Assembly: GCA_040882285.1 (NCBI GenBank)
Contig: JBBEBQ010000020.1
Span: 1-64,000 of the forward strand
Length of the DNA stretch: 64,000 nt
Direction of reading: 5' to 3'
From: Gemmatimonadaceae bacterium
Lineage (GTDB): Bacteria > Gemmatimonadota > Gemmatimonadetes > Gemmatimonadales > Gemmatimonadaceae
Positions 1-64,000 of this stretch are shown piece after piece (positions within the stretch are counted from its first letter, which is position 1; each line of letters begins with the position of its first letter). The notes below the pieces were generated by a model. That model worked only from the letters and a program-made list of their open reading frames with translations, ran no database searches and was not told the origin of the DNA. The translations under genes were made by a program, and so were the position numbers.

Positions 1-3000
1 GCCGAGGATGACGCGCGTCGTGAAGAGGCTGCTCAGGTATGAGCTGGTCGACCCGCCCGCCGCCCCTTCCCCGCCGATCGTGCCAGTCTGCACCTCCACG
101 ATATCAAAGACGTTCCGCGGAATTCTGCTGCTGATGAAAGTGCCGGCGAGCCGACCGCCGATCGTGAGCAGCTGCTCCGTGTACTGCGACGAGGTGTTGC
201 TCAGCGCGAACGCCGGCTCCCCGGTCACCAGGTAGCTCAGCAGATCCGACTGCGACAGCGGCAGGCTGTCGGCGCTCGCCAGCGAGAGCACGGGCGCGCT
301 CAGCGTGCCGGTGATCGCGACCAGCACGCGCACGTCCTCGCGGTTGAAGCTCTGCCGCGGACGCCGCACGGTGTGAATGGCGCGGATGTCGAGCGACGGG
401 TTCACTTCCGGCTCGCCGAAGAACCGCAGCGTTCCGCGCTCGACCTCGAAAGTGGGCTGGACGACGCCGAGGTTGAGCACGTACGTGCCACGCTCCGCGT
501 TGAGCGTTCCCGCGAGCGCGAGTTGCGGCGAGTCGGTCGACGCTCCCGTGATCGCGGACTCGGTCCGGCCGCGTACCAGATCGAGCCGGCCTCCGAGCTT
601 GATGTTCGCCTCCGACGAGCGCAGCCACACGTCCTCGCCGACGGTGACGGCGACGTTGTCCAGCGTCAGGTTCGTCGCGAACGCGCTCGGCACCTTCGGC
701 AGGAACCGACGCGCCTGGAGCAGCGTGGAGTCCACCAGGCCGTACAGCGCCGGATCGTCCAGGTCGATGACGTCCTTCCCCAGCAGCTCCGGCAGGTAGA
801 CGCTGCCTTCGTTCACTACCAAGCCGCCGCGCAACACGGCGGCGTCGTAGTCGCCCACCAGCTCTATCTCCGGACCGGTCGAGACGTCGAGCGTCGCGAG
901 TCCGGCCCGCTGCACCGCGCGGAAATGGTCCGCCCGCATGCGGATGTCGAACCGCGGCCGCGTGTACGTGGTGAGGTCGATGTTCCCGATCACCGCGGCC
1001 CCGCCGTTCCGCCCCCCGCCGCGCGGCGTGTATACCGTGAGCCGGCGGATGTAGAGCGTGTCCTGCACCAGCTCGATCTCGCCGTCGAAGTTATTGTACG
1101 TCACTCCGGTGGCGGGAATGACGAAGCTCCCGTCGGTAACGCGCAGCATCCCGTTCAAGACGGGCTGCGTCACCGGCCCCGCGGCGCTGAGATTGATGTC
1201 GAGCGGCCCGCGCGCGTTGGTGACCGGAAGAACGCTCTGCACCACCGATAGATCGACGCCGGAGCTGAGCACGGAGCCGCGGACGGAATCGTTGGCCACC
1301 CGCACTCCCTGCACCAGCAGTGATCCGCCGGAGCGGTCGCGCGCGGCCCCTTCCTTGGTGAACAGCTCGAGCCGCAGCGAATCGAGCTCCACGAATTCCT
1401 TGGCCAGGGTGATCACGGCCGGCGAGCTGAGGCGGTAGTGATGCGCGCTGTCGGCCGCGATCGAGGCCGTGTCGAGCGCGACGAGCACCGTGTCCCCGCG
1501 CCGCTTGGTTCGCGCCGCCAGCCGCGTGCTTGCTCCGTTGGCCGCGACGAGCGTCGCCGCCGCGGTGCCAGTTCCGGCCGGGCTCTGATCTGTGCTCACG
1601 TCGACCGACGCGAGCCGGATCCGCCCGAACGAGACGGTGTCGGCCTTCAACGCAGCCGAGCCCGACACCGCGCCGTTCTCGCTCCGCGCGTCGAACGTCC
1701 CGCTGATCCGCTTTGCGCGGTTGTCGCGCACCGCCAGGTCGTTGCCGGCGACACTCCCCTCCACCGCCACCACGCCGGCGCTGGTCGTCGCCCGCCCCCG
1801 CACGGTTACGGCCCCGGTCGAGCGCCCTTCGCCGAGGTACGGCCGCAGCGCGCCGGGTGAGTCCGCGCGCAGCATGAAGTCGAACGCGCCCTTCGCCGAC
1901 GGCGTGAGCCCGACAGTTCCGGTCGCGGACGCGGTGCCCGCCGGAGACGCGATCGTGAGCGTGTCGATGCGCGCGATCCCGTCCGCGATCGCGACGCGCG
2001 CGGTCGCCCGGTCAATCGCCAGCTCGTCGACGGTCGAGCCGCCGGCCGCGACGTGCACGGTGCCGCGCAGGTCTTCCGCGCTCGCACCGGTGAGATCGAT
2101 GCCGTAGCGCGCGTTCAGCGAAGTCGGCGGCAGATCCGCTCGCGCCAGCAGACCGCGCGCATTCGCGCCCGTCACAACGCCCTCGCCCTTCACCACATAG
2201 CTCGGCGCTTCCGCGTCCACCTGTCCGTCGAACGAGATCGATCCATCGGCGTTGGCGAGCGTCGCCGCGACGGTCATGCCCGCGGCGGTCCCGCTCACGC
2301 GGATCGGTCCGCTCATCTCGCCGCGCAGCGGTATCGCGGGATACGACCGCGCGAGCGTCGTCAGTGACACAGGCGCGCCGGTCAGATCGACGTCGTACGT
2401 CACGTACTCGTCACCGAGCGTGAGGCGACCGGCGCCCGTCACTCTCGACGGCGGTCCCGGCCCGTCGTGGTGCAGCACGTCCGCGTTGCTGAATCGGACG
2501 TCGGTCCAGACGGAATCGAGTGTCGCGGTGCCGGCGAGCGTACCCAGCAGGCGCGGAAACTCGGGATTGAGGAATTGCGCGGTCCGCAGGTCGAAGCGTC
2601 CCACGTTCACGTCGAACCCGCGAAAGACCGCGAGCGCCGGCAGTCTTATGTCGAGCACTCCGCGGCCGGTGCCGCGCGAGATCGCGCCAGGCACGTGCGC
2701 GTCGGCGAACACGAGATCGGCCCGCTCCACCCGGAACCGGTCGAGCGGACCGCCGGACGCGGTCACGGTGCCGGTGATCCTCCCCTGCCAATCGTACGTG
2801 AACGGGCCGCCGGCCAGCGTGCGCAGCAGATCGAAGTCGACGGGCGCCGCCTCCAGCCGCACGTCTTTCGCTACGAGCAGTGGGCGACCTACGCCGAACG
2901 TCATCGTGCCGCTCAGCCGCGATTTCGTACTGGTCACGTCCATGTCGTAGATCCGGTAGTCGAGGACCCCGAGATCTCCGGGCGAGTTGCGGATGGCGAG

Positions 3001-3954
3001 CTTCATGCGCCCGCCACCCGTGCGCGGCAACGTCGGATACACCCACGCGACGTCGGACAGCGACACGGAGTCGCCGATCACGTCGACGTAATACCGCAGC
3101 GGCAGACCGCCGCAGCAGACGATCTTCGCCTTGCCGCTTCCCGTCGATCCCGGCAGATCGAAGTACGGCGCGTCCGCCCAGACGGAATCACCCAGGTGCC
3201 GGATCGTGCCGCGCACGTTCCGGAAATAGAACGGCGGGTCGAGTCCCTTGACCGCGAGATCGCGCACCGTGAACACGCGCGCCGCGCTGTCCGGGTCGGC
3301 GAGACGCGACGGTCCGAGCGCGACGTTCCCGCGCTCCCAGCGCCAGGTGCGCGTGAACCCCTCGCCCGAGCGGCGCACCTCCCGCGCGGGATCGGTGAGC
3401 GCCGCCGTCACGATGCTGTCGCGCACGCGCCGCGGCGGATTCCCGAGCACCCGCCACGGGATCGTGACCGCGAACTTGGCGTCGCGAATCAGGGCGGAAT
3501 CCAGCTGCACGAACTCGCCGAACCCGCGGCGGCGCCCGAGCGGCGCCGGCTGGCCGCGCGGGAAGATCCGCTCGAAGTTCCACTTCCCGTCCGGGTAATA
3601 CCGCAGGTGCACGTTCGGGTGCTCGACCTCCAGGCGCCGCACGAGTATCCGCTTGTCGAACAGGTCGCGCAGCTCGTACCGCACGAAGACTCGTCCCGTC
3701 GCCAGGAACAGCGAGTCGTTCTCGTCGCGGATCTCGATCGAGTCGATGACCACTCCGTTGAGCAGGCCGCCGCTGATGCGGCCCACGTGCATGGTGCCGC
3801 GCACCTTGGCCGCCAGCCACGATTGCACGAACGCGCGGACGCGCTCCTGCCCGAACTGCGTCTGCGTGCCGCCGACGACCAGCAGGACCACCGCCAGCAT
3901 GAGCCCGATCAGAATCGCGGCGCTCGACAACACGACCTTTTGCCTGCGCGACAT
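1..3954 (-). CDS. tamB: TamB-like translocation and assembly module protein (partial, C-terminus off the window)
   Basis: The minus-strand frame from ATG at 3954 stays open to base 1, giving 1318 residues without a stop, so the C-terminus lies outside the window. Residues 1-30 form a short basic stretch and one membrane helix (MSRRQKVVLSS, then a hydrophobic run), as expected for an inner-membrane anchor. The rest is a long, beta-rich, repetitive sequence with recurring 'GxLxLxxG', 'LDVRxxL' and 'xGTL' patterns typical of AsmA/TamB proteins, and the region nearest the edge resembles the DUF490 (TamB C-terminal) domain. TamB proteins span the periplasm and work with an Omp85 partner in outer-membrane protein or lipid transport. 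The gene starts 3 bp after the stop of the Omp85 gene, so the two are almost certainly cotranscribed and coupled. Family assignment is confident; exact cargo is unknown. Confidence 0.85.
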   Translation of the reverse strand, partial: MSRRQKVVLSSAAILIGLMLAVVLLVVGGTQTQFGQERVRAFVQSWLAAKVRGTMHVGRISGGLLNGVVIDSIEIRDENDSLFLATGRVFVRYELRDLFDKRILVRRLEVEHPNVHLRYYPDGKWNFERIFPRGQPAPLGRRRGFGEFVQLDSALIRDAKFAVTIPWRVLGNPPRRVRDSIVTAALTDPAREVRRSGEGFTRTWRWERGNVALGPSRLADPDSAARVFTVRDLAVKGLDPPFYFRNVRGTIRHLGDSVWADAPYFDLPGSTGSGKAKIVCCGGLPLRYYVDVIGDSVSLSDVAWVYPTLPRTGGGRMKLAIRNSPGDLGVLDYRIYDMDVTSTKSRLSGTMTFGVGRPLLVAKDVRLEAAPVDFDLLRTLAGGPFTYDWQGRITGTVTASGGPLDRFRVERADLVFADAHVPGAISRGTGRGVLDIRLPALAVFRGFDVNVGRFDLRTAQFLNPEFPRLLGTLAGTATLDSVWTDVRFSNADVLHHDGPGPPSRVTGAGRLTLGDEYVTYDVDLTGAPVSLTTLARSYPAIPLRGEMSGPIRVSGTAAGMTVAATLANADGSISFDGQVDAEAPSYVVKGEGVVTGANARGLLARADLPPTSLNARYGIDLTGASAEDLRGTVHVAAGGSTVDELAIDRATARVAIADGIARIDTLTIASPAGTASATGTVGLTPSAKGAFDFMLRADSPGALRPYLGEGRSTGAVTVRGRATTSAGVVAVEGSVAGNDLAVRDNRAKRISGTFDARSENGAVSGSAALKADTVSFGRIRLASVDVSTDQSPAGTGTAAATLVAANGASTRLAARTKRRGDTVLVALDTASIAADSAHHYRLSSPAVITLAKEFVELDSLRLELFTKEGAARDRSGGSLLVQGVRVANDSVRGSVLSSGVDLSVVQSVLPVTNARGPLDINLSAAGPVTQPVLNGMLRVTDGSFVIPATGVTYNNFDGEIELVQDTLYIRRLTVYTPRGGGRNGGAAVIGNIDLTTYTRPRFDIRMRADHFRAVQRAGLATLDVSTGPEIELVGDYDAAVLRGGLVVNEGSVYLPELLGKDVIDLDDPALYGLVDSTLLQARRFLPKVPSAFATNLTLDNVAVTVGEDVWLRSSEANIKLGGRLDLVRGRTESAITGASTDSPQLALAGTLNAERGTYVLNLGVVQPTFEVERGTLRFFGEPEVNPSLDIRAIHTVRRPRQSFNREDVRVLVAITGTLSAPVLSLASADSLPLSQSDLLSYLVTGEPAFALSNTSSQYTEQLLTIGGRLAGTFISSRIPRNVFDIVEVQTGTIGGEGAAGGSTSSYLSSLFTTRVILG

Positions 3955-3957
3955 CGC

Positions 3958-6207
3958 CTAGAACGCCTGCCCGATGGCGAAGCTGAAAGTGAGACGCGAG
4001 GCGAAGCTGCCGTCGCGCGCGGGCGCGAAGGTCCGCGGACACCGGCCCTCCTCCTGCGTCAGCACGATCCCGTTCTCTCCTTCCACGGCGTGCACGGGCA
4101 GCACGTTGGTCGGGCTCACGCACGGCAGCGAGCCGCCGAGCGCCGTCGGAACCTCGTAGTACAGCGGCCCGGCCGGGCGATCGTACGGGTTGTAGCCGAC
4201 GACCATGCGGATCAGCCCGACGGGCGACAGCGCCCCCAGCTGAATGCCCGGTGTCGCCTTGAGGCGAAAGTTCAGAAACACGTCGTCGGTGCCCCGGTTC
4301 CAGACGTCGCCCACGTCCGTGAACAGAGTCATCTGGAGAACGTTGGAGAAGACAGGAGCGGGCACGCGCAGCTCGACGTTGCCGACGAGCAGTGAGTTGC
4401 CGCCGACGGGAACGGCCCGGCGAAACCCGCGCTCTCCTTCACTGACCCGGAAGAGTGTGTCGCTCCGTCCGGTGACGGCGGGATACAGCGTGTCGAACTG
4501 GACCGCGATGTATATCGCGGATCCCAGCTCGTTTTGCGGAAAGCCGCGCACGGTCGTGGGTCCGCCCGCAAACAGCCTCTCCTCCGGCGGGACGAAGCGC
4601 GTGGGATCCCCGAATGCCGGGCCCAGCAGCCCCCCCGCCCGCAGCCGGAGTGCGAGGACGTTCCTGCCGCCGAGTCCCCAGTACCGCGCGGCGTCGCCGA
4701 GCAGCTTGTTGAAGCCGAGCGACTTGTCCGCCAGCGTGAGCCGCGAAGCGTGTCTCGCGTCGGCGCGCCAGGTGTAACCGCCCGTCGGATAGATCGCGTT
4801 GTTGGCCGCGTTGCGCGAGACCACGACGCTCGCGACGCCGAGCGGTTGGAGTCGCTGCAGCCGCTCCCGATCCTCTCGATCGCACCGGTTGAACACGGCG
4901 CAGAACAGCGCGGGCTGCGCCTCGGTACGCCCGTAATCGAGCTGGTACGCGAAGCCGACCGGCGTGCGCTGCAACCTGCGCCAGTCGAGCCCGACGATTC
5001 CGCCGATCGCGGTGGTGCGCAGATACGCCTTGTACTCCGACGTCCGGCCGCTGTAGACGGTGATTGTCGGAACGGTCCGCAGACCGAAGAACGACGGCTG
5101 CCGCAGTGTCGCGCCGAAGTAGTAGTTCAAGCGGCTGCTGTACGGATCCGATTTCGCCTGCGGACACAGGTCGCGCGCGCCGTCGAGCGGATGGCCGATG
5201 CCGATCTTCGACACGCGCGCGCTCAGCTCGAGCCGGCGCGCGCCCCGGAGGAAGTTGTAGTTGGTGAGCTCGCCGGTGGCGCGGACGCAATCCAGCGTGC
5301 CGTAGCCCAAGCCGACACGCGCGGCGCGCATGGCGTCCTCCGCCAGTGCGATGCGGATATCCGCCACCGAGTCACCGGGCACGGTGTCGTCGATGCCGAT
5401 CGCGACCTGCCGGTACGCCTCGGTCTGATACAGCGCCCGCTGCGCGTTCAGGAGAGCACGCTCGCGATACACGGCGCCGCTGTCCACGCCCGCGATCCGC
5501 CGCACGACGGCGTCGGGGATCTGCTGCGTCTTTCCTGCGCGGGGCGTTACGACGACGCTCACCCCGCCTATCCGGGTGAACCGTCCGCTCGCCACGCGCA
5601 GCGTGTCATGAGCGACCAGCGCGGCCTGATCCTCCACGAACGAGTTCGTGACGACCGCCGCCGGGTAGCCGTTGTTCCGGAGCCGGCGCGCGATCGTGTC
5701 GCGCGCCGCTTCGATCCGCACCCTGTCGAACGGATCGCCCGCGCGGATCGGAAGGTTGCGAACCATGCGCGCCGAGTCCCGCACGCCTTCGAGTCCGACG
5801 ACCGCGAGGGACGCCAGCTGGGTGGGCGGGCCTTCGTCGATCAGGAACCGGACCGCCACCGCGCTCGACCCGAGGCGAGTCGTGGCGGTGTCGACCGCGA
5901 CCCGGGAATATCCGCGGTTCCGATAGAACACGATCAACCTGACCCGGTCGTTGACGAACTCAGCCGGGTCGAGGCAGCGGCGCGCGGCGAACGGCAACCG
6001 CAGCGCGCGCCGCGTCCAGCCGGATGGTGTCGTCGCGATCGTCTGTGCGAGCTGTCCGTCCGAGAACGCCGTGTTCCCGGAGAATTGCAGCGAACGTACC
6101 TCGAGATCACCCGGGCCGCAGGGCGCCGTTTGGGCGCCGGCGGGAGAGGAAAGCGCCAGCAGGAGCGATGTGAGGAAACAGACGAGCCGCACGGGGCGGC
6201 GATCCAT
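3958..6207 (-). CDS. tamA: Omp85 family outer-membrane protein (TamA/BamA-like)
   Basis: Encodes 749 residues from ATG 6207. Residues 1-25 (MDRRPVRLV followed by a hydrophobic core and SPAGAQ) are a signal peptide; residues about 33-330 carry POTRA-like repeats (for example 'LEVRSLQFSGNTAFSD' and 'YRNRGYSRVAVD'), and about 360-749 form the C-terminal 16-strand barrel, ending in phenylalanine as BAM substrates usually do. Longer in-frame starts up to 6477 were rejected because they would precede the signal peptide with low-complexity sequence and run into the divergent promoter. Three POTRA-like units and the tamB neighbour 3 bp downstream favour TamA over BamA. It overlaps the upstream small membrane-protein gene by 3 bases (ATG within TCAT on the opposite reading), so translation is probably coupled. 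Role: outer-membrane half of a Tam-type translocation module. Confidence 0.85.
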   Translation of the reverse strand: MDRRPVRLVCFLTSLLLALSSPAGAQTAPCGPGDLEVRSLQFSGNTAFSDGQLAQTIATTPSGWTRRALRLPFAARRCLDPAEFVNDRVRLIVFYRNRGYSRVAVDTATTRLGSSAVAVRFLIDEGPPTQLASLAVVGLEGVRDSARMVRNLPIRAGDPFDRVRIEAARDTIARRLRNNGYPAAVVTNSFVEDQAALVAHDTLRVASGRFTRIGGVSVVVTPRAGKTQQIPDAVVRRIAGVDSGAVYRERALLNAQRALYQTEAYRQVAIGIDDTVPGDSVADIRIALAEDAMRAARVGLGYGTLDCVRATGELTNYNFLRGARRLELSARVSKIGIGHPLDGARDLCPQAKSDPYSSRLNYYFGATLRQPSFFGLRTVPTITVYSGRTSEYKAYLRTTAIGGIVGLDWRRLQRTPVGFAYQLDYGRTEAQPALFCAVFNRCDREDRERLQRLQPLGVASVVVSRNAANNAIYPTGGYTWRADARHASRLTLADKSLGFNKLLGDAARYWGLGGRNVLALRLRAGGLLGPAFGDPTRFVPPEERLFAGGPTTVRGFPQNELGSAIYIAVQFDTLYPAVTGRSDTLFRVSEGERGFRRAVPVGGNSLLVGNVELRVPAPVFSNVLQMTLFTDVGDVWNRGTDDVFLNFRLKATPGIQLGALSPVGLIRMVVGYNPYDRPAGPLYYEVPTALGGSLPCVSPTNVLPVHAVEGENGIVLTQEEGRCPRTFAPARDGSFASRLTFSFAIGQAF

Positions 6208-6422
6208 CAAGGCGCTGCCAGCTTTATCGCTGCGCGAGGTGGCTGCGGCGGCTCGGAACGTGCGATGCTTTTCGTCCCGACTGACCGCGGAACGAGCGGC
6301 GTCTTCTCGGCCATTACGCGGGCGAGATAGAAGCCGGCCAGTCCCGCGCCCAGCCCGACCGCGATCGCGGGAAGCAGCTCGGCCAGGCCAAGTCGTCGGC
6401 GATAGTTGTATTCCGCGGTCAC
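6207..6422 (-). CDS. small single-helix membrane protein preceding tamA
   Basis: 71 residues with a GTG start at 6422. A tyrosine- and arginine-rich N-terminus (MTAEYNYRRR) is followed by one hydrophobic glycine-rich helix at about residues 15-37 (ELLPAIAVGLGAGLAGFYLA) and a basic, proline-rich tail. An AAGAG element lies about 9 bases before the start. The stop codon TGA overlaps the ATG of the tamA-like gene, which supports that it is a real, translationally coupled first gene of a three-gene tam operon. It is not a family I recognise; a role as a small inner-membrane accessory is only a guess from position. Confidence 0.55.
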   Translation of the reverse strand: MTAEYNYRRRLGLAELLPAIAVGLGAGLAGFYLARVMAEKTPLVPRSVGTKSIARSEPPQPPRAAIKLAAP

Positions 6423-6489
6423 GATTTATGCTCTTGAAATGGTTCACTAAGTTCACGCGAATCTCACCACCAGTCAACAGTTTAGCCCT

Positions 6490-8043
6490 ATGCGCCGAGC
6501 CTACCTAATCCTTCTTTTGCTCGCCTCAGTGGCGTGCCGCGGTGGTGATTCCTCGCCGTCGCGTCGGACGTTGATCGATTCGCGAGACACCTATGACCCC
6601 CGCTCGCTCGACCCCGCGCTCTCCACCGACGTGCCCACCGGTCGGGCAGTCGCGTACGTATTCGACGGCCTCGTACGTTTTACACCGGACGCGCAGATAG
6701 TACCCGGGCTGGCCAAATCCTGGGACGTCTCGTCCGACGGGACGGTCTACACCTTCCATCTCCGGCCGGGTGTGAAGTTCCACGACGGCCGCCCGTTCAC
6801 CGCCCGGAACGTGCTGAGCAGCTTCCAGCGCGTGCTCGACCCCGAGACCACCGGCGGCCGGGGTTGGCCGCTGTACCCGATCCGCGGAGCGCGGGAATAC
6901 GCCGACGGCAACGCCCCGACGATCTCCGGGCTCGCCGCGCCGGACGATTCGACCGTCGTGATCACGCTCACCGAGCCGCTGGCGATTTTTCCGAAGCTCC
7001 TGGCCATGCCGGTGACTTCGATCATTCCCGATTCCGTCCCGGCGAATTTCGGCGAGCACCCGGTGGGCACGGGGCCGTGGAAGTTCGTCGAGTGGCGGCA
7101 CGACGATTACCTGCTGTTCGCGCGCAACGACGCGTACTGGGGCGGAGCCGCCAAGGCCGAGTCGCTGATGGCCCGCATCATCGCCGAGCCGAGCACGGCG
7201 GTGGCGGAATTCGAGACGGGGAACGTGGACGTGTTGCAGGTGCCCGAGCAGGAAGCGCGCAGCTGGGAGCAGACCGACGAGCGGAGCGCGCTGCTTTCTT
7301 CCGCGCCGGCGCTGCGCTTCTGGTACGTCGGCATCAACACGACGCGCGGCCCGTTGCGGGACGTGCGCGTGCGCCAGGCGCTCAATCTCGCCGTGGACGT
7401 CCCGACCATTCTCGACCGGATGGTCAGCGGACACGGCCGCGTGGCGGCGGGGGTGATACCACCGACGCTTCCCGGCGCCGACACCATGCGCGCGCCGTAC
7501 AAGCGCGACGTGGCGCGCGCCAAGCAGCTCCTCGCCGACGCCGGCTTTCCGAACGGCATAGCCCTCGAGCTGTGGTCGTCGCAGTCGCCGCCGTTCCCGA
7601 GAATCGCCGAGGTGATCCAGGCGTATCTCGCCGAAGCGGGCATACGCGCGAAGCTCGTGCAGCGCGACGCGTCCTCCGTGCGCGAAGCGTCGCGTAAGGG
7701 CGAGACCGACATGATTCTCAAGGAATGGTTCGCCGATTATCCGGACGCCGAGAACTTCCTGTATCCGCTGCTGCACACCGCCAATCGCGGCGTGGGCGGA
7801 AACATATCGTTCTACAGCAATCCCAACTTCGATCGGATCGTCGATCAGGCCAGGCGCGAGCAGGACGACGCCGCGCGCGCGGCGCTGTACCGCCAGGCGG
7901 ACCAGATCGCCTTCGCGGACGCGCCGATGATCTTCCTCTTTCATCACCGAGTGCTGTACGCTATTCAACCCTGGGTGAAGGACTTCGCGATCCCGACGAT
8001 CTTCAACGGGCAGAACTGGACGGGAGTGTCGATAGCGAGGTAA
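6490..8043 (+). CDS. peptide/oligopeptide ABC transporter substrate-binding lipoprotein
   Basis: 517 residues. The N-terminus MRRAYLILLLLASVACRGGD is a lipoprotein signal with the lipidated cysteine at residue 16. The rest matches the SBP_bac_5 (OppA/DppA) family: 'GLVRFTPDAQIVPGLAKSWD', 'TFHLRPGVKFHDGRPF' and 'VRQALNLAVDV' are hallmark family segments. It would bind peptides or similar solutes in the periplasm and deliver them to the permease encoded 66 bp downstream. The usual second permease and the two ATPases are not in the window, so the rest must be encoded elsewhere or the transporter is incomplete. Confidence 0.93.
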   Translation: MRRAYLILLLLASVACRGGDSSPSRRTLIDSRDTYDPRSLDPALSTDVPTGRAVAYVFDGLVRFTPDAQIVPGLAKSWDVSSDGTVYTFHLRPGVKFHDGRPFTARNVLSSFQRVLDPETTGGRGWPLYPIRGAREYADGNAPTISGLAAPDDSTVVITLTEPLAIFPKLLAMPVTSIIPDSVPANFGEHPVGTGPWKFVEWRHDDYLLFARNDAYWGGAAKAESLMARIIAEPSTAVAEFETGNVDVLQVPEQEARSWEQTDERSALLSSAPALRFWYVGINTTRGPLRDVRVRQALNLAVDVPTILDRMVSGHGRVAAGVIPPTLPGADTMRAPYKRDVARAKQLLADAGFPNGIALELWSSQSPPFPRIAEVIQAYLAEAGIRAKLVQRDASSVREASRKGETDMILKEWFADYPDAENFLYPLLHTANRGVGGNISFYSNPNFDRIVDQARREQDDAARAALYRQADQIAFADAPMIFLFHHRVLYAIQPWVKDFAIPTIFNGQNWTGVSIAR

Positions 8044-8046
8044 GGC

Positions 8047-8109
8047 GCTATTGGCTATTAGCTATTTGCTCTTAGCTGACCAATAGCCAATAGCCAATAG
8101 CCAATAGCC
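8047..8109. repeat. heptad array, GCTATTG / AATAGCC type, inverted arms (9 units)
   Basis: Exactly nine 7-base units fill the gap between the binding-protein stop and the permease start. The first three to four are GCTATT(G/A/T) and GCTCTTA, the middle is GCTGACC, and the last four are identical AATAGCC copies, so the two arms are complementary and can fold into a hairpin. The last unit directly abuts the ATG at 8110, leaving no room for a Shine-Dalgarno sequence. Confidence 0.9.
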
Positions 8110-9039
8110 ATGCTTTCATTCATCCTGCGACGCCTGCTGCTAGCCATCCCGACGCTGTTCGGAGTGCTGGTCGTCGTGTTCCTCCTGCTGTACGTCGCGC
8201 CGGGAGACCCGGTCCAGGAGATGGTCGGCGAGCGGGCGGACCCGGAGACCGTCGCGCGCCTGCGGGCCGAGCTCCGGCTGGACGACCCGCTGCACAAGCA
8301 GTTCATCCACTACACGGGCGGCGTCCTCCGGGGCGATCTCGGCAGATCGTACATCACGCGCCGACCGATCCTGCAGGACATTCGTGAGCGGTTCCCGAAG
8401 ACACTGCAGCTCGCGGGCGCGGCCATGCTCCTGGCCTCGGTGATCGGGATCACGATCGGAATACTCAGCGCGCGAGTTCCCGGCGGCTGGTTCGACCGCA
8501 TCTCGCTCGGCGTCGCGTATCTGGGGATCTCCTTCCCCGTGTACTGGGTGGGGTTGATTCTGATTCTGGTATTCGCGGTGATGCTGCGCTGGCTCCCACC
8601 ATCGGGCTACGGCGGAATCGAGTATTTGATCCTACCCGCGCTCGCGCTCGGCTCCCGCTCGATCGCCTTCCTCGCGCGCGTGACGCGCTCGGCGATGCTC
8701 GACGTGCTCGGCAGCGATTTCGTGCGCACTGCGCGCGCGAAAGGGCAGCGCGAGCGGTTGGTGATAACGCGGCATGCGCTGCGAAACGCGCTCATCCCGA
8801 TCATCACCGTGCTCGGACTCGACTTCGGCTACTATCTCACGGGGAGCATTCTCACCGAGACGATCTTCAGCTGGCCGGGACTCGGCCGCTACGTGGTGAA
8901 CGCCATCGCCCGCCGCGACCTGCCCGCGATCCAGGGCTCGGTGCTGTTCCTCAGCGTGGTGTTCGTGATGGTGAACCTGATCACCGATCTGGCGTACGCG
9001 AAGGCGGATCCGCGCGTTGCGTACAAGACCGCCAACTAG
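8110..9039 (+). CDS. oligopeptide-type ABC transporter permease (DppB/OppB family)
   Basis: 309 residues with six predicted membrane helices, beginning MLSFILRRLLLAIPTLFGVL, the typical first helix of DppB/OppB proteins. The periplasmic segment 'YVAPGDPVQEM', the glycine-rich middle and the cytoplasmic EAA-type loop 'DFVRTARAKG' near residue 205 are family hallmarks; the C-terminus 'DLAYAKADPRVAYK' also fits. It belongs with the upstream binding protein (6490-8043). No partner DppC-type permease or ATPase follows; the next gene is on the opposite strand. The start is fixed by the N-terminal family match although it has no ribosome binding site. Confidence 0.93.
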   Translation: MLSFILRRLLLAIPTLFGVLVVVFLLLYVAPGDPVQEMVGERADPETVARLRAELRLDDPLHKQFIHYTGGVLRGDLGRSYITRRPILQDIRERFPKTLQLAGAAMLLASVIGITIGILSARVPGGWFDRISLGVAYLGISFPVYWVGLILILVFAVMLRWLPPSGYGGIEYLILPALALGSRSIAFLARVTRSAMLDVLGSDFVRTARAKGQRERLVITRHALRNALIPIITVLGLDFGYYLTGSILTETIFSWPGLGRYVVNAIARRDLPAIQGSVLFLSVVFVMVNLITDLAYAKADPRVAYKTAN

Positions 9040-9158
9040 CGGGCTGCCCGGGTTTCGCTATGCGGTGCAGCGCATGTCGTCGTCAGCGGTGCGCCGACAG
9101 GTAGGGAATCGAGCGCTGTGCACGCCTACTCCCGTGAACAGGGTGAACCGGGACGCGC

Positions 9159-9596
9159 TCACGCGGTCCCCGGCGTCGACCCTGACGATGCAGAAAGCAA
9201 CGTAACGGTCCCTTGGGCCGTGGCGCACAGACTTTCGTGTCCTTGCCGGAGCACAAACACATCGCAGCGACAAACGGCCTGACTCCTCCCCGCGTGAACC
9301 ACTGCCGCACGGGCCACAATCGAATCGCCAACTGCCGGACGCATGTAGTTGATCTTGAACTCCGAGGTCAGCACGCCGGGACCGAGACCGCTACCCCCAG
9401 CGAACGTCAGCGCATTATCGGCGGCGTAGCTGATGACGCCACCGTGTACGAATCCGTGCTGTTGTTTCAGTTCCTCTCGAATCGAAATGCTGATCTCAGC
9501 CCGCCCCTCGGAAAAAGCCAGTAGTTCGGCCCCAAGCAGCACGCTGAAGGGCTGCGACGCGAGAGCGTGCTTGCCGCGAGTGAGCATGTCTTCCAT
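9159..9596 (-). CDS. PaaI-type hotdog-fold thioesterase
   Basis: 145 residues with the PaaI/YbgC-like hotdog signature 'QHGFVHGGVISYAADNA' at about residues 46-62, where the HGG turn and the following acidic residue form the active site, and 'LTSEFKINYMRPA' further on. Such enzymes hydrolyse acyl-CoA thioesters in the cytoplasm, often in aromatic degradation or as housekeeping proofreaders. It starts at ATG 9596, downstream of the integron-like region and on the same strand. I see no attC-like site after its stop, so I treat it as a chromosomal gene rather than a cassette. Confidence 0.85.
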   Translation of the reverse strand: MEDMLTRGKHALASQPFSVLLGAELLAFSEGRAEISISIREELKQQHGFVHGGVISYAADNALTFAGGSGLGPGVLTSEFKINYMRPAVGDSIVARAAVVHAGRSQAVCRCDVFVLRQGHESLCATAQGTVTLLSASSGSTPGTA

Positions 9597-9627
9597 TTTT
9601 TGAATTCCGCAGGCAGCCTACCGAAGA

Positions 9628-9772
9628 TGTAGAATAAGTCCCTCGAGCATTTGCGCGATCGGATTGTTGAAAACTCGACCGCCAGAGCCCCCCAATCGAC
9701 GATCACCACGTCGGGAATGATCGGAGCACCGCCCAGAAAGGCGACCACCGCGTCTCGACGACTTATTCTACA
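9628..9772. repeat. inverted repeat flanking a gene-less 120-bp segment
   Basis: TGTAGAATAAGTC at 9628-9640 and its perfect complement GACTTATTCTACA at 9760-9772; pairing extends to CGAG/CTCG a few bases inside each arm. The right arm overlaps the presumed outer core of the 9768-9859 attC-like site. The enclosed DNA has no convincing gene. It may be the remnant of a further cassette or a mobile scar. Confidence 0.6.
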
Positions 9773-9859
9773 ACGCCACGGTTCAGCTGCAGCGGAATGA
9801 AACAAAGCGCGAAACGCGCACACAATAGATCCGCTGTCTGCTGCAACCGTTTGTTAGCC
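9768..9859 (-). other. attC-like recombination site (cassette 2 end)
   Basis: 92 bp. Read on the minus strand it starts with GGCTAAC (9859-9853), continues with an arm ending CAGCGGA, contains an inner GCGCGAAACGCGC hairpin, and closes with GTTGTAG (9774-9768). The two arms (ACGGTT..CAGCGGA on the plus strand at 9778-9796 and TCCGCTG..AACCGT at 9831-9850) pair except for two single-base bulges (G and A) and one two-base mismatch. Core sites plus extrahelical bases are the structural hallmark of attC. It lies 3' of the 9957-11789 gene, as an attC should. The outer core departs from GTTRRRY. Confidence 0.7.
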
Positions 9860-9956
9860 GGCAGCGTGCTTCCACGATGCCTATACCGTCTCATTGAAGA
9901 CTCAGTCGATCTGGTGGTCATTCGGAATGATCGCGGTGAGGTTGATCAGCCTGTCG

Positions 9957-11789
9957 CTACCGTTTTATTGGTTGGAGCGACACTCGATCCCAATCCACGA
10001 GCTGGAGCGTCGAGGACGAGAAACTGGTCAGGAGCAAGGTTCGCCCGTCCGGCGTCGTCTGGAGCTCGCGCGGGAACGCACCCGCCGAAATTGTTCCCAG
10101 CACGGCGGCGGCGCCAGCCGACATTCGCATTGCATCGACAACGGTCAGATTTTGATCATCAGTCTGCCTGGCGGCAAATCGGTTCGAGTTTGCGACAATG
10201 ATCCTCGCGCCATCGTCCACCACGGCGACGCCGACTGGCGCAGGGCCAACCGGTACCTGGGCGAGAAGCGCGCCCATCCGGTTTTCGCGCAGCTTTCTCG
10301 TATCGAAAGCGAGAAGTGCGTCGCTGTTGCGCGCGGTCACGTACGCCACATCTCCTTTGGGTGAAAGCACAAGTCGCACCGGACTGCATCCTGCGGGCGC
10401 GGCAGCCACGATGGCATTCACCGGATCCGTCTTCGCGCGCTCCACGTCAATGACAAGAACCGCGCCTGGTGGATTGACCGGCTCGGCCGTCGGCCCGGTA
10501 CCTTCCCGGCGGCAAGCCTTCGCCCAGGCGAGCTTCGCGGGGGCAATCTGACTCGTCGTATACAGGTAGCGCTGATCGGCCGAGAAGGTGAGCGCGACCG
10601 GAAAGCTGCCAACGGGAATCTTGCCGACGACCGCCGTCGCCGCAAAGTGGGAGGCCCGCGCCTTGACCAGATCCACCACCGTTATTGTCTGTGCGGCTTC
10701 GTCACTCACGAACAGGAAACCGTCGTCAGAGGTGACATTGAGGTAGAAACGCACGGGCCGGCCGCCGTCGCGCAGCTCGCCGAGAACGGCGTCGGTCCGC
10801 CCCATGATCAGGCGTTGCAGATCCACGAACACGACGCCGTCGCCGGCAGCGGCCATCAGCAGTGAACCATCGCGCGTGAGCGCAATCCCGTACGCAGGGA
10901 CTTCCAGTGGTAGCAGGCGCGCGAGTGACACAACGCCGGTCGACCGGCTGAAGAGCGCGATGGCACCCGGCCAGCCGAGCTTCGTCGACGCGAGCGATGC
11001 CACCAGCCAGCAACCATCCGGCGTCGCCAGCGCCATCACCGGATTGCCGGGCAGTTCGACGCGAGTGATCGGCTCTCGGCTGGGCTCGTTACAGCGGCCG
11101 AAACTGCCGAACGGCAGAGAGCGCTCTGCTCCACCCTGTCGCAGTGCTGCCGCAGGCCGGGTGGTCGCCGGTGTTTCCGCCGCGCGCGTGGCAGTCCAGC
11201 CGAGTGCGGGGATCACGCCGCTTGCGATGCTGCCGTCCGGCAGAACGGCCATCCGCGCCTCGCCGAACCCGGGGAATACGACCGTGGCCGAGTCGGTCGT
11301 CGGCCAGACCACGTTCCAGCTCGTGGTGTCCATCTGTTGGAGCTGTACCACCGGCACCCGCACGGCTTGCGTGGTCGCGCGGGTACTACGGAGAAGCTGC
11401 TCGAGGAGCGCAAAGGATATGAGATACATCGGCATCGCCGGGACACCCGTGACGATTTCGCGCTGCCGTGGCTGTCCGCGCAAAAAGCCGGAAAGGCGAA
11501 CCGTATCTGCCGTGAAGCGCATGACACTGTTCGCCCACCAGCCCCAGTCAAGCGAGGACTCGATCGAAGCGATGCCGCCATCGCGCCGCAGGCGCGCAAC
11601 GTAGTGGAAGCGCTCGCCGCCGGGTCCGAACACGTCCCCCGCAAGAGTTTCGGCCCCACGCTCGAAATGCTCGACCGCGACCGTGTCGGTCCCCCGCACG
11701 ATTACGAAGCCGCCACGCGTTATGACGCCTTGGGCGCGAGCCGTGGCCGGGAGCAGCAGGAACACCAGTGTTGCCAACGCACGGAGCAT
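9957..11789 (-). CDS. exported YncE-like beta-propeller protein (integron cassette gene)
   Basis: 610 residues with a signal peptide (MLRALATLVFLLLPATARAQ). Residues about 20-210 form a domain without a match I recognise; residues about 240-610 contain repeated propeller blades with the pattern 'xVxxxDxxRxxxxxxG' and 'PDGRTLLLTSFSSSTLQLVD', like YncE/lactonase-type seven-bladed propellers (examples: 'TFSADQRYLYTTSQ', 'VLSPKGDVAYVTARNSD'). It probably acts in the periplasm, perhaps as a ligand-binding scaffold. The start codon lies only 8 bases after the core GTTAGCC of the upstream attC-like site and its stop is followed by the second, so it fits as the second gene cassette, though cassette genes are usually far shorter. 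Confidence 0.75.
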   Translation of the reverse strand: MLRALATLVFLLLPATARAQGVITRGGFVIVRGTDTVAVEHFERGAETLAGDVFGPGGERFHYVARLRRDGGIASIESSLDWGWWANSVMRFTADTVRLSGFLRGQPRQREIVTGVPAMPMYLISFALLEQLLRSTRATTQAVRVPVVQLQQMDTTSWNVVWPTTDSATVVFPGFGEARMAVLPDGSIASGVIPALGWTATRAAETPATTRPAAALRQGGAERSLPFGSFGRCNEPSREPITRVELPGNPVMALATPDGCWLVASLASTKLGWPGAIALFSRSTGVVSLARLLPLEVPAYGIALTRDGSLLMAAAGDGVVFVDLQRLIMGRTDAVLGELRDGGRPVRFYLNVTSDDGFLFVSDEAAQTITVVDLVKARASHFAATAVVGKIPVGSFPVALTFSADQRYLYTTSQIAPAKLAWAKACRREGTGPTAEPVNPPGAVLVIDVERAKTDPVNAIVAAAPAGCSPVRLVLSPKGDVAYVTARNSDALLAFDTRKLRENRMGALLAQVPVGPAPVGVAVVDDGARIIVANSNRFAARQTDDQNLTVVDAMRMSAGAAAVLGTISAGAFPRELQTTPDGRTLLLTSFSSSTLQLVDWDRVSLQPIKR

Positions 11790-11797
11790 GTTCGTCC

Positions 11798-11908
11798 GGC
11801 TAACGCGCCGGAGTTAACCTGCCGGCGTTTCCAATAAAATGCGGCTCGCGAGCTCTGCGAGCGAGCCGCCACCGCAGAGCGCCGGTCAGGTTCAACTCCT
11901 CGTTAGGC
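11798..11908 (-). other. attC-like recombination site (cassette 1 end)
   Basis: 111 bp. On the minus strand it opens with the perfect core GCCTAAC (11908-11902) and ends with GTTAGCC (11804-11798). The long arms, GGAGTT-AACCTG-CCGGCG on the left of the plus strand and their complement on the right, pair over about 18 bases with two single-base bulges (G and A), while the centre holds a variable GCGGCTCGC/GCGAGCCGC hairpin. This combination (inverted cores, extrahelical bases, variable terminal structure) is what defines attC sites. It sits 80 bp after the stop of the 11988-13811 gene and 8 bp before the next start. Confidence 0.85.
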
Positions 11909-11987
11909 CGCGCCCAAGATCGTGCAAGTCGCCGAGGCGGATCTGACCGCTATCGAGAAACACGAGAGGGCCTTCGTGCCGCCGCCG

Positions 11988-13811
11988 TCATTCGCGCGGA
12001 GGCTGGAGTCCGGAGTCTCCTGGCATCTTCAGAATCCATATCTCCCCACGGTCCCTGCCGGATGCAAACGCGAGTCGTCTTCCATTGGGATGTATGCGCA
12101 CGTGGTTCTCGGCGCAGCAATCGTACAGCAGGCGGACCGGTTCGCCTCCGCGCACGCTGATGGACCAGAGGCTCGCCTGCTCGCCGCTCTCGATCTTGAA
12201 CACGAGCCCGGAGCCGTCGGGCATCCACGTTACAGGCGGTCCAATTCGGCCGCGATCGGGCCGAAAGACCGTGCGCGAGCTTCCGCTGCCCGTCGTGGAA
12301 ATAACGCGCAGCTCGACGTGACCCGAGGTGTCGTCGCGCGCGAGAAATGCCAGTTGCGTCCCATCTGGTGAAACAGACAGAGACGCTGTGACTGCTCTTG
12401 CTGTGCCGATCACGCGCATGACTCCAGTCTCCGCATCGGCAGCCACGAGGTTGTTCCCACGACCGCGGCCCTGCGGTCGCGCAACCATGTAGAGACTGCG
12501 GCCGTCCGGTCCCACATCGAACCACTTGATGGCGCTGCGGCCGACTGACGGCGGCGTCATCACGCGCCGGTGACTTCCGTCGCGAAGATCCAGCGCGAAG
12601 ATGCCGTCCAGGCCGCGTTCATACGCGAAGAGAATGATTCGGTCCGCCGTCGCCCACCGGAAGGTTCCATTGCTGGTGTGGAGCGCGGGGGTGAGTACAA
12701 TAGTCCGAACAATCTCTCCGGTCGTCGAAGCGATTTGCAGCCTCTCGACCGGATCTGGAAGGGGATCGTGGGTGACAAACGCCAAGCGGGCGCCATCGGG
12801 TGACCAGTCGGCTGCAAAGCTTCTGCGCCACGGCGGCTCGTGGACCGCCCGTGGCATTCGCACGTTATCTCCGCCAGCGGGGTCCACTTCTGCGGCGTGT
12901 ACTCGTGTGGTCTCGGTCATAACGCCATACGCGTACCCGTCGCGCGTAAAACCGAGAGGGACGAGCGCAGGAACGTTGGCGTGGATGAGCTCTGGTTCGC
13001 CTATCGGCCGGCCCGCCCGCACCCGAAGCCGCCAAATTGATGGCGTGCCGTTGCGGTCGCTGTAGAAGAGAATCCCATCTCCGCCGGGGAGCCAACCGAG
13101 AAGTCGATCGGAGCCTGGCCCAGACACGAGCACTGTTTCCGCGCCTCCCGCTGAGGGCACGACTAAGATGTCGCGGGTTGACGCGGTCGGGTTCGGCGGA
13201 TAGTCGTATGCGACGTACCGTCCGTCCGGTGACAAATCGGCGTCCGGATATGCCTGGTCATGTCCCCCGCCAGGCGTCTGCCAGCCAAGAGCTTTGACCG
13301 TCCGTATCGGGCCGCCCCCTGCGGGAACGAGACCGAGCTGCCAGGTCTGGTCCTTTCCCTGCACGGCGACTAGGATCTCGTCGCTCGAAGCGGACCAGTC
13401 GACGGGATCGATGTAGTAGCGATCAGGATCGGCAGGAACCACAGTTCGGAAGCGACCGCTGACGGTACTCATGACCCGCAACTCGTGAGCATTCACCGAA
13501 TCGATATACCACGCGACCGCAATGCGCCGAGCGTCAGGTGAAAAGGCAGACGTCCACGCGTACCCGCCGGTGTAGCCCTGGCCGGTGAGATCGCGGGCCT
13601 CTCCCGAGCGGAGATCGACGAGCTGGAGGTCGCCGCTTGCCCAGTTGACCTGCGACAGGTAACGGCCGTCGGGTGAAATGTCGCCGCTGATGAAGTCCGG
13701 GCTGCCCGACCAAGCCCGTGTTACCAGAGCGTCCGCCGGATGCTGTATGTTGACGGCGCATGCCGCGGATGCTGCGAGGAGAAGACAACTGCCTAGTACA
13801 TTGATTCTCAT
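11988..13811 (-). CDS. TolB-like PD40/WD40 beta-propeller lipoprotein (integron cassette gene)
   Basis: 607 residues from ATG 13811, preceded by GGAGGCGGG. The N-terminus MRINVLGSCLLLAASAAC gives a lipoprotein signal with Cys18. The body is a series of PD40 blades: 'DISPDGRYLSQVNW', 'AFSPDARRIAVAWY', 'DLSPDGRYVAYDY', 'DWSPDGARLAFVTH', 'SVSPDGTQLAFLAR', 'RIHPNGRRLAFASG', as in TolB and related periplasmic propellers. It is a lipid-anchored propeller of unknown partner. It begins 35 bp after a GTTAGGC core and ends 80 bp before an attC-like site, so it is best read as the first integron cassette (about 2.05 kb), with its own ribosome binding site. Confidence 0.8.
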   Translation of the reverse strand: MRINVLGSCLLLAASAACAVNIQHPADALVTRAWSGSPDFISGDISPDGRYLSQVNWASGDLQLVDLRSGEARDLTGQGYTGGYAWTSAFSPDARRIAVAWYIDSVNAHELRVMSTVSGRFRTVVPADPDRYYIDPVDWSASSDEILVAVQGKDQTWQLGLVPAGGGPIRTVKALGWQTPGGGHDQAYPDADLSPDGRYVAYDYPPNPTASTRDILVVPSAGGAETVLVSGPGSDRLLGWLPGGDGILFYSDRNGTPSIWRLRVRAGRPIGEPELIHANVPALVPLGFTRDGYAYGVMTETTRVHAAEVDPAGGDNVRMPRAVHEPPWRRSFAADWSPDGARLAFVTHDPLPDPVERLQIASTTGEIVRTIVLTPALHTSNGTFRWATADRIILFAYERGLDGIFALDLRDGSHRRVMTPPSVGRSAIKWFDVGPDGRSLYMVARPQGRGRGNNLVAADAETGVMRVIGTARAVTASLSVSPDGTQLAFLARDDTSGHVELRVISTTGSGSSRTVFRPDRGRIGPPVTWMPDGSGLVFKIESGEQASLWSISVRGGEPVRLLYDCCAENHVRIHPNGRRLAFASGRDRGEIWILKMPGDSGLQPPRE

Positions 13812-13845
13812 CCCGCCTCCATTGCGCCGGCGTGCGCTGCGTCGA

Positions 13846-13922
13846 CGGCCTAACTATCTATTCACCTGCACAGGATACTACCCCTTATTCTGGCAACGCA
13901 GCAAGCATCGCCGCAATATCTG
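13846..13922 (-). other. attI-like site at the 3' side of the integrase remnant
   Basis: On the minus strand the 70 bases after the integrase stop end in the perfect core GTTAGGC (13852-13846). No inverted partner is found between the stop and this core, so it is not an attC but fits the simple, non-palindromic attI type. It marks the junction from which the first cassette begins. Assignment depends on the neighbouring integrase remnant and attC-like sites. Confidence 0.5.
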
Positions 13923-14531
13923 CTATTCGCCACCCAGCCGGTCCGCCGGACTCCGGACGCCTAACCGCCCGCGGTTCAGGACGTGGGTGTAAATCATCGT
14001 CGTACTGACGTCCGTGTGCCCCAGCAGTTCCTGCAGCGTCCGAATATCGTACCCGTCTTCCAGTAGGTGAGTCGCGAATGAGAGCCGCAGCGTGTGGCAC
14101 GTCGCCCGCTTCGCCAGCCCGGCCTCCCGAACCGCGTGCTGCATCGCACGCTGCACCGCGGTCTCATGCACGTGATGCCGGCGCTCTTGCCCGCTGGCGG
14201 CATCCCGATGGCGACGCGAGGCGGGAAACACCCACTGCCACGCCAACTCCGTAGCCCAAGCGGGCGCCTTGCGGTCCAGCGCCTCCGGCAACGCGACATG
14301 TCCCGCCCCGTCGCTCAGGTCGCGCGCGTGCAACGCACGCACGCGCACCAGGTGCTTCTCCAGTGCCGGGCGGGCGATATCGGGTAGCATGGTGACGCGG
14401 TCTTTTCCGCCCTTGCCGCGTCGCACACGGATTTCTCCGCGCGCGAAGTCGAGGTCCTTCACACGTAACGTCAGGCACTCCAGCAAGCGCAGCCCCGCCC
14501 ATACAGCAGCAGGGCAATCAGGCACGCGGTT
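13923..14531 (-). pseudogene. intI: integron integrase (IntI-type tyrosine recombinase), 5'-truncated and frameshifted
   Basis: The catalytic half of an integron integrase is readable on the minus strand: box I '[17 protein letters not shown]', then '[14 protein letters not shown]', the IntI-specific insert '[28 protein letters not shown]', box II '[13 protein letters not shown]', '[17 protein letters not shown]' with the nucleophilic tyrosine, and the C-terminal 'SPADRL'. All R-H-R-H-Y residues are kept. Upstream, '[11 protein letters not shown]' is readable in another frame and joins box I only if one base is restored at about 14490-14500 (TATGGGCGGGGC for the expected TAT GGG GCG GGG). The gene then stops abruptly at the stop codon of the oxidoreductase gene (14532), so the N-terminal core-binding domain is missing. 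An intact C-terminal ORF of 200 codons remains but activity is unlikely. Confidence 0.82.
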
Positions 14532-15551
14532 CTAGTCGTCCTTCTGGCCGAAGATCGCCATGTTCGAGCTGTGCCCCGGCGCGACTTTCTTCTCCGGGTA
14601 GATCCAGTGCACCGCCTGGTTCACCGCGGCGGCGGCTTCACCGAAGCCGGTCGCGATCAGCTTGAGCTTGCCGGGATACGTCGTGATGTCGCCCGCGGCC
14701 CATACCCCCGCGCGGCCCGTCTCCATCCGGCTGTTCACCGCGATGTCGTTCCCCTCAAACGTGAGCCCCCAATCCTTGAGCGCGCCGAGCTCGCTGTGAA
14801 AGCCAAGCATCGGCAGCACGGAGTCCGCCTCGATGTCGCGCGTCGTCTTGGCTTTCACGTCCCGAACGCGCACGCCACGCAGCGTGTCGCCTTCGGCGAG
14901 GATCTCCTGCAGCTCGTGGAACGGGAGCAGCGTCGTCCGGCCGGCCGGCGGACACGCCGCGACCACCTCCGCTACCGTGGCCGCGTGCGCGCGGAAGCGG
15001 TCGCTCCGGTGGACGAGCGTGATCTCCGTCGCGACGTCGCGGAGCTGGTGCGCCCAGTCGAACGCCGAGTCGCCGCCGCCGATGATCACGATCCTCTGCG
15101 ACTGGAACTGCGCCGGATCCACGACGCGGTCGTACACGCCGCGGCCGTACCATTCGTCGGTGCCCTTCTGCGGCAGCCGCCGCGGGAAGAACGCGCCGAG
15201 CCCGCCGGCGATCACCACCGCCCGCGTCGGGAATCGGTCGGTCTCGGTCGCGAGCACGAAGCCGCCGTCGGCTTCCTCCAGCGCGATGACGTTCTGGTTG
15301 AGGTGCGCCGGCGCGCCGAACTGGAAGGCCTGCTCGGCCAGCTCGCGCACGAGATTCTTGGCGAGCACCTGCCGGTACCCGCCGACGTCGAAGATGTACT
15401 TCTCCGGATACAGCGCCGTGAGCTGCCCGCCGATCTCGGGGAGCGCGTCCAGGATCTGCGCGCGGACGCCGCGCATGCCGGCGTAAAAAAGGGCGAACAG
15501 GCCCGTGGGCCCGGCACCTATGATCGTGATGTCGACTGATTCGTGGTTCAT
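14532..15551 (-). CDS. ferredoxin-NADP+ reductase, thioredoxin-reductase-like (FNR type 2)
   Basis: 339 residues from ATG 15551 (a TTG three codons earlier is less likely). Residues 8-17 hold the FAD Rossmann motif 'ITIIGAGPTG', about residues 165-175 the NADP-binding 'IIGGGDSAFDWA', and the C-terminal 'AAGDITTYPGKLKLIATGFG' binds FAD. There is no CxxC redox pair between the NADP motifs, which separates it from true thioredoxin reductase and matches the TrxB-like ferredoxin/flavodoxin-NADP reductases. It transfers electrons between NADPH and ferredoxin or flavodoxin in the cytosol. It is divergent to pduO with only 13 bases between start codons. The integrase remnant ends exactly at its stop codon. 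Confidence 0.88.
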   Translation of the reverse strand: MNHESVDITIIGAGPTGLFALFYAGMRGVRAQILDALPEIGGQLTALYPEKYIFDVGGYRQVLAKNLVRELAEQAFQFGAPAHLNQNVIALEEADGGFVLATETDRFPTRAVVIAGGLGAFFPRRLPQKGTDEWYGRGVYDRVVDPAQFQSQRIVIIGGGDSAFDWAHQLRDVATEITLVHRSDRFRAHAATVAEVVAACPPAGRTTLLPFHELQEILAEGDTLRGVRVRDVKAKTTRDIEADSVLPMLGFHSELGALKDWGLTFEGNDIAVNSRMETGRAGVWAAGDITTYPGKLKLIATGFGEAAAAVNQAVHWIYPEKKVAPGHSSNMAIFGQKDD

Positions 15552-15564
15552 TATGTTCAACGGG

Positions 15565-16110
15565 ATGAAAATCTACACGCGCACTGGCGACCTCGGAGAC
15601 ACCGGCCTCTTTGGCGGCGGGCGCGTTCAGAAAGATGACCCGCGCGTCGCCGCATATGGCGACGTGGACGAGCTGAACTCCGTGATCGGACTGGCGCGGT
15701 CGGGCGACGCGCTGCCGCGGGTGGACGAAGTGCTGGTAGGGATCCAGCGCGATCTTTTCGGCATCGGCGCGCTGCTCGCGACGCCCGACTTGGAGAAGAT
15801 GCAGCAGCATCTCACCAAGGCCCGGATCGACGCCGCGCGCATCGTCGAGCTGGAGCGCGCGATCGACGCCTGCGAGGCGGAGCTGGATCCGCTCAAGGCT
15901 TTCATCATCCCGGGCGGCTCGCCCAAGGGCGCGGCGCTGCATCTCGCCCGAACCGTCTGCCGCAGGGCCGAGCGGGCGGTAGTCGGGCTCGCCAGGGCGA
16001 CCACCATCCCGCCGGTAGTGGTGATCTATCTGAACCGGCTCTCCGACCTGCTGTTCGTGCTGGCCCGCGTCGCCAACAAAAGGGCGGCGGCCGGCGAAGT
16101 GACCTGGTAG
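15565..16110 (+). CDS. pduO: cob(I)yrinic acid a,c-diamide adenosyltransferase, PduO type
   Basis: 181 residues. The N-terminus 'MKIYTRTGDLGDTGLFGGGR' is the ATP-binding signature of PduO-type ATP:corrinoid adenosyltransferases, followed by 'AYGDVDELNSVIGLAR' and the C-terminal 'CRRAERAVV' and 'YLNRLSDLLFVLAR' helices that form the trimer active site. It adenosylates cob(I)alamin to make coenzyme B12. ATG 15565 is chosen because the family motif begins there; a TATGTT box 7 bases upstream suggests a leaderless transcript. It is followed 10 bp later by aroB in the same orientation. The window also encodes B12-dependent MetH. Confidence 0.93.
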   Translation: MKIYTRTGDLGDTGLFGGGRVQKDDPRVAAYGDVDELNSVIGLARSGDALPRVDEVLVGIQRDLFGIGALLATPDLEKMQQHLTKARIDAARIVELERAIDACEAELDPLKAFIIPGGSPKGAALHLARTVCRRAERAVVGLARATTIPPVVVIYLNRLSDLLFVLARVANKRAAAGEVTW

Positions 16111-16120
16111 GGCCGGGTCG

Positions 16121-17212
16121 ATGTCGACTTTGAGAAAGCTGTCCGTCACTGGACCGCCGGTCGTCGTTTCGGCCGGGTCGCTCGCGCAGTTCGGGGCCGA
16201 GATTGCCGCGGTTGCGCCCGCGTTCCGCTACGCGATCATCACCGACTCCATCGTCGGGCCACTGTATGCCGAGCGGCTTGCGGGCTCGTTTCCAGATCCG
16301 ACCAGCGTTTCAGTTCTAACCGTTTCCGCTGGCGAATCGCACAAAACTAGAGACAGTTGGGCGACATTAACCGACCAGTTAAGTAGCACTGGCCACGGTC
16401 GTGACACTACCATCGTGGGTTTGGGCGGCGGAATGGTTGGGGACCTCGCCGGATTCGTGGCGGCTACCTATATGAGGGGAGTCCCGCTGATACACGTCCC
16501 CACCAGCCTTCTTGCCATGGTGGACTCGGCCCATGGCGGCAAGACGGGCGTGGACACGACCGGCGGGAAGAATCTGGTGGGGGCATTTCACCCCGCAACC
16601 GCGATTTTTATCGATCCGGAAGTCCTTGCCACACTTCCACTTACAGAATTCCAGTCCGGGCTGGCTGAAATATTGAAACATGGAATCGTGCAAGACGTGC
16701 AATATTTCACGGACGTCGTGGCCGAGCTGCCTGGATTGCTCAGCCAATCGGGGGCTTCGGGTGACACCCTCGCTCGGCTCATCGTCCGTAGTGTGGAGAT
16801 AAAGACGGAGATCGTGGCCCGGGACGAGCGGGAGCACGGTCTCAGAAAGATTCTGAATTTCGGCCACACCCTCGGCCACGGGATCGAGGCGGCCAGCGGG
16901 TACTCGCTGCTCCATGGCGAGGCGGTGGCCATAGGGATGTGCGCGGAGGCCAAGGCGGCCGAGCGCGCGGGGATCGCGGAGGCCGGTACGGCCGAAGCGG
17001 TTCGGAAGGCGGTGTGCCTGGCGGGGCTTCCGACCGTCTTGCCGCTGAGTGTCAGCGTCGAGCGAGTGATGCAGCTCGCCCGCGCCGACAAGAAGAAGCG
17101 ATCGGGCGAGATCGAGTACGCCTTGCCCGAGAGAGTGGGAAGGATGGCTGGCCGTGACAGTGGATGGACGCTGCCGTTGCCCGACACCCTCGTGCAGGAG
17201 GTGCTGCAATGA
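16121..17212 (+). CDS. aroB: 3-dehydroquinate synthase
   Basis: 363 residues, the usual family length. Diagnostic segments are the NAD-binding 'GLGGGMVGDLAGFVAATYMRG', 'PTSLLAMVDSAHGGKTGVD', 'KNLVGAFHPA' and the zinc-binding region 'ILNFGHTLGHGIEA' with 'LLHGEAVAIGM'. It converts DAHP to 3-dehydroquinate, the second step of the shikimate pathway. It follows pduO by 10 bp and its TGA overlaps the ATG of the next gene. The first 300 bases look less GC-rich than the neighbours. Confidence 0.96.
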   Translation: MSTLRKLSVTGPPVVVSAGSLAQFGAEIAAVAPAFRYAIITDSIVGPLYAERLAGSFPDPTSVSVLTVSAGESHKTRDSWATLTDQLSSTGHGRDTTIVGLGGGMVGDLAGFVAATYMRGVPLIHVPTSLLAMVDSAHGGKTGVDTTGGKNLVGAFHPATAIFIDPEVLATLPLTEFQSGLAEILKHGIVQDVQYFTDVVAELPGLLSQSGASGDTLARLIVRSVEIKTEIVARDEREHGLRKILNFGHTLGHGIEAASGYSLLHGEAVAIGMCAEAKAAERAGIAEAGTAEAVRKAVCLAGLPTVLPLSVSVERVMQLARADKKKRSGEIEYALPERVGRMAGRDSGWTLPLPDTLVQEVLQ

Positions 17213-17715
17213 GATATCAGACGCTGATCCGGACCGCGGTCGCGAGCATCACGGCCGCCGCCCTGGTCAAGGCGGACGTAGTGCATATGCCGTACGAGAG
17301 CCATGTCCTCGAGCACGCTCCCATAGTGGTATATGGCGAGCCGTCGCTCCCGCCGACGCTGGTCCACGCCAAGCGCAGCTTCTTTCTGGACCCGCGATTC
17401 GCCGGCCCGTTTGATCGCGCCCGTCCCGGGCTCGTAGTCCCCGTGTCGCTCACCCAGTACTGCCTGCAGGGCACCACACGCCGCGGACGATACGTGCGCC
17501 CGGGGATCGTCGCCGCCGACCCGCGCGTATTTCCGCTCGCGCGCTACGTCGAGGTGTTCCTGGGCAAGGAATACATCGGCCGCTTCCTGGTGGACGACAC
17601 GGGCAAGAACGTCATCGGTCCCACGCTCGACATCTGGACGGAGGACTGCAGCCAGGCACGCAGGTTCGGACGGAAGTGGGGGCACGCGGTGCTCGTGGCG
17701 CGCGGACAACAGTGA
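17209..17715 (+). CDS. 3D-domain (double-psi beta-barrel) protein
   Basis: 168 residues from ATG 17209, which overlaps the aroB stop (ATGA). Residues about 95-165 show the 3D domain pattern: 'IVAADPRVFPLARYVEVF', 'RFLVDDTGKNVIGPTLDIW', then an acidic residue and 'ARRFGRKWGHAVLV'. The family (related to MltA/YorM and RlpA barrels) acts on or binds cell-wall glycan; the aspartates in 'VDDTG' and 'LDIWTED' are the likely catalytic set. Residues 1-25 are weakly hydrophobic and may be an export signal. Its stop codon TGA is itself part of a heptad repeat array. Confidence 0.8.
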   Translation: MRYQTLIRTAVASITAAALVKADVVHMPYESHVLEHAPIVVYGEPSLPPTLVHAKRSFFLDPRFAGPFDRARPGLVVPVSLTQYCLQGTTRRGRYVRPGIVAADPRVFPLARYVEVFLGKEYIGRFLVDDTGKNVIGPTLDIWTEDCSQARRFGRKWGHAVLVARGQQ

Positions 17716-17874
17716 CTAGTGACTAGTGACTAGTGACTAGTGACTAGTGACTTGTGACTGGTGACTAGTAACTGCGTGCGCTTGGTAACGCTCTTGCATG
17801 GTTGCCCTCGAGGTCCGATGCTTGAGGCATCGGATGTAGTTCACTAGTCACTAGTCACCAGTCACCAGTCACTC
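17712..17874. repeat. heptad array, GTGACTA / TTCACTA-GTCACTA type, inverted arms
   Basis: Left arm 17712-17774 consists of nine 7-base units, mainly GTGACTA with variants GTGACTT, GTGACTG and GTAACTG. Right arm 17840-17874 consists of five units TTCACTA, GTCACTA, GTCACCA, GTCACCA, GTCACTC, complementary to the left arm. Between them lies a short hairpin CCGATGC/GCATCGG at 17813-17832. The left arm includes the stop codon of the 3D-domain gene; the right arm ends three bases before the next ATG. Confidence 0.9.
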
Positions 17875-17877
17875 TTT

Positions 17878-18057
17878 ATGTCTTCCTTCTCGACGTACAT
17901 GATCGGCTTCGTGGTGCTGGTGCTCGGTCTGGCCATCGCCGCCTATCTGCTCAACCTGCCCGCGATGTGGATCGCGGTCGGCGTGATCGTCCTCATCGGA
18001 CTCGGCATCCTCATGGCTACGGGCCGAACGAAGCCCAAAGACCCGCCCACGGTCTGA
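17878..18057 (+). CDS. tiny two-helix membrane protein
   Basis: 59 residues: MSSFSTYMIGFVVLVLGLAI and onward. Two hydrophobic helices at about residues 7-24 and 30-47 are joined by 'LLNLPAMW' and followed by a short polar tail (GRTKPKDPPTV). Codon use is normal for the window and the pattern of a conserved small membrane protein is strong, but I know no function. The heptad repeat arm ends 3 bases before the start, so it has no Shine-Dalgarno sequence. Confidence 0.6.
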   Translation: MSSFSTYMIGFVVLVLGLAIAAYLLNLPAMWIAVGVIVLIGLGILMATGRTKPKDPPTV

Positions 18058-18113
18058 GCCGGGGCGGGAAACAGTCCGCCTTTAACCACGCCGATTAGCT
18101 GCTAAGCGACCCT

Positions 18114-18177
18114 CCAATCCGCTCTCCGGATTGGCGTCAAGGTGTCTGTTGACCGTTCCTGAGCGCGACATTATCGT
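18114..18177 (+). promoter_or_regulatory. promoter of the sigma-factor gene with an upstream hairpin
   Basis: TTGACC at 18149-18154 and TATCGT at 18172-18177 are separated by exactly 17 bases, a good sigma-70 type promoter. Immediately upstream is a perfect 8-bp stem CCAATCCG/CGGATTGG with a 5-base loop (18114-18134), possibly an operator or the terminator of the preceding small gene. Confidence 0.55.
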
Positions 18178-18252
18178 GGCCGTCCGAGTTCCCACCCAGC
18201 TGGTTCGCGGCCCACTTCGGGCCGCCCAAAAAACTCCCGATCAGGGCAGCTT

Positions 18253-19146
18253 ATGCAGACCACGGCCGAAAGCAGGTCTAAGGGTTTTTTTCGCTCCTCG
18301 CCTTCCACCGCTTTCGACCAGTACCTGCACGACATCCAGAAGCTTCCGCTCATAAAAGATGTTCAGGAAGAGCGGCGCCTCGCGCGGCTCGCGCAGAATG
18401 GGGATGAACAGGCAGCGGAGCGTTTGGTTACGGCCAACCTCCGCTTCGTCATTTCATACGTGAAGAAGTACCAGGGGCACGGCCTCGATCTCAGCGAGCT
18501 CGTCGCTATCGGCAACGAAGGATTGCTCAAGGCCGTGCGCAAGTTCGATCCCGACCAGGGCGTCAAGTTCATCTCGTACGCCGTGTGGTGGGTCAGGCAG
18601 GCGGTCCTGAAGGCGCTCGCCGAGCAGACGCGCTCGGTCCGGATTCCCCTCAACCAGAACTCGCAGCTCATCAAGCTGTCGAGAGCGGAGACCGTGCTCT
18701 CGCAGGTGTTGAAGCGCGATCCGACCGACAACGAGCTGGGAAGACTGCTCGAGGAGACGCCCGAGCAGGTCCGCTCCGCCAAGCAGATGTCCGCGACCGA
18801 GCTCTCGCTCGACGCGCCGATCGACCGCTCCGACCGCGAGGCGTCGACCCTTGGCGAGCGCTTCGCCGGCGTCGACGGGATCGAGATCGAGGAGGTCACC
18901 GACTTCAATCTCATGCGCGAGTTCATCGACCGGGTCTTCCGCACGTATCTCACTCCGCGCGAGCGCAAGATCCTGTACCTGTATTACGGGCTGGAAGAAG
19001 GCTCCGAAGCCATGACGCTGGAGAAGATCGGCGCCCTGATGGGCGTTACGCGCGAGCGGATCCGGCAGATTCGCGAGCGGGCGTTCGAGAAGCTGCGGCA
19101 GTCGCCCGACGGCGCCGCACTCTCCGGGTTCTGGACTACCGCTTAA
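18253..19146 (+). CDS. rpoD: RNA polymerase sigma factor, RpoD/SigA-like
   Basis: 297 residues, without region 1.1. Region 1.2 lies at about residues 18-40 ('TAFDQYLHDIQKLPLI'), region 2 at 60-125 ('NLRFVISYVKKYQGHG', 'DLSELVAIGNEGLLKAV', 'FISYAVWWVRQAV', with the -10 recognition helix), region 3 at 130-200 and region 4 at about 230-290 ('LTPRERKILYLYYGL', helix-turn-helix 'TLEKIGALMGVTRERIRQIR'). The match to primary sigma factors is strong throughout. Short length is typical of group 1/2 sigma factors in several phyla, so it could be the principal sigma or a close RpoS-like paralogue. It has its own promoter and terminator. Confidence 0.93.
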   Translation: MQTTAESRSKGFFRSSPSTAFDQYLHDIQKLPLIKDVQEERRLARLAQNGDEQAAERLVTANLRFVISYVKKYQGHGLDLSELVAIGNEGLLKAVRKFDPDQGVKFISYAVWWVRQAVLKALAEQTRSVRIPLNQNSQLIKLSRAETVLSQVLKRDPTDNELGRLLEETPEQVRSAKQMSATELSLDAPIDRSDREASTLGERFAGVDGIEIEEVTDFNLMREFIDRVFRTYLTPRERKILYLYYGLEEGSEAMTLEKIGALMGVTRERIRQIRERAFEKLRQSPDGAALSGFWTTA

Positions 19147-19168
19147 CCGCTTCCCCTCCGAGCGATGG

Positions 19169-19204
19169 ACAGGGACGTTGGCTAATGCCGGCGTCCCTGT
19201 TTTG
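19169..19204 (+). terminator. intrinsic terminator after the sigma-factor gene
   Basis: ACAGGGACG at 19169-19177 pairs with CGTCCCTGT at 19192-19200, followed by TTTT. It lies 22 bp after the sigma stop and argues against any start of the next gene before 19205. Confidence 0.75.
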
Positions 19205-19213
19205 ATTGAAGGG

Positions 19214-20134
19214 ATGGCAAGCCCGGTGATGAAGCCAGCCGCGACCGCGCGCGCGGAGGATCCGCGTGTCGTCGCGTTCCTCAACAGCGCCGCCGGCTCC
19301 GCTGAAGCCGCGCGTAAAGCGCTCGAGTCCGCCGGCGCGTTCGACATCCGCGAGACCGACGCCGAAGCCATGACCCGGCAAATTCGCGAAGCGGTCGATT
19401 CGGGGTCGAAGCGTGTGCTGGTGTGCGGCGGCGACGGCACGATCGCCTCCGCGGCGCACGCGCTGGCCGGCACCGGCGTCGAGCTGGCGATTGTGCCGGG
19501 CGGAACGCTCAATCATTTCGCCAGGGACCACCACATTCCGATCGATCTCGCCGAGGCGCTGACCGCCGCCCGCGGCGATGCCAGCGCGGAGGTCGACGTC
19601 GGGTACGTCGGCGACAAGCTTTTCCTCAACACTTTCTCGGTGGGGATGTACGTCGGCTACGTGCGCACGCGCGACCGGCTGGAGAAGCGCGTCGGCTATC
19701 GGCTCGCGAGCTTCCTCGCCGTGCTGCGGACGTTCGTCAGGATGTACACGATGCACGTGGAGCTGGAAGTCGACGGCCAGGTCCGCCGGTACAAGACGGC
19801 GCTCGTGTTTGTCGGCGTGGGCGAGCGCGAGCTGAAGGTACCGAAGCTCGGCGCGCGCATCGAAGGCGGCCGTCACGGGCTGCACGTCATGATCGTCGAA
19901 GGTCGCCGGCGCGCGCGGCTCGTCGCGCTGGCGATGGCCGCGGCCGCGCGCGGTGTGGAGCACGCCGCCGCGGGCGACGCGCTCGACGCCTTCATCGTGG
20001 AGCGCTGCACGATCCACCTCGCGCGCTGGCGCGCACCCGTGGCCGTGGACGGAGAGATCATGAGCCTGCCGGCTCCGCTGGAGCTGCGGGTGGAGCGAAA
20101 CGCGTTGAAGGTGGTGGCGGCCAGATGTCCCTGA
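19214..20134 (+). CDS. diacylglycerol/lipid kinase family protein
   Basis: About 306 residues. 'VCGGDGTIASAAHAL' is the GGDGT nucleotide-binding motif of the DAG-kinase catalytic domain (DAGKc), and 'IVPGGTLNHFARD' is the following conserved segment; the C-terminal half has the family's beta-rich fold. Such proteins phosphorylate diacylglycerol, sphingoid or other lipids at the inner membrane. ATG 19214 is chosen because an earlier in-frame TTG (19178) lies inside a terminator stem; ATG 19229 is an alternative. The 3' end overlaps glcD by 10 bases, placing it at the head of the glc operon. Confidence 0.85.
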   Translation: MASPVMKPAATARAEDPRVVAFLNSAAGSAEAARKALESAGAFDIRETDAEAMTRQIREAVDSGSKRVLVCGGDGTIASAAHALAGTGVELAIVPGGTLNHFARDHHIPIDLAEALTAARGDASAEVDVGYVGDKLFLNTFSVGMYVGYVRTRDRLEKRVGYRLASFLAVLRTFVRMYTMHVELEVDGQVRRYKTALVFVGVGERELKVPKLGARIEGGRHGLHVMIVEGRRRARLVALAMAAAARGVEHAAAGDALDAFIVERCTIHLARWRAPVAVDGEIMSLPAPLELRVERNALKVVAARCP

Positions 20135-21594
20135 ACGCGGAGCCGGCGCGTCCGTCCGGCGGCGACTACACGCTCGATCCCGCGCTCGCGCGCAAGCTCG
20201 CGGAAATAGTCGGCGGGACGCACGTTCTCTCGCGACAGTCGCAGCTGCTCGTGTACAACTCCGATGGTCTGCCGGGCTACCGGCGGCAGCCGTCGCTCGC
20301 CGTCTTTCCGGGAACGCGGGACGAGGTGATCGACGTCGTGCGCGCGCTGCACGAGGCCGGCGCGCCGTTCGTGCCGCGCGGCGCTGGCACCGGACTCTCC
20401 GGCGGCGCGCTCGCCGACGGCATCGTCCTGCTCGGCTTGAACCGCCTCAAGCGCATCCTCGATATCGACGTCGAGAACCGGACCGCGACCGTCGAGCCGG
20501 GTGTGGTGAACCTGAGCCTCAACCGCGCCGTCGGACCGAAGGGGTTGCTGTACGCGCCGGACCCGTCCAGCGAGGCGGCGTGCACCATCGGCGGCAACGT
20601 CGCCGAGAACGCCGGCGGCCCGCACTGCCTCAAGTACGGCGTGACGCTGAATCACATCCTCGCGGTCAAGGCGGTCCTCCCGGACGGATCTATCGTCCAG
20701 CTGGGCGACGAGGTGAGCGATCGCGCGGGCTACGACCTCGTCGGCGCGTTCGTCGGCTCCGAGGGATGCTTCGGCGTGGCGCTCGAGATCACCGTCCGCC
20801 TGCTGAAAAAGCCGGAAGTGATCCGCACGATGCTCGCGGACTTTCTGACCGTCGACGGCGGCGCGCGCGCGACGTCGGCGATCATCGCCAGCGGGATCGT
20901 CCCCGCGGCGCTCGAGTTTCTCGACGGCCCCACGACGCGCGTCGTCGAGTCTTCGATATATGCCGCGGGATATCCCACCGACGCGGAAGCGATCCTGCTG
21001 GTGGAGCTGGACGGCCTGCTGGATGGCATCGACGAGGACGTCGACCGCGTGCGGCGGATCTGCATGGATGCCGGAGCGCGCACCGTGCGGGTCGCGCGCG
21101 ACGACGCCGAGCGACTCAAGCTCTGGCAGGGACGCAAGAAGGCGTTCGGCGCGATGGGACGGCTCGCGCCGCACCTCGTCGTGCAGGACGCGGTCGTGCC
21201 GCGCACGAAGATCCCCGAGATCCTCGCCGCCATTCACGGCATCTCGCAGAAGCATGGCGTCCTCGTGTGCAACATCTTCCACGCCGGCGACGGAAACCTG
21301 CACCCCAACATTCCGTACAACGCGGACGACGTCGAGCAGAGCGAGCGCGTGCACCAGGCGATGCGCGAGATCATGGGTGTCTGCATCGCCGCGGGCGGCA
21401 CCATCACCGGCGAGCACGGCGTGGGGCTCGACAAGATCGGCTACATGGAGAAGATCTTCACGCCCAATTCGCTCGCGGCGATGTGCCGGTTGCGCGAGGT
21501 GTTCGATCCCGAGCGGCGCAGCAATCCCGGCAAGGTGGTACCGCTGCACTCGTGCCGCGAATGGTACGCGACACCGGCGGGACGCGGCCGGTGA
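20125..21594 (+). CDS. glcD: glycolate oxidase-type FAD-linked subunit
   Basis: 489 residues. FAD-binding (PCMH) motif 'PRGAGTGLSGGAL' near residue 90, 'CTIGGNVAENAGGPHCLKYG', and C-terminal 'IFHAGDGNLHPNI' and 'GTITGEHGVGLDK' define the GlcD/D-lactate dehydrogenase family. It oxidises a 2-hydroxy acid such as glycolate or D-lactate and passes electrons to GlcF. ATG 20125 overlaps the kinase gene by 10 bases; the stop overlaps the GTG of glcE (GTGA). Confidence 0.95.
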   Translation: MSLNAEPARPSGGDYTLDPALARKLAEIVGGTHVLSRQSQLLVYNSDGLPGYRRQPSLAVFPGTRDEVIDVVRALHEAGAPFVPRGAGTGLSGGALADGIVLLGLNRLKRILDIDVENRTATVEPGVVNLSLNRAVGPKGLLYAPDPSSEAACTIGGNVAENAGGPHCLKYGVTLNHILAVKAVLPDGSIVQLGDEVSDRAGYDLVGAFVGSEGCFGVALEITVRLLKKPEVIRTMLADFLTVDGGARATSAIIASGIVPAALEFLDGPTTRVVESSIYAAGYPTDAEAILLVELDGLLDGIDEDVDRVRRICMDAGARTVRVARDDAERLKLWQGRKKAFGAMGRLAPHLVVQDAVVPRTKIPEILAAIHGISQKHGVLVCNIFHAGDGNLHPNIPYNADDVEQSERVHQAMREIMGVCIAAGGTITGEHGVGLDKIGYMEKIFTPNSLAAMCRLREVFDPERRSNPGKVVPLHSCREWYATPAGRGR

Positions 21595-22742
21595 CGGCGA
21601 CGGTCACACTCGACGACATCGGCTCGCGGGTCGCGGCGGCGGCGGCGGGCGGACGCGCGCTCCGGATCGCCGGACGCGGCACGTGGCTCGACGCGGGGGG
21701 GCCCGTCGAGGCGGGCGAGACTCTGAGCCTCGCGTCGTACTCCGGGATAGTCGACTACGTCCCGGGAGATCTCACTATCACCGTTCGGGCCGGTACTCCG
21801 CTCACCGAGATCGCGAGCGCGACGCGCGAGCATGGCCAGTGGCTTCCGCTGGATCCGCCGGGCTCGCCCGACGGCACGATCGGTGCGACCGTCGCTACGG
21901 GATCGTACGGGCCGCTCGCGACCGCGTTCGGCAGGCCGCGCGATCAGGTGCTCGGCCTGGAGTCGGTGTCCGGCACCGGCGAGGTGATAACCGTCGGCTC
22001 GCGCGTGGTGAAGAACGTCGCGGGCTTCGATCTCACCCGCCTCCTCGTGGGATCCTGGGGAACGCTGGGCGTCATCACCCAGCTCACGCTGCGCTTGCGC
22101 GCGCGCAACGACGTCGAGCGCAGCGCCGGGATCGTCGTGCCGGAGCGGGGCCGGAAGCTCGCCGCGGTTCTCGCCGCCGCCCGAGCCGCGCGTATCGCCC
22201 CGCTCGCGCTCGAGCTCCTGGACCCGTCCGTCGCACACCGGCTGGGGCTTCCCGCGGAGACGGTCCTGCTCGCCCGCTTCGGCGGAAACAGCGAGAGCGT
22301 CACCGCGCAGCTCGCGGAGCTCGCCGCGCTCGGACAATCCTTCGCGGCCCCGGACGATTGCTGGGACCGGCTCCGCGCGCTCGACGCGGACGCGACGGCG
22401 ACGCTCCGCTTCTCGACGCCGCTCGCCGACCTGCCGATCCTCTGGGACGCGCTGGCCGACGGGGCGACCGGCGGGCAGGAGCTGCTCCGGCACGCGACCG
22501 TCATGCGCGGGATCGTGCGCTGCCTGGTGCAAGCTCCGGCCGGATCCGCGCGGTCGCTGGACGACGTGCTGACCGGGATCGCGCGCCCGCTCGAGAGCGC
22601 GCGCCTCATTCCGGAGCGGCTCGGGAACGCCTGGAGCCGGATCGCTGGAGCATCCATCGACGATCCGATCTCGCGCCGGGTGAAGCTGGCCTTCGATCCG
22701 GCGAACGTGCTCAACCCGGGAATTCTCGGAGAGTCTCCGTGA
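21591..22742 (+). CDS. glcE: glycolate oxidase-type FAD-binding subunit
   Basis: 383 residues with a GTG start at 21591 inside the glcD stop (GTGA). It has the FAD-binding half of GlcE: 'LRIAGRGTWLDAG', 'TVRAGTPLTEIASATREHGQ', 'GTIGATVATGSYGPL' and 'SRVVKNVAGFDLTRL', and a C-terminal FAD-oxidase tail ending 'FDPANVLNPG'. It partners GlcD and GlcF in the membrane-associated glycolate (or D-lactate) oxidase complex. Confidence 0.92.
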   Translation: MTATVTLDDIGSRVAAAAAGGRALRIAGRGTWLDAGGPVEAGETLSLASYSGIVDYVPGDLTITVRAGTPLTEIASATREHGQWLPLDPPGSPDGTIGATVATGSYGPLATAFGRPRDQVLGLESVSGTGEVITVGSRVVKNVAGFDLTRLLVGSWGTLGVITQLTLRLRARNDVERSAGIVVPERGRKLAAVLAAARAARIAPLALELLDPSVAHRLGLPAETVLLARFGGNSESVTAQLAELAALGQSFAAPDDCWDRLRALDADATATLRFSTPLADLPILWDALADGATGGQELLRHATVMRGIVRCLVQAPAGSARSLDDVLTGIARPLESARLIPERLGNAWSRIAGASIDDPISRRVKLAFDPANVLNPGILGESP

Positions 22743-24055
22743 CGGCGGCGGCCAACGTCACCGGCTCCGCGACGGACGCGACTCCGCCCGGGGACGCGAT
22801 CGTGTGCGCGCTCCCCGGCACTCCGCTCGCCGGCGCGCTGCCCGGGATCAACGCGTGCGTGCACTGCGGCTTCTGCCTGCAGGCCTGCCCCACGTATCTC
22901 GCGATGGAGGACGAGAACGACAGCCCGCGCGGCCGCATCTTCCTGATGCGCTCGCTGCTGGAAGGTACGGTGCCCGTGGACGATCCCGTCGTGCGCGAGC
23001 ACATCGACCGCTGCCTCGGCTGCCGCGCGTGCGAGACCGTTTGCCCCTCGGGAGTGCCGTACGGCCAGCTGCTGGAAGCCACCCGCGCAACGCTCACGCA
23101 GGTGCGCCCCGTTCCGCTGCTCGCGCGGCTGCTGCTCTGGTCCTTCGCGCGGCCGTGGGTGCTCGCGATCGGGATGGCGGGCGGGCGATTCCTCGCGGCC
23201 ACGCCGATCCCGTGGCTGCTGTCGCGGTTGCCGGGCAAGATCGGCTTCGCGATGGCGATGCTGGCGTCCACGGAGAGCCGGCTCGAGCGCGGCGGATACA
23301 AGCCGACCATCGCTCCGACGCGCGGATCGTTCGCCCTGCTCGAGGGCTGCGTGATGGAAGGACTCTTCACCGCGACCAATCGGGCGACCGAGCGGACGCT
23401 CGCGGTGAACGGGTACGAGCCGCGCGAGGCGCGCGGCCAGCGATGCTGCGGCGCGCTGCACGCGCACGCCGGCGATCTCGAGACCGCGCGCCGACTCGCG
23501 CGGCGCAACATCGACGCGTTCGAGCGGTCGGGCGCCGACTTCATCGTCGTGAACGCAGCCGGGTGCGGCGCCGCGATGAAGGACTACGGTCTGCTGCTCG
23601 AGCACGACGCGGAATGGGCGGAGCGCGCGAGCGCCGTGGCGGCGAAGGCGCGCGACGTAAGCGAGCTGCTGGCCGCGGCCGGGCCGCTGCGCGGAAACCC
23701 GCTGCCGTTCAGGGTGACGTACGACGCGCCGTGCCATCTGCAGCACGCGCAGCGCGTGGTGCAGGCGCCGCTCGCGGTGCTGAGCGCGATCCCGGACCTG
23801 GAGCTGGTTCCACTGCACGATTCCGATCAGTGCTGCGGCAGCGCGGGCATCTACAACCTCATCGAGCCCGAGGTCTCCGACCGCGTGCTCACTCCCAAGC
23901 TCGCGAACATCAAGGCCACCGGCGCGCCGTGGGTGGCGACCGGAAATCCCGGCTGCATGATGCAGATCGGGGCCGGCATGCTGCGCGCCGGGATCCCCGC
24001 TCGAACCGTTCATCCCGTGGATCTGCTCGACGCCTCGTACGCCGCCCGTGGCTGA
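22739..24055 (+). CDS. glcF: glycolate oxidase iron-sulfur subunit
   Basis: 438 residues with a GTG start overlapping the glcE stop. Two 4Fe-4S motifs are visible: 'CVHCGFCLQACP' near residue 40 and 'CLGCRACETVCP' near residue 90. Two CCG domains follow ('RCCGALHAHAGD', 'DAPCHLQHAQ', 'QCCGSAGIYN', 'GNPGCMMQ') that bind the heterodisulfide-reductase-like cofactor. It passes electrons from the FAD subunits to the quinone pool. Confidence 0.95.
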   Translation: MTAAANVTGSATDATPPGDAIVCALPGTPLAGALPGINACVHCGFCLQACPTYLAMEDENDSPRGRIFLMRSLLEGTVPVDDPVVREHIDRCLGCRACETVCPSGVPYGQLLEATRATLTQVRPVPLLARLLLWSFARPWVLAIGMAGGRFLAATPIPWLLSRLPGKIGFAMAMLASTESRLERGGYKPTIAPTRGSFALLEGCVMEGLFTATNRATERTLAVNGYEPREARGQRCCGALHAHAGDLETARRLARRNIDAFERSGADFIVVNAAGCGAAMKDYGLLLEHDAEWAERASAVAAKARDVSELLAAAGPLRGNPLPFRVTYDAPCHLQHAQRVVQAPLAVLSAIPDLELVPLHDSDQCCGSAGIYNLIEPEVSDRVLTPKLANIKATGAPWVATGNPGCMMQIGAGMLRAGIPARTVHPVDLLDASYAARG

Positions 24056-25049
24056 CTCCGCGGGCGCGCGTCCGGAGACGGCGAGCGACTACGACGCGCT
24101 GCGCGCCGGCGCGATCGTACTGGACCGCGGCGACCGCGCCCGCTGGCGCTTCACGGGCGCCAAGGCTGCGGAGACGCTGACCGGACTCGTCACCAACGAC
24201 GTGCTCGCGCTGCAGCCGGGCGAGGGTCTGTACGCCGCCGCGCTGACGCCCAAGGGAAAGATCGTCGCGGACCTGCGGGTACTGCGCGACGGCGACGAGT
24301 ACCTCGTCGACACCGGTCCGGCGGCCGCGGCCGGCTGGCGCGCGATGGTGCGCAAGTTCGTCAATCCGCGCGTGACGCCGTTCAGCGAGATCACCGGGCA
24401 AACTTGCGACCTCGGCCTGTTCGGAAAGCGCGCGGCCGAGCTGCTGTCGCGCCTCTTCGAGGGAGCGGGCTGCTCGTTCGACCAACTGCGGCCATACGCG
24501 CACATCCGCGCGCGCTTCCAAGGCGCCGACGTCAGCATCGTCCGCGCATCGGAGCTGGGCGAAATACCGGGGTTCGACATCATAGCTCCCGCGGAAGCCG
24601 CCGCGGCGCTGACCGCGCGGCTCGTCGCGGCGGGCGCCATGCCGGGAACGCGGAAAACTTTCGACGTCGCGCGGATAGAGGCGGGGTTTCCCGAATGGGG
24701 CGCGGACATGACCGACGACACGCTGGCGCAGGAAGCGAATCTCGACGAGCTGGGCGCGATATCGTACTCGAAGGGGTGCTACGTGGGGCAGGAAGTGGTC
24801 GCGCGGATCCACTTCCGCGGGCATGTGAACAGGACGCTCCGGCGAATCACCTTCGCCGGCGATCGCGTTCCGCGCCGCGGCGCGGAGTTGGTGGACGCGA
24901 GCGGAAAGACGGTAGGCGACGTGCGGAGCGCAACGGCATCGCCGCGCTCCGGCGGAGTCGGGATCGCGATGGCGCGGCGCGAGGTCGGCGCTGGTGACTC
25001 GCTGACTGCGCAGTGGGCTGACGGGCGCGCCGAAGTGGTTGTGATCTAG
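24048..25049 (+). CDS. ygfZ: folate-binding YgfZ/GcvT-like protein
   Basis: 333 residues, GTG start 24048 overlapping glcF by 8 bases. The family signature KGCYVGQE at about residues 243-250 contains the conserved cysteine that defines YgfZ, and the N-terminal GcvT-like domain includes 'LVTNDVLALQPG' and 'ALTPKGKIVADLRV'. YgfZ proteins use folate to help assemble or repair iron-sulfur clusters. Placement right after the Fe-S subunit gene glcF fits a role in maturing or repairing that cluster protein. Confidence 0.92.
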   Translation: MADSAGARPETASDYDALRAGAIVLDRGDRARWRFTGAKAAETLTGLVTNDVLALQPGEGLYAAALTPKGKIVADLRVLRDGDEYLVDTGPAAAAGWRAMVRKFVNPRVTPFSEITGQTCDLGLFGKRAAELLSRLFEGAGCSFDQLRPYAHIRARFQGADVSIVRASELGEIPGFDIIAPAEAAAALTARLVAAGAMPGTRKTFDVARIEAGFPEWGADMTDDTLAQEANLDELGAISYSKGCYVGQEVVARIHFRGHVNRTLRRITFAGDRVPRRGAELVDASGKTVGDVRSATASPRSGGVGIAMARREVGAGDSLTAQWADGRAEVVVI

Positions 25050-25084
25050 CTGCAGTGCCAACCCAAAAACCGTTCACCACAAAA

Positions 25085-25115
25085 AAAGGCGCGACCAGGA
25101 GAGTCGCGCCTTTCT
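25085..25115. terminator. bidirectional intrinsic terminator
   Basis: GGCGCGAC (25088-25095) and GTCGCGCC (25103-25110) form an 8-bp stem with a 7-base loop, with A-run before and TTTC after, so it can stop both the glc/ygfZ operon and the convergent small lipoprotein gene. Confidence 0.85.
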
Positions 25116-25133
25116 TGACGATACGAGTAAACC

Positions 25134-25310
25134 TTACGGCGTCGTGCCGCGGGTCGTCGTATCCATCGGCATGGTGTCCATCACCATTCCGGTGTCCATC
25201 GTGGCAGGCGCGGGCGCCATCGCGGGCGCGGCGGTATCGGTCGTAGCGTCGTCCTTTGCGGTGCATCCAACTGCGAACAGCACTGCGGCGACAAGAGCCA
25301 GGCGCTTCAT
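25134..25310 (-). CDS. small low-complexity lipoprotein
   Basis: 58 residues from ATG 25310, with AAGGAG eight bases before. The signal MKRLALVAAVLFAVGC gives Cys16. The mature part is almost only Ala, Pro, Asp, Met and Thr, with repeated 'MDT' and 'TTD' triplets and no recognisable fold. A perfect TTGACA -35 box precedes it. Unknown function; Met-rich tails can bind metals but nothing here proves it. Confidence 0.7.
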   Translation of the reverse strand: MKRLALVAAVLFAVGCTAKDDATTDTAAPAMAPAPATMDTGMVMDTMPMDTTTRGTTP

Positions 25311-25393
25311 GTACAAATCTCCTTGGAGAGGGGCTGATGATTACAGAGCCGGGCTGGATCAGCGGTCGCAGTGCCCGGTACAGGCGCGGCAAG

Positions 25394-25421
25394 AATCTAT
25401 CCTACACTAATAAGGTGTCAA
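25394..25421 (-). promoter_or_regulatory. promoter of the small lipoprotein gene
   Basis: On the minus strand TTGACA (25421-25416) and TAGATT (25399-25394) are 16 bases apart, giving a predicted start about 80 bases before the coding region. The -35 box is a perfect consensus. Confidence 0.5.
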
Positions 25422-25505
25422 GACTTAGCCCGCTCTGGAAGGGGTCGGATCAGAACGGTAGATTCCAAATTCCCGCCACCTCTCCCCGCCGGCCGGAGTA
25501 GCACC

Positions 25506-26975
25506 GTGTCGCACTTAGCGGAAACATTTGGCGCCCTGCGCCGCTCCGAGTTCGCCCGGCCCGAGATGGCCACCCGCTCAGTGAAGCAGGAGCTGCGGCA
25601 GAACCTCCTGCAGCGGCTGAACGACGGTGGCGCGCTCTTTCCGGGACTCATCGGCTACGACGAGACGGTCATGCCGCAGATCGTCAACGCCATTCTCAGT
25701 CGGCACAACTTCATCCTGCTGGGCCTCCGCGGACAGGCCAAGTCGCGGATTCTCCGGGGCCTTACCGATCTGCTCGATCCCGTCATCCCGATCGTCGCGG
25801 GGAGCGAGGTCAACGACAATCCGTTCGCTCCCATCTCGAAGTACGCGCGCCAGCTGCTGGCCGAAGCGGGCGGCGACACGCCGATCGCCTGGATCGAGCG
25901 CTCCAACCGGTACGTGGAGAAGCTGGCAACGCCCGACGTCACCATCGCGGACATCATCGGCGACGTGGATCCGATCAAGGCCGCGCGCGGCGGACATATC
26001 CTCGCCGACGAGCTGACCATCCACTACGGGATGCTGCCGCGCGCCAACCGCGGAATCTTCGCGCTGAACGAGCTGCCTGACCTCGCGGGAAAAGTTCAAG
26101 TCGGCCTGTTCAACATCATGCAGGAAGGCGACGTCCAGATTAAAGGCTATCCGGTGCGGCTCGCGCTCGATGTCATGCTCTGCTTTACCGCCAACCCGGA
26201 GGATTACACCGCGCGCGGCAAGATCATTACGCCGCTCAAGGACCGCATCGGCAGCGAGATAACCACGCATTATCCCGAGACGGTCGAGCTTGGCATGGAG
26301 ATCACCGCGCAGGAAGCGTGGACCGCGCGGCAGGGGCGGTGCGTGCGCATTCCCGATTTCATGGCGGAGCTGATCGAGCGCATCGCGTTCGAGGCGCGCA
26401 CCGACAAGCGCGTTGACAAGCGCTCCGGAGTGTCGCAGCGGCTGCCGATCACGGTCATGGAGAACGTCGTATCCAACGCGGAGCGGCGCGCGGTCACCAC
26501 CGGCGAAGTCGAGATCGTTCCGCGGATCGCCGACGTGTACGGTGCGCTTCCCGCGATCACGGGGAAGCTCGAGCTCGAGTACGAGGGCGAGATCGTCGGC
26601 GGCCCGGCCATAGCGCGCGAGCTCATTCGCCGGGCGGCGGACGAGACGTTCCGCGCGCGCGCCGGGGGCGTGAACACCGACGAGATCATCATGTGGTTCG
26701 ACGCCGGCGGCGCGCTGCAGGTCACCGACGACGTCGCGGCCGATGTCGCCGTGCGTGGATTCGAGTCGGTGCCGGGGTTGATCGACATAGCGGAGCTGGT
26801 CTCGCTCGCGAAGCGGGCCGACGTCGCGGTCACCGCCGCGGCGTGCGAGCTGGTACTCGAATCACTCGTCGCGCGCCGCAAAATCTCGCGAACCGACGGC
26901 GGCAGCTACGGCCGCGCGCTGGACGAGAAGCGGCGGCGGCCGGGGCAGGATTACTTTGGCGGCATGTCGGCTTGA
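25506..26975 (+). CDS. MoxR/ChlI-type AAA+ ATPase
   Basis: 489 residues with GTG start 25506, GGAG eight bases before. Walker A is atypical ('LLGLRGQAKSRIL' near residue 75), and Walker B is 'GGHILADELTIH' region near 170; sensor and arginine-finger segments follow ('NELPDLAGKVQVGLFNIMQEGD', 'LCFTANPEDYTARG', 'TPLKDRIGSEITTHYP'). This is the magnesium-chelatase-like MoxR branch, which acts as a chaperone with a VWA-domain partner. A VWA protein of the right type is encoded at 49950-51230. Downstream is a heptad array and unrelated genes. Confidence 0.85.
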   Translation: MSHLAETFGALRRSEFARPEMATRSVKQELRQNLLQRLNDGGALFPGLIGYDETVMPQIVNAILSRHNFILLGLRGQAKSRILRGLTDLLDPVIPIVAGSEVNDNPFAPISKYARQLLAEAGGDTPIAWIERSNRYVEKLATPDVTIADIIGDVDPIKAARGGHILADELTIHYGMLPRANRGIFALNELPDLAGKVQVGLFNIMQEGDVQIKGYPVRLALDVMLCFTANPEDYTARGKIITPLKDRIGSEITTHYPETVELGMEITAQEAWTARQGRCVRIPDFMAELIERIAFEARTDKRVDKRSGVSQRLPITVMENVVSNAERRAVTTGEVEIVPRIADVYGALPAITGKLELEYEGEIVGGPAIARELIRRAADETFRARAGGVNTDEIIMWFDAGGALQVTDDVAADVAVRGFESVPGLIDIAELVSLAKRADVAVTAAACELVLESLVARRKISRTDGGSYGRALDEKRRRPGQDYFGGMSA

Positions 26976-26980
26976 ACGGC

Positions 26981-27050
26981 GGCTATTGGCTATTAGCTAT
27001 TGGCTATTGGCTGTTAGCTGGCCAACGGCCAACAGCCAAGAGCCAATAGC
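26981..27050. repeat. heptad array, GGCTATT / CAATAGC type, inverted arms (10 units)
   Basis: Units in order: GGCTATT, GGCTATT, AGCTATT, GGCTATT, GGCTGTT, AGCTGGC, CAACGGC, CAACAGC, CAAGAGC, CAATAGC. The first five and last four are complementary, forming a long hairpin. It fills the gap between the AAA ATPase stop and the GNAT start, with only TATTCCCA left before that ATG. Confidence 0.9.
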
Positions 27051-27058
27051 TATTCCCA

Positions 27059-27544
27059 ATGTCCGTAACCGTCCGCGCCGCCACCACCTCCGACCTCGAC
27101 ACGGTCGTGGCGCTTCGCCTCGCCCTCCTGCGCGAGCACGGATCGAATCCGTTGTTCGAGCGGCTCCACCCGGACGCCGACAGCAGGGCGCGCGAGCTGT
27201 ATCGCACGCACCTCACCGCGCCCGACCAGATCATCCTGCTCGCCGAGCGCGACGGCGCCGCGGTCGGCATACTGCGCTGCCTGCACGCCGTCAGCTCGCC
27301 GCTCCTTCTCCCTGAAGCCTACGCCTACCTGTCGTCGGCGTACGTCGTTCCGGGCGAACGGCGATTGGGTATCTTGAAAGCTCTCTTCGACGAGGGTGTC
27401 CGCTGGTGCCAGGCGCGTGGCTTGAGCGAGTTCCGTCTGTACGTCTCGATCGAAGACGAGGTCGCCCGCTCCGCCTGGGGCTCGCTCGGGTTCACGCCCG
27501 TCGAGGAGCTGCGCATCCACCGTCTCTCGGCTGACGGAGTATAG
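27059..27544 (+). CDS. GNAT family N-acetyltransferase
   Basis: 161 residues with the GNAT order: N-terminal 'VRAATTSDLDTVVALRLALLRE', a central beta-bulge strand, and the acetyl-CoA-binding segment 'AYVVPGERRLGILKALFDEG' near residue 95, then 'ARSAWGSLGF' near the end. Substrate cannot be told. ATG 27059 directly follows the heptad array without a ribosome binding site. The next gene starts 1 bp after its stop. Confidence 0.85.
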   Translation: MSVTVRAATTSDLDTVVALRLALLREHGSNPLFERLHPDADSRARELYRTHLTAPDQIILLAERDGAAVGILRCLHAVSSPLLLPEAYAYLSSAYVVPGERRLGILKALFDEGVRWCQARGLSEFRLYVSIEDEVARSAWGSLGFTPVEELRIHRLSADGV

Positions 27545-27545
27545 A

Positions 27546-28187
27546 GTGCCGGTCATCACGATCTCGCGGATGTATGGCTCCGGCGGCTCCGAGGTGGCGC
27601 GGCTCGTCGCGGCAGAGCTCGGCTGGAGTCTGCTCGACAACGCCGTCGTGGACGCGGTCGCCGAGCGGATCGGCGCGACGCACGCGGAGGTCGCGTCCCG
27701 CGAGGAGCGGCTTCCCTCGCTGGTCGAGCGGCTCGCCAGCGCGCTGGCGCTGAGCTCGCAGGAGTGGATCTCTCCGATGACCGACGCCAAGCTTCCTCCC
27801 AGCGACGAGCGGCTGGTGAAGGTGACGACGCGCGTGGTTGAAGAAGCCGTCGCGCGCGGCCCCGTCGTCGTCGTCGGACGCGGCGCGCACTCGATTCTCG
27901 CTGCCCGCGCGGACGTGCTGCACGTCTTCTGTTACGCGCCGCGTTCAGCGCTCATAGCGCGGGCCGTCGCGCGCGAGAAGGTCACGCCCGAGGAAGCCGC
28001 GAAGCTGGTGGACGAGACCAACCGGCACCGCGAGGAGTGGGTGCGGAAGCACTGGTCCCGGTCGTGGCGGGCGCACGAGAACTACCACCTGAGCCTGGAC
28101 ACCGAGTGGTTCGGAATCAAGCGGGCCGCCGACCTTGTGGTTCAGATGGCAAAAGAACGGTTCGGCGAGGCACGCGCCACCCCGTAA
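27546..28187 (+). CDS. cytidylate-kinase-like family protein
   Basis: 213 residues, GTG start, with GGAG six bases upstream. 'ISRMYGSGGSEVARLVA' is the P-loop-like nucleotide-binding motif of the Cytidylate_kin2 family, with 'VVGRGAHSILAARADVLHVF' and the arginine-rich lid 'RHREEWVRKHWSRSWR' later. These small nucleotide kinase-like proteins are common but uncharacterised. One base separates it from the GNAT gene, so they form a two-gene operon. Confidence 0.8.
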   Translation: MPVITISRMYGSGGSEVARLVAAELGWSLLDNAVVDAVAERIGATHAEVASREERLPSLVERLASALALSSQEWISPMTDAKLPPSDERLVKVTTRVVEEAVARGPVVVVGRGAHSILAARADVLHVFCYAPRSALIARAVAREKVTPEEAAKLVDETNRHREEWVRKHWSRSWRAHENYHLSLDTEWFGIKRAADLVVQMAKERFGEARATP

Positions 28188-28197
28188 AAGCTGCTTC

Positions 28198-28226
28198 TTG
28201 CTGCGCGGGCAGTGAGCCCCTAAGAT
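28198..28226 (+). promoter_or_regulatory. promoter of the SusC/SusD operon
   Basis: TTGCTG (28198-28203) and TAAGAT (28221-28226) with 17-base spacing; predicted transcript start about 78 bases before the susC ATG. Confidence 0.5.
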
Positions 28227-28310
28227 TTTGCCGGGTCAGCACGGATCGTCCAAGGACCAGTACGGCTCTCCCGCTCGACGATTGTCCGTCCACCACCATA
28301 TGGGGTCATC

Positions 28311-31300
28311 ATGAAGCGCGCGATGTCCTTCCCCCGTCTCGACCGTCTCGTGTCCTGCCTGGCAGCGGCGGGTGTCCTCGCCCTTGCCGTGGCTCTGTCC
28401 GCGCCCGCAGTCGCGGCGCAGCAAGCCGGCGTCATAGCCGGTGTCGTGCTCGGAGCGGGCGGCCAGCCGCTCCCCGGCGCGCAGGTGCGCGTGGCCGGCA
28501 CGGACCTCGGCGCAACGACCGACGCGTCCGGCCGGTTCCGAATCGTAGGATTGTCCGGCTCGGCGGCCACCGTCGAGGTGCGGCGCCTCGGCTACCGGAT
28601 GGAATCGCGCGAAGTTCCCGTGGGCGAGACGAATCTCCGCTTCAGCTTGACCGAGCAATCCGTGGCGCTCGACGTGGTCGTCGTCACGGGCACCGCGGGC
28701 GGCCAGTCCAAGCGCGAGCTGGGTAACGCGGTCACGACGATCAACGCCAGCGATGCCAAGGAGATCGCCGCCATTAACAGCGTGCAGAACCTGCTGAGCG
28801 GCCGCGCCCCGGGCGTCGTGGTGCAGAGCGCCACGGGCAACGTCGGCGCGGGCGCGCGCATCCGGATCCGCGGCGCCTCCAGCATGTCGCTGTCGAACGA
28901 GCCGCTCATCTACATCGACGGCGTCCGCGTCGCGAATCAGCCTGCCTCCGGGTTCTCGAACCAGTCGTTCGGCTCTTCGTCGATCTCGCGCATCAACGAC
29001 ATCAACCCCGACGACATCGAGTCGGTGGAGATCATCAAGGGTCCCGCGGCGGCCACGCTGTACGGCACCGAGGCGTCGAACGGCGTCATTCAGATCATCA
29101 CCAAGAAGGGAACGACGGGCGCGCCACGGTGGACGCTGGCGACGCGGCTCGGGACCAACTACCTGCGGAATCCCGAAGGCCGCTGGCCGGTGAACTACGC
29201 CAGCGTTCCGCGGCCTGGCGGACCGGCAGGCGCGCGCGACACGATCTCGATCGACATCATCGACCTGGAGAACGCGCGTGGGACGCCGGTCTTCAGGAAC
29301 GGACCGCTGCGCGAGTTCGACCTGGGAGCCAGCGGCGGCTCGGGCATCTTCACGTACTACGCCGGCGCCGGCCTCGAGGATAGCGAGGGAATCGAGCCGA
29401 CGAGCACCGTCAAGCGCTACTCGGGGCGGCTGAACGTCGCGGTCGTGCCGAACGCCAAGTTCAACATGGCCGTGAACTTCGGCTACATGAACGGCGACAT
29501 CCACCTGCCGTGCGAGGCCGGTTGCGGCGGCCGCACGCTGACCACGATCTGGGCCAACGCCGCCAACAACGTTCCGATCAACGGACAGCCCAATCCGCGG
29601 CGCGGATTCAACTCCGGCCTGCCTGAGCAGTACGACGCGTACGTGCAGATCTGGCAGGCGGTCAACCGGTTCACGGGCGGCATCCAGCTCAACCACGAGC
29701 CTTTCAGCTGGCTCAAGCACCGGCTGTCGGCCGGCACGGATCGCACCACGGAAGACGACAACTGGCTCCAGCCGCGCACGGAAGACTCGCTGACCCGCGT
29801 GATCTTCGGCGGCAACGGCTACCGCGCCGTGCAGAACCGCCAGCTCAACTATTACACGCTCGACTACTCTGCGTCCGGCAAGTTCGCCGTGCGTCCCACC
29901 ATCAAGTCCACGACGTCCTTCGGTGCGCAGTACTATCGCAATACCAGCAACTTCCAGTACTCGGAAGGCTCGGTCTTTCCGACTGTTGGACTGACCGCCC
30001 TGTCCGCGACGACGGTCAACCGAAGCACCTCCGGCGACGGCGAGCAGGACGCGACCCTCGGGTTCTTCCTGCAGGAGCAGCTCGGATTCAACGACCGGCT
30101 GTTCGTGACGGCCGCGGTGCGGGCCGACGACAACAGCGCCTTCGGGCAGAACTTCGACCGCGTGTACTATCCGAAGTACAGCGCGGCCTGGGTGCTCAGC
30201 GAGGAGCCCTTCTGGCGCTGGCCGATCGTGAACGCGCTGAAGCTGCGCGCGGCGTACGGCGAGTCGGGCAAGCAGCCGATCACCTTCTCGGCGCTCCAGA
30301 CCTACACGTCGGCCACCGGCCCCGGCGACGTCGCGACCGTGACGCCGCAATTCCTCGGCAACGCCGACCTCGGCCCCGAGCGCAGCAAGGAGATCGAGAT
30401 GGGCTTCGACCTCGGTGCGCTCGACGACCGGCTCGGCATCGAGTTCTCCTGGTATCGCAAGAATACCCTCGAGGCGATTCTCAACCGCCAGATCGCACCG
30501 TCGCTCGGCCTGCCCAACACGCAGCCGTTCAACGCCGGCAAGATCAGGAACTGGGGCACCGAGCTCATGCTGCGCGGCACTCCGATCCTGCGCGACGCGT
30601 TCTCGTGGGACGTAACTTTCGGAATCTCGACGAACGACAGCGAAGTGGAGGACCTCGGAACGCCCGAGGCGATTCTCGAGCTGCGCAGGGCGAGCGGAAC
30701 CCCCGACTTCGTGGTCGGCGGCTTCGCGATCAAGCACCAGGTCGGCTATCCGATCGGCGCCTACTTCGAGCAGAAGGTCGTGAGCGCGGCGCTGCTTCCG
30801 AACGGACAGGCTGATCGCGCGAACGTCCTGTGCGACGACGGCAAGGGCGGCACGATGATTTGCGCCGGCCCGGATCTCATCTACGGCAACGGGGACGACG
30901 CTCCGGATGTCTTCCTCGGCAAGTCGCTGCCGGGCACCGAGGGCGCGTTCAGCAGCACCATGACGCTGTGGAAGCGCTTCCGTGTGTACGGCTTGATCGA
31001 CTTCAAGCGCGATTTCCTCAAGCTCGACGGCAACATGCGCTCGCGCTGCGCGATCTTCGGCCGCTGCCGCGAGAACTTCTATCCGCTGGAGTTCGACCCC
31101 AAGACCATCGCGGGTCTCCAGTCCAACGGGCAGCTGATCGACTACTACATCAACAACTCCAGCTACGCCAAGCTGCGCGAAGTGAGCTTCTCGTACACGC
31201 TGCCGGTGATCAACAGCCGCTTCGCGCGCTTCAACCGCGCGGTGGTGACTCTCGCCGGCCGCAACCTGGCGACCTGGACCGATTACCCGGGGCTCGAGCC

Positions 31301-31409
31301 CGAGGCGATGTTCCTCGGCGGCAGCCGCGGCGGAAACTTCGGACAGTTCGAGCAGACCACGAATCCGCAGCTGACCACGTGGGTGCTCGGCGTCAATCTC
31401 GATTGGTAA
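28311..31409 (+). CDS. SusC/RagA family TonB-linked outer-membrane protein
   Basis: 1032 residues with a signal peptide (residues 1-35, ending SAPAVAAQQ). A carboxypeptidase-regulatory-like domain follows ('GVVLGAGGQPLPGAQVRVAG', residues 40-115), then the TonB plug ('LLSGRAPGVVVQSATGN', 'RIRGASSMSLSNEPLIYIDG', 'EIIKGPAAATLYGTEASNG') and a 22-strand barrel. SusC proteins import oligosaccharides, peptides or other large ligands with a surface SusD lipoprotein. The susD gene begins 39 bp downstream. Substrate unknown. Confidence 0.93.
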   Translation: MKRAMSFPRLDRLVSCLAAAGVLALAVALSAPAVAAQQAGVIAGVVLGAGGQPLPGAQVRVAGTDLGATTDASGRFRIVGLSGSAATVEVRRLGYRMESREVPVGETNLRFSLTEQSVALDVVVVTGTAGGQSKRELGNAVTTINASDAKEIAAINSVQNLLSGRAPGVVVQSATGNVGAGARIRIRGASSMSLSNEPLIYIDGVRVANQPASGFSNQSFGSSSISRINDINPDDIESVEIIKGPAAATLYGTEASNGVIQIITKKGTTGAPRWTLATRLGTNYLRNPEGRWPVNYASVPRPGGPAGARDTISIDIIDLENARGTPVFRNGPLREFDLGASGGSGIFTYYAGAGLEDSEGIEPTSTVKRYSGRLNVAVVPNAKFNMAVNFGYMNGDIHLPCEAGCGGRTLTTIWANAANNVPINGQPNPRRGFNSGLPEQYDAYVQIWQAVNRFTGGIQLNHEPFSWLKHRLSAGTDRTTEDDNWLQPRTEDSLTRVIFGGNGYRAVQNRQLNYYTLDYSASGKFAVRPTIKSTTSFGAQYYRNTSNFQYSEGSVFPTVGLTALSATTVNRSTSGDGEQDATLGFFLQEQLGFNDRLFVTAAVRADDNSAFGQNFDRVYYPKYSAAWVLSEEPFWRWPIVNALKLRAAYGESGKQPITFSALQTYTSATGPGDVATVTPQFLGNADLGPERSKEIEMGFDLGALDDRLGIEFSWYRKNTLEAILNRQIAPSLGLPNTQPFNAGKIRNWGTELMLRGTPILRDAFSWDVTFGISTNDSEVEDLGTPEAILELRRASGTPDFVVGGFAIKHQVGYPIGAYFEQKVVSAALLPNGQADRANVLCDDGKGGTMICAGPDLIYGNGDDAPDVFLGKSLPGTEGAFSSTMTLWKRFRVYGLIDFKRDFLKLDGNMRSRCAIFGRCRENFYPLEFDPKTIAGLQSNGQLIDYYINNSSYAKLREVSFSYTLPVINSRFARFNRAVVTLAGRNLATWTDYPGLEPEAMFLGGSRGGNFGQFEQTTNPQLTTWVLGVNLDW

Positions 31410-31448
31410 CGCGTGCCTGACAAACCTTCGACTCGAGAACTAATCATC

Positions 31449-32762
31449 ATGTCTTCATCGAACGCAAAGGCACGCTGGACGGTGTGGATGACGGCGGCGA
31501 TGCTGCTCGTGGTCCCCACGGCGTGCGACACGCTCAGTAATCCGCTCGAGGTCGAGCCGGCCAGCCGCATTCCGGCCGCGCAGATCGAGAGCCCGCAAAA
31601 CGCGCAGATCCTGTCGGACGGCGCGATCGCCGACTTCGAGTGCGCCTTCAACTCCTATACGGTCCTGAGCGGCGTCATAGGGGAAGAATTCATCTACGCC
31701 CAGCAGACGGCGTCGCGCACGCCGTATGACCGCCGCAACATGACGAAGGACGATTCCGATTACGCGGTGAACTCCTGCACCGGCAACCTCGGGGTATACA
31801 CGCCGCTGCAGACGGCGCGGCAGTCGAACGAGAACCTACTCGCGCTGCTGAACGTGTGGACCGACGCGGAGGTCTCGGCCGGAGCCGGCTCGCCGAACCG
31901 CACGAACCTGATCGCGATCGCGTCCGCGTACGCGGGCTACTCGTACGTGCTGCTGGGCGAGGCCTTCTGCACGATGGCGATCTCGCGGGTGAACCTCGAC
32001 AAGTCGCTCACCTACGGCGGCGAAATTCAGCGGGACAGCGTGTTCAAGCTGGCCATCGCCAGGTTCACGGACGCGATCGCCGCCGCGACTACGGCGAACA
32101 ATACCAGCATCAGAAACATGGCCTATCTCGGACGGGCGCGCGCGAAGCTGAACCTTGCGGACTACGCGGGCGCCAAAGCCGACGCGCAGCAGGTCCCGGC
32201 CGGCTTTCTGAGAACCGTCAGCGCATCGGATGCCAACGCGCGCCGGCAGAACCGGGTGGTCGCCGAGAACAGCGTGCTCAACCGCACGCAATCCGTCGGG
32301 GAGCCATACCGCTCCATGGGGGATACGCGCGTTCCGGTCACCGCGACCGCGCTCGTGAGCGCGACCGGCGTGACCCATTACTACCAGACGAAGTACACTA
32401 CCACGGCTACTCCGCTGCCGCTGGCGACGTACGAGGAAGCGCAGCTCATCATCGCCGAGGCCGACATTCGGGCGAACAACCTGCTGACCGCGCTCCCGAT
32501 CATAAATGCGTCGCGCACGCGTGGCGGGCAGTCCACGCCCTTCACCGGCGTCACCCAGGCGGAGTATCTCGCCGAGCTGATCGACCAGCGCCGCCGAGAG
32601 CTGTTCCTGGAGAGCCACCATCTCGGCGACCTGATCCGGTACGACCTCCCGTTGAATCCAGCGGCCGGCACGCCGTATCACTTCGGCGGAACGTACAGCA
32701 CACAGCGTTGCCTGCCACTGCCGGCGGCCGAGAGACTGAACAACCCGCTGATCGGAAGCTGA
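31449..32762 (+). CDS. SusD/RagB family nutrient-binding lipoprotein
   Basis: 437 residues from ATG 31449 (an earlier GTG at 31413 would precede the signal). Residues 1-25 end in 'VVPTAC', the lipobox. SusD hallmarks are the N-terminal 'NPLEVEPASRIPAAQI', TPR-like helices, and the C-terminal 'LAELIDQRRRELFLESHHLGDLIRYD', which is diagnostic. It caps the SusC barrel and binds the substrate. Followed by a strong terminator. Confidence 0.9.
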   Translation: MSSSNAKARWTVWMTAAMLLVVPTACDTLSNPLEVEPASRIPAAQIESPQNAQILSDGAIADFECAFNSYTVLSGVIGEEFIYAQQTASRTPYDRRNMTKDDSDYAVNSCTGNLGVYTPLQTARQSNENLLALLNVWTDAEVSAGAGSPNRTNLIAIASAYAGYSYVLLGEAFCTMAISRVNLDKSLTYGGEIQRDSVFKLAIARFTDAIAAATTANNTSIRNMAYLGRARAKLNLADYAGAKADAQQVPAGFLRTVSASDANARRQNRVVAENSVLNRTQSVGEPYRSMGDTRVPVTATALVSATGVTHYYQTKYTTTATPLPLATYEEAQLIIAEADIRANNLLTALPIINASRTRGGQSTPFTGVTQAEYLAELIDQRRRELFLESHHLGDLIRYDLPLNPAAGTPYHFGGTYSTQRCLPLPAAERLNNPLIGS

Positions 32763-32784
32763 GAAAAACAGCTAGCAGCTAAAC

Positions 32785-32816
32785 AAAGAGCCCCCGTCGA
32801 AAGACGGGGGCTCTTT
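32785..32816. terminator. intrinsic terminator shared by susD and the YHS gene
   Basis: AAAGAGCCCCCGTC (32785-32798), GAAA loop, GACGGGGGCTCTTT (32803-32816): a 14-bp perfect stem with an A-run and a T-run, so it works both ways for these convergent genes. Confidence 0.93.
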
Positions 32817-32965
32817 CATTTAGCATACTTCGCGGGATCCTTCTGAAACTCGAGCATGCACTGGTCGGAGCAGAAGTAGTACGTCTTCCCCTGGTACTCC
32901 GCCTTCCCTTCCGCTGATTCGGGGTACACCACCATCCCGCAAACCGGGTCCTTATGCTCAGCCAT
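32816..32965 (-). CDS. YHS domain small protein
   Basis: 49 residues: MAEHKDPVCGMVVYPESAEG, then KAEYQGKTYYFCSDQCMLEF and a short tail. This is a complete YHS domain (PF04945-type): 'DPVCGM' and 'YYFCSDQCMLEFQKDP' with three cysteines that can bind copper or another metal, as at the N-terminus of copper ATPases or next to heavy-metal proteins. Its stop lies in the terminator of the convergent susD. Conserved structure and correct codon pattern support it in spite of its size. Confidence 0.85.
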   Translation of the reverse strand: MAEHKDPVCGMVVYPESAEGKAEYQGKTYYFCSDQCMLEFQKDPAKYAK

Positions 32966-33024
32966 TGGCCACTCCGCGTGAGTTGGTTCTTGATTCCAAC
33001 CTGCAACCGCCGAGCCAGTAGCAG

Positions 33025-33073
33025 CTAGCTGCTAGCTGCTAGCTGCTAGCTGCTAGCTGCTAGCTGCTAGCTG
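33025..33073. repeat. heptad array, CTAGCTG x7
   Basis: Seven perfect tandem CTAGCTG units (33025-33073), preceded by a looser GTAGCAG unit. The unit is near-palindromic, so both strands can self-pair. The array ends 3 bp from the dnaE2 stop codon (33077), and a partial arm (AGCTAGCAGCTAAAC) lies at 32770-32784 beside the susD terminator. Confidence 0.9.
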
Positions 33074-33076
33074 TAG

Positions 33077-36000
33077 TTAATGAAAATCATGCGACTGGTG
33101 CGCCAGCCCTCTGACCTTCAGCTCGCGGAACTTCTCCCCCACCACGTTCATCACCGCGCCGTCCCGCTCGAACCGCCCGCGCACCATGATGAACGTCGCG
33201 AACTTCACCGGCTCGGCGAACTCGTCCACCAGCTTGCTCGGCACGATGATGTTCATGAAGCCGTGCTCGTCTTCCAGCAGCAGGAAGATCGTCCCACCCG
33301 CGCTCTCCGGCCGCTGCCGTACCGTGACCAGCCCCGCCACCAGCACGCTCTCCCGGTGCTTGAGCTTCGGAAAGTCGCGACTCCCAACCACCCCCGCGCC
33401 GCTCAGCTTCGGGCGCAGATGCTCCATCGGATGCCCGCGCGCGCTCAGCCCCAACGCGAAATAATCCATGAAGATCAGGTCGCGCTGGCTCAGCGGGCGC
33501 GGCGAGTTCATCCCGTTCCCCGCCGGCGCGAGCGGCAGCGAATCGCCCGCCACGCGCAGCGCCTCCCACGTGGCGCAGCGCCGGTCCTGCTCCCACACCG
33601 CGAAGACGTCGGCGCGCGCCAGCGTCAGCGCTTCGGCGCGCGTGAGCTCGCACCGGCGCACCACGTCTTCTATTGAAGTGAACGGCGCCTCCACGTGCGC
33701 CGCCCGCAGGCGCTCGATCGTCTTGTCAGCCAGGCCCCGCACGTGCCGCCAGCCGACTCTCAACGCGGGCTTCGAGAAATCCGCCGTCTCTTCCACAGTG
33801 CACTCCCAGTCGCCGTCGCGCATGCACGGCTGCCGCACCTCCACGCCGTGCCGCCGCGCGTCGTGGATCAGCGTGGACGGCGGATAAAAACCCATCGGCC
33901 ACGAGTTCAATATCCCCATGTAGAACTCGGCGGGATGATGCGCCTTGAGGTACGCCGACGCGTACGCGATTAGCGCGAAGCTCCACGCGTGCGATTCCGG
34001 AAAGCCGTAGTTGGCGAAGCTGATCAGGTCCTCGCAGATCCGCGACGCGACATCCGGCTTCACGTCGTTGGCGATCATCCGGAGCCGCAGCTTCTCCAGC
34101 ACCGCCTCGAGCTTTCCCTTCTTGCGGATGTTCCCCATGGTGCGACGGAGCTGGTCCGCCTCCGCGGCGGAAAACCCGCCGAGCGCCATGGAGATGGACA
34201 TCGCCTGCTCCTGGAAGATCGGAATGCCGTAGGTTCGCTCCAGGATCGGCCGCAATCGCTCGTCGGCATAGTGCACCTCCTCGCGGCCGAGTCTGCGATT
34301 GGTGTAGGGATGCACGAACTTCGCCTGGATCGGGCCGGGACGGATCAGCGCGATCTGCACCACGATGTCGTACATACGCTCGGGCTTGGTGTGGAGTATG
34401 GACACGATCTGCGCGCGACTCTCGATCTGGAACGTGCCGATCGTCTCCCCGCTCGCTATCAGATCGTATGTCTTCCTGTCGTTCACGGGGAGGCGATAGA
34501 TTTCCGGGCGGGTGCCGGTACGCTGCTCGATCGCGTCGAAGGAGCGGCGCACGAGCGACAGCGCGCCGAGCCCGAGGAAGTCGAACTTCGGCACGCCGAC
34601 CGCGTCGAGATCGTCCTTGTCGAACTGGATGATCGTGCGTCCCATCGTCGTGTGCTCGATGGGCATGTAGTCGCCGAGCGGTGCGGACGAGAGCACGAAC
34701 CCGCCCACGTGCGTCGAGCGCAGCCGCGGCAATCCCTCGAACGTCCGCACCGCGCGCAGTAGCGCGCGCCCGCGCGGAGTCTCGAGGTCGAGCGAGAACT
34801 GCTTCGCGAGTCCGTTCTGCATGTGGCCGGCGCCCGCGTCCGGGTCGAACCGATGCAGCCGCTTGGAGATCTCGCCCGACTGCTCGGGCGGATAGCCGAG
34901 GGCGCGCATCGAGTCGAGCACCGCGTTGGGCGCGCGATACGTCTGCACGATGCAGGTGATCGCGGAGTGAGCGCGCTCGTACCGGCCGTACACGTAGTCG
35001 AGCACCTCCTCGCGCCGGTCGTGCTCGATGTCGAGATCGATGTCGGGCGCCTCGGTCTGTCCGTCCACGCGGATCTCGGAGAGGAACCGCTCGAACAGCA
35101 GCCCGTTCATCACCGGATCGACGGCGGTGATCCCCAGGCAGTACGCCACCGCGGAGTTGGCCGCGCTGCCGCGTCCCTGGCAGAGAATCCCCTTGTGCCG
35201 CGCGAATCGTACCGCGTCCCACATCACCAGAAAGAATCCGGAGAAGCCGAGCCGCGCGATTACGCCCAGCTCGTGCTCGAGCTGGGCTTCCTCCTTCGGC
35301 ATGATCTTCCCCCACCGCTGGTGCGCGCCCTCGAACGCGTTGCGCCGCAGGAACTCGTCGTCGCTGAGGCCGTCGTGCTTGGGGAAGCTCGGCAGCGGCG
35401 GGCGCAGCCAGCCGAGCTCGAAGTCGCACTCGCCGGCGATCCGCTCGCTCTCGGCGATTCCTTCCTCGCGGCCCTGCCACCGCCTCGCGATCTCTTCCGG
35501 CGAATGCAGCCGCCATTCGCCGTTCGGGTGCAGCACGCCCTTCGCGAGCGCGGTGTCCAGGTCCATGTCGTACCGCAGCGCGGTGAGCATGTCGTGCACT
35601 AGCCGCGTGTCGCCGTCGATGTAGCGCGCGTCCTGGCACACGACCCACGGCACGCTGCACTGCCCCGCGAGCTCGATGAGCGCGCCCGCGAGCGCGGCTT
35701 CTTCCCCGCCCGTGTGATGCAGCTGCACTTCCACCGCGAGCCGGTCGTCAAAGACGTCGCGCCAGCGCGACAGCGCGTACAGCGCCTCGCTCTTTCTCCG
35801 CGACAAAATCAACGAGGCGATCTCTCCGCTGGCCGGGCCGGTGAGCGCGTGCAGTCCGGCGCTGTGCTCGGCCACCTGGCTCCACGTCACGCGCGGCCGG
35901 CCGCGGGTGTGCTGGATGGCGTCCTTGCTCCAGAGATGGAGATCGCCCACGCGCGAGCGCGTGACGAGCGCCGCCAGGTTGTGGAACCCTTCTTCCGTCC

Positions 36001-36241
36001 GCGCGAGGAATGCGGCGGTGTGTCCCTCGACGGTGAGCTCCGCGCCGATGACGGGCTTGAGGTTCTGCCGCCGGGCTTCTTCGGTGAAGCGGACCACGCC
36101 GCCGAGGTCGGCGGTGTCGGTCAGTCCAAGGGAGCTGTAGCCCAGGTGGGCGGCGAACGCGGCGAGCTTCTCGGGGGTGAGGCTGCCGTCGCCGAACGAG
36201 AATCCGGAGTGCGCCCGGAGCTCGGCGAAGCGGGGAGGCAT
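33077..36241 (-). CDS. dnaE2: error-prone DNA polymerase III alpha subunit (DnaE2/ImuC)
   Basis: 1054 residues, the DnaE2 length. N-terminal PHP domain 'FAELRAHSGFSFGDGSL', 'LGLTDTADLGGVVRF'; palm active site 'QGRGSAANSAVAYCLGIT' and 'PDIDLDIEHDRREEV' with catalytic aspartates; 'IFQEQAMSISMALGGFS' fingers; C-terminal OB domain 'LVAGLVTVRQRPESAGG'. The pattern matches ImuC, the mutagenic translesion polymerase. Start ATG 36241 sits 6 bases after a TATGCT -10 box. The promoter is shared almost exactly with imuA, 5 kb away. Confidence 0.94.
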   Translation of the reverse strand: MPPRFAELRAHSGFSFGDGSLTPEKLAAFAAHLGYSSLGLTDTADLGGVVRFTEEARRQNLKPVIGAELTVEGHTAAFLARTEEGFHNLAALVTRSRVGDLHLWSKDAIQHTRGRPRVTWSQVAEHSAGLHALTGPASGEIASLILSRRKSEALYALSRWRDVFDDRLAVEVQLHHTGGEEAALAGALIELAGQCSVPWVVCQDARYIDGDTRLVHDMLTALRYDMDLDTALAKGVLHPNGEWRLHSPEEIARRWQGREEGIAESERIAGECDFELGWLRPPLPSFPKHDGLSDDEFLRRNAFEGAHQRWGKIMPKEEAQLEHELGVIARLGFSGFFLVMWDAVRFARHKGILCQGRGSAANSAVAYCLGITAVDPVMNGLLFERFLSEIRVDGQTEAPDIDLDIEHDRREEVLDYVYGRYERAHSAITCIVQTYRAPNAVLDSMRALGYPPEQSGEISKRLHRFDPDAGAGHMQNGLAKQFSLDLETPRGRALLRAVRTFEGLPRLRSTHVGGFVLSSAPLGDYMPIEHTTMGRTIIQFDKDDLDAVGVPKFDFLGLGALSLVRRSFDAIEQRTGTRPEIYRLPVNDRKTYDLIASGETIGTFQIESRAQIVSILHTKPERMYDIVVQIALIRPGPIQAKFVHPYTNRRLGREEVHYADERLRPILERTYGIPIFQEQAMSISMALGGFSAAEADQLRRTMGNIRKKGKLEAVLEKLRLRMIANDVKPDVASRICEDLISFANYGFPESHAWSFALIAYASAYLKAHHPAEFYMGILNSWPMGFYPPSTLIHDARRHGVEVRQPCMRDGDWECTVEETADFSKPALRVGWRHVRGLADKTIERLRAAHVEAPFTSIEDVVRRCELTRAEALTLARADVFAVWEQDRRCATWEALRVAGDSLPLAPAGNGMNSPRPLSQRDLIFMDYFALGLSARGHPMEHLRPKLSGAGVVGSRDFPKLKHRESVLVAGLVTVRQRPESAGGTIFLLLEDEHGFMNIIVPSKLVDEFAEPVKFATFIMVRGRFERDGAVMNVVGEKFRELKVRGLAHQSHDFH

Positions 36242-36247
36242 GCCCGG

Positions 36248-36276
36248 AGCATAGCCCGAACAAATCCCGAAAACAA
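36248..36276 (-). promoter_or_regulatory. SOS-type promoter/operator of dnaE2 (TTCGGG direct repeat)
   Basis: Minus strand: -35 TTGTTT (36276-36271), 17 bases, -10 TATGCT (36253-36248), then six bases and the start codon. Between the boxes are two TTCGGG copies (36271-36266 and 36260-36255), 11 bp apart; with flanks the pair reads TTTC-N7-GTTC, close to the GTTC-N7-GTTC LexA box known in alphaproteobacteria. The 41-bp block matches the imuA promoter at about 36 positions. Confidence 0.7.
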
Positions 36277-36284
36277 GGGCTTTG

Positions 36285-36632
36285 CTACCGTCTGTGCTTC
36301 AGTACCTTTTCCGCCTCTTTTGGCGGCAGCAGCGCGGAGACCTTTTTGAGGAGGCGCTGGATTCGCGCTGCCATCTCGGCGTCGCCGGCAAAGCCACGGT
36401 GGTCGTAAAACCGCAGCATCTCCCCAAGCAAAGCCTCGTCCTCGTGCGTGAAGCCGAAAGGCTGGTTGTGCAGGGCGATCGCCGCCACGGCGTGCCGCTT
36501 GTCCTCCAGCGTGAACCGTCGAGCCGGTCCGAACGGACGCTTGTCCGCAGCCCAATCCGCCATGATCCGGAGATCATCGCCGTATTGAATCCATTCTTCG
36601 GGGCTCAGCGCTGGGTGCGGATCGTCTGGCAT
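36285..36632 (-). CDS. uncharacterised 115-residue protein upstream of dnaE2
   Basis: 115 residues with an acidic N-terminus (MPDDPHPALSPEEWIQYGDD), then helical segments 'RRFTLEDKRHAVAAIALHNQ', 'HEDEALLGEMLRFYDHRG' and a basic C-terminal 'RIQRLLKKVSALLPPKEAEK'. Codon use and the ordered helical pattern support a real gene. It ends 8 bases before the -35 of dnaE2, so it is separate from that promoter. It is divergent from the heptose epimerase. Unknown function. Confidence 0.6.
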   Translation of the reverse strand: MPDDPHPALSPEEWIQYGDDLRIMADWAADKRPFGPARRFTLEDKRHAVAAIALHNQPFGFTHEDEALLGEMLRFYDHRGFAGDAEMAARIQRLLKKVSALLPPKEAEKVLKHRR

Positions 36633-36683
36633 CGCGCTTTAACATTACACGCGCGCCATCACCTCGAAAGCTAAATTCGGCGG

Positions 36684-37679
36684 ATGCTCGATCTCTCCAA
36701 GGCACGCGTGCTCGTGACGGGCGGCGCCGGATTCATAGGGAGTGCCCTGGTGTGGGCGCTGAACCTGCGCGGGTGCGATTCGATCGTGGTCGTGGACTTC
36801 CTCGGACAGACCGACAAGTGGCGGCACCTGCGCCCACTCCGCTTCGAGGATTACGTCGAGGCCGACGACCTTGCCGACCAGCTGTGCAACGACCGGCTTG
36901 GAAAGTTCGACCTGGTGCTGCACATGGGCGCGTGCTCGTCCACCACCGAGACGGACGCGGCGTATCTCATCCGCAACAACTACCAGTACACCAAGGACCT
37001 GGCCGGGTACGCGATGAAGAGCGGCGCGCGCTTCGTGTACGCGTCGTCGGCGGCAACGTACGGCGACGGCTCCGCGGGAATGAGCGATTCAGCGGAGCTG
37101 GAGTACCTGCACACGCTGCGGCCGCTCAACATGTACGGCTACTCGAAGCACCTGTTCGACGTGCACGCCGCGCACAACGGCTGGCTCACCCAGATCGCCG
37201 GCCTCAAGTACTTCAACGTGTACGGGCCCAACGAAGATCATAAGGGCGACATGCGGAGCCTCGTGCACAAGGCGTACGGCCAGGTCGTCGAGACCGGCCG
37301 CATCCGGCTGTTCCACAGTCATCGCGACGACTACGGCCACGGCGAGCAGCAGCGCGACTTCCTGTACGTGAAGGACGCCGTGGACATGACCCTGCACGTC
37401 GCGGCCGGCGGACACAACGGACTGTTCAACATCGGGTCCGGCCGCGCGGCGACGTGGAACTCGCTCGCCAACGCGGTGTTCTCCGCGCTCGGCAGGGATC
37501 CGAAGATCGATTATTTCGACATGCCGGAAGAGCTGCGGGAGAAGTACCAGTACTTCACCCAGGCCGACATCTCCCGATTGCGGAAGACAGGATACGCTCG
37601 GGAAGTGACCTCGCTGGACGAGGCGGTCAGAGATTACGTCCAGAGCTATCTGGTCCTAGGGAAGCAACTCGGCGAATAA
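36684..37679 (+). CDS. hldD: ADP-L-glycero-D-manno-heptose-6-epimerase
   Basis: 331 residues. NAD-binding 'VLVTGGAGFIGSALV' at the N-terminus, 'HMGACSSTTETDAAYL' and catalytic 'YGYSKHLFD' with YxxxK, then 'GLKYFNVYGPNEDHKGDMRS' and 'FLYVKDAVDMT' are diagnostic of HldD/RfaD. It makes the heptose precursor of LPS core. Start ATG 36684 follows TAAATT by six bases. It implies LPS with heptose in this organism. Confidence 0.95.
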   Translation: MLDLSKARVLVTGGAGFIGSALVWALNLRGCDSIVVVDFLGQTDKWRHLRPLRFEDYVEADDLADQLCNDRLGKFDLVLHMGACSSTTETDAAYLIRNNYQYTKDLAGYAMKSGARFVYASSAATYGDGSAGMSDSAELEYLHTLRPLNMYGYSKHLFDVHAAHNGWLTQIAGLKYFNVYGPNEDHKGDMRSLVHKAYGQVVETGRIRLFHSHRDDYGHGEQQRDFLYVKDAVDMTLHVAAGGHNGLFNIGSGRAATWNSLANAVFSALGRDPKIDYFDMPEELREKYQYFTQADISRLRKTGYAREVTSLDEAVRDYVQSYLVLGKQLGE

Positions 37680-37730
37680 TGGCCGCTGGTGAGGAGCTAT
37701 CTCGTACGTGGAGGCGCCTCGACAGTAGTT

Positions 37731-38189
37731 TCACGTTTGCGGTAACTCTCCGAGCGCCTCGAGGTCTCCCAGGTCTTTGTGACGGCCCGCGGCACGCTTG
37801 TTCTGAATCAGTGCGGCGCGGCCGAGAAACGGAATCTGAACGCCCCGAACCGGATGCTCGATCCGGTCTGACCAGGCCGTGTCGAATTCCGGCACCCCGC
37901 TGATCGACGTCAGGATGCCAATTCGATTCGGCGGGACGCCAAGCTGTACTATCGTGCCCGGTCGCCGCAGATCCTCCAGGGAAATTTCAAGATCAGCGAG
38001 TGGCGCACCGAATTGGGCCAGTGCCCGCCAAACGCGGTCGGTATTGTCCTGATCGGTAGCGATCCACACGTCTATATCCTGTGTACCGCGCGGCACCCCG
38101 TGAACTGCCATCGCATGTGCGCCAACTACCATGAATCGCGCGCCTGCGTGCAGCAATGCAGCGAGAAAGTCAGTCCAGTCTTCGTTCAC
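37731..38189 (-). CDS. nucleotidyltransferase-like protein (DUF6036/AbiEii-type)
   Basis: 152 residues, GTG start 38189, overlapping the upstream small gene by 4 bases (GTGA). 'FMVVGAHAMAVHGVPRGTQD' then IDVWI is the nucleotidyltransferase core of the minimal NTase/AbiEii family: the GxHA motif and the following DxD-type pair (DID). Later, 'RAALIQNKRAAGRHKDLGDL' matches the C-terminal helix of the same family. Such proteins often pair with a small partner as toxin-antitoxin or phage-defence modules. The pair lies in the imu region. Confidence 0.75.
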   Translation of the reverse strand: MNEDWTDFLAALLHAGARFMVVGAHAMAVHGVPRGTQDIDVWIATDQDNTDRVWRALAQFGAPLADLEISLEDLRRPGTIVQLGVPPNRIGILTSISGVPEFDTAWSDRIEHPVRGVQIPFLGRAALIQNKRAAGRHKDLGDLEALGELPQT

Positions 38190-38404
38190 CGCAGGCGAAT
38201 CACCCGCCCCGGCATAGTGGCGCGGGTGTAGGAAGGCAAAGGCCGGCCCGTCAACTCCCACATCCGCCGAGTCAGCACCGAGACCATTTCAAGACGCTCG
38301 TCAATGGTCGTTACGGCCGAGAGGTCGTCGCCACGTTCTTCGCCAAGGCGGTACGCGCGAGCGAAGAAAGGCTCGCGAACTCGCGCAGCGGGGTCAGGTG
38401 ACAT
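38186..38404 (-). CDS. small partner protein of the nucleotidyltransferase
   Basis: 72 residues from ATG 38404. Sequence has 'SAVTTIDERLEMVSVLTRRM', a helix also seen in small genes next to AbiEii-type nucleotidyltransferases ('TIDERLxMVxxLT'), and a basic tail. The stop overlaps the nucleotidyltransferase start. 23 bp separate it from the imuB stop. Together the pair looks like a two-gene toxin-antitoxin-like unit; function is not proven. Confidence 0.6.
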   Translation of the reverse strand: MSPDPAARVREPFFARAYRLGEERGDDLSAVTTIDERLEMVSVLTRRMWELTGRPLPSYTRATMPGRVIRLR

Positions 38405-38427
38405 GACGAATAATAGGGTCGCCGTGG

Positions 38428-39768
38428 TCAATCCCACCAGCCGTGCAGGTACCACTTGCCTCGCCGTACATCGCGGTAGATCCACACCATCGCTCCCTCC
38501 CGCGTAACACACCGGAAGTACTCCCGCGCGAAATGATCCCCTTCCCACTCTCCACCGGACACGCGCTCCGGCCCCAGCGCGGATAGAATCGCCGTCCACT
38601 CTCCAGACTCGCGATACCGCGCCGGCAGATCGTGATCCCGCCGGCGCTCGGTCAGCACCGTGATCCTCTTCGGCTCGGGCAGCATCTGCAGAGTCAGCTC
38701 GGGCGCCGGCTCTACAGCTCCCGACCGAAACGCCAGCCGCGGCCGCGCCGCTTCGCCCGGCTCCTGCGGAATCCAGCGCGTGCGCCGCTCCAGCAACGGA
38801 TGCGCCGAATTGCTCGGCACGACGACGATCGCGCCCTGATCATCCAGCATCTGCGCGATCGTCTCCTCCGTCGCGCGCGCGGTCGCGAAGCCGCGGTCGA
38901 ACAGATCGCCCTGCCGTTCGGCGTGCGCGACCACGGCTTCGACGCGCAAGGAGATTCCCGTGACCGAGTCGGCCAGCCTGATCTTCTCCAGCTCGGCGCG
39001 CACCAGCCGCATCCACGCCTTCTGGCTCGACGTCGCGCGCGCCGGACGCAGCCGGTGCTCGGCGGTGGACCTGTTCGCCAGCGAGAACGCGAGCACCATC
39101 TCGCGCGCGCCCTCACCCCGTTCGGTGAGCGAGGCGCACACGCTGCCCATCAGCGAGTTGATCACGAACAGCAGCCGCTCCGGGTCCCGCAGCGTGTACT
39201 CCACCCACTCGAACGAAGCGCTCGGCAAATTGCGCGGCATCTCCGCGAACAGCCGCCGCTTGTCGTCCGCGCGGGAGAGATGCCAGAGCCTGCTTCCCTC
39301 GCTGCCGAACCTGACTTCTATGGAATGATGGTCGAGCGCCGCGAGATCGCCGCACGTCTCGATCCCTACCGCGAGCAGCATCGCGAACAGCTGATCCGAC
39401 GGATCGAGCAATTCGACCGGCAATCGCGCAATGAACTCCGCGTCAGTGCCCGCGCCTACGACTGTGACTCTCGGCGCTGGTCGCGTGGGTGTCAGGGGTG
39501 CCCACGCTCCCGCCGGCTTGGTTCTAGCCGCAAGCTCGGCGGCAACGGGAGTCGCAGCCACGCCCCCACGACCGGCACGCAAACCGTTATCCGCAAGGCA
39601 ATCGAGCAAAGACTCCGCGATCTCGCGCGCCGGCAGGCTCCGAGTGTCCGCCCAGATCACCCCGCGCGCTCCGAGCGCCAGCCGTGGAACGATCTCCAAC
39701 ATCGGTGGTGCGAGCTGCGATAACTTCTCGGCCGGCGCATTCGGCACCGCAACGCACACTACGCTCAC
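38428..39768 (-). CDS. imuB: ImuB-like Y-family polymerase-related protein (short N-terminus)
   Basis: 446 residues from GTG 39768. The C-terminal two-thirds align with ImuB: 'IARLPVELLDPSDQLFAMLLAVGIETCGDLAAL' (thumb helices), the little-finger-like middle 'SASFEWVEYTLRDPERLLFVINSLM', and the C-terminal tail 'EYFRCVTREGAMVWIYRDVRRGKWYLHGWWD'. The N-terminal palm is only about 80 residues (SVVCVAVPNAPAEKLSQLAP) and shows no catalytic acidic motif (no 'LDVTGC'-like stretch). ImuB links ImuC (DnaE2) and the beta clamp. A trpF gene lies immediately upstream on the other strand. Confidence 0.8.
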   Translation of the reverse strand: MSVVCVAVPNAPAEKLSQLAPPMLEIVPRLALGARGVIWADTRSLPAREIAESLLDCLADNGLRAGRGGVAATPVAAELAARTKPAGAWAPLTPTRPAPRVTVVGAGTDAEFIARLPVELLDPSDQLFAMLLAVGIETCGDLAALDHHSIEVRFGSEGSRLWHLSRADDKRRLFAEMPRNLPSASFEWVEYTLRDPERLLFVINSLMGSVCASLTERGEGAREMVLAFSLANRSTAEHRLRPARATSSQKAWMRLVRAELEKIRLADSVTGISLRVEAVVAHAERQGDLFDRGFATARATEETIAQMLDDQGAIVVVPSNSAHPLLERRTRWIPQEPGEAARPRLAFRSGAVEPAPELTLQMLPEPKRITVLTERRRDHDLPARYRESGEWTAILSALGPERVSGGEWEGDHFAREYFRCVTREGAMVWIYRDVRRGKWYLHGWWD

Positions 39769-39771
39769 GGC

Positions 39772-40428
39772 ATGACTACCAGGTTCAAGATCTGCTGCAT
39801 GCAAAACGTCGAAGAAGCGCGACTGGCCATGGAGCACGGCGCGTCCGCGCTCGGCTTCGTCACCGCGATGCCGAGCGGATTCGGCCCGATCGACGAGCAT
39901 CGCATTGCGCGGATCATCGCCACCGTTCCGTCGAACATCGCGACTTTCCTGCTGACCTGCGCGACCGACGCCAGAACGATCATGAACCAGCAGCGCCGCA
40001 GCGGCGCCAATACGCTCCAGCTCGTGGATGAAGTGAGTCCCCGCACGTACGCCGTGCTGCGCGACGCACTCCCGGACGTGTCCATCGTGCAGGTCATCCA
40101 CGTCGAAGGTGAGCAATCCATTCGCGACGCGGCCGCGGTCGCGCCGCACGTGGACGCCATTCTGCTCGACTCCGGCAAGCCCTCGCTCGCCATCAAGGAG
40201 CTCGGCGGCACCGGGCGCGTGCACGATTGGGAGATCAGCCGCCGCATCCGCGAGGAGGTGGAGGTGCCGGTCTTTCTCGCCGGCGGCCTGCGCGCGGAAA
40301 ATGTGAGCGAAGCCATCGCGAGCGTGCGCCCGTTCGGCGTGGACGCGTGCACCGGACTGCGCACCAACGGCGCGCTGGATCCGGTGAAGCTCGAGAGCTT
40401 CGTCACCGCCGTGCGGGCTGCCGCCTAG
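39772..40428 (+). CDS. trpF: phosphoribosylanthranilate isomerase (TrpF-like)
   Basis: 218 residues. N-terminal 'FKICCMQNVEEARLAMEHGA' holds the catalytic cysteine (usual 'KICG'), then 'LLTCATDARTIMNQ', 'VDAILLDSGKPSLAIKELGGTG', 'VPVFLAGGLRAENVSEAI' and 'GVDACTGLRTNG' follow the TIM-barrel order of TrpF. It catalyses the third specific step of tryptophan synthesis. The gene lies between imuA and imuB on the opposite strand: 3 bp from the imuB start and overlapping the imuA 3' end by 26 bases. No other trp gene is in the window. Confidence 0.85.
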   Translation: MTTRFKICCMQNVEEARLAMEHGASALGFVTAMPSGFGPIDEHRIARIIATVPSNIATFLLTCATDARTIMNQQRRSGANTLQLVDEVSPRTYAVLRDALPDVSIVQVIHVEGEQSIRDAAAVAPHVDAILLDSGKPSLAIKELGGTGRVHDWEISRRIREEVEVPVFLAGGLRAENVSEAIASVRPFGVDACTGLRTNGALDPVKLESFVTAVRAAA

Positions 40429-41134
40429 CCTTCTTCCTGGAAGAGGCCGACAGCACACCGCGCCGATCGATTATTCCGCAATCGAGCGAGGTGCGAAGAG
40501 CATGCTGCGACACCGGCAGCAGCAGCTCGGTCTTCGCGCTCCAGCCCAGCGAGTGGGCGTGCACCAGAACGCGCGCGCGGCGGACTTGCGCCGGCTCGCC
40601 GAACGGGCTCGCGTCCCAGTCGTAGCCGCGCGGTAGGATGCTCGACGTGAGCCGCAGACTCGCCATCGCCGCGTGCGGAGTGAGCGCCACGAAGGCTCCG
40701 CCGCCTTCGCGCACCGCGCGCGACAACCGCACGGTCTCGGTCGCATCCGGCTCGATCCCCGAGAGCACGACGAGCGCGAACCCGCCGCACCGTAGCAGCT
40801 CTTCGGTGCCGCGCAACGCCGTCTTCCGCGACGTCGGCCTGACGAACAGCGGTCCCTCTTTCCAGTACGGACCCGAGATGCAGCCGAGTCCGTCTATCCA
40901 GGCCGCGCGCTCTCCGGCGGACACCGCCTTCTGGGCGGCGGCCGTCAGGATCGCCGTCGCCCCTCCTTTAGGAAGCCAGACCGTGAGCCGGGAACGAGGA
41001 AGCCCGCCCCCGGGCAGGATCTTGTCGAGCCCCGGAATCCCGGTGGCCACCGGCTCCGCGGTCCGATGGGTGAGCGGGGTCGCATCGGGGAACCGCTGCT
41101 CGAGGAGCTCGCGAAGAGCGGGGAGCGCGGACAT
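40403..41134 (-). CDS. imuA: ImuA-like RecA-fold protein
   Basis: 243 residues from ATG 41134. 'TGIPGLDKILPGGGLPRSRL' resembles the start of the RecA core, followed by 'VWLPKGGATAILTAA' where a Walker A would be, lacking the usual GKT lysine. C-terminal 'RRGVLSASSRKKARRQPARR' is a basic tail. ImuA is the RecA-like partner in the ImuABC (DnaE2) mutasome. The ATG follows TATGCT by six bases. Its 3' end overlaps trpF on the other strand. Confidence 0.75.
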   Translation of the reverse strand: MSALPALRELLEQRFPDATPLTHRTAEPVATGIPGLDKILPGGGLPRSRLTVWLPKGGATAILTAAAQKAVSAGERAAWIDGLGCISGPYWKEGPLFVRPTSRKTALRGTEELLRCGGFALVVLSGIEPDATETVRLSRAVREGGGAFVALTPHAAMASLRLTSSILPRGYDWDASPFGEPAQVRRARVLVHAHSLGWSAKTELLLPVSQHALRTSLDCGIIDRRGVLSASSRKKARRQPARR

Positions 41135-41140
41135 ACCCTG

Positions 41141-41169
41141 AGCATAGCCCGAAGAAAACCCGAACACAA
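41141..41169 (-). promoter_or_regulatory. SOS-type promoter/operator of imuA (TTCGGG direct repeat)
   Basis: Minus strand: -35 TTGTGT (41169-41164), 17 bases, -10 TATGCT (41146-41141), six bases, ATG. Two TTCGGG copies (41164-41159 and 41153-41148) are 11 bp apart; with flanks GTTC-N7-CTTC. Nearly identical to the dnaE2 promoter, which makes coregulation likely. Confidence 0.7.
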
Positions 41170-41215
41170 GTAGTGTAGCGGGGACGGGGCACCGCGTAGT
41201 AAATCAGTACTCCAT

Positions 41216-41728
41216 ATGCCTCATAACGTCCTGATTGAAGCCGAGTTCCTCCTCCGGATATTCCTCGCGGCTGTGTTCTCGGCGGCGCTGGGGTGGGAGC
41301 GCGAGCGGGCTGGAAAGGCGGCCGGCTTCCGGACTCACATCGTCGTCGGAGTGACCGCTGCCCTGTTCGTGATCACCGGGATCCTGGCGGTCGAGCAGTA
41401 CGGCACGACTGCCGGTGTAAACGTGGATCCGACGCGCACGATTCACGCGATCGCCGTAGGCATCGGATTTCTCGGCGCGGGGCTGGTTGTCTTTTCTCCC
41501 AGGGATGAGCGGGTGAAGGGGCTGACGACCGCGGCCTCGGTCTGGGGAACCGCCGCTGTCGGGGCCGCAACGGGATACGGCCTGTATCTGGTGGCGAGCG
41601 GCACGACGGTGATCCTGCTGATCGTGCTCAACAAGCTGGTCAGTCTCGACGCCTCGATCGACGCGATCGAGGACAGGCGTCACACGGGCGAGTTCAAGAC
41701 ACCGTTAGGAGGCGACGACGACGATTAG
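41216..41728 (+). CDS. MgtC/SapB family membrane protein
   Basis: 170 residues. 'LLRIFLAAVFSAALGWERERAGKAAGFRTH' (the conserved MgtC N-terminal helix and following arginine segment) and 'IAVGIGFLGAGLVVF' with 'GLTTAASVWGTAAVG' further on match MgtC/SapB. Four to five membrane helices. MgtC proteins affect magnesium homeostasis and F-ATP synthase in other bacteria. The C-terminus is acidic (GGDDDD). It is divergent from imuA. Confidence 0.88.
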   Translation: MPHNVLIEAEFLLRIFLAAVFSAALGWERERAGKAAGFRTHIVVGVTAALFVITGILAVEQYGTTAGVNVDPTRTIHAIAVGIGFLGAGLVVFSPRDERVKGLTTAASVWGTAAVGAATGYGLYLVASGTTVILLIVLNKLVSLDASIDAIEDRRHTGEFKTPLGGDDDD

Positions 41729-41789
41729 CCGCTCGTTCGCTGGCGGGGTATATGCGGGTCGAAACATGTAACTCGCAGACGGAGGTTTC

Positions 41790-42278
41790 ATGAACCAGAT
41801 CCGTTCGACCGGAAGTGCGCTCCTGTTCGCTGCGTTAATGCTCACGCTCCTCCCGGGTTGCGGCCAACCCACCGCGCCACCGTACGATGCCCTGGTCAGT
41901 ACGAGGCAACCGATTTTCGGCATTCCAACGGGCTCGGATTCGTTTACACTCCAAGCCAGCGTGACCAACACGCTCGACGAAACCATCACCCTGGATCTGG
42001 CCGGTCGGGATCTGCGAAGCCTGGAAAAATGGGTATCCGGATCATGGCGCCTGGCGTATTCCCCGGCATATACAGACCAGGGCAGGGTCCCCGTCCCGGT
42101 CGAGCCCGGCGAGACGCGTCAGCTGCAGACATGGCTGAACCTGGTGAAGGCTCCGAACACGTATCCAAGGTTCAAATACGACATTCCGGGGACTTATCGC
42201 GGAGTGTATCGCTTTGAACGCGGGGGGAGTTTCATCGAAGCTTATTCCAACCCGTTCGAGCTTCGCTGGGCCAAGTGA
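41790..42278 (+). CDS. uncharacterised lipoprotein with an immunoglobulin-like domain
   Basis: 162 residues from ATG 41790 with GGAGG 7 bases upstream. Lipobox 'LLPGC' (Cys24). The mature part has beta-rich segments 'SFTLQASVTNTLDETITLDL', 'VEPGETRQLQTWLN' and 'GTYRGVYRFERG', which look like an intracellular-proteinase-inhibitor or BsuPI-type fold. No certain family. Stands alone. Confidence 0.7.
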   Translation: MNQIRSTGSALLFAALMLTLLPGCGQPTAPPYDALVSTRQPIFGIPTGSDSFTLQASVTNTLDETITLDLAGRDLRSLEKWVSGSWRLAYSPAYTDQGRVPVPVEPGETRQLQTWLNLVKAPNTYPRFKYDIPGTYRGVYRFERGGSFIEAYSNPFELRWAK

Positions 42279-42363
42279 TTCGATTCACTTACACCCCTCC
42301 CGTTTCCTGAAAACCGCGCTCATGTTACGGAGAGAAAGCACCTGGCCCTGACTATCAGCTCCT

Positions 42364-42391
42364 GCCAAGAGCCAATAGCCAACAGCCAACA
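42364..42391. repeat. heptad array, GCCAAGA/GCCAATA/GCCAACA (4 units)
   Basis: Four units with one variable base pair each: GCCAAGA, GCCAATA, GCCAACA, GCCAACA. It is a single right-hand arm like those at 8047 and 26981, lying 26 bp before the EF-G-like ATG; here a good AAAGGAGG follows, unlike at the other loci. Confidence 0.8.
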
Positions 42392-42417
42392 GCTACAAAA
42401 GGAGGCGTGATCGTCAT

Positions 42418-44532
42418 ATGAGGGAATATCGCAGCGGGGACATACGCAACATTGCAGTGGTGGGACACGGAGCGAGCGGGAAGACCACTTTGGTCGACGC
42501 GCTCGCTTTCGTTTCCGGGGCCAGCAAGCGGCACGGCTCGGTTCGTGACGGAACCGCGCTGACCGACTTTTCACCCGAGGAAGTCGAGCGCGGCTTCTCC
42601 ATCTCGCTCGGCTGCGCGCACGCCGAGTGGATGGACACGAAGATCAACCTGCTCGACACGCCGGGCTATCTCGACTTCCAGAGCGACGCCATCGCGGGAA
42701 TCGCTGCCGCCGACGGCGCGCTCCTGGTCGTGAGCGGCGCCTCCGGCGTCGAGGTCGGCACCGAGCGGATGTTCCGCGAAGCCATCCGCCGCAAGGACCC
42801 GGTGCTCGTCGTCGTCTCGATGATGGACAAGGAGCACGCGTCCTTCGAGACCGTGTGGGAAGAGATCAAGAAGCGGCTGGACTCGCGCGTCATTTCCGTG
42901 GAAGTCCCGATCGGCGAAGGCGCGGATTTCCACGGCATCCTCAACCTGTTCGACAAGAAGGCGCACCTGTTCAAGAAGGGGACGAAGACCGGCGAGTACA
43001 CCGAGGTCGATGTCCCCGACGAGCATCGGGCGCTGTTCGACCAGTACTACGAGCAGCTCATCGAGACGATTGCCGCGACCGACGACACTCTGCTCGAGCG
43101 CTACCTCGACGGCGGCGAGATCTCGCGCGCGGACGCGCTCAACGCGATGAAGGAGGGAATGAAGCGCGGCGAGCTGTTCCCGCTCTTCTGCTGCTCGTCC
43201 GAGCTGACATATGGGACGCAGGCGCTCCTCACCAAGATTGTCGAGCTCATGCCGTCGGCGTACGAGATGGAGGAACTACACGCGTTCGTCGGCGCCGAGG
43301 GCGACAAGACGTTGGAGATCCACGCCGACGACGACGCGCCGCTCACCGCGCTCGTGTTCAAGACAACGTCGGAGCCGCACGTGGGCGACGTGCTGTATTT
43401 CCGCACGTTCTCGGGAACGCTGCGCAACGGGCAGGACGTGTACAACGCGACGCGCGACGGCACGGAAAAGATGTCGCACCTGTGCGTGGCGCAGGGGCGC
43501 GAGCGGCTCGAGGTCCCGCTGCTGCACCCGGGCGACATCGGCTGCGTGGCGAAGCTCAAGAACACGCACACCAACGATACCCTGTCCACGCGCGAGCATC
43601 CCGTGCGGCTGCCGCAGATCGAGTTCCCGCACCCGCGCGTGTCGTTCGCGGTGCACGCGACCGCGCGCGCCGAGGAGGAGAAGCTGCAGCAGGCGCTGCA
43701 CCGGATGCACGACGAGGACCCGTCCTTCGAGACGCACTACAACTCGGAGACGCACGAGACGATCGTGTCCGGCCTCGGCGAGCGGCACCTGGAAGTCAGC
43801 CTCGCCAAGCTCAAGCGGAAGTACGGCGTGAGCGCCGAGCTGACCAAGCCCAAGATCGCGTATCGCGAGACGATCATGGCGAAGTCGGAGGGCCAGGGGC
43901 GCCACAAGAAGCAGAGCGGCGGACGCGGCCAATTCGGCGACTGCTGGATACGCATGTCGCCCGCTCCGCGCGGGCGCGGCTACAACTTCGTCAACTCGGT
44001 CGTCGGCGGGTCGATCCCGTCCAAGTACATCCCCGCGGTGGACAAGGGGATCCAGGAAGCGTCGGTGCGCGGCGTGCTCGCCGGCTACCCGATGGTGGAC
44101 TTCGAGGTCGAGGTGTACGACGGTTCGTATCACTCCGTGGACTCGAGCGAGCAGTCGTTCAAGATGGCGGGGATCCAGGCGTTCAACTCCGTCGCGTTCA
44201 AGTGCAAGCCGGTGCTGCTCGAGCCGCTGGACGAGATCGAGATCACGACTCCCGACGAGTACATGGGCGACGTGCTCGGCGCGATCTCGGCGCGGCGCGG
44301 CCACATCCTCGGCACGGAAGCTTCACAGGACGCCGGCTCGGTGATTCGCGCGGTGGTGCCGCAGGCCGAGCTGCACGGCTTCGCGACCGAGGTACAGTCC
44401 ATGACGCACGGCTACGGCGGCTTCAGCCAGAAATTCCGCGGCTACGAGCAGATGCCCGCCGAGGCCACGCACAGCGTGATCGAGGAGGCTCGCGCGAACG
44501 GGGCCCATTCGAAGGTCCACGCGCACGCGTAG
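42418..44532 (+). CDS. EF-G-like translation GTPase with an altered G4 motif
   Basis: 704 residues, all EF-G domains. G1 'GHGASGKTTLVDAL', switch I 'ERGFSISLGCAH', G3 'LLDTPGYLDFQSDA', G4 position 'VVSMMDKEHA' (canonical NKxD replaced by S-M-M-D), then domains II-V: 'HGFATEVQSMTHGYGGFSQKFRGYEQMP' near the C-terminus. It resembles the FusA2/EF-G2 paralogues, not the main elongation factor. A true second EF-G is likely needed elsewhere for translation. Its ribosome binding site AAAGGAGG is strong. Confidence 0.85.
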   Translation: MREYRSGDIRNIAVVGHGASGKTTLVDALAFVSGASKRHGSVRDGTALTDFSPEEVERGFSISLGCAHAEWMDTKINLLDTPGYLDFQSDAIAGIAAADGALLVVSGASGVEVGTERMFREAIRRKDPVLVVVSMMDKEHASFETVWEEIKKRLDSRVISVEVPIGEGADFHGILNLFDKKAHLFKKGTKTGEYTEVDVPDEHRALFDQYYEQLIETIAATDDTLLERYLDGGEISRADALNAMKEGMKRGELFPLFCCSSELTYGTQALLTKIVELMPSAYEMEELHAFVGAEGDKTLEIHADDDAPLTALVFKTTSEPHVGDVLYFRTFSGTLRNGQDVYNATRDGTEKMSHLCVAQGRERLEVPLLHPGDIGCVAKLKNTHTNDTLSTREHPVRLPQIEFPHPRVSFAVHATARAEEEKLQQALHRMHDEDPSFETHYNSETHETIVSGLGERHLEVSLAKLKRKYGVSAELTKPKIAYRETIMAKSEGQGRHKKQSGGRGQFGDCWIRMSPAPRGRGYNFVNSVVGGSIPSKYIPAVDKGIQEASVRGVLAGYPMVDFEVEVYDGSYHSVDSSEQSFKMAGIQAFNSVAFKCKPVLLEPLDEIEITTPDEYMGDVLGAISARRGHILGTEASQDAGSVIRAVVPQAELHGFATEVQSMTHGYGGFSQKFRGYEQMPAEATHSVIEEARANGAHSKVHAHA

Positions 44533-44544
44533 TTTCTGTGTGTA

Positions 44545-44640
44545 CGGCGGTTCGAGGGCAAGCATCCTCTTCGCGCGCTACGCCCGCAAACCGCGCGGGC
44601 TAAGACGCGCGCTGCGAGGACGCTTGCCCTCGAGCCGCCG
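44545..44640. repeat. long inverted repeat (25-bp arms)
   Basis: Arms 44545-44569 and 44616-44640 match in 23 of 25 pairs; inner arms GCCCGC/GCGGGC extend the structure. A hairpin of about 96 bases just after the EF-G-like stop. No coding sequence. Confidence 0.8.
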
Positions 44641-44742
44641 CCGAGCATCTCCACGTGCGCACGCCTTCGGTTCCGCCGTTCCACCCCTCCCCGCACGCGC
44701 CCTCAACCGCAGTGCGTCTGCGTGCGCGAGAAGCCGGTGATG

Positions 44743-44816
44743 GCTGCCCGATCTGTGTCCCCGAAGTCGCCGTCTTAGCGAAGCGTAGGCGACGCAGGGG
44801 ACACAGATCCGGCAGC
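44743..44816. repeat. long inverted repeat (20-bp arms)
   Basis: Arms 44743-44762 and 44797-44816 match in 19 of 20 pairs, with an inner GTCGCC/GGCGAC stem. It ends 13 bp before the ATG of the DUF2784 gene. Confidence 0.8.
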
Positions 44817-44829
44817 CTTGCGAGAAACC

Positions 44830-45207
44830 ATGATCTATCGCGCGCTCGCGGACGCGACGATGCTGGTCCATTTCGCGTTCATTGCGTTCGTTGTGCTGGG
44901 TGGGCTGCTCGCGCTGCGCTGGCGCTGGATGCCGTGGCTGCACCTGCCGGCCGCGGTGTGGGGAGTGCTGATCGAGCTGCGCGGCTGGGCGTGCCCGCTG
45001 ACGCCGTTGGAGAATCACTTCCGCCGTCTCGGCGGAGAAAGCGGTTACGCCGGCGGATTCATCGACCGATACCTCGAGCCCGTGATCTACCCGCCGGGGC
45101 TTTCGGGCTCGACGCAGCTCGTGCTGGCCGGGTTCGTCGTGCTGGTGAACGCGGTCGTGTACTGGCTCGTGTTCCGGCGGCGCGCGCGGCGCCCTTCGAT
45201 ATCCTGA
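44830..45207 (+). CDS. DUF2784 family membrane protein
   Basis: 125 residues from ATG 44830. Membrane helices with 'LADATMLVHFAFIAFVVLGG', 'HLPAAVWGVLIELRGWACPL' and 'ENHFRRLGGESGYAGGFIDR' give the DUF2784 signature, a small inner-membrane family with conserved His, Trp and Cys of unknown role. The 3' end lies inside a 24-bp tandem duplication that extends past the stop. Confidence 0.85.
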   Translation: MIYRALADATMLVHFAFIAFVVLGGLLALRWRWMPWLHLPAAVWGVLIELRGWACPLTPLENHFRRLGGESGYAGGFIDRYLEPVIYPPGLSGSTQLVLAGFVVLVNAVVYWLVFRRRARRPSIS

Positions 45208-45239
45208 CCGGCGCGCCCTTCGATATCCTGACCGGCGCG
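45192..45239. repeat. 24-bp tandem duplication over the DUF2784 stop
   Basis: Two perfect copies of a 24-base unit (beginning CCCTTCGATATC and ending GGCGCG). The first copy contains the DUF2784 stop codon at 45205-45207. A recent duplication or a slipped-strand repeat. Confidence 0.85.
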
Positions 45240-45244
45240 CCCTC

Positions 45245-45279
45245 CAGTCACTAGTCACTAGTCACTAGTCACTAGCCAC
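45245..45279. repeat. heptad array, CAGTCAC/TAGTCAC (5 units)
   Basis: CAGTCAC, then three TAGTCAC units, then TAGCCAC. Right-arm type of the GTGACTA family. It lies 66 bp upstream of the DUF411 ATG. Confidence 0.85.
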
Positions 45280-45345
45280 TGCCGTTGTCGCACAACCCGC
45301 GCCGCCGGATTACCATTGTGTCGTACACCCGTATATGAGGCACGC

Positions 45346-45855
45346 ATGTCACCCCGTCTGATTCTCTCGCTCACATCGGCCGCCGCTCTGGCCGCCTGCT
45401 CCCCCTCCACGCCGGAAGCGGAACCGGCTGCTTCGGCGGTCGCCCCGCCACCCGTCTTGGCGACCACCTCCGGCTCCGACAGCACGACCCTCGTGGTCTA
45501 CAAGGAGGCGACCTGCCCCTGCTGCAATGCGTGGGTCGACTACATGCGCAACAACGGCTTTCGCGTCGTGACGTACAACGTCCCGGATCTCGACGCGGTG
45601 AAGCAGAAGCACAACATCGCGAGCAACCTCCAGTCCTGTCACACGACGGAAGTAGGCGGTTACTACGTCGAAGGGCACGTGCCCGCCGATTTCGTGCGGA
45701 AGCTGTTGGCCGAGCGACCGAGCATCGCCGGGATAACGGTTCCGGGAATGCCGGTAGGGTCACCGGGAATGGAAGTCGGGCCGCCGGAGCCCTATGACAT
45801 ACTCAGCGTGGACAGCGCGGGCCGCACGGCGGTATTCGGCAGCAGAGGGCGGTGA
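45346..45855 (+). CDS. DUF411 metal-binding lipoprotein
   Basis: 169 residues from ATG 45346 with GAGG seven bases upstream. Lipoprotein signal ends 'AALAACSP'. The DUF411 domain shows 'YKEATCPCCNAWVDYMRNNG', 'ASNLQSCHTTEVGGYYVEGH' and 'PGMPVGSPGME': the CPCC and CH motifs are the usual metal or thiol-binding residues of these copper/metal-linked proteins. The stop codon is part of a heptad repeat. Confidence 0.88.
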   Translation: MSPRLILSLTSAAALAACSPSTPEAEPAASAVAPPPVLATTSGSDSTTLVVYKEATCPCCNAWVDYMRNNGFRVVTYNVPDLDAVKQKHNIASNLQSCHTTEVGGYYVEGHVPADFVRKLLAERPSIAGITVPGMPVGSPGMEVGPPEPYDILSVDSAGRTAVFGSRGR

Positions 45856-45909
45856 CTAGTGACTAGTGACTAGGAACTACCAAAAGCCAACAGCCAACAG
45901 CCAAGAGCT
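45852..45909. repeat. chimeric heptad array (GTGACTA units then GCCAACA units)
   Basis: GTGACTA x3, GGAACTA (45852-45879), then a 6-base gap, then GCCAACA, GCCAACA, GCCAAGA (45886-45906). The first half belongs to the GTGACTA family, the second to the AATAGCC family. The left end contains the DUF411 stop; the right end lies 4 bases before the next ATG. Confidence 0.85.
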
Positions 45910-45913
45910 CCCC

Positions 45914-47206
45914 ATGTCCTCCCGCCGTGACTTCCTCTCGAGACTCGCAGTAGCCGGAGTTGCCGCGCCGCTGTTCCGGGAGGACGCCATTCGCAAGCTG
46001 TTGCGCGCCGAGGAAGTGGCCGGCGGCCGCCTTCCCTCCGCCGTCGCCGACGACGAAGCGTACTGGGCGGAGATCCAGCGCGCTTTCGACGCCGACCGAA
46101 CGATGATCAACCTCAACAACGGCGGCGTCAGCCCTACGCCCAGTCACGTGCTCGAGGCGATGATCCGCGACCTCCGCTTCAGCAACGAGCTGCCGGTGGA
46201 GCACATGTGGCGCGTGCTCGAGCCCCGCATCGAGAGCGTGCGGCGGGATCTCGCGCGCGACTTCGGCTGCGACCCCGAGGAGATGGCGATCACGCGCAAC
46301 GCGTCCGAAGCGCTGGAGACGATGATCTTCGGCATCCACCTCGAGCCCGGCGACGAAGTCCTGCTGACAAATCAGAACTACGGCCGCATGATCACGAGCT
46401 GGGAGCAGCGCGCCCGGCGCGAGGGAATCGTCGTGCGGCAGATATCCTTCGACGTTCCGCCGCCGTCGATGTCCTACCTGGTGCGGCAGTTCGAGAAGGC
46501 GATCACACCGCGCACGCGCGTCATCGAGGTCACGCACATCACCAACCTCACCGGGCAGATCATGCCGGTGCGCGAGCTCGTCGAGCTCGCGCGGCCGCGC
46601 GGAATAGAAGTCTTCGTCGACGGCGCGCACGCCTACGCCCACTTTCCGTTCAAGCGCGACGACCTCGGCTGCGACTACTACGGCACGAGCCTGCACAAAT
46701 GGCTGCTCGCTCCGATAGGAACCGGCTTCCTGTACGTCAAAAAGGAAAAGCAGCGCGGGCTCTGGCCGCTGATGGCGGCCGGCCCGGAGCTGGACGACAA
46801 CGTCAGGAAGTACGAGGAGATCGGCACGCACCCCGCGGCCAATCACAACGCGATCTCGGCCGCGCTGGCGTTCCATCGCGGGATCGGCGCCGAGCGCAAG
46901 GCTGCGCGGCTGCGGCTGCTGCGCGACCGCTGGGCGAAGCGCCTGGCCGCGGCGAGCGACCGCGTCCACGTCCTCACGCACCTCGACGACCGCAACTCGG
47001 GCGCGATCGCGCTCTTCAACGTCGACGGAATTGAGAGCGGCGCGTTGGGGAGCTGGCTGATGGCGAAGCACCGCATCGTCACCACGCCGATCGCGCACAA
47101 GGAGTACAACGGGCTGCGCATCACCCCGAACGTGTACACCACGCTCGACGAAGTCGACACCTTCGCCGACAAGGTCCTGATCGCAATCAACAGAGGAATC
47201 TCGTGA
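45914..47206 (+). CDS. Tat-exported PLP-dependent aminotransferase class V
   Basis: 430 residues from ATG 45914. N-terminus MSSRRDFLSRLAVAGVAA carries the Tat motif SRRDFL. The class V fold follows: 'MINLNNGGVSPTPSHVLEAM', 'RNASEALETMIFG', 'FVDGAHAYAHFPFK' with the PLP aspartate, 'GTSLHKWLLAPIGTGFLYV' with the PLP lysine. Similar to isopenicillin N epimerase-like enzymes. Export of a folded PLP enzyme fits the Tat route. Overlaps the terC start by 4 bases. Confidence 0.85.
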   Translation: MSSRRDFLSRLAVAGVAAPLFREDAIRKLLRAEEVAGGRLPSAVADDEAYWAEIQRAFDADRTMINLNNGGVSPTPSHVLEAMIRDLRFSNELPVEHMWRVLEPRIESVRRDLARDFGCDPEEMAITRNASEALETMIFGIHLEPGDEVLLTNQNYGRMITSWEQRARREGIVVRQISFDVPPPSMSYLVRQFEKAITPRTRVIEVTHITNLTGQIMPVRELVELARPRGIEVFVDGAHAYAHFPFKRDDLGCDYYGTSLHKWLLAPIGTGFLYVKKEKQRGLWPLMAAGPELDDNVRKYEEIGTHPAANHNAISAALAFHRGIGAERKAARLRLLRDRWAKRLAAASDRVHVLTHLDDRNSGAIALFNVDGIESGALGSWLMAKHRIVTTPIAHKEYNGLRITPNVYTTLDEVDTFADKVLIAINRGIS

Positions 47207-47952
47207 TCGGGCTGCTAACCGATCCCCATGCATGGCTGGCTTTCGCGACGCTGCTCGCGCTCGAGGTAGTGCTCGGGATAGACAACGTCGTCTTCATCGC
47301 GATTCTGGCCGGGAAGCTCCCGGCCAATCAGCAGGCGAAGGCGAGGCAGCTCGGCCTCGGGCTCGCGGCGATCACGCGCGTCATGCTGCTGTTCATGCTG
47401 GCGTGGATGATCAAGCTGACGGCCCCGCTGTTCGCGGTGCTCGGCCAGGAGATCTCGGGGCGGGATCTGATCCTGATACTCGGGGGCCTTTTTTTGATCG
47501 CGAAGAGCACGCACGAGGTGCACGACAAGCTCGAGGGAGAGGTGGGCCGCGTCTCCGCGAAGGTGGCGGCGAACTTCGTGAGCGTCATCGGTCAGATCCT
47601 GCTGCTCGACCTCGTGTTCTCGCTGGACTCGATCATTACTGCCGTCGGGTTGGTCGACGAGCTCGCGATCATGGTGGCGGCGGTCCTCGCTGCCGTGGGA
47701 GTGATGATCGCGTTCTCTGGGGTCATCTCCCGCTTCGTCGATAGGCACCCGACCATCAAGATGCTCGCGTTGAGCTTCCTGATGCTCATCGGCGTGAGTC
47801 TGGTCGCCGAAGGACTCGAGTTCCACCTGCCGAAGGGAATGATCTACTTCGCCATGGGCTTCTCGCTCTTCGTGGAGATGCTCAATCTGCGAATCCGCGG
47901 CAAGGCCGCTCCGGTGCACCTACGCGACCCATATCACGAGGCGGCGAAATGA
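47203..47952 (+). CDS. TerC family membrane protein
   Basis: 249 residues, GTG start overlapping the aminotransferase stop. 'LLALEVVLGIDNVVFIAIL' and 'LLLDLVFSLDSIITAVGLV' are the two conserved acidic membrane segments of TerC; seven or more helices. TerC proteins act in metal (Mn) efflux at the membrane, in other bacteria at the Sec translocon. The stop overlaps the ATG of the next gene. Confidence 0.93.
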   Translation: MIGLLTDPHAWLAFATLLALEVVLGIDNVVFIAILAGKLPANQQAKARQLGLGLAAITRVMLLFMLAWMIKLTAPLFAVLGQEISGRDLILILGGLFLIAKSTHEVHDKLEGEVGRVSAKVAANFVSVIGQILLLDLVFSLDSIITAVGLVDELAIMVAAVLAAVGVMIAFSGVISRFVDRHPTIKMLALSFLMLIGVSLVAEGLEFHLPKGMIYFAMGFSLFVEMLNLRIRGKAAPVHLRDPYHEAAK

Positions 47953-48308
47953 CCGTGTTCCTTTTTCTGGTGATCGGAGTGCTCGCCGGCGTACTGTCGG
48001 GGATGTTCGGGATCGGCGGCGGGATAGTGATCGTGCCCGCGCTGCTGCTCATCGCCAAGATGACTCCGCTGACGGCGACGGGAACCTCGCTCGGCGCGCT
48101 GCTGCTGCCGGTCGGCGCGCTGGGGGCGTGGGAGTACTACCGCAACGGGAACATCGACATCAGGGCGTCGCTGCTGGTCGCGCTGGGACTGTTCGCCGGC
48201 GCGTGGTTCGGGGCGAAGCTGGCGCACACGATGGGGGACGCGACGTTGAAGCGGGCGTTCGCCGTTTTTCTGGTCGTCGTCGCGGGGAGGATATGGTGGA
48301 CGGCGTAG
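47949..48308 (+). CDS. half-size TauE/SafE (TSUP) family membrane protein
   Basis: 119 residues, ATG 47949 overlapping the TerC stop. 'GMFGIGGGIVIVPALLL' is the conserved N-terminal TSUP motif, then 'TATGTSLGALLLPVG'. Full TSUP permeases have two such halves; only one is here with about four helices. It may dimerise, as some half-size TSUP proteins do. Linked by overlap to TerC. Confidence 0.8.
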   Translation: MTVFLFLVIGVLAGVLSGMFGIGGGIVIVPALLLIAKMTPLTATGTSLGALLLPVGALGAWEYYRNGNIDIRASLLVALGLFAGAWFGAKLAHTMGDATLKRAFAVFLVVVAGRIWWTA

Positions 48309-48346
48309 CGGAGTCCTGGTGACCCGCCGAGGGAATCCAGGCCGTT

Positions 48347-48469
48347 AGCAGTGAGCTATTAGCCATCAGCAATCAGCAACTGCGATTGGGACGTTCCCGG
48401 GATTTCGGGGCAAACGCATCGACACGTCCAATATGTCAGTTGCCTGAGAGCTGACAGCTAACAGCTCAA
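48347..48469. repeat. degenerate heptad array with an inner hairpin (AGC-phase)
   Basis: Left arm 48347-48381: AGCAGTG, AGCTATT, AGCCATC, AGCAATC, AGCAACT. Right arm 48449-48469: AGCTGAC, AGCTAAC, AGCTCAA. Between lies a stem GCAACTG..GGACGT / ACGTCC..CAGTTGC. Only AGC is fixed in each unit. Lies between convergent tauE-like and MFS genes; no gene in this stretch. Confidence 0.65.
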
Positions 48470-48524
48470 AGCTCCACGGCCTGGATTCCCCCTGGAATAT
48501 TCCTGGAGCTAAAACGGTCCCGGG

Positions 48525-49742
48525 CTAGAGTGTCCTCAACTCCGGGTGCTTCCAGAAAGTCCATAACGCAAACAGCAGCATCACCGCCCCACCGGCCGCC
48601 AGTGTCCACTCGATCCCCACCGCCCGCGCCATCGCTCCTCCCGCGAACGACCCGATCGGCGCGAACCCGACGTACACCACGACGTACGCCGCCATGACCC
48701 TGCCCCGCAGCTCGTCGGGCACGATCGCCTGCAGGATCCCGTTCGCGAGCGCCGTCTGGAGAATCATCGAAAGTCCGGCCAACAGCACCACGAACCCGGC
48801 GACCGGCGCTTGCCTCGTCGCCGAGAGCGCGAGAATCATCAACGGGAAAGCAACCGACGCCATCGCGAACAGCCGGCCCCGTCGGACGCGTCCACCGACC
48901 GCCGCCAGAAACAGCGCGCCCGAAAGCGCGCCGATCCCCGTCACGCTCATGAGCAGCCCGTAGCCGCTCGCGCCCAGCCCGAGCGCTTCGCGCGCGAACA
49001 CCGGCATCAGCGTGAGATACGGCACGCCGAAGATAGAGAATACCGACACCATCCGCATCACGACGATGATCTCCGTCGTGTTGAACATGTACGCGATCCC
49101 TTCCCTGAGTCCCGCCATCGGCGATGGGCGACCGACCGGACGCACGTACGGCGGCAGCCGCAGCATGAACAGCCCCGCCAGCACCGCCGAGAAGCTGAGC
49201 GCGTTCAGCCCGAAAGCCCACGCGAGCCCGGCACTCGCGATCACCGCCGCAGCGATGGACGGGCCGAGGATTCGCGCGAGGTTGAAAGCGCTCGTGTTCA
49301 GCGCGATCGCGTCCATCAGGTCGTCGCGCACCACGAGCTCGATGAGCAGCGCCTGGCGCGCCGGGATCTCGAAGGCGCTCACGATCCCGGCAAAAGTCGC
49401 GAGCGCGAGCAGCCACGGGATCGTGATAGTGCCGGTCAGCACGAACCACCAGAGCAGCGCCGCCTCGAGCGCGAGCAGCCCCTGACCTATCATCACCAGC
49501 CTGCGCTTGTCGTACCTGTCCGCGATCACGCCGCCGTACAGGGAGAACACGAGCACCGGGAACGACCCGGCCGCGCTCACCACGCCGACGATGAACGCGT
49601 CGTTGGACAGCTCCAGCGCGAGCCATCCCTGGGCCACGATCTGCACCCAGCTGCCGGTGAGCGAGACGGCCTGCCCGATCCAGAAAATCCTGAAATTCCG
49701 ATGTGCTTTGAGAGCGCGGAACGGATTGAGGGATCGGGGCAC
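48525..49742 (-). CDS. MFS transporter, EntS-like (MFS_3)
   Basis: 405 residues, GTG start at 49742, 12 membrane helices. N-terminal 'LKAHRNFRIFWIGQAVSLTG' and loop 'YGGVIADRYDKRRLVMIGQ' match MFS_3 (enterobactin-exporter-like) proteins; 'DAIALNTSAFNLARILGPSI' is another hallmark. Likely drug or metabolite efflux. A TATACT -10 box is six bases before the start, again suggesting a leaderless transcript. A long palindrome lies just upstream. Confidence 0.88.
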   Translation of the reverse strand: MPRSLNPFRALKAHRNFRIFWIGQAVSLTGSWVQIVAQGWLALELSNDAFIVGVVSAAGSFPVLVFSLYGGVIADRYDKRRLVMIGQGLLALEAALLWWFVLTGTITIPWLLALATFAGIVSAFEIPARQALLIELVVRDDLMDAIALNTSAFNLARILGPSIAAAVIASAGLAWAFGLNALSFSAVLAGLFMLRLPPYVRPVGRPSPMAGLREGIAYMFNTTEIIVVMRMVSVFSIFGVPYLTLMPVFAREALGLGASGYGLLMSVTGIGALSGALFLAAVGGRVRRGRLFAMASVAFPLMILALSATRQAPVAGFVVLLAGLSMILQTALANGILQAIVPDELRGRVMAAYVVVYVGFAPIGSFAGGAMARAVGIEWTLAAGGAVMLLFALWTFWKHPELRTL

Positions 49743-49786
49743 GGGCGGAGTATACTCAGCTTTTGCCGCTCCTGGTTAGGGCAACC

Positions 49787-49888
49787 GGAATCCAAGAGGT
49801 GAGATGCCAGGAGTGAGATGACAGATCGCCAGATGAAGATCATCTCCCGTCTGACTTCTGTCGTCTGGCATCTCACCTCTTGGATTCC
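49787..49888. repeat. long perfect inverted repeat (24-bp arms)
   Basis: 49787-49810 and 49865-49888 are perfect 24-bp complements (arm GGAATCCAAGAGGTGAGATG then CCAG). The inside keeps GTGAGAT/CATCTC elements with partial 7- and 14-bp phasing. It lies between the divergent MFS and VWA genes, close to both promoters. Confidence 0.85.
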
Positions 49889-49949
49889 GCCAGTCTCTCG
49901 CAAGGGCTTTCCACCTGCATCCACCGCCGGCCCACCCGTATTATTGGAT

Positions 49950-51230
49950 ATGAGGTTTCACACGTATTCGAAGTTCAGTGCCGACCTCGCCGACGCTGTC
50001 GACCTCGAGGCCCTGCTCGACAAGCTGGCCGATTTCCTCCTTCAATCCGGCTTTGCCGGCGGGCCCGCGCAGCATCCGTATTGGGGCGACATCGGCGAGG
50101 ACGCCGACCGCTCGCTCGGCGCGCTCAAGGAAGCGATCCTCAACGCGCTGCTGAAGGGCGGGCAGTTCACGCCCGAGATGCTCCAGGCGCTGCGCGGCGA
50201 AGGCGACGAGGAATCGCAGGCCAACCTCGCGAAGCTGCTCGACGAGCTGGTCCAGCGGCTGGCGGCGGAGGGCTACATCGCCGTTGAAGCGCCGCCGCAG
50301 ATGCCGTCCGGTCACCAGCCGGTGGTCGGCAAGGGCAGCCTGTCGCACGCCGCCGCGAATTCGGTGCAGTTCAACCTTACCGACAAGGGGATCGACTTCC
50401 TCGGCTACAAGACGCTCCGCTCGATACTCGGCTCGCTGGGAAAGTCGAGCTTTGGCAGCCACGACACGCAGTACCTCGCGACGGGAGTCGAGGCCGACGG
50501 CTGGACCAAGGAGTACGAGTTCGGCGACACGCTGAACCTCGACGTCAACGAGACCCTCCTGCGCGCGCTCGGCCGCACGGGCTCGCTCGACATCCCGCTG
50601 GATCTGGATTACCGCGACCTGATGGTGCGGCAGGCCGAGTACAGGTCGTCGTGCGCCACGGTGCTGATGCTGGACACGTCGCACTCGATGATCCTGTACG
50701 GCGAGGACAGGTTCACGCCGGCCAAGAAAGTCGCGCTCGCACTCACGCACCTGATCCGGACGCAGTTCGCCGGCGACACGCTCCGGGTCGTGCTGTTTCA
50801 CGATTCGGCCGAGGAGATCCCGCTGGCGAAGCTGGCCGAGGCGCAGGTCGGGCCGTACCACACCAACACCGCCGAAGGGCTCAAGCTCGCGCGCCGCATA
50901 CTCATGGCGCAGAAGAAGGACATGCGGCAGATCGTCATGATCACCGACGGCAAGCCGAGCGCGCTGACGATGCCGAACGGGCAGATCTACAAGAACTCGA
51001 TGGGCCTCGACGCGACGGTGATCGCCGAGACCCTGCGCGAGGTCGCGAACTGCCGGCGCTCGGGGATCATGATCAACACCTTCATGCTGGCGCGCGACCG
51101 GGCGCTGGTCGAGTTCGTCAAGCGCGTGTCGGAGATCAGCCTCGGCAAGGCTTACTTCACCAACACGATGACGCTCGGTCAGTTCATCCTGATGGACTTC
51201 CTCAAGAAGAAAACCCGCAAGGTTTCGTAG
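49950..51230 (+). CDS. VWA-domain protein (CoxE/MoxR-partner type)
   Basis: 426 residues from ATG 49950, five bases after TATTAT. The N-terminal half is helical (aa 1-200, unlike known domains). The C-terminal VWA shows the MIDAS motif '[20 protein letters not shown]' (DxSxS with T/H change: D-T-S-H-S), '[12 protein letters not shown]' and '[12 protein letters not shown]'. Such VWA proteins work with MoxR ATPases; one is at 25506-26975. Long in-frame extension upstream is rejected because it would cross the palindrome. Confidence 0.85.
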
Positions 51231-51242
51231 TTCGGCGAGTTT

Positions 51243-52616
51243 CTACTGCCGCAGCGCGTCCTTCTTGGCGCTGCGGTGCCCGCCCTTGGCCGGCGTGAGC
51301 TTCGTCTTGTACTCGCGCTCGCCGGGCCCGGTGTAGATCTGCCGCGGGCGCGCGATCTTCTGCTCCTTGTCGAGCAGCATCTCCTCCCACTGCGCCAGCC
51401 ACCCCGCCGTTCGCGCGATCGCGAACAGAACCGTGAAGAACTCGGCCGGGAACGACATCGAGCGATAGATCAGCCCGGTGTAGAAATCCACGTTCGGGTA
51501 CAGCTTGCGCGAGACGAAGTAGTCGTCCGACAGCGCGATCCGCTCCAGCTCGAGCGCGATCTCCAGGTCCTTGTCCACGCCGACGACCTTGAACACGTCG
51601 TCCGCGAGCTGCTTCACGATCCGCGCGCGCGGGTCGTAGCTCTTGTACACCCGGTGGCCGAAGCCCATGAGGCGCTGGCCCTTGCCGCCCTTCACTCCCT
51701 CGATGAACTCGGGGACGTTCTTCGGATGCCCGATCTCGCCGATCATCCGGAGCACGGCCTCGTTCGCGCCGCCGTGCAGCGGACCGAACAACGCGGCGAT
51801 GCCGGCCGAGATCGCCGAGAACGGGTCCACGTGCGACGAGCCCACCGCGCGGACCGCGCTGGTGGAGCAATTCTGCTCGTGATCCGCGTGCAGGATGAAC
51901 AGGATCTCGAGCGCCTTCACGAAAACCGGGTCCGCCTCGTACTTTGTCTCGCTCATCCGCGCGACCATGGACAGGAAGTTCTCGACGTACGAGAGATCGT
52001 TGTCCGGATACACGAACGGGAGGCCCTTGACGTGGCGGTACGAGAAAGCCGCGATCGTCGGGACCTTGGCCAGCAGGCGGATGATCGAGATGTCGCGGTG
52101 CTCGGCGTCGAAGATGTTGCGCGAATCCGGATAGAACGAGGCCAGCGCCGCGACCGCGCTGTTGAGCATCGCCATCGGGTGCGCGTCGTAGCGGAACCCC
52201 TCGAGAAACTTCCGGATGTTCTCGTGCACGTACGTGTGGTACGTGATGTCGTGTTCGAACTCGTCGTACTCCTTCTGGTCCGGCAGCTCCCCGTGGCGCA
52301 GCAGCCACGCGACCTCCAGGAAATTCGCCCGCTCGGCCAGCTGCTCGATCGGGTAACCGCGGTAGCGCAGAATTCCCCTGTCGCCGTCGATGTAGGTGAT
52401 CGAGCTCCGGCACGCCGCGGTGTTCAGGAACGCCGGGTCGTAGCTCATGAGGCCGCCCCCGTCGGGGTCGCCGCTGGGGATCTTCTTCAGGTCCGTCGCG
52501 CGGATCGCGCCGTCGGTGATCGGAAGCGTGTGCTTCTCGCCGGATCTCGTGTCGGTGACGTCGAGCGTCGCGGCCGAGGCTTTCGGGGGGGCTTCTATCG
52601 TCGCAGACTTTGCCAT
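51243..52616 (-). CDS. gltA: citrate synthase
   Basis: 457 residues from ATG 52616, with GGGAA seven bases before. 'ITYIDGDRGILRYRGYPIEQLAERANFLEV', 'LHADHEQNCSTSAVRAVGSSHVDPFSAISAGIAALFGPLHGG', 'MGFGHRVYKSYDPRA' contain the catalytic histidines and aspartate. Entry enzyme of the TCA cycle. The leader carries a hairpin at 52638-52658. Confidence 0.96.
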   Translation of the reverse strand: MAKSATIEAPPKASAATLDVTDTRSGEKHTLPITDGAIRATDLKKIPSGDPDGGGLMSYDPAFLNTAACRSSITYIDGDRGILRYRGYPIEQLAERANFLEVAWLLRHGELPDQKEYDEFEHDITYHTYVHENIRKFLEGFRYDAHPMAMLNSAVAALASFYPDSRNIFDAEHRDISIIRLLAKVPTIAAFSYRHVKGLPFVYPDNDLSYVENFLSMVARMSETKYEADPVFVKALEILFILHADHEQNCSTSAVRAVGSSHVDPFSAISAGIAALFGPLHGGANEAVLRMIGEIGHPKNVPEFIEGVKGGKGQRLMGFGHRVYKSYDPRARIVKQLADDVFKVVGVDKDLEIALELERIALSDDYFVSRKLYPNVDFYTGLIYRSMSFPAEFFTVLFAIARTAGWLAQWEEMLLDKEQKIARPRQIYTGPGEREYKTKLTPAKGGHRSAKKDALRQ

Positions 52617-52637
52617 GGTCGTTCCCATGAGATAGTT

Positions 52638-52658
52638 GGAGGTGTCCGTGACACCTCC
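52638..52658 (-). promoter_or_regulatory. hairpin in the gltA leader
   Basis: GGAGGTGTC and GACACCTCC with a 3-base loop, a perfect 9-bp stem 22 bases before the gltA start. No T-run. It also carries a buried GGAGG. May be a regulatory hairpin or a divergent-operator palindrome between gltA and the peptidase gene. Confidence 0.5.
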
Positions 52659-52741
52659 CCGAAATCTAGCCGGGGTCCCGTACCGGAGCGGAACTCCGCG
52701 GGCGTACATTGATTAGAAGTGCGACTCCTTCACTCCCGATA

Positions 52742-54991
52742 ATGCGCATCCCGAATCGTCCCCTGCTAATCCTGGCCCTGCTGCTCGTCGCCACCCGGCT
52801 GGCGGGCGCCCAGTCGCCGGCCCTCTCGTACCCGGCCGCCCCGCAGGCCGATCAGACCGACCTCCTGCACGGGGTCGCCGTAGCCGATCCGTATCGCTGG
52901 CTGGAGGACACCGATTCGCCGGTGACCCGGGCGTGGATCGTGGCGGAGAACGCGCTCACCTTCGGCTGGCTGGCGGCGATTCCCGAGCGGCCGCGCATCG
53001 CCGCGCGCCTCACCGAGCTGTGGAACTTCGCCCGGTACGGAGTCCCGTTCAAGCAGGGCGGCCGCTACTTCTGGTTCGAGAACAGCGGGCTGCAGAATCA
53101 GAGCGTGCTGTACACCCAACAGGGCCGCGGCGGCAGAGCCCGGGTTTTGCTCGACCCCAACACCCTGTCGGCCGACGGTACCGTCGCGCTGACCTCGACC
53201 GAGCCGTCCGAGAGCGGCCGGCTGCTCGCGTACGGCATCGCTCGCAGCGGGTCGGACTGGAACGAGATCCGAGTGCGGGACGTGGAGTCCGCGCGCGACC
53301 TCGCCGACACGGTGCGCTGGGTGAAGTTCTCCGGGATCTCGTGGACCAGGGACAACCGCGGCTTCTTCTACTCGCGATACGACGAGCCGGCCGGCGGGAA
53401 CGCGCTGCAGAGCGTCAACAAGTTCCAGAAGATCTACTACCATCGGATCGGCACGAGCCAGTCGGCTGACGAACTGGTCTACGACCGCCCCGACCAGCCC
53501 GACTGGCGCCTCAACGGCGAGGTATCCGATGATGGTCAATACCTGATCATCTACGCGAGCGAAGGCACCGACACGCGCAACCGGCTGTACTTCAAGGACC
53601 TCGCGAGCCCGGGCCGCCCGCTGGTGAACGCGCCCGTCGTGCGGCTGATCGACAGGCTCGAAGCTTCGTACGACTTCGTGGGAAACAACGGCACCGAGTT
53701 CATCCTGCGAACGAACAGGAACGCTCCGCGCGAGCGACTCATCGCCGTAGACATCGACAATCCGCGGGAGGAGAACTGGCGCACGCTCATCCCGGAGTCG
53801 AGGGACCTTCTCCAGACCGCGGCGTTCGTCGGTGACCGGCTGGTGGCGCGCTATCTCCAGGACGCGCGGGCCTCGATTCGCTTTTATGTGCCGCCGGCGG
53901 AGATTCTGCGCGGAGGAACGGGCCGGCCCCAAGGTCCGGGAGGGACTCGCCGCGCGGGCGCCCCGGCCACTATTTCCCGCACGCGCGTCGGCAGTTACCG
54001 GTTCGAGCGCGAGCTGGAGCTCCCCGGACCGGGCATGGTCAGCTTCAGCGGAGACCGCGGTGACCGGGAGATGTTCTACTCCTTCACCTCGTACCTCTAT
54101 CCCACGACCGTCTTCCGGTACGACGTGCGGTCGGGCGTAAGCGAGATCTTCCGCGAAGCGCGCGTGGACTTCGATCCGTCACTGTACGAGACGAAGCAGG
54201 TGTTCTACGAGAGCAAGGACGGGACGCGCGTCCCGATGTTCATCACCGCGCGCAAGGGCATCGCGCTCGACGGAAACAACCCCACGCTGCTGCACGGCTA
54301 CGGCGGATTCAACATCCCGCAGACGCCCTCGTTCTCCATCGGCAATCTGCTCTGGCTCGAGATGGGCGGCGTGTACGCGGTCGCGAACATCCGCGGGGGC
54401 GGCGAGTACGGCCGCGAGTGGCACGATGCCGGCAAGCTCGCGAACAAGCAGAACGTGTTCGACGATTTCATCGCGGCCGCGGAATACCTGCAGCGCGAGC
54501 GGTACACTTCGCCGGCGAAGCTCGCGATATCCGGCGGATCCAACGGCGGGCTCCTCGTCGGCGCGGTCCTCAATCAGCGGCCCGAGCTGTTCGGCGCCGC
54601 CTTGCCGGCCGTGGGCGTGATGGACATGCTCCGCTTCCACAAGTTCACGATCGGCTGGGCGTGGACCTCGGACTACGGGTCGCCGGACGATGCGGAGCAG
54701 TTCCGCGTGCTGTACGCGTACTCCCCGCTGCACAACATCCGGCGGGGCGCGCGCTATCCCGCGACGCTGATCACGACGGCGGACCACGACGACCGCGTCG
54801 TCCCCGGCCACTCCTTCAAGTACGCGGCCGCGCTGCAGGCGGCACAGGGCGGGCCGGCTCCGATCCTGATCCGGATCGAGACCAAGGCGGGGCACGGCGC
54901 CGGGAAGCCGACCTCCAAGCAGATCGAAGAGGCCGCGGACCGGTTCGCGTTTCTCGTGCGATCGCTCGGCATGACTCCCCGGTTCGAGTAG
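52742..54991 (+). CDS. S9 family prolyl oligopeptidase, exported
   Basis: 749 residues from ATG 52742. Signal peptide residues 1-26 (LLILALLLVATRLAGAQ). 'YPAAPQADQTDLLHGVAVAD' then PYRWLED is the prolyl oligopeptidase N-terminus; the C-terminal alpha/beta hydrolase has 'ISGGSNGGLLVGA' with the catalytic Ser, 'TTADHDDRVVPGHSFKYAAAL' with the Asp, 'KAGHGAGKP' with the His. Cleaves after proline in peptides in the periplasm. 6 bp before the next gene. Confidence 0.94.
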   Translation: MRIPNRPLLILALLLVATRLAGAQSPALSYPAAPQADQTDLLHGVAVADPYRWLEDTDSPVTRAWIVAENALTFGWLAAIPERPRIAARLTELWNFARYGVPFKQGGRYFWFENSGLQNQSVLYTQQGRGGRARVLLDPNTLSADGTVALTSTEPSESGRLLAYGIARSGSDWNEIRVRDVESARDLADTVRWVKFSGISWTRDNRGFFYSRYDEPAGGNALQSVNKFQKIYYHRIGTSQSADELVYDRPDQPDWRLNGEVSDDGQYLIIYASEGTDTRNRLYFKDLASPGRPLVNAPVVRLIDRLEASYDFVGNNGTEFILRTNRNAPRERLIAVDIDNPREENWRTLIPESRDLLQTAAFVGDRLVARYLQDARASIRFYVPPAEILRGGTGRPQGPGGTRRAGAPATISRTRVGSYRFERELELPGPGMVSFSGDRGDREMFYSFTSYLYPTTVFRYDVRSGVSEIFREARVDFDPSLYETKQVFYESKDGTRVPMFITARKGIALDGNNPTLLHGYGGFNIPQTPSFSIGNLLWLEMGGVYAVANIRGGGEYGREWHDAGKLANKQNVFDDFIAAAEYLQRERYTSPAKLAISGGSNGGLLVGAVLNQRPELFGAALPAVGVMDMLRFHKFTIGWAWTSDYGSPDDAEQFRVLYAYSPLHNIRRGARYPATLITTADHDDRVVPGHSFKYAAALQAAQGGPAPILIRIETKAGHGAGKPTSKQIEEAADRFAFLVRSLGMTPRFE

Positions 54992-54997
54992 CCGCGC

Positions 54998-55576
54998 TTG
55001 CCCGCTATCGATTCGATCCTCGGAGCCGTCCGCGTCGCGACGCTGTTCGTAGTGGCGGTGTTCGCCGTCATCTGCGTCGTGGACTGGGCCGTCCGCACGA
55101 AGCGGATCAACGCGTTCAACCCGATCGCGCGCTACTTCCGCTCGACCATCGATCCTTTCATCGCTCCCATCGAGCGCCGAGTCGTGCGCGCGGGCGGGTC
55201 GCCCGCCGTAGCGCCCTGGTGGGCGCTGGTCGCGGCGGTCGTCGGGGCGATTCTGCTCCTCAGCCTGCTCGGCTTCGTCCGGAACCAGGTGCTGTTCGCC
55301 GCGCTCGCCGCGAACCAGGGCGCCGCCGGCGTCTTCCGCCTGCTGGTCGTCTGGACGTTCGCGATTCTCCGGCTCGCGCTCATCGTCCGGGTGATCAGCT
55401 CCTGGCTGCCGGTCAACCCGTATTCCCCGTGGCTCAGGTGGTCGTACCTGCTGAGCGAGCCGATCCTGCGGCCGCTGCGCCAGATAGTCCCGACCCTCGG
55501 AATGATCGACATCACCCCGATCCTCGCGTATTTCCTCCTCGGCTTTCTCGCGCGCATCCTCGTCAGCGCCCTTTAG
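54998..55576 (+). CDS. YggT family membrane protein
   Basis: 192 residues with TTG start at 54998. Two YggT-type repeats: 'DWAVRTKRINAFNPIARYFRSTIDPFIAPI' and 'RVISSWLPVNPYSPWLRWSYLLSEPILRPLRQIVP'. YggT is a small integral membrane protein linked to cell division or osmotic response. Six bases after the peptidase stop, so likely cotranscribed. Confidence 0.88.
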   Translation: MPAIDSILGAVRVATLFVVAVFAVICVVDWAVRTKRINAFNPIARYFRSTIDPFIAPIERRVVRAGGSPAVAPWWALVAAVVGAILLLSLLGFVRNQVLFAALAANQGAAGVFRLLVVWTFAILRLALIVRVISSWLPVNPYSPWLRWSYLLSEPILRPLRQIVPTLGMIDITPILAYFLLGFLARILVSAL

Positions 55577-55662
55577 CCGGAACCGCCTTGTCCGCGCCCG
55601 TGTATCCTGAACAAACTGCAATACCGGCTCGTTGGTTTTCCCACCCGCTTGAGGTGCAGGCC

Positions 55663-56637
55663 ATGCGTCGAAGTTTTCTCGTCGGATTCCTTGCGGGCGC
55701 GGCGTTGGTCGCGAGCGCCGCTGATGCGCAGCAGTTCACTCCGCAGGTTCGCCAGCCCGCGTTTCCCGCCGGAACGGGACCGCGCGTCCTGATAGACGCG
55801 GGACATTTCAACGAGGACCGCGCGGAGCTCGCGCCCCTCGTCGAACTGCTGAACAGGGACGGCTTCCGCGTCTCCTTCCACGAATCGACGTGGACGCCGA
55901 CGGCGCTCAGCCAGGCAGACCTCGTCATCATCGCGAGTCCACTCGGCGCGGCACGCGCCAGCATGCAGTCCGCGGGCGCGGACTTCGCGTGGACCGACCA
56001 GGCGCGGCGCGACGCGTTCAGTACCGAAGAAGTCAACGCGATCACCCGCTGGGTCCGCGCGGGCGGGAACCTGCTGCTGCTGCTCGACGAAGCGCCGGTG
56101 CCGGCGGCGACGCGCACGCTGGCGGAGGCGCTCGGCGTCGAAGTCCGCAACACGCGGACGTGGGACGCCGGCCAGAGACCCGCCGGGTACACGTATCCGC
56201 CCGATGATCTCAGCGGCAGCTACATCATGTTCACGCGCGAGCGCAAGACGATCGGCAAGCACGCGATACTGGACGGCAGGAACCGGGACGAGAAGGTCGA
56301 TCGCGTTGCGACGTATCTCGGCAGCTCGTTGACGGGACCGTTCGACGGCTCCGTGCTGCTCGCGCTCTCACCGGACGCGTTCGATTACTGGAAGGACGCG
56401 CCGGAGCGTGGCAGCGCCGAGCATCGCGTGCCGGCGGTCGGACGCGCGCAGGCCGTGGCCTTCAAGCTGGATCAGGGCCGTGTGGTGGTGGTATCGGAGT
56501 CGGGCGCGTTCCAGGTGCCGGCCGGCGGCGCGGAAGATCCGGACAATGCGCTCGGCAAGGGACTCGCGTTCAAGGGGGCGCAGAACCAGCAGTTCGTGCT
56601 GAACACCCTGCGCTGGCTGGCCCGGGTACTCCCTTAG
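55663..56637 (+). CDS. DUF4350-like exported protein
   Basis: 324 residues from ATG 55663 with GAGG nearby. Signal peptide (FLAGAALVASAADAQ). Core has GATase1-like/DUF4350 features: 'PRVLIDAGHFNEDRAE', 'LSQADLVIIASPLGAA', 'EEVNAITRWVRAGGNLLLLL', 'QGRVVVVSESGAFQVPAGG'. This family is often in exported or membrane hubs of unknown function. Ends 64 bp before the next gene. Confidence 0.75.
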   Translation: MRRSFLVGFLAGAALVASAADAQQFTPQVRQPAFPAGTGPRVLIDAGHFNEDRAELAPLVELLNRDGFRVSFHESTWTPTALSQADLVIIASPLGAARASMQSAGADFAWTDQARRDAFSTEEVNAITRWVRAGGNLLLLLDEAPVPAATRTLAEALGVEVRNTRTWDAGQRPAGYTYPPDDLSGSYIMFTRERKTIGKHAILDGRNRDEKVDRVATYLGSSLTGPFDGSVLLALSPDAFDYWKDAPERGSAEHRVPAVGRAQAVAFKLDQGRVVVVSESGAFQVPAGGAEDPDNALGKGLAFKGAQNQQFVLNTLRWLARVLP

Positions 56638-56701
56638 ACCGTCGCGGTTTCGGGCCTCTGGCACACCGTTCGCGGTCCTGGCGTTCAGGGGGAGCTCAGC
56701 A

Positions 56702-56941
56702 ATGTCCGAACGCAGGAAGACGCACAATGGCCGAGACCTCTCCGGCCACTTCAGGGTGAAACAGGTGGACGTCGAAGATCTGAAGGCGGATCGCGACGGC
56801 GTGGATTTCATCGAGGATGACGTGCGGCTGGGCGGCGCGGTCGCGGACACCGGACCGAACGCGGGTCAGCGCGGCGTGCGGATCCACGAGCTGATCAAGA
56901 AGGATCACGGGAAGAAGAAGCGGCCGACGAAGGGTAAATAA
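56702..56941 (+). CDS. uncharacterised 79-residue charged protein
   Basis: 79 residues with GGGGAG upstream. Charged and basic C-terminus 'IKKDHGKKKRPTKGK'; middle 'DGVDFIEDDVRLGGAVADTG'. Coding pattern and spacing are good; function unknown. Confidence 0.5.
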   Translation: MSERRKTHNGRDLSGHFRVKQVDVEDLKADRDGVDFIEDDVRLGGAVADTGPNAGQRGVRIHELIKKDHGKKKRPTKGK

Positions 56942-56953
56942 GGCGCGAGCACG

Positions 56954-58555
56954 TTACGGACGTGCTACGCATGCCGGGCCCGGCTCCAGAGCGGCTTCGC
57001 GCGCGAGCGGCGTGACTTGCAGGTATTGCACTTTCGCCGGCTCGGTCGGAGCGAGGGTGATCGAGATTTGTAGATCGCCGTCTCGACAGCGCATTCGCCA
57101 GCGGCCCCGCAGCGCGTTCGCCACCACGAACGGACCTTCATTCCGGCATTCATCTCCAGCGGTACTCCGAAGTCGCTCGATCGCCGCCCGCCTCCGATCC
57201 TTCGGCTCGTCCAGATACAGATTCATCGCCGCAAGGCTGTCGGCGAGCGCATCACTCCACCGCGCGACGAGACGCGACACCTGTTCGCGTCTCTCCAACA
57301 GAACCGGCGCCGGTTGCGGAACGCGCGGCACGAGTCCGCCGGTTCGCTGCAGAATCTCGAGCGCCTGCGTGCTCACCGGAGTCCAGCCGGTGTAGGTGAG
57401 ATTGCCGAGGGCGACTATCCCGACGCCGTACTCGGGAAGCCAGCGCATGAGCGAGCCGAAGCCCGGCAGCCCGCCGGTGTGCGAGACCGACGCCAAGAAG
57501 AGACACGTCTGCTGCACACGCAGTCCGTAGCCGTAGCCGTTGGCCGCCAGCGAGATGTTCCCCGTGCTGTCGGTGCTCGCCGACGCGCCGATGTAGCGCG
57601 TGACCTGCTGCATCTCCCGGCGGGAAGCACGGCTCAGCGGACCGCTGTCGGGGTCGTCACGCGGCGGCCACGCGTCCAGCATGAAGCCCACCCAGCGGCC
57701 GAGGTCGGAGATGGAGGTGAGCATGCCGCCCATCGGGCCGAACGCGCCGTCGGGGAGCTGCGGCTCCTCGAGCCACTCGCCGTCGCGCAGGCGATACCCG
57801 TGCGCGAGGCGGTGCGGGGGCACGCTACGCGCTTCAAGCGTCGTGACGTTCATTCCGAGCGGCAGTAGGATGCGCTCGCGAACGTAGCGCGCGTACGGCA
57901 TGCCGGACACGTTCGCCACGACGCGGCCGAGAATCGCGAAGCCGAAGTTCGAGTACTCGTACGCGGTGCCGGGCGCGGTCGAGAACGGAATGCCGCTTCG
58001 TATCATCGCGGCCATCTCGTCGTCCGTCGCCGCGAGCTGCTGATCGCCCCACGGGTTGTCCTCGGGGAACCCCTCGGAGTGCGACAGCAGATGGCGAATG
58101 GTGATCCTCGGCGAGTCGCCCGTGGGATAGCGCAGGCCCGCAAGCTCGGGGACGTATTCCTCCGCGGGATCGTCGAGCGCGAGCTTGCCCGCGTCACGCA
58201 GCTGCAGGATCGCGACAGCGGCAAAGCTCTTGGACATCGACGCGATGCGGAACACCGTCGCCGAATCGACTCCCGCGCGCGCATCGGCGTCGCGAAACCC
58301 GGCGGTCGCCCAGTGCGCCAGCTGTCCGTCCACCACGATCCCGTACGCGATGCCCGGAACGCGCGCGCGCTGCGCGAAGCTATACACCAGGCTGTCGATC
58401 GCGGGATAGGCGGTGGCAAGCTTCGCCGCGCGGTCGGGATCGGTGAACACTGCCGCGGGAGCGATGCTGCTCGGTCGCGCTTCCTGCGCATGCAGCATGA
58501 CAGGAGCAATGGCCAGCGTACCCCCGGCCGCGAGAAGATACGTGCGCATACTCAT
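56954..58555 (-). CDS. serine hydrolase, beta-lactamase class C / PBP-like
   Basis: 533 residues from ATG 58555, with GAGGA eight bases before; signal peptide ends 'VMLHAQEA'. 'RIASMSKSFAAVAIL' has the SxxK active site, 'YEYSNFGFAILG' has YxN, and 'SHTGGLPGFGS' replaces KTG with HTG. N-terminal beta-lactamase fold (about residues 40-390), C-terminal about 140-residue extra domain. Periplasmic hydrolase or D-peptidase. Confidence 0.9.
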   Translation of the reverse strand: MSMRTYLLAAGGTLAIAPVMLHAQEARPSSIAPAAVFTDPDRAAKLATAYPAIDSLVYSFAQRARVPGIAYGIVVDGQLAHWATAGFRDADARAGVDSATVFRIASMSKSFAAVAILQLRDAGKLALDDPAEEYVPELAGLRYPTGDSPRITIRHLLSHSEGFPEDNPWGDQQLAATDDEMAAMIRSGIPFSTAPGTAYEYSNFGFAILGRVVANVSGMPYARYVRERILLPLGMNVTTLEARSVPPHRLAHGYRLRDGEWLEEPQLPDGAFGPMGGMLTSISDLGRWVGFMLDAWPPRDDPDSGPLSRASRREMQQVTRYIGASASTDSTGNISLAANGYGYGLRVQQTCLFLASVSHTGGLPGFGSLMRWLPEYGVGIVALGNLTYTGWTPVSTQALEILQRTGGLVPRVPQPAPVLLERREQVSRLVARWSDALADSLAAMNLYLDEPKDRRRAAIERLRSTAGDECRNEGPFVVANALRGRWRMRCRDGDLQISITLAPTEPAKVQYLQVTPLAREAALEPGPACVARP

Positions 58556-58654
58556 CGGTGGTCCTCGACGCATGGGAGTCGATTCGGGTGCCCTACGCCC
58601 GACGGTGGCGGATGAACCGGGAACTTTGGAGCTCGCTGATACTTCCGAGATCGA

Positions 58655-58807
58655 CTAGCCCCGTCGCTTGAAGAACTGCAGGGCGCGCTCATGCTTCTGC
58701 GTCGCCGCGCGCGTGGCGAAAGTGCCGAGGTTCCTGCGCTTCCCGGTTTTCGGATCCTTCTTGCGCGAGTACAGCCGAAATCGGCCGTCTTTGAGCTTTC
58801 GGATCAT
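58655..58807 (-). CDS. small conserved basic protein
   Basis: 50 residues: MIRKLKDGRFRLYSRKKDPK then TGKRRNLGTFATRAATQKHE and RALQFFKRRG. It matches a small family found in many bacteria with 'RLYSRKKDPKTGKRRNLGTF', very basic and possibly nucleic-acid binding. An alternative start gives 14 more residues (58849). 7 bp from the PspC stop, so cotranscribed. Confidence 0.65.
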   Translation of the reverse strand: MIRKLKDGRFRLYSRKKDPKTGKRRNLGTFATRAATQKHERALQFFKRRG

Positions 58808-58814
58808 CGGTAGT

Positions 58815-59045
58815 TCACTGTTCCCGGAACTCATCGAGATCAAAGTCAAGGTCCTCGGCGGATGGCATTATCCACCACAGGCTCACGTACACCAGGACGC
58901 CGGGAAATGCGGCCGAGATCACCGAGAGGAATACGTACAGAGCCCGGACCGCGGTCACTTCCCAGCCGAAAAACTCCGCAATGCCGCCGCAGACTCCGGC
59001 GATCACGCGATCATTTGACCGCTTCAGGCGGCGTGAGTTGCTCAT
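58815..59045 (-). CDS. PspC domain protein
   Basis: 76 residues from ATG 59045. 'RLKRSNDRVIAGVCGGIAEF' and 'VRALYVFLSVISAAFPGVLVY' with 'LWWIMP' define a complete PspC domain: phage-shock regulator C-like membrane protein. A longer N-terminus to 59120 is possible but lacks family sequence. Confidence 0.9.
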   Translation of the reverse strand: MSNSRRLKRSNDRVIAGVCGGIAEFFGWEVTAVRALYVFLSVISAAFPGVLVYVSLWWIMPSAEDLDFDLDEFREQ

Positions 59046-59147
59046 ATCGAGTCTCTCGGCGTCACGTTCTTGGCTGCGGAATGGTACCCCAACGATTTCA
59101 TCGACGATTGCGCCTAACAAGATCTTTCGTGTCTTCGACTACGGCAC

Positions 59148-59624
59148 CTACCTACTGTCTTTGACAGTGCGCCAAACATCTCGAGTGCTGCCGAGCAACG
59201 CACCGACGCCGTATCCGAGTAGAGCTCCGATCGCAGCGCCAGGAAGCGCCCCGCAATGAAGGCCACGACAGCGGTCGGCGCTGTCGTCGAGACCGTTGAG
59301 CTCATAGCCCGCGTACCCAAAGAACAGGGCTCCGGGAACGGCACCAACTACACCCCACCGCCGCGCCCGTGTGCCCTCGAACACTCGGAGACGAATTATC
59401 TGATTCTTCGCGACGGGGCCATTCCTCAAGTACAGGCTGTCCGGCCCGATTCGGATCAGCTTCCCGGAACGCTCGAGGCCAGCGGAAGTTTCAAGACGAA
59501 CCACCTGACGTACTCTGATCTGCTCGGTCAAGTCGGTCGCGCTCTGCCCTGGAGCCACCTGAGCGTCGGCAGCCGGGATCCCAGCCAGAAGCATCAAGCC
59601 GAGCAAAAGTCTCGATAGCTTCAT
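59148..59624 (-). CDS. exported protein with a glycine-zipper-like membrane segment
   Basis: 158 residues from ATG 59624 with AAGGTGG upstream. Signal peptide (LLLGLMLLAGIPAADA). Middle: SH3-like 'LETSAGLERSGKLIRIGPDS' beta strands. C-terminal glycine-rich helix 'GAAIGALLGYGVGALLG'. Seen in Gemmatimonadota-like genomes; function unknown. Divergent from the metH promoter. Confidence 0.7.
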   Translation of the reverse strand: MKLSRLLLGLMLLAGIPAADAQVAPGQSATDLTEQIRVRQVVRLETSAGLERSGKLIRIGPDSLYLRNGPVAKNQIIRLRVFEGTRARRWGVVGAVPGALFFGYAGYELNGLDDSADRCRGLHCGALPGAAIGALLGYGVGALLGSTRDVWRTVKDSR

Positions 59625-59672
59625 GCATTCCACCTTGGAGGGTTGCCGTCCGATATCTTGCTCAGCGGATTC

Positions 59673-59701
59673 TTGCTCCCGAGCCGCCTCGCTACTATAG
59701 T
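59673..59701 (+). promoter_or_regulatory. metH promoter
   Basis: TTGCTC (59673-59678) and TATAGT (59696-59701) with 17-base spacing; transcript start near 59708, giving a leader of about 117 bases with a structured region. Confidence 0.55.
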
Positions 59702-59730
59702 TGTAGAGCAGCACGACATTTCGAAAGCCC

Positions 59731-59812
59731 GTGGCGATTTCAGGCAAATTGCGGCCACGTTAAACAACCGCTAAAGCGCCACGCCCGGCGCACTTAGCGC
59801 CCGGGCTTTTTT
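59731..59812 (+). promoter_or_regulatory. putative SAM-II/SAM-V-like riboswitch with terminator in the metH leader
   Basis: A P1-like stem GTGGC/GCCAC (59731-59735, 59754-59758) encloses GATTTCAGGCAAATTGCG; after it comes GTTAAA (59759-59764) and GCTAAA (59770-59775). SAM-II aptamers show GAUUUAA in the P1 loop and then GAUAAA and GCUAAA after P1, in the same order. Possible pseudoknot pairs are GGC/GCC and TTG/CAA. Then an intrinsic terminator: GCCCGGCGC/GCGCCCGGGC (59783-59791, 59797-59806) followed by six Ts. No + strand gene ends nearby, so this terminator controls metH itself. The GCGCC part of the aptamer tail could also pair with GGCGC as an antiterminator. Confidence 0.4.
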
Positions 59813-59825
59813 CATTTTTGAGACC

Positions 59826-62800
59826 ATGCGAGTGCCAGACATAAAGCTCCCGTACCTCGAAGCCCTCGACCGCCGCGTCCTCGTGTACGACGGCGCGATG
59901 GGGACCAACATCCAGCGCCACAACCTGACCGCCGATGACTTCGGCGGGAAGGAGCTGGAGGGGTGCAACGACTACCTGATCCTCAAGCGCCCGGACGTCA
60001 TCCAGGGGATCCACGAGTCGTTCCTCGCGGTCGGCTGCGACGTCGTGGAGACGTGCACCTTCCAGTCGACACCCCGCCGGCTGGCGGAGTGGGGACTCGG
60101 CGACAAGGTGCGCGAGATCAACGTCGAAGGCGCGAAGCTCGCCCGCGCGGCGTGTGACAAGTTCGCCACGCCCGACCGTCCGCGGTTCGTCGCGGGCTCG
60201 ATGGGCCCGACAGGCATGCTCCCGTCGAGCTCGGATCCGGCGCTGTCGCAAATCACCTTCGAAGAGCTGGCCGAGAATTACTACGAGCAGGCCAAGTACC
60301 TCGTCGAAGGCGGCGTGGACGTCCTGCTCATCGAGACTTCGCAAGACATCCTCGAGGTGAAGGCGGCGGTGACCGGCGTCGAGCGCCTGTTCGCGGAGCT
60401 CGGCAAACGCGTCGTCCTCCAGGTCCAGATCACGCTCGACACCAGCGGGCGCATGCTGCTCGGCACCGACATCGCCAGCGCGATGACGACGCTCGAAGCG
60501 CTGAACGTGGACGTCATCGGGCTCAACTGCTCCACGGGTCCGGAGCACATGCGCGAGCCGATCCGCTACCTCAGCGAGCACGCGACGCTGCCGATCTCGG
60601 TCATTCCCAACGCCGGCCTGCCGCTGAATACCGGAACCGGCGAGGCGATCTATCCGCTCGAGCCGGCGCCGATGGCGGAAGCGCTGTCCGAATTCGTGCG
60701 CGAGTTCGGCGTGCGCGTCGTCGGCGGCTGCTGCGGCACTACGCCCGAGCACCTCGAGAAGATCGTCGGCGCCGTGCGCGACGCGGAGAAGTCCGCAGTG
60801 CGGCCGGAGACGAACGGCAAGCGGCACGTGCCGCGCGTCAGCTCCGCGATGCGCGCGATCACGCTGCACCAGGACCCGCCGCCGCTGCTCGTGGGCGAGC
60901 GCGTGAACTCGCAGGGCTCGCGCAAGGTCAAGCGCCTGCTGCTCGCCGACGATTACGAAGGCATTCTCGACGTCGCGCGCGACCAGGTGGACTCGGGCGC
61001 GCACGTGCTCGACGTGTGCGTCGCGCTCACCGAGCGCGCGGACGAAGCCGAGCAGATGTCGAAGGTGGTCAAGCTGCTGTCCATGAGCGTCGAGACGCCG
61101 CTGGTGATCGACTCCACCGAAGCCGACGTCATCGCCGCCGCGCTGGAGCACGTCCCCGGCCGCGCGATCGTCAACTCCATCAACATGGAGAACGGCCGCA
61201 AGCGGATCGATTCGGTCGTGCCGCTCGTAAAGAAGCACGGAGCCGCGGTGATCGCGCTCACGATCGACGAGATCGGCATGGCCAAGACCAAAGAGCGGAA
61301 GCTCGAGGTCGCGAAGAAGATCTACGACATCGTAGTCGGCGAGTACGGCCTCGCGCCGGAAGATCTCATCTACGACGCGCTCACGTTCACGCTCGCCACC
61401 GGCGACGCGGAGTGGATCGACTCCGGGCACGAGACCATCGAAGGAATCCGCCTCATCAAGCGCGAGCTGCCGGGTGTCTCCACTATACTCGGCGTCTCCA
61501 ACGTGTCCTTCGGGCTCACGGTCGAAGCGCGAGCCGTGCTCAACTCCGTCTTCCTGCACCACTGCGTGCAGGCGGGATTGGACGCGGCGATCGTGAACCC
61601 CGCGCACATCCATCCGTACGCGGAGATCTCGCAGGAAGAGCGCGCGCTGGCCGACGACCTCGTCTTCAACAAGCGGGAAGACGCTCTCCAGCGATTCATC
61701 GAATACTTCGCGGCGCTCGGCGGTGACGGCGCCACCGAGGCCGTCGAGAAGGAGGATCCCACCGCGGGCATGTCGGTGGACGAGCAAATCCACTGGATGA
61801 TCGTGCACCGCAAGAAGGAAGGAATCGAAGCGCAGCTCGACGAAGCCGGAGTGCGCGAGAACCCCGTGCGGGTGCTCAATGAAGTGCTGCTCCCCGCGAT
61901 GAAGGACGTCGGCGACAAGTTCGGCGCGGGCGAGCTCATCCTGCCCTTCGTGCTCCAGTCCGCTGAAGTCATGAAGAAAGCAGTCAAGCACCTCGAGCAG
62001 TTCCTGGAGAAGGCGGAAGGCTACACCAAGGGCAAGGTCGTGCTCGCGACCGTGTACGGCGACGTGCACGACATCGGCAAGTCGCTCGTCAACACGATCC
62101 TGTCGAACAACGGCTACACGGTGTTCGACCTCGGCAAGCAGGTTCCCGTCAACACGATCCTCGAGAAAGCGGAGGAGGTAGGCGCGGACGCGATCGGGCT
62201 GAGCGCGCTGCTCGTGTCCACGTCCAAGCAGATGCCGCTGTGCGTGAAGGAGCTCGACAAGCGCGGGATGAAGATCCCGGTGCTGATCGGCGGCGCCGCG
62301 ATCAACCGCAGGTTCGGCCGCCGCGCGCTGTTCGTCGAGGGCGAGCGCGCGTTCGACGCGGGCGTCTTCTACTGCAAGGACGCGTTCGAGGGGCTGGAGA
62401 CGATGGACGTCCTCCAGGACGGGAACAAGCGCGCGCAGTTCATCGCGAAGAACCTCGACGACGCGAAGAACGACGTGTTTCTGCGGACGACGGTCGGCAA
62501 GGACATCGCCGTGGGCGACGCCGCCGGCGCGCGCAGCGACGTCACGTCCGGCAATCCGGTGCCGCGCCCTCCGTTCTGGGGCACGCGCGTGCTGCGCGAC
62601 ATCCCGCTCGACGAAGTGTTCGAGCTGCTCGACCTGGACGAGCTGTACCGGCTGCAGTGGGGCGCGCGCGGATCGGGCGAGCAGTACAAGGCCACCGTGA
62701 AGAACGAATTCGAGCCGACGCTCGCGCGGCTCAAGGCCGACGCGGCCGCGCGCAAATGGCTGGAGCCGCGGGCGGTGTACGGCTATTTCCCGGTGCAGTC

Positions 62801-63368
62801 CGTGGGCAACGACATCATCGTGTACGATCCGGCCGCGTACCAGAGCGACGGCGGCTCGCTGCGCGAGATCGCGCGCTTCCACTTCCCGCGCATGGTCGGC
62901 CGCGAGCGGCTCTGCCTCGCGGATTATTTCCGCTCCAGCGAGAGCGGCGACGTGGACGTGGCCGCGCTTCAGATAGTGACGGTCGGCGATGCGGCGAGCC
63001 GCGAGTTCGACAGGTTGCAGTCGGCCAACGAATACTCCGAGGCGTACTACACGCACGGGCTCGGCGTCGAGACCGCCGAGGCCGTCGCGGAATGGATGCA
63101 CCGGCGGATCCAGCACGAGCTCGGGCTCGACACCGGCAAGCGTTACTCCTGGGGCTACGGCGCGTGCCCGGACCTCGACGACCACGCCACGGTATTCAAG
63201 CTGCTCCCCGCTACTGAAGCGCTCGGGATGGGGCTGACGGAATCGTTCCAGCTGTTGCCCGAGCAGTCCACGGCCGCGATCATCGTGCACCACCCGGAGG
63301 CGAAGTACTACGCCGTGCGCGGCGCGGCCGACGCACCCGCCGGCGAGCCGGAGACCGCCGTTGTCTGA
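59826..63368 (+). CDS. metH: methionine synthase, cobalamin-dependent
   Basis: 1180 residues, all four MetH modules in order: homocysteine-binding ('VYDGAMGTNIQ', C-cluster 'VGGCCGTTPEHL'; residues 1-330), pterin-binding ('LLVGERVNSQGSRKVKRLL'; 350-640), B12-binding ('VYGDVHDIGKSLVNTILSNNGY' with the cobalt-ligand His in DxHxxG; 740-880), and the SAM-activation domain ('GYGACPDLDDHATVF'; 960-1170). Transfers methyl from 5-methyl-THF to homocysteine. PduO in this window handles the cobalamin cofactor. Leader as above. Confidence 0.97.
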   Translation: MRVPDIKLPYLEALDRRVLVYDGAMGTNIQRHNLTADDFGGKELEGCNDYLILKRPDVIQGIHESFLAVGCDVVETCTFQSTPRRLAEWGLGDKVREINVEGAKLARAACDKFATPDRPRFVAGSMGPTGMLPSSSDPALSQITFEELAENYYEQAKYLVEGGVDVLLIETSQDILEVKAAVTGVERLFAELGKRVVLQVQITLDTSGRMLLGTDIASAMTTLEALNVDVIGLNCSTGPEHMREPIRYLSEHATLPISVIPNAGLPLNTGTGEAIYPLEPAPMAEALSEFVREFGVRVVGGCCGTTPEHLEKIVGAVRDAEKSAVRPETNGKRHVPRVSSAMRAITLHQDPPPLLVGERVNSQGSRKVKRLLLADDYEGILDVARDQVDSGAHVLDVCVALTERADEAEQMSKVVKLLSMSVETPLVIDSTEADVIAAALEHVPGRAIVNSINMENGRKRIDSVVPLVKKHGAAVIALTIDEIGMAKTKERKLEVAKKIYDIVVGEYGLAPEDLIYDALTFTLATGDAEWIDSGHETIEGIRLIKRELPGVSTILGVSNVSFGLTVEARAVLNSVFLHHCVQAGLDAAIVNPAHIHPYAEISQEERALADDLVFNKREDALQRFIEYFAALGGDGATEAVEKEDPTAGMSVDEQIHWMIVHRKKEGIEAQLDEAGVRENPVRVLNEVLLPAMKDVGDKFGAGELILPFVLQSAEVMKKAVKHLEQFLEKAEGYTKGKVVLATVYGDVHDIGKSLVNTILSNNGYTVFDLGKQVPVNTILEKAEEVGADAIGLSALLVSTSKQMPLCVKELDKRGMKIPVLIGGAAINRRFGRRALFVEGERAFDAGVFYCKDAFEGLETMDVLQDGNKRAQFIAKNLDDAKNDVFLRTTVGKDIAVGDAAGARSDVTSGNPVPRPPFWGTRVLRDIPLDEVFELLDLDELYRLQWGARGSGEQYKATVKNEFEPTLARLKADAAARKWLEPRAVYGYFPVQSVGNDIIVYDPAAYQSDGGSLREIARFHFPRMVGRERLCLADYFRSSESGDVDVAALQIVTVGDAASREFDRLQSANEYSEAYYTHGLGVETAEAVAEWMHRRIQHELGLDTGKRYSWGYGACPDLDDHATVFKLLPATEALGMGLTESFQLLPEQSTAAIIVHHPEAKYYAVRGAADAPAGEPETAVV

Positions 63369-64000
63369 CGACGCCAAGCTCGCCCGCCTGCTCGACCCGC
63401 TGCAGGTCGTCGTGTTCGACGGCGCGATGGGCACACAGCTGTACGCCAAGGGCGTGTTCATCAATCAGTGCTATGATGAGCTGAACCTGCGCGCGCCCGA
63501 TCTCGTGCGCGCGGTGCACCGGTCATACGTGGACGCGGGCGCCGAAGTGATCGAGACCAATACGTTCGGCGCGAACCGGCTCAAGCTCTCGCAGTTCGGG
63601 CTCGGGGGGCAGGTCGCGGAGATCAACGAAGCCGCGGCGAAGCTCGCAGTCGAGGCCGGCGAAGGCGACGTCCTCGTCGCCGGCGCGGTCGGTCCGCTTG
63701 GCGTGCGGCTCGAGCCGTACGGACCGACCGGCATCGACGAGGCGCGCGCGGCGTTCGCCGAGCAGATGCGCGGGCTCGTCGCGGGCGGCGTGGATCTGTT
63801 TCTGCTCGAGACGTTCGCCGACGTGCACGAGATCGAGCAGGCCATGCTCGCCGCGCGCGAGGTGGACCGCGACATGCCCGTCATCGCGCAGATGACGATC
63901 GGGACCGACTGCCTGACGCCGTACGGCGTGAGCGCCGCGGACGTGGCGAAAGCGCTGGACGCGTTCGGCGCGGACATCATCGGGCTCAACTGCTCGGTCG
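63361..64000 (+). CDS. homocysteine S-methyltransferase domain protein, probably fused to methylenetetrahydrofolate reductase (partial)
   Basis: The frame opens at TTG 63361 (8-base overlap with metH stop) and runs to the window end with 213 codons. 'QVVVFDGAMGTQLYAKGVF', 'DAGAEVIETNTFGANRLKLS' and 'VAGAVGPLGVRLEPYG' are homocysteine-methyltransferase family segments. This type is usually the N-terminal half of a bifunctional Hcy methyltransferase/MTHFR. The reductase half, which would make 5-methyl-THF for metH, would lie past the window. No ATG is available near the start. Confidence 0.75.
   Translation, partial: MSDDAKLARLLDPLQVVVFDGAMGTQLYAKGVFINQCYDELNLRAPDLVRAVHRSYVDAGAEVIETNTFGANRLKLSQFGLGGQVAEINEAAAKLAVEAGEGDVLVAGAVGPLGVRLEPYGPTGIDEARAAFAEQMRGLVAGGVDLFLLETFADVHEIEQAMLAAREVDRDMPVIAQMTIGTDCLTPYGVSAADVAKALDAFGADIIGLNCSV

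Follow-up and report, generated by a model that had tools for sequence, protein, structure and literature searches.

Among the closest described counterparts of the locus studied here are the chromosomal integrons of Treponema, which show an atypical arrangement with intI transcribed toward attI; in T. phagedenis only an intI-less remnant is left, the integrase having been lost and the cassettes left behind (PMC3607928). Integrons of Gemmatimonadota have already been listed (PMC8618304), and a large one, carried by the 1.1-Mb replicon of Gemmatirosa kalamazoonensis, was reported with IntegronFinder 2.0, as were the attC clusters without integrase known as CALIN (PMC9024848). We analysed a 64-kb stretch of DNA from a Gemmatimonadaceae bacterium (the window), in which a sequence-only reading had proposed a once active cassette platform now fixed in the chromosome. 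The locus shares the reverse orientation of the Treponema integrons, for which integrase loss is a published case, but it belongs to another phylum and a separate IntI clade, and it keeps both attI and a C-terminal remnant of intI. It resembles the G. kalamazoonensis integron (genome G146, locus L094) in family, orientation and closely similar attC sites; that integron, however, has an intact integrase and about 20 or more attC sites, against two in the window. Like CALIN, defined by two or more attC sites with no intI in the vicinity, the locus holds attC cassettes without a working integrase; unlike them, its two attC sites still lie beside attI and an adjacent intI remnant. The class 1 integron of plasmid pEho7-3 (L264) also comprises IntI, attI and attC cassettes, but its intI1 is divergent from the cassettes and its IntI is about 55% identical.

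Two attC-like sites had been read from the letters at exactly the coordinates on which a motif-and-stem scan, folding and a covariance model now agree (Table 1). Their core motifs had been assigned in swapped order: GCCTAAC/GTTAGCC belongs to the site at 11798-11908 and GGCTAAC/GTTGTAG to that at 9768-9859. The scan, with the pattern R''-spacer-L''-arm-arm-L'-spacer-R', picked out these two sites and no others across the 64 kb, at scores of 12.2 and 11.2, while 100 shuffled windows gave altogether three matches scoring at least 7, the highest at 10.25. It replaced a loose arm-complementarity scan, which was dropped as unspecific when shuffles reached equal scores. On either strand, both sites fold as single-stranded DNA into structures far more stable than those of their dinucleotide shuffles (z -3.5 to -4.1; 0 of 200 shuffles as good), and each leaves one G and one A extrahelical in its 5' arm, so that both the bulged hairpins and the identity of the bulges are as foreseen.

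The covariance model, R1, was trained on 32 attC sites from relatives and on none from the window. In the alignment of these sites 93.5% of the cells are paired in the stem, with a stem covariation score of 0.403 as compared with 0.131 after shuffling and at most 0.076 after sliding. R1 matched both window sites, as the covariance-model check suggested earlier had anticipated; its further matches in the window were limited to the opposite strand of the higher-scoring site (20.7 bits) and a match with an E-value of 0.69. In the clinical class 1 integron, which served as a positive control, R1 recognised the blaVIM-1 cassette's attC at 41.8 bits, missing the sites of the other cassettes there. 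On nine oppB- or reductase-flanking loci of relatives, used as a negative control, it gave a single match at E 0.5. Rfam at gathering thresholds had no match at the integron locus. The R'', L'', L' and R' boxes, paired arms and extrahelical bases that are the hallmarks of attC are present in both sites, and the only clear departure from consensus is the R' box of the distal one. Both are genuine attC sites.

Table 1. Features of the integron locus and its surroundings in the window (positions of the forward strand).
Feature	Position	Strand	Evidence
Whole insertion between convergent oppB and reductase	9040-14531		Short oppB-reductase gaps in G328, G033 and G364
Gene for a hotdog thioesterase, within the insertion, own attC not found	9159-9596	-	PF03061, TIGR00369
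145-bp element (13-bp terminal inverted repeats, TGTAGAATAAGTC) adjoining attC 2	9628-9772		Copy in G033
attC of cassette 2, R' box GTTGTAG off consensus	9768-9859	-	Covariance model 47.0 bits, E 1.3e-9; fold; scan
Cassette 2, 2030 bp	9774-11803	-	attC cores; R'' complementary to cassette start 7/7
Cassette 2 gene, 610-aa exported, YncE/lactonase-like beta-propeller	9957-11789	-	PF10282, TIGR03866, surface-layer propeller 1l0q
attC of cassette 1	11798-11908	-	Covariance model 63.0 bits, E 1.2e-13; fold; motif-and-stem scan
Cassette 1, 2050 bp	11804-13853	-	attI and attC cores; R'' complementary to cassette start 7/7
Cassette 1 gene, 607-aa lipoprotein-like, TolB/PD40 beta-propeller repeats	11988-13811	-	PF07676, TIGR02800, TolB structures
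attI, core G/TTAGGC at 13854-13848, 3' side of intI	13848-13875	-	Homology of intI loci ends here
intI remnant (integron integrase), C-terminal catalytic part only, frameshift near 14500	13923-14525	-	TIGR02249; relative alignment
Putative deletion junction, native reductase flank/intI, short microhomology	14517-14531	-	Flank of sister genome G184; intI homology from about 14521

Three elements go beyond the sequence-only reading, namely the attI, the complementarity of each R'' to its own cassette start and the boundaries of the insertion. Nucleotide similarity to the intI loci of three other genomes extends past the end of intI by about 70 bases and stops at GTTAG/GC (13854-13848). Judged from this end of homology, the position is the expected attI crossover, which sets the limits of the two cassettes, cassette 1 running from 13853 to 11804 and cassette 2 from 11803 to 9774. 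In a circular cassette, R'' pairs with the cassette's own start and not with the R' adjacent to it in the array. In two long arrays of relatives, R'' is perfectly complementary to its own cassette start in 28 of 32 cases and to the in situ R' in only 8 of 32. The window behaves alike: complementarity to the own start is complete twice, while it is 6/7 and 3/7 with the in situ R'. The apparent R''/R' mismatches thus arise because each R'' belongs with its own cassette start, and this complementarity is the strongest sign that the cassettes are genuine captured ones.

We searched 394 genomes of the same class with the integrase fragment, which was matched in 158 of them at E 1e-20, although the weakest matches may be other tyrosine recombinases. 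The loci fetched from matching genomes hold attC arrays, some of them long. L099 (G232) and L094 (G146), both from Gemmatimonadaceae, carry about 20 or more attC sites together with intact, reverse-oriented integrases, L094 being the array on the 1.1-Mb replicon of Gemmatirosa. Wherever attC sites were placed in the Gemmatimonadota integrons examined, the reverse orientation was found. Two attC calls fell on the opposite strand, one in L099, which R1 puts on the expected strand, and one in a Treponema locus. In the window, intI, both cassettes and both attC sites all lie on the - strand in the order intI-attI-cassettes, an arrangement that marks the locus, by its sequence organization, as a reverse-oriented integron of the Treponema type.

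The integron-type integrase remnant with an IntI-specific insert, recognised before from the sequence alone, is borne out by a profile and a PDB sequence match. It matches TIGR02249 at 275.9 bits (cut-off 265; profile positions 128-315) and aligns with Vibrio IntI4 (2a3v) at 4.7e-54 with the integron-specific insert included; the XerC and XerD models score it far under their own cut-offs. The remnant covers residues 156-343 of a 346-residue relative. The first 155 or so residues are gone, and the gene, truncated and frameshifted, is no longer a full-length open frame. It adjoins the stop codon of the reductase, with a short microhomology at the join, and the 15 intervening bases resemble the flank of G184. 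The locus comprises the remnant of an IntI-type recombinase with its specific insert, an attI, attC sites and core-bounded cassettes matched by their R''.

We therefore consider it very probable that this is a sedentary, reverse-oriented chromosomal integron whose integrase has been inactivated and in which two captured cassettes remain. The intI remnant, attI, two cassettes, two attC sites and broken integrase support the proposal of a once active, now fixed platform. In its active phase, IntI would have inserted circular cassettes into attI just 3' of intI by recombination at attC sites folded as single-stranded hairpins, and at least two cassettes would have been captured, cassette 2 before cassette 1. 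A later deletion would have removed the 5' half of intI and joined the remainder to the reductase flank; a frameshift is also present. On its own the platform would no longer take up or rearrange cassettes, and its two genes for exported beta-propeller proteins would have become ordinary genes of the chromosome. The off-consensus R' of the distal attC and the survival of two cassettes only are points against this explanation.

The gene order oppA-oppB/reductase-aroB is kept across relatives. The distance between the stop codons of oppB and the reductase is 5 bp in G328, 15 bp in G033 and about 150 bp in G364, and other relatives have unrelated genes at this place (loci L071, L074, L075, L077 and L156). 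Examples are an AAA-type ATPase in G164 and, in G184, a large exported protein encoded following oppB. The short gaps in three relatives, together with the unrelated genes in others, show that the segment 9040-14531 was inserted at a variable spot. The comparison with relatives called for at the outset thus found the insert absent, and not its genes kept without attC sites.

With one of the IntI copies of G364, a genome of a different genus, the window IntI shares 94% identity, while the vertical genes of the two genomes share 85% (oppB), 73% (oppA) and 73% (reductase) identity. Horizontal transfer of the intI-attI module seems the simplest reading of these values. In the IntI tree, the window copy groups with two damaged G364 copies (support 99/82), and the three other copies of the host form a second clade with the two remaining copies of G364 (100/99). 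The remnant might have arrived already broken on horizontally moved DNA and never have been active here, a scenario that we regard as unlikely. It would agree with the excess of IntI identity over that of the vertical genes, with the frameshifts or truncations of the closest intI copies in G364 and with the lack of any intermediate stage seen in the genus. Neither G364 copy shares its breakpoint with the window, however, and the window truncation adjoins the native reductase flank, which suggests a local deletion.

The assembly of the host genome (2.89 Mb, 27 contigs, 96.6% complete) contains three more intI places, each truncated or interrupted (contigs C14, C5 and C8; L080, L081 and L082). 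Two of these damaged genes each precede a single attC-bearing cassette, nitrilase-like in one case and SDR-like in the other. Sites of the attC type also occur on contigs C7, C8, C14 and C19 (L159-L162 being the C7 and C19 loci), some as clusters without intI. No intact integrase was found in this assembly. Repeats near intI often break assemblies, and at 96.6% completeness in 27 contigs an intact gene could sit in a gap. The platform would then not be dead, an intact IntI encoded elsewhere in the genome working in trans on the cassettes. The three other intI places, the attC sites spread over several contigs and the usable look of attI and both attC sites speak for such a situation, but every intI place found is truncated or interrupted, and we hold it to be quite improbable. 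Mobilisation by an integrase supplied in trans might still occur, because only the R' of the distal attC departs clearly from consensus. It is scarcely credible that the sites are chance or terminator-like inverted repeats downstream of two genes that have nothing to do with each other, and that the recombinase fragment is left there by coincidence from a phage or a Xer system: a simple terminator scan flags short stems in both attC sites (5 found for a shuffle mean of 4.0, no excess), but the covariance-model E-values of 1e-9 and 1e-13, the exact cassette-start complementarity, the attI boundary and the integron-specific integrase match above cut-off, with XerC and XerD far below theirs, all argue against it.

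Returning to the sedentary integron, both cassette reading frames are open despite the dead integrase, and the cargo genes are probably under continued selection. The export signals of their products (lipoprotein-like; signal-like N-terminus) were judged by eye. GC3 is 0.69 and 0.75 in the cassette genes as compared with 0.86-0.92 in most flanking genes (aroB, 0.73). Relatives of the encoded proteins share 31-37% identity for cassette 1 and 45-52% for cassette 2. For one relative of the cassette 2 protein (G238, L167), an attC is present about 1.2 kb upstream of the gene but none follows it, which makes it a candidate cassette gene at most. A consensus promoter scan gave no match, which says little in this phylum. 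The hotdog thioesterase of the insertion is absent from the three genus relatives at E 1e-15.

The only close copy found of the 145-bp element is 93% identical and comes from another genus (G033; L158, 3271-3418), where it has an attC next to it. A similar GCCTAAC-like box is present at the other end of the element, in the window and G033 copies alike. We discarded the idea of a many-copy transposable element, as one full copy each occurs in just 2 of 179 family genomes; a search of the genome contigs for its exact repeats was without match. Elsewhere in the window, copies of CCAATAGC/GCTATTGG, tandem and inverted, lie between oppA and oppB (8045-8110). SAM_alpha riboswitches are named for the alphaproteobacteria, and one is predicted at 59721-59794 on the + strand (RF00521; 38 bits, gathering score 36) in this host, which is not alphaproteobacterial.

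In all four intI copies of the host the 5' part is lost or broken and the 3' end kept. Class-wide, a rough count by eye gave about 26 remnants without the 5' part and about 11 without the 3' part, at least 3 of these 11 at contig edges, a count that is only suggestive, as detection favours the conserved C-terminus. A tentative and rather doubtful possibility is that the decay of reverse-oriented integrons may begin at the 5' end of intI, the dead gene becoming a fixed promoter for captured exported proteins; the reason for such polarity would be a cassette promoter located in the 3' end of intI and in attI. Integrons and their remnants in Gemmatimonadota are already published, and our orientation census and set of damaged integrases are modest additions. 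With empty sites in relatives, a dead integrase and intact cassettes, the locus clearly illustrates the gain and loss of integrons in this phylum, and it opens the questions of how genes carried in as cassettes come to be fixed in the chromosome and whether the loss of intI is polar.

Follow-up and report, generated by a model that had tools for sequence, protein, structure and literature searches.

A probable SAM-II riboswitch ahead of metH in Gemmatimonadota with predicted, mutually exclusive terminator and antiterminator folds

The metH gene of a Gemmatimonadaceae bacterium is preceded by a leader that most probably acts as a SAM-II riboswitch, attenuating transcription of metH, and probably also of the overlapping MTHFR-type gene, when SAM is bound. 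Based on sequence comparison and modelled folds we assign this reading a probability of roughly 0.87. The leader lies within a stretch of 64,000 nucleotides that was analysed as a whole (the window). A SAM-responsive metH leader had been suggested from the letters of the window (the sequence-only reading), and this is now supported by a match to the SAM-II family, by covariation of the P1 and P2 helices and by an aptamer, terminator and antiterminator that are all conserved across the family.

The leader opens with a promoter-like TTGCTC-N17-TATAGT element on the forward strand (59673-59701), and the transcript probably starts near 59708. A strict sigma-70 scan gave no site; the pattern TTGnnn-N15-19-TAnnnT occurs upstream in 25 of 43 metH leaders, compared to 0.8 expected. 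The sequence-only reading had drawn the element from 59673 to 59825; the aptamer is narrower, at about 59724-59780, and 59673-59720 is occupied by the promoter and transcript start. The ATG of metH is at 59826. The gene (59826-63368, forward strand) encodes a cobalamin-dependent methionine synthase (TIGR02082 equivalog, 1143 bits) with the Pfam domains S-methyl_trans, Pterin_bind, B12-binding and Met_synt_B12, and relatives of the protein are found in Gemmatimonadetes/Gemmatimonadaceae MAGs with up to 95% identity. It is overlapped by 8 bases by the start of a gene for a bifunctional homocysteine S-methyltransferase/methylene-THF reductase (63361-64000, forward strand; NF006396, 746 bits in L213), which ends beyond the window. 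The upstream gene is divergent, on the minus strand with a probable start near 59624, and thus there is no upstream gene for the leader hairpin to terminate, as had been pointed out before.

An Rfam scan, proposed earlier as a check, identifies the aptamer. RF00521 (SAM_alpha, i.e. SAM-II), whose gathering score is 36, scores 38.0 bits over 59721-59794 of the forward strand, spanning positions 1-79 of the 79 in the model with an E-value of 5e-5 (both strands of the 64-kb window against all 4227 families); the excess of this single-sequence match over the curated threshold is only 2 bits. The order of the conserved words had been likened to both SAM-II and SAM-V, of which SAM-II stands, while SAM-V has no match at E <= 1 in a permissive scan. 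In the same scan SAM-SAH likewise has no match at E <= 1, the SAH families do not match the metH leader, and SAM-II long loop (RF01726) reaches 18.9 bits, far under its cut-off of 44. Within its own genome, a 2.89-Mb assembly, RF00521 is matched once, at the metH leader, and it is matched in none of 14 control genomes, none of which is a SAM-II carrier.

In the Rfam alignment the P1 stem (59730-59759) pairs CGTGGC at 59730-59735 with GCCACG at 59754-59759, and compensatory changes are seen in relatives. It encloses loop L1 (59736-59753) with GATTT (59736-59740), the P2a 5' strand GGC (59743-59745) and the P2b 5' strand GCG (59751-59753), the latter two assigned by covariation. GTTAAA follows at 59759-59764. 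The 3' strand of P2 together with the putative SAM pocket (59768-59780, all on the forward strand) comprises C59768, GCTAAA (59770-59775) and the P2a 3' strand GCC (59778-59780), as indicated by conservation in all leaders and by P2 covariation. Every element that the sequence-only reading had named is present, the downstream hairpin with its six T included. The window has the core words GATTT, TTGC and GCTAAA, as do nearly all relatives, and the element precedes a methionine or SAM biosynthesis gene, here metH (TIGR02082). By family match and conserved structure the metH leader is a genuine SAM-II member.

This is further supported by its distribution. With a phylum covariance model built from 28 rows of phylum members, one of them the window, we searched 80 named metH loci. 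Of the 47 Gemmatimonadota-type loci, 46 have the aptamer immediately upstream of metH, compared to 0 of the remaining 33, which derive from Chloroflexota, Dormibacterota, Rubrobacter and one contig labelled Proteobacteria. A lone weak extra match (L092) lies within the metH match on the opposite strand. Among 200 evenly drawn Gemmatimonadota genomes, RF00521 is detected at E <= 0.001 in 137 and above cut-off in 120. No SAM-II match was obtained in 32 whole genomes of other phyla, a comparison that lacks a positive control and is weak alone.

Covariation in related leaders, which had also been named as a check, is seen for both P1 and the P2 pseudoknot. On metH leaders 97.5% of cells pair (97.5-97.9% across alignments), and a shift of the 3' partners by one, two or three columns lowers pairing to 26-60%. 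Two-sided changes are present in P1, P2a and P2b: P1 changes from C-G to G-C and from U-A to A-U in Longimicrobia-type leaders, P2a from G-C to A-U on metH leaders, and the variable P2b pair is G-C, A-U or C-G in the mixed phylum set. The latter is canonical or G-U in 127 of 140 distinct leaders (G-C 61, C-G 27, G-U 23, A-U 15, U-G 1). Longimicrobia-type SAM-II variants located before metH in L076, L078, L089 and L093 have a P1 of GGTGG/CCACC or CGAGG/CCTCG, with P1 and ATTT set two bases further apart, and score 24-33 bits with model R1.

The aptamer is followed by an intrinsic terminator (59783-59812, forward strand) comprising a stem at 59783-59806 and six T at 59807-59812, which a terminator scan picks up as well. 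A terminator hairpin with T-run is found in 42 of 43 Gemmatimonadaceae metH leaders when one or two bases are allowed before the T-run. The mean terminator energy of metH leaders is -15.2 kcal/mol, compared to -7.8 kcal/mol after shuffling of the part before the T-run. The window transcript up to 59799 is predicted to fold as P1 plus a hairpin of CGCUAA(A)GCGCC with GGCGC(AC)UUAGCG (-15.7 kcal/mol), in which 59769-59774 pair with 59794-59799 and 59776-59780 with 59787-59791 (overall 59769-59799, forward strand). Until the terminator 3' arm has been transcribed, this antiterminator belongs to the predicted minimum-energy structure. It consumes GCUAAA and GCC, the same nucleotides that the SAM-II pocket and P2 need. 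Masking of the pseudoknot nucleotides gives the terminator instead, with -16.9 kcal/mol. In the predicted folds antiterminator and terminator are mutually exclusive and of near-equal energy. The minimum-energy fold of the whole leader, which pairs 59724-59731 with the terminator 3' arm, was not counted in the switch because most relatives are without the AAAGCCC flank.

The inner antiterminator stem is supported by compensatory changes. Its 5-mers change in step among relatives, GCGCC occurring with GGCGC or GGUGC, GCGCU with AGCGC or GGCGC, CCGCC with GGCGG, and GCGCG with CGCGU. As related leaders are not independent, counts of these compensatory changes are not probabilities. The mean pairing score is 8.97 with the own partner and 7.81 when partners are swapped from leaders with a different 5-mer. 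Terminator-arm pairs were counted by script, as MAFFT sets some rows one base out of register. The outer GCUAA/UUAGC half is shared by the window with L032 and L126, its nearest relatives, but not with most metH leaders. A terminator loop complementary to GCTAAA is seen in two sequence groups (13 of 18 and 13 of 23 leaders, about 4 expected in each). As a general rule such complementarity was rejected, with 6 of 73 against 14.4 expected in the Gemmatimonadaceae metH/metF group, where antiterminator duplex energies compared to shuffles also give a mean z of -0.62 in a test that is too blunt for this group. Leaders in which L1 starts with GCCGC have a second antiterminator design, with L1 itself pairing to the terminator arm: L1 GCCGCC goes with GGCGGC, and GCCGCG with CGCGGC.

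At low SAM, GCUAAA of the pocket and GCGCC of the P2 3' strand would base-pair to the terminator's loop and 5' arm, and with this antiterminator formed the polymerase would continue into metH. At high SAM, the ligand would stabilise the P1/P2 pseudoknot, which occupies the same GCUAAA and GCC, leaving the terminator hairpin free so that transcription would stop at the T-run with metH off. That SAM binds, that transcription terminates and that control runs in this direction is what we infer here, and SAM-bound as OFF is the best model since compensatory changes support the antiterminator/terminator switch. A SAM-II switch might instead act mainly on translation or RNA stability, with the hairpin being a constitutive terminator or a stabiliser as for Sinorhizobium meliloti metA, where the SAM-II terminator is not predicted to answer to SAM (PMC9373788). 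Some leaders of the same phylum (L005, L006, L008, L017) would fit such control, as their start codon lies about 8-11 bases after GCTAAA and a terminator was not found; judged from this layout they are probably translational SAM-II switches. In the window, however, P2 cannot cover the ribosome-binding site of metH, whose start lies 46 bases downstream of P2 and past the terminator. In addition, the antiterminator is built in part from aptamer nucleotides, and it co-varies. We therefore consider translational or stability control of this leader unlikely.

Even less probable is a SAM-II-like aptamer that recognises another ligand such as SAH, or one of relaxed specificity. While metH belongs to the SAM cycle, in which SAH switches also serve (PMC4239095), the invariant SAM-II words are retained, SAM-II rejects SAH (PMC1273637), and the SAM-SAH and SAH families are without a match. 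The small margin over the RF00521 cut-off might speak for a chance resemblance, in which a GC-rich leader of the usual kind happens to have a hairpin that looks like a terminator. This is highly improbable given the covariation and the recurrence of the element before nearly every Gemmatimonadota-type metH.

SAM-II binds SAM and not SAH, and terminators are present in many members (PMC1273637). In alpha- and betaproteobacteria no other class has been noted so often together with regulatory terminators, and SAM-II also occurs in gammaproteobacteria and Bacteroidetes (PMC2258182). For the S. meliloti metZ switch, termination upon SAM binding is predicted (PMC9373788). The metH leader shares the core words, P1, the P2 pseudoknot and a terminator after P2 with the alphaproteobacterial switches (the metA motif; Agrobacterium metA, Sinorhizobium metZ), and in a rhizobial SAM-II leader (L248) the P2 3' strand likewise competes with a terminator arm. 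It differs in that the window antiterminator additionally captures GCUAA, in the host phylum Gemmatimonadota and in its target, which is metH with the MTHFR-type gene, whereas the proteobacterial switches precede metA, metX operons or metY/metZ and not metH (PMC4239095). Compared to the Rfam consensus, L1 of the window is three bases shorter. SAM-II long loop (RF01726) and SAM-V are likewise H-type pseudoknot SAM aptamers, and the window fails both models. SAM-I (S box, RF00162) binds the same ligand and often uses a terminator/antiterminator platform before methionine genes, but has an unrelated four-way-junction fold; the metH leader has no match to it, while other Gemmatimonadota families use SAM-I.

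The sequence-only reading regarded attenuation of metH in this group as new. Attenuation is the usual mode of SAM-II and does not count as such; in a search of openly licensed papers we found no paper on SAM-II or SAM_alpha together with Gemmatimonadota and no description of SAM-II on metH, and Rfam may already contain Gemmatimonadota members. The novelty is modest and lies in target and phylum, the riboswitch class and attenuation mode being already known. To Proteobacteria and Bacteroidetes, the groups for which SAM-II is described in the literature cited here (PMC1273637, PMC2258182), this adds a major soil phylum in which the main target is metH rather than metA or metY. The value of this is as a useful annotation, the mechanism itself being no surprise, and the large set of aligned leaders opens the expression platform as well as the aptamer to co-variation study.

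Among the genes following 120 phylum leaders, of which representatives only were checked by protein family match, metH-like homocysteine methyltransferases (64) are the most frequent, followed by metF (14) and metY/metB-type genes (8); rarer targets are threonine synthase (5), ATP-grasp-like proteins (5), panB (4), metX-like genes (4), and a single aspartokinase and others. On balance the data favour, with less confidence than for the metH switch, a phylum-wide SAM-II regulon that is centred on metH and metF and reaches threonine synthase, aspartokinase, homoserine dehydrogenase and panB. In this regulon two or more co-varying antiterminator designs would have evolved independently, one pairing the P2 3' strand or pocket with the terminator and another pairing the L1 loop with the terminator arm, and some lineages would combine SAM-II with SAM-I in the same genome.

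SAM-II leaders are located before threonine synthase (L113, L128, L149, L153, L177), aspartokinase (L180) and homoserine dehydrogenase (L122, L158), so that the switch would also cover the homoserine branch. The panB gene (ketopantoate hydroxymethyltransferase), an unexpected SAM-II target that draws on the same one-carbon folate pool, is found behind strong aptamers (52-61 bits) with terminators in L002, L011, L014 and L114. An ATP-grasp-like protein follows SAM-II in the second leader of L002 (forward strand), L156, L190, L195 and L209, with a weak RimK-family match for the protein of L190.

In 2007 no species with both SAM-I and SAM-II was known (PMC2258182). Both classes are matched in 15 of the 200 Gemmatimonadota genomes, and several families carry mainly one class. 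Strong matches to both in one genome are seen in eight members of one genus of family f7 (G042, G046, G053, G055, G059, G071, G148, G162) and in G006. The genome of the window has no SAM-I-IV match; a near-threshold SAM-I site (RF00162, 42.3 compared to 44.4 bits) at G000:C4:32919-33040 (L214:3920-4041, minus strand) precedes a short ORF of unknown function. Tandem SAM-I-IV matches 100 bases apart are present in another Gemmatimonadaceae genome (L215 and L217; G056:C5:24660-24979).
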